Shown in pieces: positions 1-20,853 of a DNA stretch of 20,853 bases (positions within the stretch are counted from its first letter, which is position 1; each line of letters starts with the position of its first letter). The translations under genes were made by a program, and so were the position numbers. Location: positions 1 through 20,853 of IMG/VR virus record IMGVR_UViG_3300047557_000298. One strand, written 5' to 3'. The notes beneath the pieces were generated by a model. The model saw nothing but the letters and a program-made list of their open reading frames with translations. It searched no databases and had not been told where the DNA came from. This DNA comes from a virus.

Positions 1-341
1 GCATAGGTAGACCCGCCACCGCCTCCACCACCGCCTTGAACAGTGACCTTAATCGCGGTTATGCCCGTCGGGATGGTGAACGTGCCGTTGCCAGTAAAGA
101 CCTGCGCTTGTGCGCCGGGGAGCGAAGTAACCGTCGCCCACGTCTGGTCACCACGAAGATAAGTGCTGCTGTTTGCGGTTCCTGAGCCTAAATCAGAAGT
201 CGCGACGTAGGTGCCAGATTTTGTCAGCACCGTCCCCGTGCTGTCCGGCAGCGTCAGGGTCTGGTTGTTGTTGCTGTTGGGCGAGGTAATCGTGAAGATG
301 CCCGTGCCCGAGGCGTTGCCTTGAACTTTAATTTGTGACAC
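1..341 (-). CDS. Glycine-rich tail fibre protein, partial (cut by left edge)
   Basis: The first 113 codons of a gene that runs off the left edge; there is no stop in this frame. The GTG start at 341 is preceded by AAAGGAA about seven bases upstream and lies inside the last codons of the endonuclease gene, a 14-base overlap. The protein begins MSQIKVQGNASGTG and goes on with a Ser/Thr/Asn-rich beta stretch (TLTLPDSTGTVLTKSG). Near residues 82-110 it has FTGNGTFTIPTGI followed by a run of eight glycines. That last arrangement is typical of phage fibre and adhesin tips that end in glycine-rich receptor-binding domains. It probably follows the S74 fibre gene in one fibre operon, with the endonuclease gene inserted between them. 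The fibre role is inferred from composition and context; the rest of the protein is not visible. Confidence 0.8.
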   Translation of the reverse strand, partial: MSQIKVQGNASGTGIFTITSPNSNNNQTLTLPDSTGTVLTKSGTYVATSDLGSGTANSSTYLRGDQTWATVTSLPGAQAQVFTGNGTFTIPTGITAIKVTVQGGGGGGGGSTY

Positions 342-897
342 GTTGTTTCCTTTCGCGTTTTAGCCACGGCGCAATTCGCCCCGGCACGTAGCCTTCTGGT
401 GCAAGTTCTGGCTTACAAAAAACAGTTGCTGCACCGTTATTAAACCAAGCCTTGCCTTTTGCGTACACCCCGATTTGCGCCCGTCGCTCTTCGGAAAGCG
501 GCTTCCTACTTTTGCCACGGAGCGCCGCGCCTATCGCGGCTTTGTGTTCTTCGGAATGACGGCGTCCTTGTTTTGCACGCGACATGGCTTGTTTGGCTTC
601 TTCGCTGAGCGCCCAGCCTCGGCCTCTTTCTCCACCAGAAGAATAGTTGGCCATGTCAAAACCCGCATTCTTGAATGCAGCGATCAAACACGCCTCCAGC
701 GACAACGCGGAGTCTTCGCTGTCACACTCCATGAACCGCGCAAGAATGGCACCCTTGCCGTACTTGGCAACAATCCGCTTGTGATGCGAATTACGCCCAG
801 AATAAAAATCGCGTGCGCGCTTGCGCGTGCCCTTGCCTACATAAAAAGGCTCCCCGTTTGGTCGGCAGTGCAAGTAGACGCCGAACACTTGGCTCAT
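328..897 (-). CDS. GIY-YIG homing endonuclease with NUMOD3-like repeats
   Basis: A 189-residue freestanding homing endonuclease. The GIY-YIG nuclease core appears as GVY at residues 6-8 and YVG at 19-21, followed by an Arg/Lys-rich helix (RKRAR at 25-29) and a glutamate at 68 that suits the metal-binding catalytic residue of this family. Residues 97-145 hold two or three short NUMOD3-like DNA-binding repeats (SEEAKQAMSRAKQGRRHSEE and similar). The C-terminus has a WFNNG-PEGYVPGR motif seen in DNA-binding tails of such enzymes. Its ATG overlaps the S74 fibre stop as ATGA, and its own end overlaps the GTG of the next fibre gene. It therefore sits between two fibre genes without disrupting either, as expected for a selfish endonuclease that spreads into lineages lacking it. 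The family assignment is firm; the target site is unknown. Confidence 0.9.
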   Translation of the reverse strand: MSQVFGVYLHCRPNGEPFYVGKGTRKRARDFYSGRNSHHKRIVAKYGKGAILARFMECDSEDSALSLEACLIAAFKNAGFDMANYSSGGERGRGWALSEEAKQAMSRAKQGRRHSEEHKAAIGAALRGKSRKPLSEERRAQIGVYAKGKAWFNNGAATVFCKPELAPEGYVPGRIAPWLKRERKQRVTN

Positions 898-1856
898 TGT
901 GCGGCTCCTTCAAGCGCGGCGATGCGGGCGGTCAGGGAGGTGATGAGGGCTTGCTGTTCCTGAATCGCAGCGGTCAATGTGGCGACTAGGAAACTGGTGT
1001 CGATGCCTTGGGGCTTGATGCTGCCATCTTCGTTGACTGCGTCTTTTTCGCCTGTGACAGCATCAGGGACAACTTCAGCCAACTCATGGGCGATGAAACC
1101 CTCACCAGCAGAGCCGTCAGCCTTCCATGTGTAGGTGCATGGCTTGAGTAACGCGACCTTTGCCAGCGCACCAGTCATGGGCTGAACATTTTCTTTCAGC
1201 CGATAATCGGAGGAAGTGACATAAGAGGTTGCGGTCGAAGTGATCGCTATTTTTCCTACGTTTGCCGCAGAAGTGTTGAAATAAATTACGTCTGCATTTA
1301 ACGTGTTCACAGCCGTCAATTGCGCGAATGCGCCAACGCCGCTACCCCACCCACCGCCGTACAAAGTATTTTGGTTGTTACCCCCAACACCGACCATAGA
1401 AAATTTTGCAAAAGAGGTCGTCGTCCCCACCAACAGATTCCCGCTGGTGTCGATGCGGGCGCGTTCGGCATAAGTTCCAGAACTAGATGTCCAAAATGCA
1501 AGAGGGAAGTCATTTGTGGACGCTAGTATTCCCGAGCCTGCCGAAATATCGTATCCAATTAAGACACTGGCATCAGTCGTAGCAAGACCTATGCGTGAAA
1601 TACGCCTGAAATTTGTAGAGCCAACCTGAGTACCAGCACTAATTACTGTAAGTCTGTCGCTAGGCGAACTCGTCCCGATGCCCAGATTCCCCGAGCTATC
1701 AAACCGCGCCACCTCCGCGCCGCCTTCAGCAAACGCAATCGTGTCCGCAGCGGGGAAGAAGATGCCGGTGTTAGAGTCGCCACCCTGCACAGCAGGGGTA
1801 CCTGCGGAGCCATCAACTCCAGCAATACCAGTCGTTCCAGAAATTGTGATGGGCAT
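894..1856 (-). CDS. Tail fibre/spike with C-terminal S74 intramolecular chaperone
   Basis: A 320-residue fibre protein. The ATG at 1856 is chosen because AAGGAG lies seven bases upstream; a longer reading to 1883 lacks such a site. Residues 1-210 are a Gly/Ser/Thr-rich beta region with repeated fibre motifs (VARFDSSGNLGIGT, ARIDTSGNLLVGT). Residues 216-221 read SDYRLK, the Ser-Lys dyad motif of the peptidase S74 family, in which the C-terminal domain helps the fibre trimerise and then cuts itself off just before the serine. The following segment (GFIAHELAEVVPDAV, residues 253-267) is the conserved core of that domain, and the last 30 residues form a short coiled coil (AAIQEQQALITSLTARIAAL). 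Cleavage would release a chaperone of about 105 residues. The S74 call is strong; receptor specificity cannot be read from sequence. Confidence 0.92.
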   Translation of the reverse strand: MPITISGTTGIAGVDGSAGTPAVQGGDSNTGIFFPAADTIAFAEGGAEVARFDSSGNLGIGTSSPSDRLTVISAGTQVGSTNFRRISRIGLATTDASVLIGYDISAGSGILASTNDFPLAFWTSSSGTYAERARIDTSGNLLVGTTTSFAKFSMVGVGGNNQNTLYGGGWGSGVGAFAQLTAVNTLNADVIYFNTSAANVGKIAITSTATSYVTSSDYRLKENVQPMTGALAKVALLKPCTYTWKADGSAGEGFIAHELAEVVPDAVTGEKDAVNEDGSIKPQGIDTSFLVATLTAAIQEQQALITSLTARIAALEGAAQ

Positions 1857-1867
1857 ATCTCTACTCC

Positions 1868-2458
1868 TTAAACCACAGTCCACACAGCGCCGGACGAGAC
1901 CGTGACCGTGATGCCGCTGTCAACAGTAATCGGGCCAAACGTACCGGCATTCTTGTTGCCGGGGATGGTGTAGTCGTTGGTCACCGTCTGGTCGTTCTCA
2001 AAAAACACTTGGTTGGCACCGCCACCCGTAGCGCCACCGCCACCTCCGGCGACCTTTACGAAGTCGCCCACATTGCTGTCCCACGCAGCCAACACCGAGC
2101 CACCAGCAGGCAGCGCAATACCCGTCGTGGGGGAAGCCGGGCCGCCTTTGAGCGTCAGGACGCTGTCGCTGTTGTTGATGACCACATAGGTCTTGCTGGA
2201 CTTGGGCGCGTAGACCACCCGAGCCGTACCGGGCGTGCCGGTAGCAATCAGAATGGCCGTGCGTGCTTCGTTTTGCGCACCACCAGCGGTGGTGGACAGG
2301 GTCCAGTCACCAGCGGTCACGCTGGCGGTAGACGTAGCAGCAATAGAATCTTCAACCAACTGCGTGAGTTGGTTGTTAACCGCGTTGCCCCAGGTGTTGT
2401 TTAACTCCCCGGTGACGGGCTGCACGAACCCGAGCAGCGAGGTATATGCGGATGGCAT
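1868..2458 (-). CDS. Tail fibre-like virion protein
   Basis: A 196-residue beta-rich protein. It opens with MPSAYTSLLGFVQPVTGELN followed by NTWGNAVNNQLTQLVEDSIA. Openings of this type (a TGE...NTWG stretch followed by a short helix) are common in phage fibre and tail-appendage proteins. Residues 139-148 are a glycine linker (GGGGGATGGG). The C-terminus, GPITVDSGITVTV followed by SSGAVWTVV, nearly repeats the end of the protein encoded at 3544-4002, so the two share a terminal beta module. The start is supported by AAGGAG six bases upstream, and the stop of the preceding repeat fibre (TAA) abuts the ATG. Its place between two fibre genes supports a role in the host-recognition apparatus. The exact position in the virion is unknown. 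Confidence 0.75.
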   Translation of the reverse strand: MPSAYTSLLGFVQPVTGELNNTWGNAVNNQLTQLVEDSIAATSTASVTAGDWTLSTTAGGAQNEARTAILIATGTPGTARVVYAPKSSKTYVVINNSDSVLTLKGGPASPTTGIALPAGGSVLAAWDSNVGDFVKVAGGGGGATGGGANQVFFENDQTVTNDYTIPGNKNAGTFGPITVDSGITVTVSSGAVWTVV

Positions 2459-3544
2459 TTAAGGCTCCTTCGTGTCGATGTTGCGCCAGCCAGCGTCAGC
2501 CGAAGTTGAAACATTTTGCCACGAGGAAGGCCCCGTGTCATCAATAACGGTCCACCCAGCAGACTGCGCGTCCGCAATCAGTTCCCACTTCAGGCGGGCC
2601 ATAATCTGGTCCGCCGCGTTTACGTTTTCTCGGATCAGGGCAGCAAACGCCGCGATCACAGCAAAAGCTTCCGCCGCTTGGGCGCTCTCATCTACAAACG
2701 CCGGGAAGGTGGCCGCAGCCACCATGGTCTCGCTGCCCGTAGCCGCCTCAGCCACTAAAGCCCCGTATGCCACTTGGGATGCGGCAGTGTCCGTACTTGT
2801 CACAGTCTCTTCCACAAAGCCAAAATAGACAAGGCTCGGAATCGTCGCATCCGACCCGGTAGCTGTCTCAGCAATCTGGGCAGAGTAGGTGGGCAGCGAA
2901 GCAACCGTATCCTGCGCCGTCACACCTGCTACAAAACTAACCGCAAAGTTTACAGCCGCAGAATTTGTTTCGCTGCCTTGAGCAGACTCCGCCACACGCG
3001 CCGGGAAAGTCACAGCGGCAGAAACTGTGTCGGTACCCGTTGCTCCTTCGTCCACCACACCAAACACGGCATGCTGGGTAAAAGTGAAGTCCGTGCCCTC
3101 GGCGGTTTCAGCAATTGCTGAAGTAAGCACCGCGCCAGCCAGAACAGTATCTGTACCCGCAGCAGACTCCGCTACGCTCACCGCGTAGTTCGGGACAGAA
3201 GAAACCGTATCCGTACCCGTCGCAATCTCATTCACCGCGCTCACAAACGTCGCCGCAGCAGCCACGGTCTCGCTGCCCGTAGCGGACTCAGCGATCACAC
3301 CACCAAACGTCGCCAGAGATGCAACCGCGTCGCTGCCCGTAGCAGACTCCGAAACTGCCGTACCAAAAGTGATACGTGCCGCAACGGCGTCCACCCCCGA
3401 AGCAAGCTCTGAGACAGAAGCCGGTACAGAAATCTGGGCGACGTTGGTATCCGTTGCCGTTGCGGACTCAATAACCGCAGCCGTGAACACGTTCCCCGCC
3501 AGCGCTGAGAAGGCGGTAGTAGAGAACGCGTAGAAGCCAAACAT
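2459..3544 (-). CDS. Repeat-built fibre protein (fifteen 20-residue repeats)
   Basis: A 361-residue protein whose ATG at 3544 overlaps the previous stop by one base (TGATG). After about 20 N-terminal residues, positions 21-320 divide exactly into fifteen 20-residue units. A typical unit is GTAVSESATGSDAVASLATF, with consensus hydrophobic-x-x-hydrophobic-x-E-x-A-T-G-(S/T)-(D/E)-(T/A)-V and an aromatic or hydrophobic last residue. Residues 321-361 switch to a Trp-containing tail (AGWTVIDDTGPSSWQNV, AGWRNID), resembling W-x-x-(V/I) repeats that end many phage fibre proteins. The strict spacing suggests a beta-solenoid or another elongated fold used as a fibre shaft. There are no Cys residues in the repeats and no catalytic motif. 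Repeat number could change by recombination. The shaft role is inferred from repeat structure and neighbours. Confidence 0.8.
   Translation of the reverse strand: MFGFYAFSTTAFSALAGNVFTAAVIESATATDTNVAQISVPASVSELASGVDAVAARITFGTAVSESATGSDAVASLATFGGVIAESATGSETVAAAATFVSAVNEIATGTDTVSSVPNYAVSVAESAAGTDTVLAGAVLTSAIAETAEGTDFTFTQHAVFGVVDEGATGTDTVSAAVTFPARVAESAQGSETNSAAVNFAVSFVAGVTAQDTVASLPTYSAQIAETATGSDATIPSLVYFGFVEETVTSTDTAASQVAYGALVAEAATGSETMVAAATFPAFVDESAQAAEAFAVIAAFAALIRENVNAADQIMARLKWELIADAQSAGWTVIDDTGPSSWQNVSTSADAGWRNIDTKEP
2585..3484 (-). repeat. Fifteen tandem 60-bp coding repeats
   Basis: This stretch encodes residues 21-320 of the repeat fibre. It is exactly fifteen 60-base units with no indels. 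The units differ in sequence but keep the ESATG-(S/T)-(D/E) core in most copies. The most divergent units are the last two and units 7 and 10. Confidence 0.85.
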
Positions 3545-4002
3545 CAGACAACCGTCCAAGTAGACCCGGAGGGCACCGTCACCGTAACGCCGCTGTTGAC
3601 CGTCACCGGCCCACCACTGATAGCGTTGTTACCCGTGTTGATTGTCGAAGACGTTGTGATCGTGGCGGCGTTCTCGATGTACCCCATGCCACCAATCACA
3701 GCGCGGCCAGCGGGGTAGTCACAAAACACGTCCTTGGTGCCAGCGGAGAAATTCACCAGCGACCCGGAGTTGCTCGACGCCAGCACCGTGTCCCGAGACA
3801 GTGTCGTGCCCGAGGCCGTATACGTGCCAATCCCCACCTCCCACTCAGAGGTGCCCTGACCCGCGATGGTGTAGTAGGTGATGTTGCCGTTGCCGATGGC
3901 CGCGAAGGTCTGAAACCCCGTGACGGCTCCCGCCAGCGTCACCGAACCGGTGCCGGTCGTTGTCGTGGTCTCGCGGACTCGGTCCGCAAGGACGAAGGCC
4001 AT
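3544..4002 (-). CDS. Tail fibre-associated structural protein
   Basis: A 152-residue beta-rich protein starting MAFVLADRVRETTTTTGTG. The segment TISGQGTSEWEVGIGTYT-like (here TIAGQGTSEWEVGIGTYTAS) and the following TLSRDTVLASSNSG and FSAGTKDVFCDYPA match a conserved phage virion family usually found next to tail fibre genes. Its C-terminus (GPVTVNSGVTVTVPSGSTWT plus VV) is shared with the protein at 1868-2458. The start lies two bases after the stop of the small YodC-like gene. One cysteine is present, and no signal peptide or membrane segment. A role as fibre base, connector or short fibre is inferred from context; the family itself has no assigned biochemical function that I can name. Confidence 0.75.
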   Translation of the reverse strand: MAFVLADRVRETTTTTGTGSVTLAGAVTGFQTFAAIGNGNITYYTIAGQGTSEWEVGIGTYTASGTTLSRDTVLASSNSGSLVNFSAGTKDVFCDYPAGRAVIGGMGYIENAATITTSSTINTGNNAISGGPVTVNSGVTVTVPSGSTWTVV

Positions 4003-4003
4003 A

Positions 4004-4183
4004 TCAGGCCCCCGTCAGTTGGTCTTCGTCGAACCAGCGTTGTTGCGTGACACCGTTGGCATCCACCCACTCTACGAGGTACTGGATGATGCCGCTGTCG
4101 TCCATACGCAGAGCCAGCACCGGGCCTTGCGGCACTACGGTGGTCAGCTTCACAACGTCGCCCTTCTTGAAAGCGGTAGCCAT
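4004..4183 (-). CDS. Small YodC/DUF2158-like protein (59 aa)
   Basis: A short gene read directly from the sequence: 59 residues starting MATAFKKGDVVKLTTVVPQG and ending with WFDEDQLTGA. The AAGGAGG four bases before the ATG is among the strongest ribosome binding sites in the window and overlaps the previous TAA stop. The pattern KKGDVVKL...GPVLAL...YLVEWVD...WFDEDQL resembles the small SH3-like YodC/DUF2158 family (KxGDVVxLKSGGPxMxV...W...FxxxQL). In that family the protein is a compact beta barrel of unknown function. It lies between two structural genes and is almost certainly translated with them. The coding call is strong. The family match is by motif memory only, and its virion role is unknown. 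Confidence 0.8.
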   Translation of the reverse strand: MATAFKKGDVVKLTTVVPQGPVLALRMDDSGIIQYLVEWVDANGVTQQRWFDEDQLTGA

Positions 4184-4192
4184 GTGGCCTCC

Positions 4193-4714
4193 TTAAGCAG
4201 CGTCGAGGCTGAAGGTGTAGGTGACGGTCAGCGTATCGCCGTTAACAACCGAGCGGTCGCCGGGAGACTGGAAGTCCGAAGCCGAGAACAGGATGCCGGT
4301 CGTGCCACCCTTGGTGTTGTCGCTGGTCAGGAACGCGCCGCCCACAACGGTCGTGCCGTTGATGCTGAACGTAGCCGGAGACGCCGAGTTCGTGATCACA
4401 GACGGGTCAGCGGTGGTAGCCGCAGCGAACGTAGCAGCGGGGCGGGTCGATTGGCTGTAGTCAGTGACCTCCGTCCAGCCAGCGTGCGAGGCCATGGTGT
4501 CGCCAGCCGCCGGGTTGTTGGAAGAAGCCGCGCCGTACAGACCGATGTACCACGCAGCGGTGTAGCCGCTACCGAGGAAGTACTTGTCGTTCATGTCCTT
4601 GAGGCCGACGTTGACCACGAGGTTGTGCTTCTCAGCCTGCCATTTCAGGTTGCCGTCTTGGTCGTGACACTGCACAGTGAACACGCCGCCAGCTTTAACT
4701 TTTTCGTTGAACAT
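4193..4714 (-). CDS. Conserved virion structural protein
   Basis: A 173-residue protein starting MFNEKVKAGGVFTVQCHDQD. Conserved features are the opening GNLKWQAEKHNLVVNVGL, then WYIGLYG and DTMASHAGWTEVTDYSQ, followed by a Ala/Thr/Ser-rich beta region ending LTVTYTFSLDAA. Proteins with the same order of motifs recur in uncultured phages beside fibre and adaptor genes and are generally regarded as structural. AAGGAG lies five bases before the ATG and the preceding stop is ten bases away, so it is part of the same operon. There is no membrane segment and no catalytic motif. Fibre, head-fibre or tail-tip location cannot be told apart here. Confidence 0.7.
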   Translation of the reverse strand: MFNEKVKAGGVFTVQCHDQDGNLKWQAEKHNLVVNVGLKDMNDKYFLGSGYTAAWYIGLYGAASSNNPAAGDTMASHAGWTEVTDYSQSTRPAATFAAATTADPSVITNSASPATFSINGTTVVGGAFLTSDNTKGGTTGILFSASDFQSPGDRSVVNGDTLTVTYTFSLDAA

Positions 4715-4723
4715 GGTTGCTCC

Positions 4724-5146
4724 TTAAACAAGCCGAATTAAAGCAGACGTGCTGGTGTTAGCGGGCATCTGCACAGTGAAAGAATTGGTTGAGGTTTTGT
4801 CTGAACCGAAGTCCAGAACGCAGACAGCACCGTTGGCTCCGGGTGTGTAGATCAGAGCCCCCCGCGCCGTAATCGCGCCGGTCCACGCAGGAGCCGAGAA
4901 ATTGATGTACGTGATGCTACCGCTGGCAGTCGTCTGCTCAGAGATCGTCGCTGTGACTACCTGCCCACCTGCAACATAGTTGCCGCCCGATGCTTCCCCA
5001 GTCGTGGTGTACTCGGTAGTGGTCTGATCCAGCGTAGCTGAGTTGGTGTACAGCGCCAGATAAAACGTGTCAGAGGCGAAGTTAATCGTCCCGTTCGCAA
5101 GACCAGAGCGCAGCGTGTTGCAGGAGTAATTGCCCGTAAACGCCAT
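4724..5146 (-). CDS. Conserved virion structural protein
   Basis: A 140-residue beta-rich protein beginning MAFTGNYSCNTLRSGLANGT. The motifs DTFYLALYTNSATLDQTTTEYT, GGNYVAGG and ARGALIYTPGANGAVCVLDFG are in the order typical of a conserved phage family found in tail regions; the last part includes a cysteine in a hydrophobic strand. The ATG directly follows the TAA of the adaptor gene. It ends SALIRLV without a tail extension. The linkage to an adaptor on one side and fibre-type proteins on the other supports a structural role, perhaps in the tail tip or as a fibre attachment protein. No enzymatic residues are visible, and function beyond that is not known to me. Confidence 0.7.
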   Translation of the reverse strand: MAFTGNYSCNTLRSGLANGTINFASDTFYLALYTNSATLDQTTTEYTTTGEASGGNYVAGGQVVTATISEQTTASGSITYINFSAPAWTGAITARGALIYTPGANGAVCVLDFGSDKTSTNSFTVQMPANTSTSALIRLV

Positions 5147-5854
5147 TTATCGGACCCCGCTATTCTGCGGCAGCGGTGCAAGACGCGCCTGACCACTGCG
5201 GTACGCATCGCTACGCTCAAGGCCATCACCCAGACGTTGCGCCAGAGCCAGCGCTTCCTTGTACTTGCCGTCGTACAAGGCCATCATGTCGGTCTCGCCC
5301 TTCATGTACGTATACGCCTCAACCAGCGAACCGTACAGCAGCACCGAGTCAAAGTTATCGCCCAGCCAAGTCTGCCCATCCGCAGCCACGGTGATGGACT
5401 CCGGATAGAAGAAGTAGTGAAGCTCCACCGTGTACTGCGCATCCGGGGTCGGCCCCAGAATGAACGACAACTCGTCCGTCAGCACTGGGTTGGCTCCGCC
5501 CGTGGTCGTGGGACCAAACAGCGCGTAGTACTTGGGGATCGCTTGATCGTTCGGATTTGGGTACGCCTGCCGGATGAAGTTCACATCCTTGTTGAGCAGG
5601 TACTCGTAGTTGCCAGACCCATCCACGACCGCCAGAGAATACACCGCGAGAAAGTCGGTGGGAGCGGAGAGATACTTGTTGGCCGCAGTTGTGATGCCCG
5701 TCACGTTCTTGCGAAGCGAAGGAAACTGAACCGAGTTGAAAATACGCTGCTCGGCCTGCTGAATGAACGTGTTGATAATCGACGGCGTGGTCGAATACTG
5801 AAACGTATTCTCAGTGTAATCCTGAATCGCAGTGACGAGCGAAGCGTAGTTCAT
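5147..5854 (-). CDS. Head-to-tail adaptor protein (SU10/T7 gp11-like)
   Basis: A 235-residue protein with the hallmark opening MNYASLVTAIQDYTENTFQY and the helix INTFIQQAEQRIFNSVQFPS, followed by LRKNVTGITTAANKYLSAPT-DFLAV. This layout is that of phage adaptor proteins of the SU10 adaptor and T7 gp11 (tail tubular protein A) type, which bind below the portal and link it to the tail. Further on are LSFILGPTPDAQYTVELHYF and a C-terminal helical segment (YKEALALAQRLGDGLERSDAYRSG). Length is close to that of other adaptors. The ribosome binding site is weak (GAGATAG), and it starts nine bases after the preceding gene ends. Family assignment is by motif recognition, and the role by family knowledge. 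Confidence 0.82.
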   Translation of the reverse strand: MNYASLVTAIQDYTENTFQYSTTPSIINTFIQQAEQRIFNSVQFPSLRKNVTGITTAANKYLSAPTDFLAVYSLAVVDGSGNYEYLLNKDVNFIRQAYPNPNDQAIPKYYALFGPTTTGGANPVLTDELSFILGPTPDAQYTVELHYFFYPESITVAADGQTWLGDNFDSVLLYGSLVEAYTYMKGETDMMALYDGKYKEALALAQRLGDGLERSDAYRSGQARLAPLPQNSGVR

Positions 5855-5862
5855 GGTCTATC

Positions 5863-6114
5863 TCAGGCCGACGGACCCCGGAACATCGTGCCCTTCGTAG
5901 CCGCGCCGGTGCCGCGAATCTTTTCGCCGCTGGTTTTGGTCGGCGGGTAGTCTTGGCTACGAGTGTTGGCCACACTCACGTTGGCCTTGCGCATCGTTTC
6001 TTTGGCGGGCTCTTCACCTACCACAACAGATGCATAGACCTTGGGCTGGACGTACTTCCCAATCGGATCTTTGGTATCCGCCGGGAAATATTTGAATTCG
6101 TCTTGGCTGTGCAT
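5863..6114 (-). CDS. Small hypothetical protein (83 aa)
   Basis: An 83-residue polar protein starting MHSQDEFKYFPADTKDPIGK. The first half carries mixed charge and a short hydrophobic strand (VQPKVYASVVVGEEP). The second half is basic and Gly/Thr/Ser-rich (TKTSGEKIRGTGAATKGTMF), probably disordered. The ATG lies one base after the preceding TGA, and GAGGGG six to seven bases upstream supports the start. I do not recognise the family. Position between a zinc-ribbon/basic pair and the adaptor suggests a minor neck or virion component, which is inference only. Confidence 0.65.
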   Translation of the reverse strand: MHSQDEFKYFPADTKDPIGKYVQPKVYASVVVGEEPAKETMRKANVSVANTRSQDYPPTKTSGEKIRGTGAATKGTMFRGPSA

Positions 6115-6115
6115 A

Positions 6116-6292
6116 TCAGACCCCTCGTTGTTTGCGGCCCGGATTCATCTGGTTGGCAACCTTAGCCAGATTACGGCCCATCTTGAGCATGTCGGCGTTG
6201 GTCTTGCCGCCCGCCCGCATGCCTTTAGCGCCGTGCATGCGCTTCTCGTGGGCTTTGACTTCGGCCTTAGCCACTTTCTTCATCGCGTCCAT
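6116..6292 (-). CDS. Small basic protein (58 aa)
   Basis: A 58-residue Lys/Arg/Ala/Met-rich protein starting MDAMKKVAKAEVKAHEKRMH. The ATG at 6292 is preferred over a GTG two codons earlier because AAGGAG sits five bases before the ATG and would almost touch the GTG. The same start context (AAGGAGTGAAC then ATG) precedes the scaffold-like gene at 15545. Residues 1-20 should form an amphipathic helix; the middle (GAKGMRAGGKTNADM) resembles the KGG-type segments of the small proteins at 7657-10290, and the C-terminus is basic (NPGRKQRGV). It could bind DNA or an acidic partner. No family recognised; the coding call rests on position and the ribosome binding site. Confidence 0.65.
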   Translation of the reverse strand: MDAMKKVAKAEVKAHEKRMHGAKGMRAGGKTNADMLKMGRNLAKVANQMNPGRKQRGV

Positions 6293-6301
6293 GTTCACTC
6301 C

Positions 6302-6724
6302 TTACGTCGTGGATACCGTTACTGTACCCAATTGCACAGATAAAACCAAGTTGTTAGGGGTCAGACCTGCGTCGTTCAAACTGGCTCCACCCACCGGTGC
6401 CCAGCCCCATTGAAATATGCGGCTACCCGCCTCCACAGACCCGGTGCCCAGAGGGCCACCTCCGGGCTGAATCTGCAAGCCACTCGTGCCAGACAGCCGG
6501 TAGCTGCGATCTGGGCGGGGATTACGCAAACCCTGCGGGTCGTCCACAGGATACATGCCCAACTGCAACTGCGGCTGATCAGGGTCCCAGCACTCCGGGC
6601 AGACCAACAACTCGTAGTTCTTGGTCTTGATCACCTCACGGCGCAGCAACGACAGCTTGAACCGCTGATCGCAGCGGTCGCACTGAGCAATTGCATACTT
6701 ACCGCTGGCGAACCGGTTACCCAT
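6302..6724 (-). CDS. Zinc-ribbon-containing structural protein
   Basis: A 140-residue protein with two CxxC pairs, C15-C18 and C42-C45, separated by 23 residues in a ribbon-like context (AQCDRCDQRFKLSLLRREVI, then LLVCPECWDPDQPQ). This is the expected pattern of a zinc ribbon. The second half (residues 60-140) is Gly/Pro-rich and then beta-prone, ending LVLSVQLGTVTVSTT, and looks more like a virion protein than a transcription factor. The ATG overlaps the stop of the adaptor-like gene by one base (TGATG), which implies coupled translation. I infer a neck or tail component that uses zinc for stability. A regulatory role cannot be excluded. Confidence 0.75.
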   Translation of the reverse strand: MGNRFASGKYAIAQCDRCDQRFKLSLLRREVIKTKNYELLVCPECWDPDQPQLQLGMYPVDDPQGLRNPRPDRSYRLSGTSGLQIQPGGGPLGTGSVEAGSRIFQWGWAPVGGASLNDAGLTPNNLVLSVQLGTVTVSTT

Positions 6725-7656
6725 CAGTAAGAACTCCCAATGAACTGCTGCCGGGGCACAAACCGCACGGCTGCCTTTTCACGGTCTTCATCAGCGGCAA
6801 GCTGCCATGCCTCGTCGTACTGCGCCTTCAACAACGCCAAACGCTCAGCACCACCGGGCACTTTCATAGCAACGTAGTACGCTAGCCCCGCAGCCATACA
6901 CGGAATAAACCTAAATGGTACATCCATGACGTTCACACCGCCACCAGCATCCTGCGTGCGGCGCAGTCGCCAGTACACGAACTGATACGCCTGAGAGTTG
7001 TCCGGGGTAGGCCACACCGTAATTGCCGGAAGCTGCTGCCAATAGACCGCCGCGCCACTATTGTGCGACGCAGCAGTTGTGTTGTCCTGCCCCCGGAAGC
7101 AGTTGTACAGAGTGTTACCGGTGATGTACCCGTAGTTGATGATCTCAGAGTCGATCTTCACGAACCCAGTAGCAGGCAGGCCCACCACGGAGTTCAGGGT
7201 AATCTGGTTTACCGAAGCATTGATGCTGCCGCTCAGAGTCAGTCCCGTCGGAGACTGCTGGCCGTTGTACCGCTGCACCCAGACCTGAATCGGTCGGGCT
7301 TGCTGTAGCTTGTTGGGCAGCGTGGCGTAGGTCGAGACGCTGATCCGGGTAATCGTCAGGTCGGCTTGAGTCGCCGCCACGTTTGCGCCCGTGCGGATGA
7401 CGTGCTCCAGCAAATCAACCGTATCCGTTGGCAGTGCGTAGGTGTTCTGGCCCGGGACAAGGTCAATCAGACCCTGCTCAATCGTCCACAGATTGATGCC
7501 ACGGTTGGCCCAATCCGCGAACATGATGTTGAGCGACCGCCGTGCGGTACGCAGGTCGTAACCCGTGCGAAGCTCCGAACCCGCCCGCTCAAACGCCTCC
7601 TCGACCAACTCGGTCAGGTCAAGGTTGAATGCGGAGGAGCCGGATGTCTGAGCCAT
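6724..7656 (-). CDS. Adaptor-like head-tail connector protein
   Basis: A 310-residue protein. The N-terminus (LDLTELVEEAFERAGSELRT, then GYDLRTARRSLNIMFADWAN) and the following LWTIEQGLIDLVPGQNTYAL resemble the helical opening of phage adaptor or stabilisation proteins (T7 gp11 / P22 gp4-type folds). Residues about 140-205 hold a beta-rich insert with GFVKIDSEIINYGYITG and YNCFRGQDNTTAASHNSG, a module seen in many phage tail proteins. The core resumes with WPTPDNSQAYQFVYWRLRR and a C-terminal helix (ALLKAQYDEAWQLAADEDRE). The ATG follows the preceding TAA directly. It lies four genes before a second adaptor, suggesting the two occupy successive rings of the neck. The broad class is fairly sure; its exact place in the neck is not. 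Confidence 0.75.
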   Translation of the reverse strand: MAQTSGSSAFNLDLTELVEEAFERAGSELRTGYDLRTARRSLNIMFADWANRGINLWTIEQGLIDLVPGQNTYALPTDTVDLLEHVIRTGANVAATQADLTITRISVSTYATLPNKLQQARPIQVWVQRYNGQQSPTGLTLSGSINASVNQITLNSVVGLPATGFVKIDSEIINYGYITGNTLYNCFRGQDNTTAASHNSGAAVYWQQLPAITVWPTPDNSQAYQFVYWRLRRTQDAGGGVNVMDVPFRFIPCMAAGLAYYVAMKVPGGAERLALLKAQYDEAWQLAADEDREKAAVRFVPRQQFIGSSY

Positions 7657-7923
7657 TTACTTCCCCAGTTTCTTCAGGGTTTGGGCAAGCCGCGCACGCT
7701 GACCAAGTTTCCCCGGCTTCTTTGCGGCAGCGGCCAGCTTCTTTGCAGGAATCGGCTTGCCTTCTTTGGCACCAAGCGCGGAGCGCAGAGCCCCGGGCTT
7801 CTTGATGGCGGACTGAATCCATTTGGTGCTGCCACCCTTCTTCATTCCCTCAACGCCACGGCCTTTGAGGATGTCAGCTTGAGTGACCTTGCCGTCACCC
7901 GTCAGGTCAGGAAACTTTGCCAT
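7657..7923 (-). CDS. Small protein: calcium-loop (dockerin-like) plus basic domain
   Basis: An 88-residue protein in two parts. Residues 6-17 read DLTGDGKVTQAD, which matches a 12-residue EF-hand/dockerin-type calcium loop (D at 1, T at 3, D at 5, G at 6, D at 12) followed by a short helix. After GMKKGGSTK, residues 35-88 form a strongly basic helical region (KWIQSAIKKPGALRSALGAK, then KKLAAAAKKPGKLGQRARLA) ending KKLGK. The second half recurs in small proteins of many environmental phages, but I cannot attach a function. It starts by one-base overlap (TAATG) with the preceding gene. Calcium binding and nucleic-acid binding are inferences from residues. Confidence 0.78.
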   Translation of the reverse strand: MAKFPDLTGDGKVTQADILKGRGVEGMKKGGSTKWIQSAIKKPGALRSALGAKEGKPIPAKKLAAAAKKPGKLGQRARLAQTLKKLGK

Positions 7924-8156
7924 TATCGAAACCTCGCTGTTTTCTTAGCTATGCCTTTGGGCTGGGCTACGAACTGCTTCCCGGCAGCTTTCCCCGCACG
8001 CTTTGCACGAGTTGTCGCAGCGTACTCAGCAGGGCTGAGGCTTTTGATCGCAGCTTCTGGAAGATATCGCTCACCAGTTTTACTAGACGGTTTGCCACTC
8101 TTGGTCCTCCACTTTTGCGCGGTCCAGTCTTTAAGAGACTTTTGCGGCGCTTTCAC
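7923..8156 (-). CDS. Small basic conserved protein (77 aa)
   Basis: A 77-residue lysine-rich protein with GTG start at 8156 overlapping the previous stop by four bases (GTGA). The GGGGGAAG needed for ribosome binding lies inside the repeated C-terminal tail of the gene before. The sequence MKAPQKSLKDWTAQKWRTKS, then KTGERYLPEAAIKSLSPAEY and QFVAQPKGIAKKTARFR, belongs to a compact family that occurs in environmental phages and large viruses, possibly the one catalogued as DUF5872; I am not certain of the number. Conserved Trp, Tyr and charged residues indicate a folded domain rather than disorder. The function is unknown. Confidence 0.75.
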   Translation of the reverse strand: MKAPQKSLKDWTAQKWRTKSGKPSSKTGERYLPEAAIKSLSPAEYAATTRAKRAGKAAGKQFVAQPKGIAKKTARFR

Positions 8157-8230
8157 ACCAACTTCCCCCGCGTTTTACCACGCTGCGCAATTCCGTCGGC
8201 TCGTTTGGAGGCAGTCATGCCACCCTTGGC
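8153..8230 (-). repeat. Shared C-terminal tail, copy A
   Basis: Encodes the last 25 residues plus stop of the gene at 8153-8470. Over 23 codons its amino acids are identical to copy B, but 14 codons differ, all synonymously. Confidence 0.9.
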
Positions 8231-8470
8231 AAACGAACGACGGTACTCCACGCCAACTTTCTGAGGTTTGATGAACGCGGACTGCCCTTCGGGTTTGCCA
8301 GCCATAGCATCAACATACGCCTGAATGCTGGAGTTTTTGTCTAATTCTTTTGTGTACGAAAGCCGTCCGCCCGCGCCCTTAAAATTTTTGTCAAGTGCCA
8401 CGAAATGCGGGGTCAACCGCACACCGTCAGCTTTTGGCTGATCGCGCTCAGGCAACTCGTCTTTAGTCAC
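8153..8470 (-). CDS. Hypothetical protein with shared KGG...KTRG C-terminal tail (copy A)
   Basis: A 105-residue protein. The GTG at 8470 is chosen because GGGGGA lies five bases upstream and it gives an eight-base overlap with the preceding gene; longer readings have no ribosome binding site. Residues 20-80 look folded (VRLTPHFVALDKNFKGAGGR, LSYTKELDKNSSIQAYVDAM, KPQKVGVEYRRSF), with a beta-like alternation that I do not recognise as a named family. The last 25 residues, AKGGMTASKRADGIAQRGKT and RGKLV, are the tail shared with the genes ending at 8740, 9335 and 9577. That a distinct body carries the same tail suggests the tail is a portable localisation or binding signal. Function is otherwise unknown. 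Confidence 0.75.
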   Translation of the reverse strand: MTKDELPERDQPKADGVRLTPHFVALDKNFKGAGGRLSYTKELDKNSSIQAYVDAMAGKPEGQSAFIKPQKVGVEYRRSFAKGGMTASKRADGIAQRGKTRGKLV

Positions 8471-8738
8471 GATATCCCCCGCCAGCGGCCTTGTACTTCT
8501 TAGCGACAAGCTGAGCCTTACGGGCCGACCATTGGCCTGCCCCGGTGCCGTGAGTGGCAGCGGCTTTAACTTGGCTGACGATGCGTTTCCTGAGTTCAGG
8601 TTTCGTGTAATTGCCAGCCGCGTTCACCTTCCCGCCCTCAGCGTACTGAGTGAAGTCGGTGTCATCCCGCCGGGGCTTTTTGACCCCCTTGGGCATCTTG
8701 CTCGGACGGATTGCGCCCATCCCACGGCTGGCCATCAT
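8463..8738 (-). CDS. Small basic protein with QWSARKAQ motif (91 aa)
   Basis: A 91-residue protein beginning MMASRGMGAIRPSKMPKGVK. The ATG at 8738 follows the previous stop by one base and has GGGAAGG about nine bases upstream, inside that gene's tail. An in-frame reading continues back to 8789 through the tail of the previous gene and is not favoured. The N-terminal half is basic and probably disordered (KKPRRDDTDFTQYAEGGKVN). The C-terminal half (KPELRKRIVSQVKAAATHGT, GAGQWSARKAQLVAKKYKAA, GGGYRD) is a conserved helical module that also occurs in other environmental viruses. Unlike its neighbours it lacks the KTRG tail. It may bind nucleic acid, by charge only. Confidence 0.72.
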   Translation of the reverse strand: MMASRGMGAIRPSKMPKGVKKPRRDDTDFTQYAEGGKVNAAGNYTKPELRKRIVSQVKAAATHGTGAGQWSARKAQLVAKKYKAAGGGYRD

Positions 8739-8739
8739 G

Positions 8740-8817
8740 TCAGTACACCTTCCCGCGAGTCTTGCCGCGCTGGGCAATACCATCAGCACGCTTGGAAGCG
8801 GTCATTCCACCCTTGGC
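8740..8817 (-). repeat. Shared C-terminal tail, copy B
   Basis: Encodes the last 25 residues plus stop of the gene at 8740-9333. Its GGGAAGG lies just before the start of the next gene and probably acts as its ribosome binding site. Confidence 0.9.
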
Positions 8818-9333
8818 ATAGCCTTCGGCTTTCAGACGATCCCGAGTCTCTTGAGTGCCCATGTATCGCTGGAGTTTTTTACCCATGCGAGAGAACATGT
8901 CCATGGTCTCTTGACGCTGTCGGGCACTCTTCTCCCCCGCCGAAGAGGTGGGTTCCGGAACAGTACTAACCGCGCCTTGCGATCTGGCAATCCTACCGGC
9001 CAACGAGCCAGAAGGAAAATTCGTGGTGCGAGTGGCAGGCTTAGACTCCGCACTTGCGGCGGACTTGCGCTCTGCTGGTGCAGTCGATTTGGTTTCTGAC
9101 TTGGACTCACCTGCCACTTTCGTGGAGTAAGTTTTGCCGTTCCATTCAAACGTCTTGTCACCAGCGCGGCGCGCTTTGCTAAACGCCTCTTTGAAGGTCT
9201 CCGGCTTTTCTTCTTTTTCAGAAGAAACCAATCGCGCTTCTTCTGCTACCGCCTCTTTCGGAGCCGGTCCAGAGATCGCGCCTTCATCGACATCGACTAC
9301 ATCGCCTTCGGCGTATCGTCTAGCTTTTTTCAC
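8740..9333 (-). CDS. Hypothetical protein, low-complexity middle, shared tail (copy B)
   Basis: A 197-residue protein. The GTG at 9333 is preferred: AAGGA lies about nine bases upstream and the start nearly abuts the previous stop. The alternative ATG at 9378 would translate the preceding gene's tail in another frame. The N-terminus is acidic (YAEGDVVDVDEGAISG), residues 45-70 are charged (EEKPETFKEAFSKARRAGDK), then comes a short strand pair (TFEWNGKTYSTKV) and a Ser/Ala/Lys/Glu low-complexity stretch up to about residue 130. A charged helix (RQRQETMDMFSRMGKKLQRY) leads to the tail AKGGMTASKRADGIAQRGKT-RGKVY. The body is unrecognised. The tail ties it to its neighbours, suggesting a common destination in the virion or cell. 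Confidence 0.72.
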   Translation of the reverse strand: MKKARRYAEGDVVDVDEGAISGPAPKEAVAEEARLVSSEKEEKPETFKEAFSKARRAGDKTFEWNGKTYSTKVAGESKSETKSTAPAERKSAASAESKPATRTTNFPSGSLAGRIARSQGAVSTVPEPTSSAGEKSARQRQETMDMFSRMGKKLQRYMGTQETRDRLKAEGYAKGGMTASKRADGIAQRGKTRGKVY

Positions 9334-9334
9334 G

Positions 9335-9412
9335 TCACACCATCCTTCCGCGAGTTTTACCGCGTTGGGCAATACCATCCGCGCGTTTGGAGGCAGTCAT
9401 GCCGCCTTTTTT
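9335..9412 (-). repeat. Shared C-terminal tail, copy C
   Basis: Encodes the last 25 residues plus stop of the gene at 9335-9580. It differs from copies A and B mainly at the first residue (K for A) and the last three. Confidence 0.9.
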
Positions 9413-9580
9413 CATACCCTCACCACGCGCAGAGGCAGCAATCGCTTTCTGACGTTCTGCTTCCGCAGAATCCTTCTGGCTGTCCCGGGTGAGCATCATC
9501 GGGATCGCTCCCATCATGCCCTTGGACGCAAGGCTTTTCAGCTTGTCCTCATCAGCAAGCGCACCCAGAAGTAGGCTCAT
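9335..9580 (-). CDS. Small hypothetical protein with shared tail (copy C)
   Basis: An 81-residue protein whose ATG overlaps the preceding TGA by four bases (ATGA). The N-terminus is a short helical stretch (MSLLLGALADEDKLKSLASK) followed by GMMGAIPMMLTRDSQ, methionine-rich and moderately hydrophobic. A charged Ala/Lys/Glu helix follows (DSAEAERQKAIAASARGEGM), and the last 25 residues are KKGGMTASKRADGIAQRGKT-RGRMV. Almost a third of the protein is thus the shared tail. The hydrophobic patch near residues 20-30 is too short and broken for a confident membrane segment. The family is unknown to me. Confidence 0.72.
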   Translation of the reverse strand: MSLLLGALADEDKLKSLASKGMMGAIPMMLTRDSQKDSAEAERQKAIAASARGEGMKKGGMTASKRADGIAQRGKTRGRMV

Positions 9581-9648
9581 ACCATCCGTCCTTTGGTTTT
9601 ACCGCGCTGGGCACAGCCATCGGCAGCTTTGACGTAGCCACCCTTGGC
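9577..9648 (-). repeat. Shared C-terminal tail, copy D (variant)
   Basis: Encodes a 23-residue variant with ADGCAQRGKTKG in place of ADGIAQRGKTRG, two residues shorter near its start. AAAGGACGG near the stop is the likely ribosome binding site of the next gene. Confidence 0.85.
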
Positions 9649-9792
9649 CATGGCTTTAGGCTTAGACGCCTTGGGCTTCGGCTTGGACGGGGTCACGGAG
9701 CCGCCATCAATGTCTTGCGGAGGCGGAGTGCCAGAGTCGGGGTCGTAGACGCCGTCTTTAACGGCAGGCTTTCTCTTTTCGAGCATGTCCAT
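9577..9792 (-). CDS. Small Pro/Lys-rich protein with shared tail (copy D)
   Basis: A 71-residue protein starting MDMLEKRKPAVKDGVYDPDS, with AAGGAG six bases before the ATG. The middle is a Pro/Lys/Ser-rich low-complexity linker (SVTPSKPKPKASKPKAMAK), and the end is a variant of the common tail: AKGGYVKAADGCAQRGKTKG-RMV, with a cysteine in place of isoleucine. The body is so short that it could serve mostly to deliver the tail. The linker resembles the flexible basic arms of DNA-binding proteins. Coding is supported by the ribosome binding site, the four-base overlap with the next gene and the conserved tail. Confidence 0.7.
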   Translation of the reverse strand: MDMLEKRKPAVKDGVYDPDSGTPPPQDIDGGSVTPSKPKPKASKPKAMAKGGYVKAADGCAQRGKTKGRMV

Positions 9793-9807
9793 GATGGACT
9801 CCTTAGA

Positions 9808-10290
9808 TCAGCAGTAGCCGCCCTTTTTCATGCCCAGCGGTTTGGCAGCGCCCATCTTGACCTGCATTGCCTTGGTCTTGCCTTTGGAAGCAACGCCGTC
9901 AGCAGCTTTGTGACCAGCAGCCAGACCACCAGAAGCCATCTTCTTGGTCTTGCCGCCGTACTTCATACCGGCTTCGGCCATCTCGTGCTTGATCATGGAC
10001 TTGGGAGCGCCCTTCTTCTTCATGAAGGCCAACTCTTTACCAACCATCTTCTTGGATTCTTTCATGTCACCACCTTTTGCAAAAAGTTCCATCTTGCCTT
10101 GACGGGTGTCAGGGCGGTTGATTTTCTGAAGATCGGCACGGCTGCCACTGCCTTTACCAAACTTCAGACCCTTGTCAGCTTTGACGAACTCTTTGCCGAC
10201 AGATTGAGGAATGCCCACGCGCTTCGCAGCGGCGGGGTCGTTAGCGACCATCGCCATCAAGTTGTGCTGCGCTCTAGTCTTGCTGGGCAT
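9808..10290 (-). CDS. Basic conserved phage protein with internal tail-like segment
   Basis: A 160-residue lysine/methionine/glycine-rich protein. The ATG at 10290 is favoured by GAGGAG six bases upstream; it overlaps the preceding membrane protein by 17 bases. The first 45 residues (MPSKTRAQHNLMAMVANDPA, AAKRVGIPQSVGKEFVKADK) form a domain common in environmental phages whose function I do not know. Then follow KGG segments (LFAKGGDMKESKKM), a helical Lys/Met part, and a divergent version of the shared tail (SGGLAAGHKAADGVASKGKT-KAMQV). The end is GMKKGGYC, with a C-terminal cysteine like the protein at 10532-10777. Its high positive charge suggests it could be packaged with DNA; this is inference. 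Confidence 0.75.
   Translation of the reverse strand: MPSKTRAQHNLMAMVANDPAAAKRVGIPQSVGKEFVKADKGLKFGKGSGSRADLQKINRPDTRQGKMELFAKGGDMKESKKMVGKELAFMKKKGAPKSMIKHEMAEAGMKYGGKTKKMASGGLAAGHKAADGVASKGKTKAMQVKMGAAKPLGMKKGGYC
9859..9933 (-). repeat. Divergent internal tail-like segment
   Basis: Encodes SGGLAAGHKAADGVASKGKT and KAMQV within the gene at 9808-10290, about 16 residues before its end. The spacing of GG, ADG, and GKT matches the tails A-D, but the rest has diverged. Confidence 0.55.
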
Positions 10291-10522
10291 TCTTGGCTCC
10301 TCGCATCGCGTCGATCTTGCGTTCAATCCTGTCGAACCGCTCCATCAACTGCTGCATGTCCGCTCGGAACTCCGTGCGTGTGATGTGATCACGCGCCACT
10401 TCTTCCCGGGTGCGGTTAAGCAGAATGCTGATGCGTTGAAGCTCGGCAAACTTTTCTTTCACGATGAACCCCAACAGCGCCACAATGGCCGTGAGAATCA
10501 CGTTCCAAACCATCATCTCCAT
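10274..10522 (-). CDS. Small membrane protein with coiled coil
   Basis: An 82-residue protein with one probable N-terminal transmembrane helix at residues 4-22 (MVWNVILTAIVALLGFIVK). It is followed by a continuous amphipathic, coiled-coil-like helix (KFAELQRISILLNRTREEVA, then FRADMQQLMERFDRIERKID) and a polar end. Phage proteins of this shape include holin accessory proteins, XhlA-like proteins and inner-membrane spanins. None can be assigned, as no endolysin is visible in this window. The start is supported by GAGG seven bases upstream, within the end of the preceding gene. It is the only clear membrane protein here, lying between small basic genes. Confidence 0.72.
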   Translation of the reverse strand: MEMMVWNVILTAIVALLGFIVKEKFAELQRISILLNRTREEVARDHITRTEFRADMQQLMERFDRIERKIDAMRGAKNAQQD

Positions 10523-10531
10523 CGCGTGACC

Positions 10532-10777
10532 TCAACAGTTCCATGCGCGTAGGGCTTTGTTAATCCGGGAGTTTGGGTCGTTCGCAGTCTTCGCGGATGT
10601 GAGCTTCTTCTTCATGCCACTCATCCGAGCGCAGAAGGAGTCGCGCCTCTTGCCGCCTTCGGGCTGCGGAGGTTTTAGGTTCATCCCTTGGGCCTTCGCA
10701 GAGGCGCGCCCCTTGGCGTTCAGACCACCTTTGGGGTTCTTGCCTTCTTTGCGTTGCCATGCCGGGGACTTAGCCAT
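10532..10777 (-). CDS. Small conserved basic protein (DUF6321-like)
   Basis: An 81-residue basic protein starting MAKSPAWQRKEGKNPKGGLN and ending NDPNSRINKALRAWNC. The central part (QPEGGKRRDSFCARMSGMKK, KLTSAKTANDPNS) and the terminal Cys are characteristic of a small family widespread in environmental phages; I believe it is catalogued as DUF6321, from memory. Two cysteines (one in SFCARM and one at the C-terminus) could bind metal or pair with another subunit. The start overlaps the previous stop by eight bases. The function is unknown; its charge and setting among small virion-type genes suggest a packaged or DNA-associated protein. Confidence 0.78.
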   Translation of the reverse strand: MAKSPAWQRKEGKNPKGGLNAKGRASAKAQGMNLKPPQPEGGKRRDSFCARMSGMKKKLTSAKTANDPNSRINKALRAWNC

Positions 10778-11048
10778 AGAACACCGTCACCTTGGCGTTC
10801 GTCAGCGCCACGTACACGTCCGTCGTGAACAGGATGCCGTCCGATGGGATCACCACCGAGAACGATTCCCCGTTGGCCGTCGTGTTGATGGTGAACTTCG
10901 TGGTGCCACTAGCGCCACCATCTTTGAAGACAAGCGTACCCGCGCTACCGCCCGGCTCAATCAGAGCACCGCGAACACGAGTACGCCCCGCAAACGCAGT
11001 ACCTGACGCAGCCAGCGAAGTCGCTAGGATGTCAGTTTGCATGGCCAT
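10770..11048 (-). CDS. Small beta-rich structural protein (92 aa)
   Basis: A 92-residue protein starting MAMQTDILATSLAASGTAFA. It has a compact beta pattern (TRVRGALIEPGGSAGTLVFK, TTKFTINTTANGESFSVVIP, VYVALTNAKVTVFYG) with Gly-rich turns and no catalytic motif. AGGAGG lies five bases before the first ATG. A second ATG two codons later is possible but too far from optimal spacing. The layout resembles small phage head or tail decoration proteins such as those that cap a capsid surface or neck. It follows another small beta-rich protein in the same operon. The structural role is inference from composition and position. Confidence 0.7.
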   Translation of the reverse strand: MAMQTDILATSLAASGTAFAGRTRVRGALIEPGGSAGTLVFKDGGASGTTKFTINTTANGESFSVVIPSDGILFTTDVYVALTNAKVTVFYG

Positions 11049-11060
11049 GTCGGCCTCCTA

Positions 11061-11480
11061 TTAAGCCGTACGGGTGAAGGTGTACGCGGTGGGGCTGGAG
11101 AACATCAGGGTGAAGCGACCGATGCCGGTAGCGCCAGAAGCAATCGTCAGATCACCGAACGAACCAGCGGTATCCACAGCGGCGCTGGACAGAACTGCGT
11201 TGGTGTTCACAGCCACAGTCACGGTGCTCGCGCCAGCGGTGTTGTCGATGTACAGGTCAAGGGTGGTACCTTGAGTTGCACCAATCAGCGCACCCAGATC
11301 AGTGCCGGTGGGCAGAGTGATGGTCGTCGGCGCAGCCGAAGTGGAAGTGATGTAGCCAGACGCAACCTGCGCAGCAGAAGCAGTGCCAGTAGCGTTGACA
11401 GCGTTAGCGGAAGCGACTTGGTGGCCACCAATGAAGCCGTTTTGCGAAACGACCGGGCCGTTGAACGTAGTACGTGCCAT
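11061..11480 (-). CDS. Putative decoration or head-fibre protein (139 aa)
   Basis: A 139-residue Ala/Thr/Ser/Gly-rich protein starting MARTTFNGPVVSQNGFIGGH. Residues 50-100 include TSAAPTTITLPTGTDLGALI, GATQGTTLDLYIDNTAGAST, then VTVAVNTNAV, a pattern of beta strands like that of phage head-fibre or decoration proteins. It ends RFTLMFSSPTAYTFTRTA. There are no Cys or Trp residues. GAGGA lies about four bases before the ATG. It is the first structural gene after the endonuclease gene, at a distance of about 100 noncoding bases, and without that insertion would directly follow the major capsid gene, which favours a capsid-surface role. Not proven from sequence. Confidence 0.7.
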   Translation of the reverse strand: MARTTFNGPVVSQNGFIGGHQVASANAVNATGTASAAQVASGYITSTSAAPTTITLPTGTDLGALIGATQGTTLDLYIDNTAGASTVTVAVNTNAVLSSAAVDTAGSFGDLTIASGATGIGRFTLMFSSPTAYTFTRTA

Positions 11481-11577
11481 GATTCCTCACATGCGAGTGT
11501 TCGTTTGGGCGCTCTGTCTGCATGTCGTCAGCCGGGACTGTCAGAAACGCCGGGGACCCCGGGATGGGGCCAATATA
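11481..11577 (-). other. Noncoding gap after endonuclease gene with GC-rich inverted repeat
   Basis: There is no gene in this gap. At 11550-11562 it holds a 13-base odd palindrome, CCGGGGACCCCGG, just downstream of the endonuclease stop in transcription. An overlapping alternative pairing of CCCC with GGGG occurs at 11557-11569. No U-tract follows, so it is not a standard terminator. It may be an attenuator, an RNA end, or a trace of homing insertion. Confidence 0.4.
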
Positions 11578-12303
11578 TCACCCGGGGATGGCGGGGTCAA
11601 CATATTTGAACCGCCAGCCTTTATAGGGTCCACGAGCTAGTGGCTTGCCCGATTTAAGCGCCCGGTTAGCCGTAGGAGGTTTGATACCCGCAGCTTCCCG
11701 CAGTGCAGCGATACTGGCGTACCGAAGCACCTCGCCCTCCGGGCTTATTGCTTCGACCGCCTTGCTGACTTTGGCCCCGTGGTCAGGACGCTTCTTGCCG
11801 TACCAGAAGTTGCCCTCCCCTGAGAGGGTAGCGGAGATTTTGGCGCGGACTTCGGCGGACTTGGGTTTGCCGATGAGGTGCTCGGTCTTCTTACGGATGA
11901 CTTCTGCGTCCTGTTTACGCCCAGTGGAAGCGGCCCGAATGACTTCAATATTTTCGGGGGAATGTTTGTACCCCCATGTCGGACTCTGCTCTCCGCTAAC
12001 GCCAAGCATCGGTGCAGTGGCGTCTACTCCAAGGTTGTAGCAGTAGTCCTTGCCTACGTGCTCTTTGAGCCAGACGTTTTCGGCAGCGAGCAAGTCGGCT
12101 TCGTCCGGCAGTTCTTCCACAACGACAAAGATAAACGCCTGCTCCCCGTATTTGAGCCACGCGGCTTGCAGGTGGCGGTTGTTGTGGCGGTTGTTGCGCA
12201 ACTCCGAAAAGTGTCGCGCCTTGCGGCGCTTCAGGTCTACGGCGCTACCCACGTAGAATTTGTTGTTGACGACATTGATGATCTTGTAGATGCCTCGGGC
12301 CAT
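11578..12303 (-). CDS. GIY-YIG homing endonuclease with NUMOD3 and NUMOD1-like domains
   Basis: A 241-residue enzyme. GIY lies at residues 4-6 and YVG at 17-19, followed by the basic helix DLKRRKARH (23-31). E75 lies in the AAENVWLKEH segment, where the family places its metal-binding glutamate. Residues 110-185 contain NUMOD3-like repeats (SPENIEVIRAASTGRK, SAEVRAKISATLSGEGN, FWYGKKRPDHGAKVSKA). The C-terminus (YASIAALREAAGIKPPTANR, GPYKGWRFKYV) is a NUMOD1-like helix-turn-helix. Together these specify DNA-site recognition by a freestanding homing endonuclease. It follows the capsid terminator and has its own AAAGGAG site; it may have its own weak promoter. The insertion lies between head genes, a common location for phage homing genes. 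Target unknown. Confidence 0.93.
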   Translation of the reverse strand: MARGIYKIINVVNNKFYVGSAVDLKRRKARHFSELRNNRHNNRHLQAAWLKYGEQAFIFVVVEELPDEADLLAAENVWLKEHVGKDYCYNLGVDATAPMLGVSGEQSPTWGYKHSPENIEVIRAASTGRKQDAEVIRKKTEHLIGKPKSAEVRAKISATLSGEGNFWYGKKRPDHGAKVSKAVEAISPEGEVLRYASIAALREAAGIKPPTANRALKSGKPLARGPYKGWRFKYVDPAIPG

Positions 12304-12322
12304 GGGTTTCTCCTTTGCCCGT

Positions 12323-12352
12323 AGTGTACCCTAAGCTGAACGAGTAACACAA
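12323..12352 (-). promoter_or_regulatory. Weak candidate promoter for the endonuclease gene
   Basis: Just after the capsid terminator, the minus strand has TTGTGT (12347-12352) and TACACT (12323-12328) separated by 18 bases. They match three and four of six positions of the sigma70 -35 and -10 boxes. The placement between terminator and gene is sensible, but the match is poor and could be chance. Confidence 0.25.
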
Positions 12353-12361
12353 GCCCCAAAG

Positions 12362-12389
12362 AAAAAAGGGGACCGAAGTCCCCTTTTTT
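12362..12389 (-). terminator. Strong rho-independent terminator after major capsid gene
   Basis: A perfect inverted repeat lies here: AAAAAAGGGGAC, a four-base loop, then GTCCCCTTTTTT. Read on the minus strand the loop is TTCG closed by a C-G pair, the very stable UUCG tetraloop. Six G-C pairs and a following run of six T make a textbook intrinsic terminator. The flanking A-tract makes it potentially active in both directions. It lies about 20 bases after the stop of the capsid gene. Confidence 0.92.
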
Positions 12390-12410
12390 GATACCTTTGG
12401 TATTCGATTT

Positions 12411-13322
12411 TTAGGTCGAACCAGAGGAACCCCACATCCCGAGCGGATCGCTCCAGCCAAAAGAATACCTTTCGCGAGCCTTGTAACGGACGTTGCCCGT
12501 GTCAAAATCCCCGTCCATAGAATTCTGCAGCGGGGTACGCACGAAGTGCTTCATGCCGTTGGGAACGTCAGTGGTCAGGAACCATGCGTTCGGGTCGGTC
12601 AGGAAGTGGTTCACGGTGTAACCCTCGGGGATTGCACCCATCTGCTTGATAGCGTTGATGTCGTTATCAGCAGTTGCCACGCGCAGTTCGGTATCAAGCA
12701 GACGCTTGGCAACGAACATCAGCGACGGGGGAACAATCATCTTCTTGGGCTTGGCAGCGATCAGCAGGCCACGCTCGTCCGTCCAAGCGGCGATCTGAAT
12801 AACGGCGGCTTCCAGAGAAGTCTCGTTCAGGTCAACTTGGGTGGAGGGGGTGTTGCTGTTCACGCCGCCGGACACCAGCGGGTGGTTTGCGTTGAACAGG
12901 GAGACGCCATCACCACCGGGGTAGGTGTTGGAGAAGCCGTTGTTCAGAACCGCAGCAGCTTTAACCTGCTTGGTATACGCCATAGCGCGGGCCAGAGCCT
13001 TGGTGTAACGAGCAGACAGGCTGTCGTACAGGTTGTCCTCAATCGCCTCTTCGGTGATCGAGAAACCCAGAGCAATGGTTTCGTGCGTATAGCGGGTGCT
13101 CCAAGCTTCCTGCGCGTTGTCATAAGCAATCGCAGAGCCTTCGTTCTTCACCGGAGCGGCGGAGAAGCCAGACAGCTTGGTTTCTTCTTCAAACGAGCGC
13201 TCAGAGGTCTCGGTTTCGTAGATCTCTTTGTGCTCTTCGCCGTAGCGAGCGTACTCCATCCCGAACAAGGCGTTCAGACCGGGGAGCAGCTCTTTCAGCA
13301 GTTGTGCGCGTGAAATAGCCAT
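12411..13322 (-). CDS. Major capsid protein (Mu gpT-like, HK97-fold class)
   Basis: A 303-residue protein with the layout of Mu gpT-like major head proteins. These have an N-terminal helical arm (ISRAQLLKELLPGLNALFGM), a stretch with YTHETIALGFSITEEAIEDN and LYDSLSARYTKALARAMAYT, a loop NHPLVSGG at residues 146-153, and a beta/helix core (KPKKMIVPPSLMFVAKRLLD, DINAIKQMGAIPEGYTVNHF). Size is typical of such coats, and there is no N-terminal scaffold extension, in line with a separate scaffold gene at 14526-15545. AAGGAG is nine bases before the ATG. A strong terminator right after the gene suggests high, insulated expression. HK97 fold is inferred from family membership, not from sequence alone. 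Confidence 0.88.
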   Translation of the reverse strand: MAISRAQLLKELLPGLNALFGMEYARYGEEHKEIYETETSERSFEEETKLSGFSAAPVKNEGSAIAYDNAQEAWSTRYTHETIALGFSITEEAIEDNLYDSLSARYTKALARAMAYTKQVKAAAVLNNGFSNTYPGGDGVSLFNANHPLVSGGVNSNTPSTQVDLNETSLEAAVIQIAAWTDERGLLIAAKPKKMIVPPSLMFVAKRLLDTELRVATADNDINAIKQMGAIPEGYTVNHFLTDPNAWFLTTDVPNGMKHFVRTPLQNSMDGDFDTGNVRYKARERYSFGWSDPLGMWGSSGST

Positions 13323-13338
13323 TTTTAATTACTCCTTA

Positions 13339-14043
13339 TCAGACGCCAACGGGGTTGAGATACTGATGGCCGCCAGTCACAGTGCTGGTGGTCACAGTGG
13401 CGAAGGTGCCCGGGGTCGGCTCAGTGGTGGTCGAGGTAGAGACCACATACGGAGCGTTCCACTTGCAAATCACTTCCACGAAATCACCAGACGAGTTGGC
13501 GGTATCAGGCACCACATCAACGATGCGGATGGGCAGCGAAGCGGTGGTAGCGCTAGTGGTAGCGTACACGCCGATACGGCTATCACCGGTCGAGGTCAAA
13601 CCGGCGTTTTGCACCAGTTCAGCGTTCGTGCCGATAATGCTACGGCTCAGATAAGCCGGAACAAGGCCGTTGCCACCTTCGGTTTGACCAGACACCAGAA
13701 CTGCCTTGAACAGCAGATCGGGGTCATCCTGCACGTAGGCGGTGATGACGGTGCCGGTGGGGGCAGCGTACCCGGTGGGGTAGTACTGCGCGAAGATGGT
13801 TTGCCCTTGCGCGTTCACGTAAGAGCAACCTTGGAAGATGCCCAGCGGCGTTGCGGTCGCCTGACCGGTATCTTTTTCAACGTAGCCCGTCGAAACCAAC
13901 TTCACCACATCTCCGTAGAAGATGTTACCAGCGAACCCAGCGGGGTCGATTTGGTATTGGCGAGTTTGTCCGGCGAACACCTGACCACCGATCAGATTGA
14001 TCGGCTTCAAGCCATACGGCTTGTCAATGGTGGGATAAGCCAT
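13339..14043 (-). CDS. Putative capsid decoration/head structural protein
   Basis: A 234-residue beta-rich protein starting MAYPTIDKPYGLKPINLIGG, an opening that recurs in proteins encoded immediately before the major capsid gene in environmental phages. The core (GNIFYGDVVKLVSTGYVEKD, TPLGIFQGCSYVNAQGQTIF, VQDDPDLLFKAVLVSG) is strand-rich. The C-terminal 35 residues are Ser/Thr/Val-rich (STSTTTEPTPGTFATVTTST), likely exposed. The start has AGGAG six bases upstream. Its place directly before the capsid gene is typical of decoration or stabilising proteins, which are needed in about equal copy to the coat. The fold is not assigned from sequence, so the role is inference. Confidence 0.72.
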   Translation of the reverse strand: MAYPTIDKPYGLKPINLIGGQVFAGQTRQYQIDPAGFAGNIFYGDVVKLVSTGYVEKDTGQATATPLGIFQGCSYVNAQGQTIFAQYYPTGYAAPTGTVITAYVQDDPDLLFKAVLVSGQTEGGNGLVPAYLSRSIIGTNAELVQNAGLTSTGDSRIGVYATTSATTASLPIRIVDVVPDTANSSGDFVEVICKWNAPYVVSTSTTTEPTPGTFATVTTSTVTGGHQYLNPVGV

Positions 14044-14058
14044 TAAAGACTCCTAGAT

Positions 14059-14526
14059 TTAAGAACCTGAACCGAAAGTGACCTTCGTCTTCTTTTCAGA
14101 GAAAAGGGGCATACGAGGATCATTTTCACGAAGGAAATTGTTGTCCACCGATTCCATCTGAGCTTTGTTCTGACCCTCGTAGTATTTCATACGCTGATCC
14201 AAAAACTCAGTCGGGATGCGACAGAGCAACAGTCCACCCACTTCAATGCCGCCCTTAAAGCGACCTTCAGTGGTAGCGTGCATCATGAGTTCGGGATAGT
14301 CCTCTGCTTTGCAGGGCTCGTATCCTTCACGCAACCGGGAAGAGATGTTGCTGGGATCAGAAGTTCCCATCGTGCTCAGACGAACCCAGCGATGCTTCCA
14401 GCCCGGACGATCATCCGGAGCGGGTAGCGTCTCGGGCGGACGCCATGCTTGAGGACGCATTTGCGTCTTCTCGCGGGCTTCCAGTTCACGCTTGAGCCGG
14501 TTTTGGGGTTGAACTTGCTGTTCCAT
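14059..14526 (-). CDS. Conserved hypothetical protein in head gene cluster
   Basis: A 155-residue protein with an Arg/Gln/Pro-rich N-terminus (QNRLKRELEAREKTQMRPQA) and a more ordered centre with HRWVRLSTMGTSDPSNISSR and LREGYEPCKAEDYPELM. The stretch IEVGGLLLCRIPTEFLDQRM and KYYEGQNKAQMESVDNNFLR looks like a conserved core; the end is NDPRMPLFSEKKTKVTFG. Its ATG overlaps the TAA of the scaffold-like gene by one base, implying coupled translation. Order portal, chaperonin-like, scaffold-like, this gene, decoration, capsid suggests a procapsid or head component. I do not know the family's function. Confidence 0.72.
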   Translation of the reverse strand: MEQQVQPQNRLKRELEAREKTQMRPQAWRPPETLPAPDDRPGWKHRWVRLSTMGTSDPSNISSRLREGYEPCKAEDYPELMMHATTEGRFKGGIEVGGLLLCRIPTEFLDQRMKYYEGQNKAQMESVDNNFLRENDPRMPLFSEKKTKVTFGSGS

Positions 14527-15545
14527 TATTCATTCCTTCCAAGTAGAGCAACCTGTTTAGCGTACGCCTCTGGGGTAATCCCAAGTTTGCGCGCCAGCGA
14601 AACTTGAGAAGCCTTGAGCTTCACGCGGTTAGGCGGTGTGCTGCGAGTAGCCGGGGCCACAACAGCAGCGGGTTTTGTTGCACGGCGCGGAGAATCATCT
14701 TCGTCTGCCGGTTCTGCCCTTTTCCGAGGCGGCGGTTCTTCCTCATAGCTCCCGTCTTCGTCTTCGAAGTGTTCGGGGAATCGTTTGCGCATCACTTTGT
14801 CGATGGTGCGGAAGTATTCCTCACTACCAACGTAATCGGGACCATATTGCTGCTGTAGCTTTTTGTCAAGCCCCATAGCCATCATAGTCATATCTTCGTA
14901 GCCGGGCTGGCCGAACCACGATTTGTTGGAATTGACCCACTGCTTGGTGCGAGGGGTCATGTTATCTTCGGGAGAGGCGGCGGGCGCAGCGGCAGGCTTG
15001 AACTCGCTCTCCTCAATCGGCTTCATCTGCCCAGCACGCTCTAATTTGAGCGTAGCCTTGGCGATAGCCTCTTGCGCTTCCACCAAAGCATCAGGATCTG
15101 CCGACTCGTAAGCTTCTTTGTACTTCTTTTTGGCTATTTCAAGTTCGGTAGCCGCGCTGGTTTTGGACTGCTCGATGAAGACCTGACTGCCCTCGGCAAG
15201 CTGCTTTTGCAGGCGCTTGTTCTCTTCGTAGACCTGCTTGGCAAACAGTTCAGCGGCTTCACGCTCACGCAGAGCAGCTTCCTTGGCGCGACGCTCGTCG
15301 TGGTAACCACGAGTGAACTTCTTGATACGCGCCTGAACTTTTTCGTCGTAGGACGAGAGTTCCTCTTCGGTGGGGTCTTCCGGAGGCGGTGCGGGTTTGC
15401 GACCACGATCCTCGGGAGGGGTGTCGTCTTCGATCTCAATCTTGAAATCGTCGTCTAGCTGCTCATCAGCGGCTTTGACTTTTTCCTTGGCTTCCTTCTC
15501 GTCCGGGAACTCGAATTCTTCGCCTTCAAACTTCGGCAGGGGCAT
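14526..15545 (-). CDS. Scaffold-like capsid assembly protein
   Basis: A 339-residue highly charged protein. The N-terminus (residues 1-75) is very acidic (EGEEFEFPDEKEAKEKVKAA, DDDFKIEIEDDTPPEDRG) with Pro-rich stretches. Residues about 80-190 are an Ala/Glu/Lys/Arg-rich, coiled-coil-prone helix (ERRAKEAALREREAAELFAK), and the remainder includes NSNKSWFGQPGYEDMTMMAM and a basic C-terminus (NRVKLKASQVSLARKLGITP). The acidic arm plus long helices plus basic end is the usual profile of phage scaffolding proteins, and the gene sits before the capsid gene. The ATG at 15545 has AAGGAG five bases upstream; a GTG two codons earlier would have no spacing. No protease motif is seen. The role is inferred from composition and context. 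Confidence 0.75.
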   Translation of the reverse strand: MPLPKFEGEEFEFPDEKEAKEKVKAADEQLDDDFKIEIEDDTPPEDRGRKPAPPPEDPTEEELSSYDEKVQARIKKFTRGYHDERRAKEAALREREAAELFAKQVYEENKRLQKQLAEGSQVFIEQSKTSAATELEIAKKKYKEAYESADPDALVEAQEAIAKATLKLERAGQMKPIEESEFKPAAAPAASPEDNMTPRTKQWVNSNKSWFGQPGYEDMTMMAMGLDKKLQQQYGPDYVGSEEYFRTIDKVMRKRFPEHFEDEDGSYEEEPPPRKRAEPADEDDSPRRATKPAAVVAPATRSTPPNRVKLKASQVSLARKLGITPEAYAKQVALLGRNE

Positions 15546-15554
15546 GTTCACTCC

Positions 15555-15965
15555 TTAAGCAGCGCGGGTGATCCCACGCGGGTCTTCAACGACGGCTTCG
15601 ACCGAATCATCATTAATGATGCGGAACTCTCGGCCATGAATCTTCAAGCGGGTGCCTGAATTGGGGCGCACGATGACAAAGTCACCTTGTTTGCATGACG
15701 GGCCACTGGGGAACCGGGTGGTGTCCTTGTAGGCGTCGGGGCCGACCTTGACCACAAACAGCACGGGAGTCAGCACCTCTTCGTAGTGCATCGTCTTGGC
15801 GTCCTTAATGATGCCCACGTCGCTATCCGCGTACTCTTCCATCGCTTCCGGAACAACGCACAGAAGGTGGAACGTTTTGGGATCAGGAAGCTGCTTGGCC
15901 TTCTCCTCGGCAGGCTTGTTCAGCAGCCCGGATAAGTCAATCGCCTGCACGTCAAATTCAGTCAT
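15555..15965 (-). CDS. GroES-like co-chaperonin of phage
   Basis: A 136-residue protein. The ATG at 15965 is chosen; a TTG reading extends to 16013 but lacks a good ribosome binding site. Residues 32-128 follow the GroES beta-barrel layout. There is an opening strand (FHLLCVVPE), then a flexible loop with GII at 51-53, matching the hydrophobic mobile-loop tripeptide that docks GroES on GroEL. Next come VLFVVKVGPDAY and then GDFVIVRPNSGTRLKIHGRE, FRIINDDSVEAVVED, closely parallel to the GDIVIF...IMSESDILAIVE end of GroES. Phage co-chaperonins such as T4 gp31 and phage RB49 CocO let host GroEL fold large capsid proteins. Location between portal and scaffold fits that. The fold call is by motif alignment and moderately sure. 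Confidence 0.78.
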   Translation of the reverse strand: MTEFDVQAIDLSGLLNKPAEEKAKQLPDPKTFHLLCVVPEAMEEYADSDVGIIKDAKTMHYEEVLTPVLFVVKVGPDAYKDTTRFPSGPSCKQGDFVIVRPNSGTRLKIHGREFRIINDDSVEAVVEDPRGITRAA

Positions 15966-16155
15966 CGGCTTTTTCCATTCGTTGCACGAGGTCGTTAATG
16001 ATGTTGTCTGCAAGGTATAGACCTCGGATTACCCCGCAGACTTTCTTGTACTCGTCGTACGTATCGGCGCGACTAGCAGCCAAGAACGCGGTTTGTTCTT
16101 GGCGAATTTTTTCAATCTCCGCCTGTACGAGAGCTAAAACTCGGTACTCGTTCAA
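15958..16155 (-). CDS. Small helical hypothetical protein (65 aa), TTG start
   Basis: A 65-residue helical protein read MNEYRVLALVQAEIEKIRQE. Its only plausible start is TTG at 16155, overlapping the portal stop as TTGA. AAGGAG, formed by the portal's last Lys-Glu codons, sits five bases before it, which supports this rare start. The rest (TAFLAASRADTYDEYKKVCG, VIRGLYLADNIINDLVQRM) predicts two or three amphipathic helices with one cysteine. It ends by eight-base overlap with the GroES-like gene. Function unknown; the tight coupling suggests a head-assembly accessory. Confidence 0.7.
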   Translation of the reverse strand: MNEYRVLALVQAEIEKIRQEQTAFLAASRADTYDEYKKVCGVIRGLYLADNIINDLVQRMEKADD

Positions 16156-18653
16156 TCGTTCTCCTTCCTAGGTTTGGGCCTTTGTTGCGCGGCCCGTTGC
16201 GCTGCTTGCATGGCCATCTGGGCGCGGTGTTTGGCAGCGTCCAAGCCCATGCGTGCTCCTTCCGTCTCTTGCTGACGATTCGCTTTGTCTTTCTGTGCAG
16301 CGGCACTTGCCGCGACCTGCATGGCAGCGATCTCTTTCTGAGCCGCGATGCGAGCTTCTTCGATCCGAATCTGATCGGCCTTGGCTGCGGCCTCGATCTG
16401 CTGCTTCTGGGCCTTCAGCTGGAGGTCCTGCTGCTTGAGCTGCAACTCCTGCATCTGCATCTGGACCACGGGGTCCTGCATCTGCTGCTGGGCTGCGGCC
16501 TGCTGAGCCTGCTGCGTATCGCGCTGAGTGATCTGGGCAGTGGCCTGAGCGGCTGCGATGGCGATCTGGTCGGCCATCTCTGGGGGCACCTGCTTGTTCT
16601 GCTCTTCGCTGGGCAGAACGCCAATCTGCTCTTCCACCTGACGGCGGTACTCCAGCGCGATGTGCTCGTTGATATGCGCCATGGCTGCGGCCATGATCGC
16701 CTGCGCCTGCGGATTCATCTGCATGAGCTGCTGAATCTTCGGGTTCTGGATCGCAGCCATGTGCGTCTGAATGTGCGCCTGATGGTTCTGCTCGATGAAC
16801 GCCTTGACCGGCTTCATGGTCAGCAGGTTCTGGTTCTCCTGCACCGGGTCGGTGGGCACCATGTCCTCTTCAATGGGCACGAGCTTGGACGCGTTCTTGA
16901 TACCCAGCACCTCAATCATCTGGCGGTGCAGCAGGGGCATGTCGTAGTACTGCGGAGCACTCTGTGCAAGCTGGAACACCGCTTGGTACTGCACGATCTT
17001 CTGCGCCATCGTGGCAGCGTTCGGGTCGGACACGGGGATCACCTCCACCATGTCGTAGTCGCTGCGCTTGGCACGGGGGCTACCCTCCTCCGGCTCGTAG
17101 CTGTAGTCCTCGGCGGTGTAGTCAGCGATGATGGTCTTCAGGAGCTTGAACTCCTGCTTCATCGTGTAGTGCATCCGCGCTTGAACTGCGCCCATCACCT
17201 TCAGCGTGCGCTCAAGGATGGCCAAGGTGGTACCCACCGGCGCTTGGCTGGACATATCGCTGACCTTCATATCGCCAGCGGACGCAAACGCACGGCCTTC
17301 CTGCACGATCTGGTTGAACAGCGACATCAGAACTTGGCTCGGCTCCTTGTACGGCAGCGGCAGAATGTTGTCGCGGATGGAACCGGACGGGACGTCTACG
17401 TCTCGGAACTCTCCCGGAGCGATGGGGGTGTCATCTCCCTTGATGCGAAGACCCCGCGATTTGAGACCACCGGGGAGGTTAGACAAAGTGCCAGCGTCAA
17501 CAAGCTGGCGGATAAGCATCGTCGCGCTCTTGGCATAGCCCCCGATGAGGTGGATGAGGCCATAGCCATAGAAACCAAACCCGGGAATGTATTGATAATG
17601 GACGAAGTGTTGTCGCTTGAGCTTGAGAGCGTCTTCCTCGTACCAATTCCTGCGGATCGCCAGAATCTTGCGAGTACCCTTCTCCACAGTAACCACGTAA
17701 GGAAGCGCAATCCCCGTAAGACGCCCCTTCTTGTCCTTGTCTTCATAGCCTTTGAGGTCTAGGTTGACGTGCATCTCAAGCATGCGATAGCGCGCATCGT
17801 CGATGGCGCTCATGCCCATCTCTTCGGCCTTCTGCTTCTCGATGTCGTCTAGCTGGTAGGTCGGCTCACCCAGTTCAACGTCGCGGTAGAACCCGGCCTC
17901 GATCAGCTTGGCCACTTCGTTCTCGGTCTTACGCATGACGTGCGTCACACGCTCAGCGGTCTCAAGGTTGCTCGCGCCATACGGCACGACGATGTCCTCG
18001 GCGGGGATGAACACCGCAGCCTGACGCCCCAGACTCGGGTCGTAGTACACCTTCTTGAACGCGGACCCTGCAATCGGCAGGTTCCACAGCATCTTCTCGT
18101 GCTCCGGGCGATACTCGTACATCACCTCGGTAAGCTGGTAGTTCATATCCGCGCGCACGCGCATCGCGGCTTCTTCCTTCTGCGGAGTGTCCTTGCCAAT
18201 GATCACCGTCTTGACAGGGCCAGCAGCCGGGAACGTCTCCGTGATGCCCTCGGACTGGAAACGCACAACGGACTCGGTGAGCATCGGGTGGAACACGCCA
18301 CACGCGCCATTCCACGGCTCGGTACGCTCTTCGTACTTCAGGCCCAGCAGCTTCAGACCCTCGACATACGTCTGCATCCACTCCTTGCGGTCGTTGATGT
18401 CTTTGCTGAAGTCTTCTACTAGCTCTTCGCCCAGCCTCTGAAGCGCGGACTCGTCCATGTACTCCGCGAGGTTCGCGTCGAAGTCCTTGTCGTTCGTCTT
18501 GGGCTCCGGGGTCAGGCTGATCTCAATGTCGCCTAGGCCAATGTTGACCTCGTCCGGGTTCTCGATCTCAATTTCAATCGGTGGCTCGGGCATGACTGCC
18601 TCCAGCCCCATGGGTGCGCCGTAAAGAGATTTGTCAATTCCGCTTGTTGCCAT
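16152..18653 (-). CDS. Portal protein with Gln/Ala-rich C-terminal extension
   Basis: An 833-residue protein, large for a portal. Residues 55-130 hold the conserved front part (LGEELVEDFSKDINDRKEWM, LLGLKYEERTEPWNGACGVF). HPMLTESVVRFQSEGITETF and the segment NLPIAGSAFKKVYYDPSLGR are typical of portals that form the dodecameric DNA channel at one capsid vertex. The C-terminal about 146 residues (688-833) are almost only Gln, Ala, Met, Lys and Arg (QQAAAQQQMQDPVVQMQMQE), a long coiled coil comparable to the barrel extension of P22-type portals. AAGGAG lies five bases before the ATG. Adjacent to terminase, as portals usually are. The portal call is by motif and order; the barrel idea is inference. 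Confidence 0.85.
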   Translation of the reverse strand: MATSGIDKSLYGAPMGLEAVMPEPPIEIEIENPDEVNIGLGDIEISLTPEPKTNDKDFDANLAEYMDESALQRLGEELVEDFSKDINDRKEWMQTYVEGLKLLGLKYEERTEPWNGACGVFHPMLTESVVRFQSEGITETFPAAGPVKTVIIGKDTPQKEEAAMRVRADMNYQLTEVMYEYRPEHEKMLWNLPIAGSAFKKVYYDPSLGRQAAVFIPAEDIVVPYGASNLETAERVTHVMRKTENEVAKLIEAGFYRDVELGEPTYQLDDIEKQKAEEMGMSAIDDARYRMLEMHVNLDLKGYEDKDKKGRLTGIALPYVVTVEKGTRKILAIRRNWYEEDALKLKRQHFVHYQYIPGFGFYGYGLIHLIGGYAKSATMLIRQLVDAGTLSNLPGGLKSRGLRIKGDDTPIAPGEFRDVDVPSGSIRDNILPLPYKEPSQVLMSLFNQIVQEGRAFASAGDMKVSDMSSQAPVGTTLAILERTLKVMGAVQARMHYTMKQEFKLLKTIIADYTAEDYSYEPEEGSPRAKRSDYDMVEVIPVSDPNAATMAQKIVQYQAVFQLAQSAPQYYDMPLLHRQMIEVLGIKNASKLVPIEEDMVPTDPVQENQNLLTMKPVKAFIEQNHQAHIQTHMAAIQNPKIQQLMQMNPQAQAIMAAAMAHINEHIALEYRRQVEEQIGVLPSEEQNKQVPPEMADQIAIAAAQATAQITQRDTQQAQQAAAQQQMQDPVVQMQMQELQLKQQDLQLKAQKQQIEAAAKADQIRIEEARIAAQKEIAAMQVAASAAAQKDKANRQQETEGARMGLDAAKHRAQMAMQAAQRAAQQRPKPRKEND

Positions 18654-18662
18654 GGTGGCTCC

Positions 18663-20177
18663 TTAAACCGTGTAGTACCGCTCTCTGCGCGGACTTTTGA
18701 ACCATTGAATCTCTTCCGGCTCATCGGACGGAAGTCGAATAAACCCGCCCTGCCTAAACCGCATGAGCGCCTGAGTCGTGGAGTCCACCAAGTCGTCGTT
18801 CGTCCCGCTGGGAAAGTCGTTGCACTCCTCAATGACCTCCCGCGCCCAACGCCGGTCGGGTGCCCACACCATCCCTGAAGAAAACATATCAGCGACGGCA
18901 TTAACCCGGCTGATCTTATCCTGCCCCTTGCCGGGAGTAAACTCTCCGACAGGCACGCCCATCCTGCGAAGCTCCTGATACAGCGCCGCGCCGTTACTCT
19001 TCTTCTCCACCACGAACGCGTCCGGCTGCCACTCCTTGTACTCCTCAAGGACTAACTTCTTAAGCTCCGGGAACTCCAGACGCTGCTTGATCGCGTTCAG
19101 GAGGATGATGTTGTACGCGTTGGTCTCCTCGTTCATGAAGACACCCCACGTCGTCAGGGCGTTGTAGTCAGAGCGGTTGTTGGACTCCTGCGCCGCGTCC
19201 AGACTCATGATCGTGAACTCGCACTGGGGCGGCTCATCCTTGTCCCAAATCTGCCACCATTCGCGCTTAATAAGAGCGCCCTCCTCGGAGACCGGGTTCT
19301 GCATGTACTGCGCTTCCCAATAGCGCACGTCCATCCCGGCCTTCTTGGCCAGCAATTCCTCCAGCGACCAGAACTCAGGCCACAGCGGCTTGTCGTTCAA
19401 AATCGCCGGGAACTCCATCACCTCCCACGGCTCGACGCCCTCCTCGCGGGCCATCTGGTTCAATATCTGCCCAGTCAAGTCCAACTTGGACCACCGAGTC
19501 ATCACCACGATGATCGCGCCACCGGGCATCAGACGCTGAATAGGGCCAGACTGGAACCACTCCCACGCAGGTAGGAAAACATCCGGTTTTCCCAACTTGG
19601 CTTCCTGCTCAGAGTGTGGGTCATCAATGATGAACAGGTCCGCCCCTCGCCCAGCCAACGCACCGCCCACGCCAATCGCAAAATACTCGCCTTGGAAGTT
19701 GGTTCCCCAGCGCGAAGCTGATTTGGAGTCCGCCTGAAGCTCAACCTGCGGAAAAATGTCCTTGTACGAGTCTGATCCGACCAGATTTCGCACCCGACGA
19801 CCAAAGTTCACCGCCAAATCGGCAGTGTGGGAGGCCATGATGACCTTTTTATGCGGAAACTTGCCCAAAAACCACGCTGGAGCGAGGTACGAGATCAATT
19901 CTGACTTGCCGTGACGGGGCGCGATGTTCACGATCACCCGTTTTTTGCGTCCAGCAGCGATGTCTTCGAACAATTTGGCCAGTCTGCGGTGGTGCGGACC
20001 CACCTTGTAGCCCTGATAGACGTGCTGAGCGAAGGAAAGCAGGGAATCCCTGCCTAAAATTTGAGCAGACTCCGCGTCCCACGCCTTTAATAGCTCTAGC
20101 GTGCGCTTTTTGTCCTCCACCGACATGGTCGGCAGCAGGTTTTTCAGCGTTTGAATCTGTTCAGGCGTGATTTTCAT
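18663..20177 (-). CDS. terL: Terminase large subunit (packaging ATPase and nuclease)
   Basis: A 504-residue packaging motor taken from ATG 20177; an ATG at 20213 (MFRQGSLQALPA-) and a TTG at 20273 are alternatives, and none has a good ribosome binding site. ATPase features: Walker A APRHGKS at 86-92, Walker B LFIIDDP at 181-187, and coupling motif TRW at 227-229. Nuclease features of the RNase H-like domain: D327 (MSLDAA), E391 (VVEKKSNG), and D461/D462/D465 (TNDDLVDS). The enzyme drives DNA into the procapsid through the portal and cuts the concatemer. It overlaps the small subunit gene by 17 bases and is followed by portal. Both domains look intact. Confidence 0.96.
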   Translation of the reverse strand: MKITPEQIQTLKNLLPTMSVEDKKRTLELLKAWDAESAQILGRDSLLSFAQHVYQGYKVGPHHRRLAKLFEDIAAGRKKRVIVNIAPRHGKSELISYLAPAWFLGKFPHKKVIMASHTADLAVNFGRRVRNLVGSDSYKDIFPQVELQADSKSASRWGTNFQGEYFAIGVGGALAGRGADLFIIDDPHSEQEAKLGKPDVFLPAWEWFQSGPIQRLMPGGAIIVVMTRWSKLDLTGQILNQMAREEGVEPWEVMEFPAILNDKPLWPEFWSLEELLAKKAGMDVRYWEAQYMQNPVSEEGALIKREWWQIWDKDEPPQCEFTIMSLDAAQESNNRSDYNALTTWGVFMNEETNAYNIILLNAIKQRLEFPELKKLVLEEYKEWQPDAFVVEKKSNGAALYQELRRMGVPVGEFTPGKGQDKISRVNAVADMFSSGMVWAPDRRWAREVIEECNDFPSGTNDDLVDSTTQALMRFRQGGFIRLPSDEPEEIQWFKSPRRERYYTV

Positions 20178-20748
20178 CGCTGGGAGGGCTTGCAATGACC
20201 CTTGCCTGAACATCGACGGTGCGTTTTTCCAGCTTTTCCAGCGTCTCAAGCAGTTCTTTTTCCACTTCTTCAATGGATTGCTGCTTGACTGTCATCTCAG
20301 AGCGTTTCTTGAACGCATCCACACCATCAATCTCGCCCAGACTGCGCAGCGCCTGCATGCGAATCTTGCCGTCGGGGTGTTCGGTCTCGGCAACCAGCTT
20401 GTTGACGATATAAATCTTCAGGTCCGCCAACTCTTTGACGACCAGTGTGTCGTGCTGCGCAACCATCCCGGCCAGATAGGCAATCGTGGGATTGGAATAG
20501 TTCTGCAAAGCAGGGGCTTGTCCCGGGTTGGTCATCATCTGACGCGCCAAATCCAGCGCATTTCCGCGCTCATTCTCACTTGGTTCTATTGGGTTGCCTG
20601 TCAAATCGGACAGCAGCTTGACTGTCCTTGCCCGCATATCAAGCTCCTCGCGTGGCGATAGCTCGGGCATTGCTTCCGTGGCGTTAGCCGGAAGTGGGAC
20701 ATCGTGGTCGATGTCAGGAACATATTCCGCAATGTTTGCGTTGTCCAT
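20161..20748 (-). CDS. Probable terminase small subunit
   Basis: A 195-residue protein. Features are an acidic N-terminus (MDNANIAEYVPDIDHDVPLP), a helical core (RARTVKLLSDLTGNPIEPSE, then LADLKIYIVNKLVAETEHPD and KIRMQALRSLGEIDGVDAFK) and a C-terminal coiled coil (QQSIEEVEKELLETLEKLEK). The core resembles small terminases that recognise the packaging start and assemble as rings, and the gene lies directly before the large subunit with an overlap, its standard place. The ATG at 20748 is not preceded by a Shine-Dalgarno match but by CCTCC-type pyrimidines; a later ATG at 20670, preceded by GGAAG, could be the true start. The small terminase call rests on order and core similarity rather than a definitive motif. 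Confidence 0.72.
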   Translation of the reverse strand: MDNANIAEYVPDIDHDVPLPANATEAMPELSPREELDMRARTVKLLSDLTGNPIEPSENERGNALDLARQMMTNPGQAPALQNYSNPTIAYLAGMVAQHDTLVVKELADLKIYIVNKLVAETEHPDGKIRMQALRSLGEIDGVDAFKKRSEMTVKQQSIEEVEKELLETLEKLEKRTVDVQARVIASPPSDENHA

Positions 20749-20853
20749 AGGAGGAAAGGAGGCACTCCGTGAATTGCGCGAAATATACCACGCATTTTTG
20801 ACTCGTGGGACTCCTACCCGGGGGGTGTTTCTGGGGCGAAGTAAAAATAAATG
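20749..20853 (-). other. Leader region upstream of the packaging operon
   Basis: There is no supported gene in these 105 bases. On the minus strand the region just before the small terminase start is a pyrimidine run, CCTCCTTTCCTCCT, the complement of a Shine-Dalgarno sequence. Further upstream lies TATATT (a possible -10 box) without a convincing -35 box at the expected spacing. A C-rich stretch (CACCCCCCGGG) precedes it. An upstream gene beyond the right edge may end here, which cannot be judged. Confidence 0.4.

Follow-up and report, generated by a model that had tools for sequence, protein, structure and literature searches.

In phage T4, several small basic proteins with divergent bodies (IPI, IPII and IPIII) carry one short peptide, the capsid-targeting sequence (CTS), which in the published descriptions drawn on here is N-terminal, 10–19 residues long and cut off by the protease gp21, and through which packaging has been proven. 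A short N-terminal end of one large protein of phage P1, DarB, is described as directing cargo, a reporter included, into the capsid (PMC9024508). The cargo-loading peptides of encapsulins, according to the source consulted, are short, often C-terminal and common to unrelated cargo proteins whose genes neighbor that of an HK97-fold shell (PMC7355545); encapsulins are cellular compartments, and the binding pocket has been solved. Virion proteins that exit the head with the DNA have been reported in short-tailed phages, namely gp20–24 of SU10 (PMC9509320) and gp7, gp16 and gp20 of P22, and the accounts drawn on describe no common C-terminal tag for these ejection proteins. No tail of the type reported below was found in the first 26 kb of phiEco32, which belongs to the same genus as SU10, and kinship with the kuraviruses was rejected on this ground.

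The window, a stretch of 20,853 nucleotides from a virus (IMG/VR record IMGVR_UViG_3300047557_000298), encodes four proteins, A, B, C and D, that end in the same C-terminal peptide, with the consensus GG-x-ASxRADG[IC]AQRGKT[RK]G[KR]MV-stop. As in T4, one short tag is found on different bodies, and as in the encapsulins, a short C-terminal peptide is found on different proteins encoded near a shell gene. The position at the C-terminus separates the tag from the N-terminal signals of T4 and P1, and its presence on many small proteins separates it from DarB. These likenesses are of description, not of peptide sequence, and packaging, which is proven in T4, is here a proposal. By the features tested, the tag appears to be analogous to the T4 capsid-targeting sequences or the encapsulin cargo-loading peptides and a member of neither. 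The original remark that no named system is known to explain the tail needs qualifying, since analogous systems do exist. The features of the window are as follows.

6724..7656, minus strand: SU10-type adaptor, the far border of the variable stretch of tailed genes
8153..8470, minus strand: protein A, about 105 amino acids, probably starting with the GTG at 8470 (the listed ORF extends to 8509)
8156..8230, minus strand: tail of protein A (AKGGMTASKRADGIAQRGKTRGKLV)
8463..8789, minus strand: conserved small protein without a tail, located between B and A (phrog_17747), its true start probably inside the listed ORF
8740..9333, minus strand: protein B, about 197 amino acids, probably starting with the GTG at 9333 (the listed ORF extends to 9378)
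8743..8817, minus strand: tail of protein B (AKGGMTASKRADGIAQRGKTRGKVY)
9335..9580, minus strand: protein C, 81 amino acids, aligned with ten members of its own body cluster
9338..9412, minus strand: tail of protein C (KKGGMTASKRADGIAQRGKTRGRMV)
9577..9792, minus strand: protein D, 71 amino acids, its stop overlapping the start of C
9580..9648, minus strand: tail of protein D (AKGGYVKAADGCAQRGKTKGRMV)
9808..10326 (listed ORF), minus strand: protein E, likely ATG start at 10290
9865..9936, minus strand: degenerate motif copy inside protein E (ASGGLAAGHKAADGVASKGKTKA..)
10532..10777, minus strand: DUF6321-type protein, untailed here (Pfam name taken from a homologue set)
12411..13322, minus strand: major capsid protein (Phage_capsid_4 / Mu-like gpT), used for sampling relatives
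15555–16013: GroES-like protein, the phage's own, in the same module

All four tails were confirmed at these positions, and their bodies, said to be unrelated, had no significant similarity to each other or to that of protein E (best mutual E-value 2.2). The genes are not consecutive as had been claimed: the order is D, C, B, the untailed gene at 8463–8789 and then A. This untailed protein was present in 108 loci with a median identity of 74%. The upstream sequence suggests the GTG starts of A and B, so that both proteins would be shorter than their listed ORFs. The weaker fifth copy of the motif lies within protein E, whose residues 13–53 (listed ORF) match the first 41–42 positions of PHROGs named virion structural protein. 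Matches of the capsid protein to Pfam Phage_capsid_4 and Mu-like gpT exceeded their cut-offs. The AlphaFold models of the capsid protein and of protein C reached pLDDT values of 43 and 55, respectively, and a search of the PDB by sequence with the capsid protein and the products of 5147–5854 and 11061–11480 gave no match.

Outside the window, the tail was found as a nearly fixed peptide of 16–25 residues on many otherwise different small proteins of uncultured water-borne phages. Profile matches of at least 15 bits numbered 249 in the ORFs of 81 sources (the window and 80 loci, these themselves retrieved by a tailed protein) versus one in reversed sequence. The distance from the motif to the ORF end was exactly three residues in 167 of the 245 regex hits of the first sample. 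D-14 and T-6 were invariant in all 144 distinct tails, even though the search also admitted N and S; the G positions were a search requirement and are hence fixed in this set. Most tails close with two residues that are hydrophobic or Cys. Strict C-terminality, one of the checks proposed for the tag, failed as a universal rule: the motif was strictly terminal in 247 of the 372 ORFs with a match, and the other 125 continue for 2–46 residues, so a free C-terminus is not always needed. In a few short proteins the motif lies near both ends.

The 247 ORFs with a terminal tail came from 160 sources (the window and related IMG/VR loci) and comprised 232 distinct proteins, which fell into 95 body clusters by blastp and 51 once merged by profiles. 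In 123 of 124 same-genome pairs of tailed proteins, the two bodies belonged to different blastp clusters. The tail was also gained or lost on a conserved domain: among 116 DUF6321 homologues, 95 were bare, 18 carried the tail as a clean addition, one had an RGGGC-type tail and two had other endings, and in the DUF6321-type member from locus L027 the PHROG matches stop at residue 84–87 of 107, ahead of the tail. The portability that had been predicted is supported by these homologues and by the 51–95 body groups. A known domain spanning bodies and tail, which would have contradicted the idea of a tag, was searched for among the 95 cluster representatives and rejected, as matches to Pfam, PHROG and NCBIfam families were each confined to a single representative.

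The bodies are basic and low in hydrophobic residues (median content 0.21 versus 0.31–0.34 in five structural proteins of the window). Long membrane helices were rejected, with a strongly hydrophobic 17-residue window in 1.7% of 176 bodies. A P-loop was also discarded: GIAQRGKT fits the Walker A spelling GxxxxGK[ST], but 9 of 144 tails have Arg or His in place of the Lys. No NTPase family was reported among the 95 representatives, and PADLOC returned two weak single hits in the same set.

Selection was analyzed at the codon level. The tails of A and B differ in 17 of 26 aligned codons, 14 of these differences being synonymous, and the three amino-acid changes fall on the first residue and the last two; the inner 23 codons therefore contain 14 differences, all synonymous, exactly as originally stated. 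Synonymous sites were saturated in both tail and body (pS 0.68 and 0.71). Equal codons were used at a frequency of 0.445 within a genome (0.361 expected) and 0.422 between genomes (0.340 expected), the within-genome excess being no larger than the between-genome one. The saturation and the lack of extra codon homogenization inside a genome bear out the claim that the peptide, not the DNA, is under selection. Recent duplication or gene conversion as a general cause was rejected on the same codon evidence, in agreement with the prediction, although identical tail DNA did occur in 3 of 141 same-genome pairs. The proposed dN/dS comparison was less decisive: the tail was below the body in 19 of 28 clusters, a weak result (p = 0.087), and in DUF6321 the body was more conserved than the tail. 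Tails on different bodies of one genome matched each other (0.762) about as well as those of one body cluster across genomes (0.763). Shuffled tails matched at 0.734, and 4 of 1000 shuffles reached 0.762; the effect was strongest at the last two residues.

The genomic distribution was assessed in loci chosen by their capsid gene, independently of the tail. Where 5 kb or more of downstream sequence was available (27 loci), some copy was present every time and a strictly terminal tail in 25; two loci that narrowly missed this cut, with 4.3 and 4.8 kb, gave no tail match. When all 79 loci sampled in this way are counted, 106 of 107 hits share the strand of the capsid gene, with a median distance of 2.9 kb past it. 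In 18 of 18 contigs chosen for their large size, 13 of them exceeding 50 kb, the matches found were all confined to a single stretch no longer than 2.7 kb. The clustering near capsid genes, one of the proposed checks, was observed in both samples. No strict tail was present in 11 of 94 intervals, and where seen there were 1–4 strictly tailed proteins per genome. Cellular genomes almost never contain the tail: one match, on a phage-like contig, came from a pattern-based scan of 84,980 prokaryote genomes. The setting of the tail is a phage structural operon and not, as for encapsulins, an operon in a cell.

Comparable tails were found in cultured relatives, in Planktothrix phage Pag-Yong1 (UMO75986.1) and in gp30, gp32 and gp51 of Pelagibacter phage HTVC023P. 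Among the loci of close relatives, the tail was matched in 0 of 19 of the HTVC023P type and 6 of 23 of the Pag-Yong1 type, several of these weakly. More distant relatives have other tails, of the RGxGxA type, sometimes common to two or three proteins per genome. Kinship by tail with T7 gp6.7 or gp7.3 was rejected, as a generic profile gave no match. Nothing was obtained by tblastn of the bare 25-residue tails against the phage collection, by tblastn with protein A, or by comparing the tail profile, including hand-mixed tails, with the PDB. A description of such a tail was not found in the open-licence literature searched.

The explanation that we favor, to which we give about an even chance, is that a portable C-terminal tag attaches proteins that are small, basic and probably disordered to one partner of virion assembly and so leads to their packaging. 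Each protein would consist of a flexible basic body, a GG linker and the fixed peptide R-A-D-G-[IC]-A-x-[RK]-G-K-T-[RK]-G-[KR]-Phi-Phi-COOH. The peptide would be bound by a single partner from the same late operon, be it the capsid, scaffold, portal or a neighbor, and binding would gather a changing set of small tailed proteins into the assembling particle, from which they may reach the host along with the DNA. Counted against this docking tag were the extended copies (125 of 372), the 11 intervals with no strict tail, the two capsid-sampled loci with no match, the tail-free close relatives and the finding that constraint on the tail does not always exceed that on the body.

The Gly/Arg/Lys-rich end might instead bind nucleic acid, with small basic proteins coating or condensing the phage DNA and no specific protein partner. 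The RG-rich tails, their median net charge of +6 (+4 for the bodies) and the near absence from cells agree with this, but we regard it as unlikely: the invariant D-14 and T-6, the fixed length after the motif in most terminal copies and the last two residues, which are concordant within a genome, are not required by charge alone. It is rather improbable that the tail is an outer plug that fixes the proteins as decoration to the surface of the particle or to its head-tail joint. The genes do lie between those of the capsid and the adaptor, and the tail form is constant while the bodies vary, as surface parts can; however, the bodies appear disordered and basic instead of folded and adhesive, and a receptor-binding or fiber family was reported for none of the 95 representatives, where most PHROGs matched have no known function.

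C-terminal degrons are common, and a GroES-like protein is encoded in the module, so the tail could be a processing, turnover or folding signal recognized by a protease, a degradation machine or this phage protein. The capsid protein also matches PHROGs named head maturation protease (positions 418–649 of 668), a match that we read as the capsid half of fused capsid-protease profiles. We consider such a signal improbable: the window proteins that were scanned, several of them without a known family, yielded no separate protease, and in all 18 large contigs the tail keeps to the late cluster and is not placed on early proteins. A role of the nucleic acid itself, with the tail codons acting as a recombination site for cassette exchange or providing the following gene with its ribosome-binding site, is very improbable and largely refuted by the synonymous saturation. 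Overlaps of 1–4 bases with the following called gene are more frequent for tailed genes than for untailed neighbors (39% versus 19%), and the 3' end stays constant while the body changes, but codons are replaced freely, with a modest excess of equal codons (0.42 versus 0.34 expected), and some copies of the motif do not lie at the end of the gene. We find it scarcely credible that the tails reflect common descent with no function in common, the bodies of old paralogues having diverged and their ends having persisted by chance; profile merging does place 120 of the 232 proteins in one loose group, yet the tail is present or absent among DUF6321 homologues, and D and T are kept in 144 distinct tails despite the saturated synonymous distance.

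More tentatively, and on balance doubtfully, the docking tag may belong to a general C-terminal cargo code in a large group of short-tailed phages that are abundant in water. Lineage-specific tail dialects (RADGIAQRGKTRGKMV, RGDGACMKGHTKGRMV, ARGxx..KPTKLY, RGVGxAR..[IM]Y, VKRKFGGGKL and others), each on at least two otherwise unrelated proteins, would be read by a co-evolving virion partner, and any new small gene could become virion cargo by gaining a tail.

Should virion loading be the function of the tag, a sequence rule would allow the cargo of uncultured but abundant phages to be named straight from metagenomes, and dozens of orphan proteins with no database relatives would become a defined class of candidate delivered proteins. 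Phage particles would also gain a known loading signal at the C-terminus, the T4 and P1 examples being N-terminal in the descriptions drawn on. It would then be testable whether phages respond to host defenses by exchanging bodies while the address label stays fixed.

The common C-terminal peptide of the original prediction was confirmed on the four small minus-strand proteins, A to D, and a weaker copy was located internally in a fifth, protein E. The codon count proved exact: A and B differ at 14 of their inner 23 tail codons, always synonymously. The four genes, described as consecutive, are not so, because an untailed conserved gene separates B from A. The window (20,853 bases, IMG/VR virus record) is a structural module on the minus strand, with these features:

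Module gene set, minus strand: terminase, portal, GroES-like protein, probable scaffold, capsid, small-gene run, SU10-type adaptor, tail and fibre genes
14526-15551, minus strand: probable scaffold, assigned by position, with no named family

Additionally, two proteins (328-897 and 11578-12303, minus strand) appear by eye to resemble GIY-YIG homing endonucleases, one directly following the capsid gene. The 77-aa protein at 7923-8156 (minus strand) belongs to phrog_14910, of function not known, with a median identity of 87% across 85 loci; it is a small gene widely shared among phages, without known role, and other phages that have it include HMO-2011 (coat annotated as P22-like), Roseobacter CRP-13, Pelagibacter HTVC033P and Methylophilales MEP402. 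At its start, protein E (9808-10326, minus strand) aligns with the initial 41-42 positions of PHROGs that are long (845 and 263 positions) and named virion structural protein; this start is another putative movable piece.

Scanning IMG/VR for relatives of protein C gave at least 600 pattern matches, at least 498 of them encoding a relative, and the best 80 loci were retained. A tail profile built from 144 distinct tails separated true matches from reversed sequence (249 matches at 15 bits or more against 1). The 160 sources analyzed were the window, these 80 tail-sampled loci, biased by design, and 79 new loci fetched by their capsid protein and hence not selected for tails, for which unbiased counts are reported apart; nearly all data come from uncultured contigs, and near-identical loci (e.g., L006) are included. 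The tail matched 372 ORFs, 247 of them terminally, with 0 to 4 terminal tails per source and none in 42 sources, many of those short. It is therefore not always C-terminal, since 125 matching ORFs continue 2-46 residues beyond it. The 60 of these 125 that were listed include the family of E, in which KTAAPSRDGVATKGKTKG.. is followed by a C-terminal extension that varies, a few short proteins that carry the motif close to the N terminus, and a long form, RGKTRGTIIMCGGGYMKGKK.

The tail does occur on varied bodies, as predicted. By blastp, the 232 distinct proteins of the terminally tailed ORFs fall into 95 clusters, reduced by profile merging to 51 body clusters (including one loose group of 120), and in 123 of 124 same-genome tail pairs the bodies came from different blastp clusters. 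The best proof of portability is DUF6321, conserved in 116 loci (median identity 80%). Its 116 homologues end in W[NK]C (93), WDC (2) or otherwise (2); in 18, such an end is extended by a GG linker plus the tail, and 1 appends an RGGGC-type tail. The 94 complete intervals from DUF6321 to the adaptor hold a mean of 7.3 called genes, 1.9 of them tailed, and 11 lack a tailed gene by the strict pattern. The DUF6321-type protein of the window (10532-10777, minus strand) matches the end or near-end of PHROG profiles spanning 99 to 928 positions, so that the domain too resembles a portable C-terminal cap.

Selection on the peptide was compared in 402 pairs from different loci and 28 clusters, with synonymous differences saturated (tail 0.68, body 0.71). 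The tail had a pN/pS of 0.36, the body one of 0.47. The expected lower value in the tail was found in 19 of 28 clusters, but at p = 0.087 and with DUF6321 as an exception, its body being more conserved than its tail, so the test is only weakly favourable. The excess of equal codons was no larger in within-genome than in between-genome comparisons, an argument against recent gene conversion, and tail DNA was identical in 3 of 141 pairs inside one genome. Tail agreement within genomes was 0.762 against 0.734 when shuffled (4 of 1000 shuffles as high), and was strongest at the last two residues. Since the glycines were required by the search patterns of both the 144-tail set and the within-genome comparison, and D-14 and T-6 also by the latter, only D and T in the 144-tail set are free evidence of invariance.

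The predicted clustering near capsid genes was borne out. Among capsid-sampled loci with at least 5 kb past the capsid gene, 27 of 27 carried a tail match, strictly terminal in 25; L129 and L106, just under this cut, had none. Conversely, all 29 tail-sampled loci that extend 5 kb or more ahead of their first tail contain this capsid gene. In the capsid tree (111 rows, some tail-selected), 55 rows of a single 61-row clade (support 100/98) had the strict tail, as against 2 rows elsewhere. In each of 18 large contigs, picked for size, all tail matches found lie in a single stretch of 2.7 kb or less. In 84,980 prokaryote genomes, short peptide patterns gave 271 matches; the single relative among them was a 5.9 kb MAG contig, which has the same phage gene neighbours.

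The canonical tail is missing from most relatives of Pag-Yong1 and HTVC023P, with matches in 6 of 23 and 0 of 19 loci, respectively, that have 5 kb downstream. A blind search for C termini shared inside one locus detected, beside some chance pairs, other tails, each on two or three ORFs that differ from one another (L179, L189, L205, L238, L248, L287 and L300/L303). The exact C terminus ENYNDQVKRKFGGGKL, a tail that resembles none of the others, ends two different ORFs, L179:8849-9142 and L179:10193-10540. Their tail DNA is almost the same (16 of 20 codons), so this pair may reflect recent copying; the pairs of L287, L238, L248 and L300 are diverged. A generic pattern, [RK][GA]xGx[AC]x5-12-stop, matched 85/3173, 35/2498 and 19/1694 sense ORFs of three samples against 5/4810, 1/4140 and 2/3094 antisense ORFs, although a few of the sense matches look like chance. 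Generic-type tails were found on three proteins of HTVC023P (gp30, gp32 and gp51) and on one protein common to Pag-Yong1, MinM2 and Pra-JY27, with a weak match in DSL-LC04 (7.9 bits); no convincing one was detected in the examined parts of CRP-902, QDWS535, HMO-2011, T7 and phiEco32. A GB2A match (8.5 bits) lies in an ORF taken as noise; among shuffled ends, too, one score of 8 bits occurred. OL906435.1, OQ594354.1 and PP438419.1, with different named hosts, are probably one phage, since each has 65,014 bases and their tailed protein is 100% identical.

The bodies of tailed proteins are basic, hydrophobic-poor and short, with a median length of 104 aa, and the tail has a charge of +6. At the start of HTVC023P gp30 and several tailed proteins (L086:8935-9540, cluster 0), a basic stretch and a moderately hydrophobic segment rich in Gly and Ala (e.g., DLAGLAALGALGYMLSKK) precede a long low-complexity part; this start may reflect a shared N-terminal function. 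The tail was described nowhere in the search listings of an open-licence paper library. Published parallels exist in T4 internal proteins, where small basic proteins that are divergent are loaded by a propeptide they have in common (PMC9026906), in P1 DarB (PMC9024508), and in encapsulin cargo peptides, often C-terminal (PMC7355545). The tail differs from capsid-targeting sequences (CTS) in position and from encapsulin peptides in context, and is therefore classed as working like them and not as a member of either system.

The strongest rival explanation is DNA binding, which would be compatible with packaging. The short basic bodies, the tail charge, the confinement to the structural cluster and the constant end on changing bodies suggest, as the economical reading, that the tail is probably a docking tag. 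As such, a constant tail would dock changing small basic bodies on one putative virion-assembly partner.
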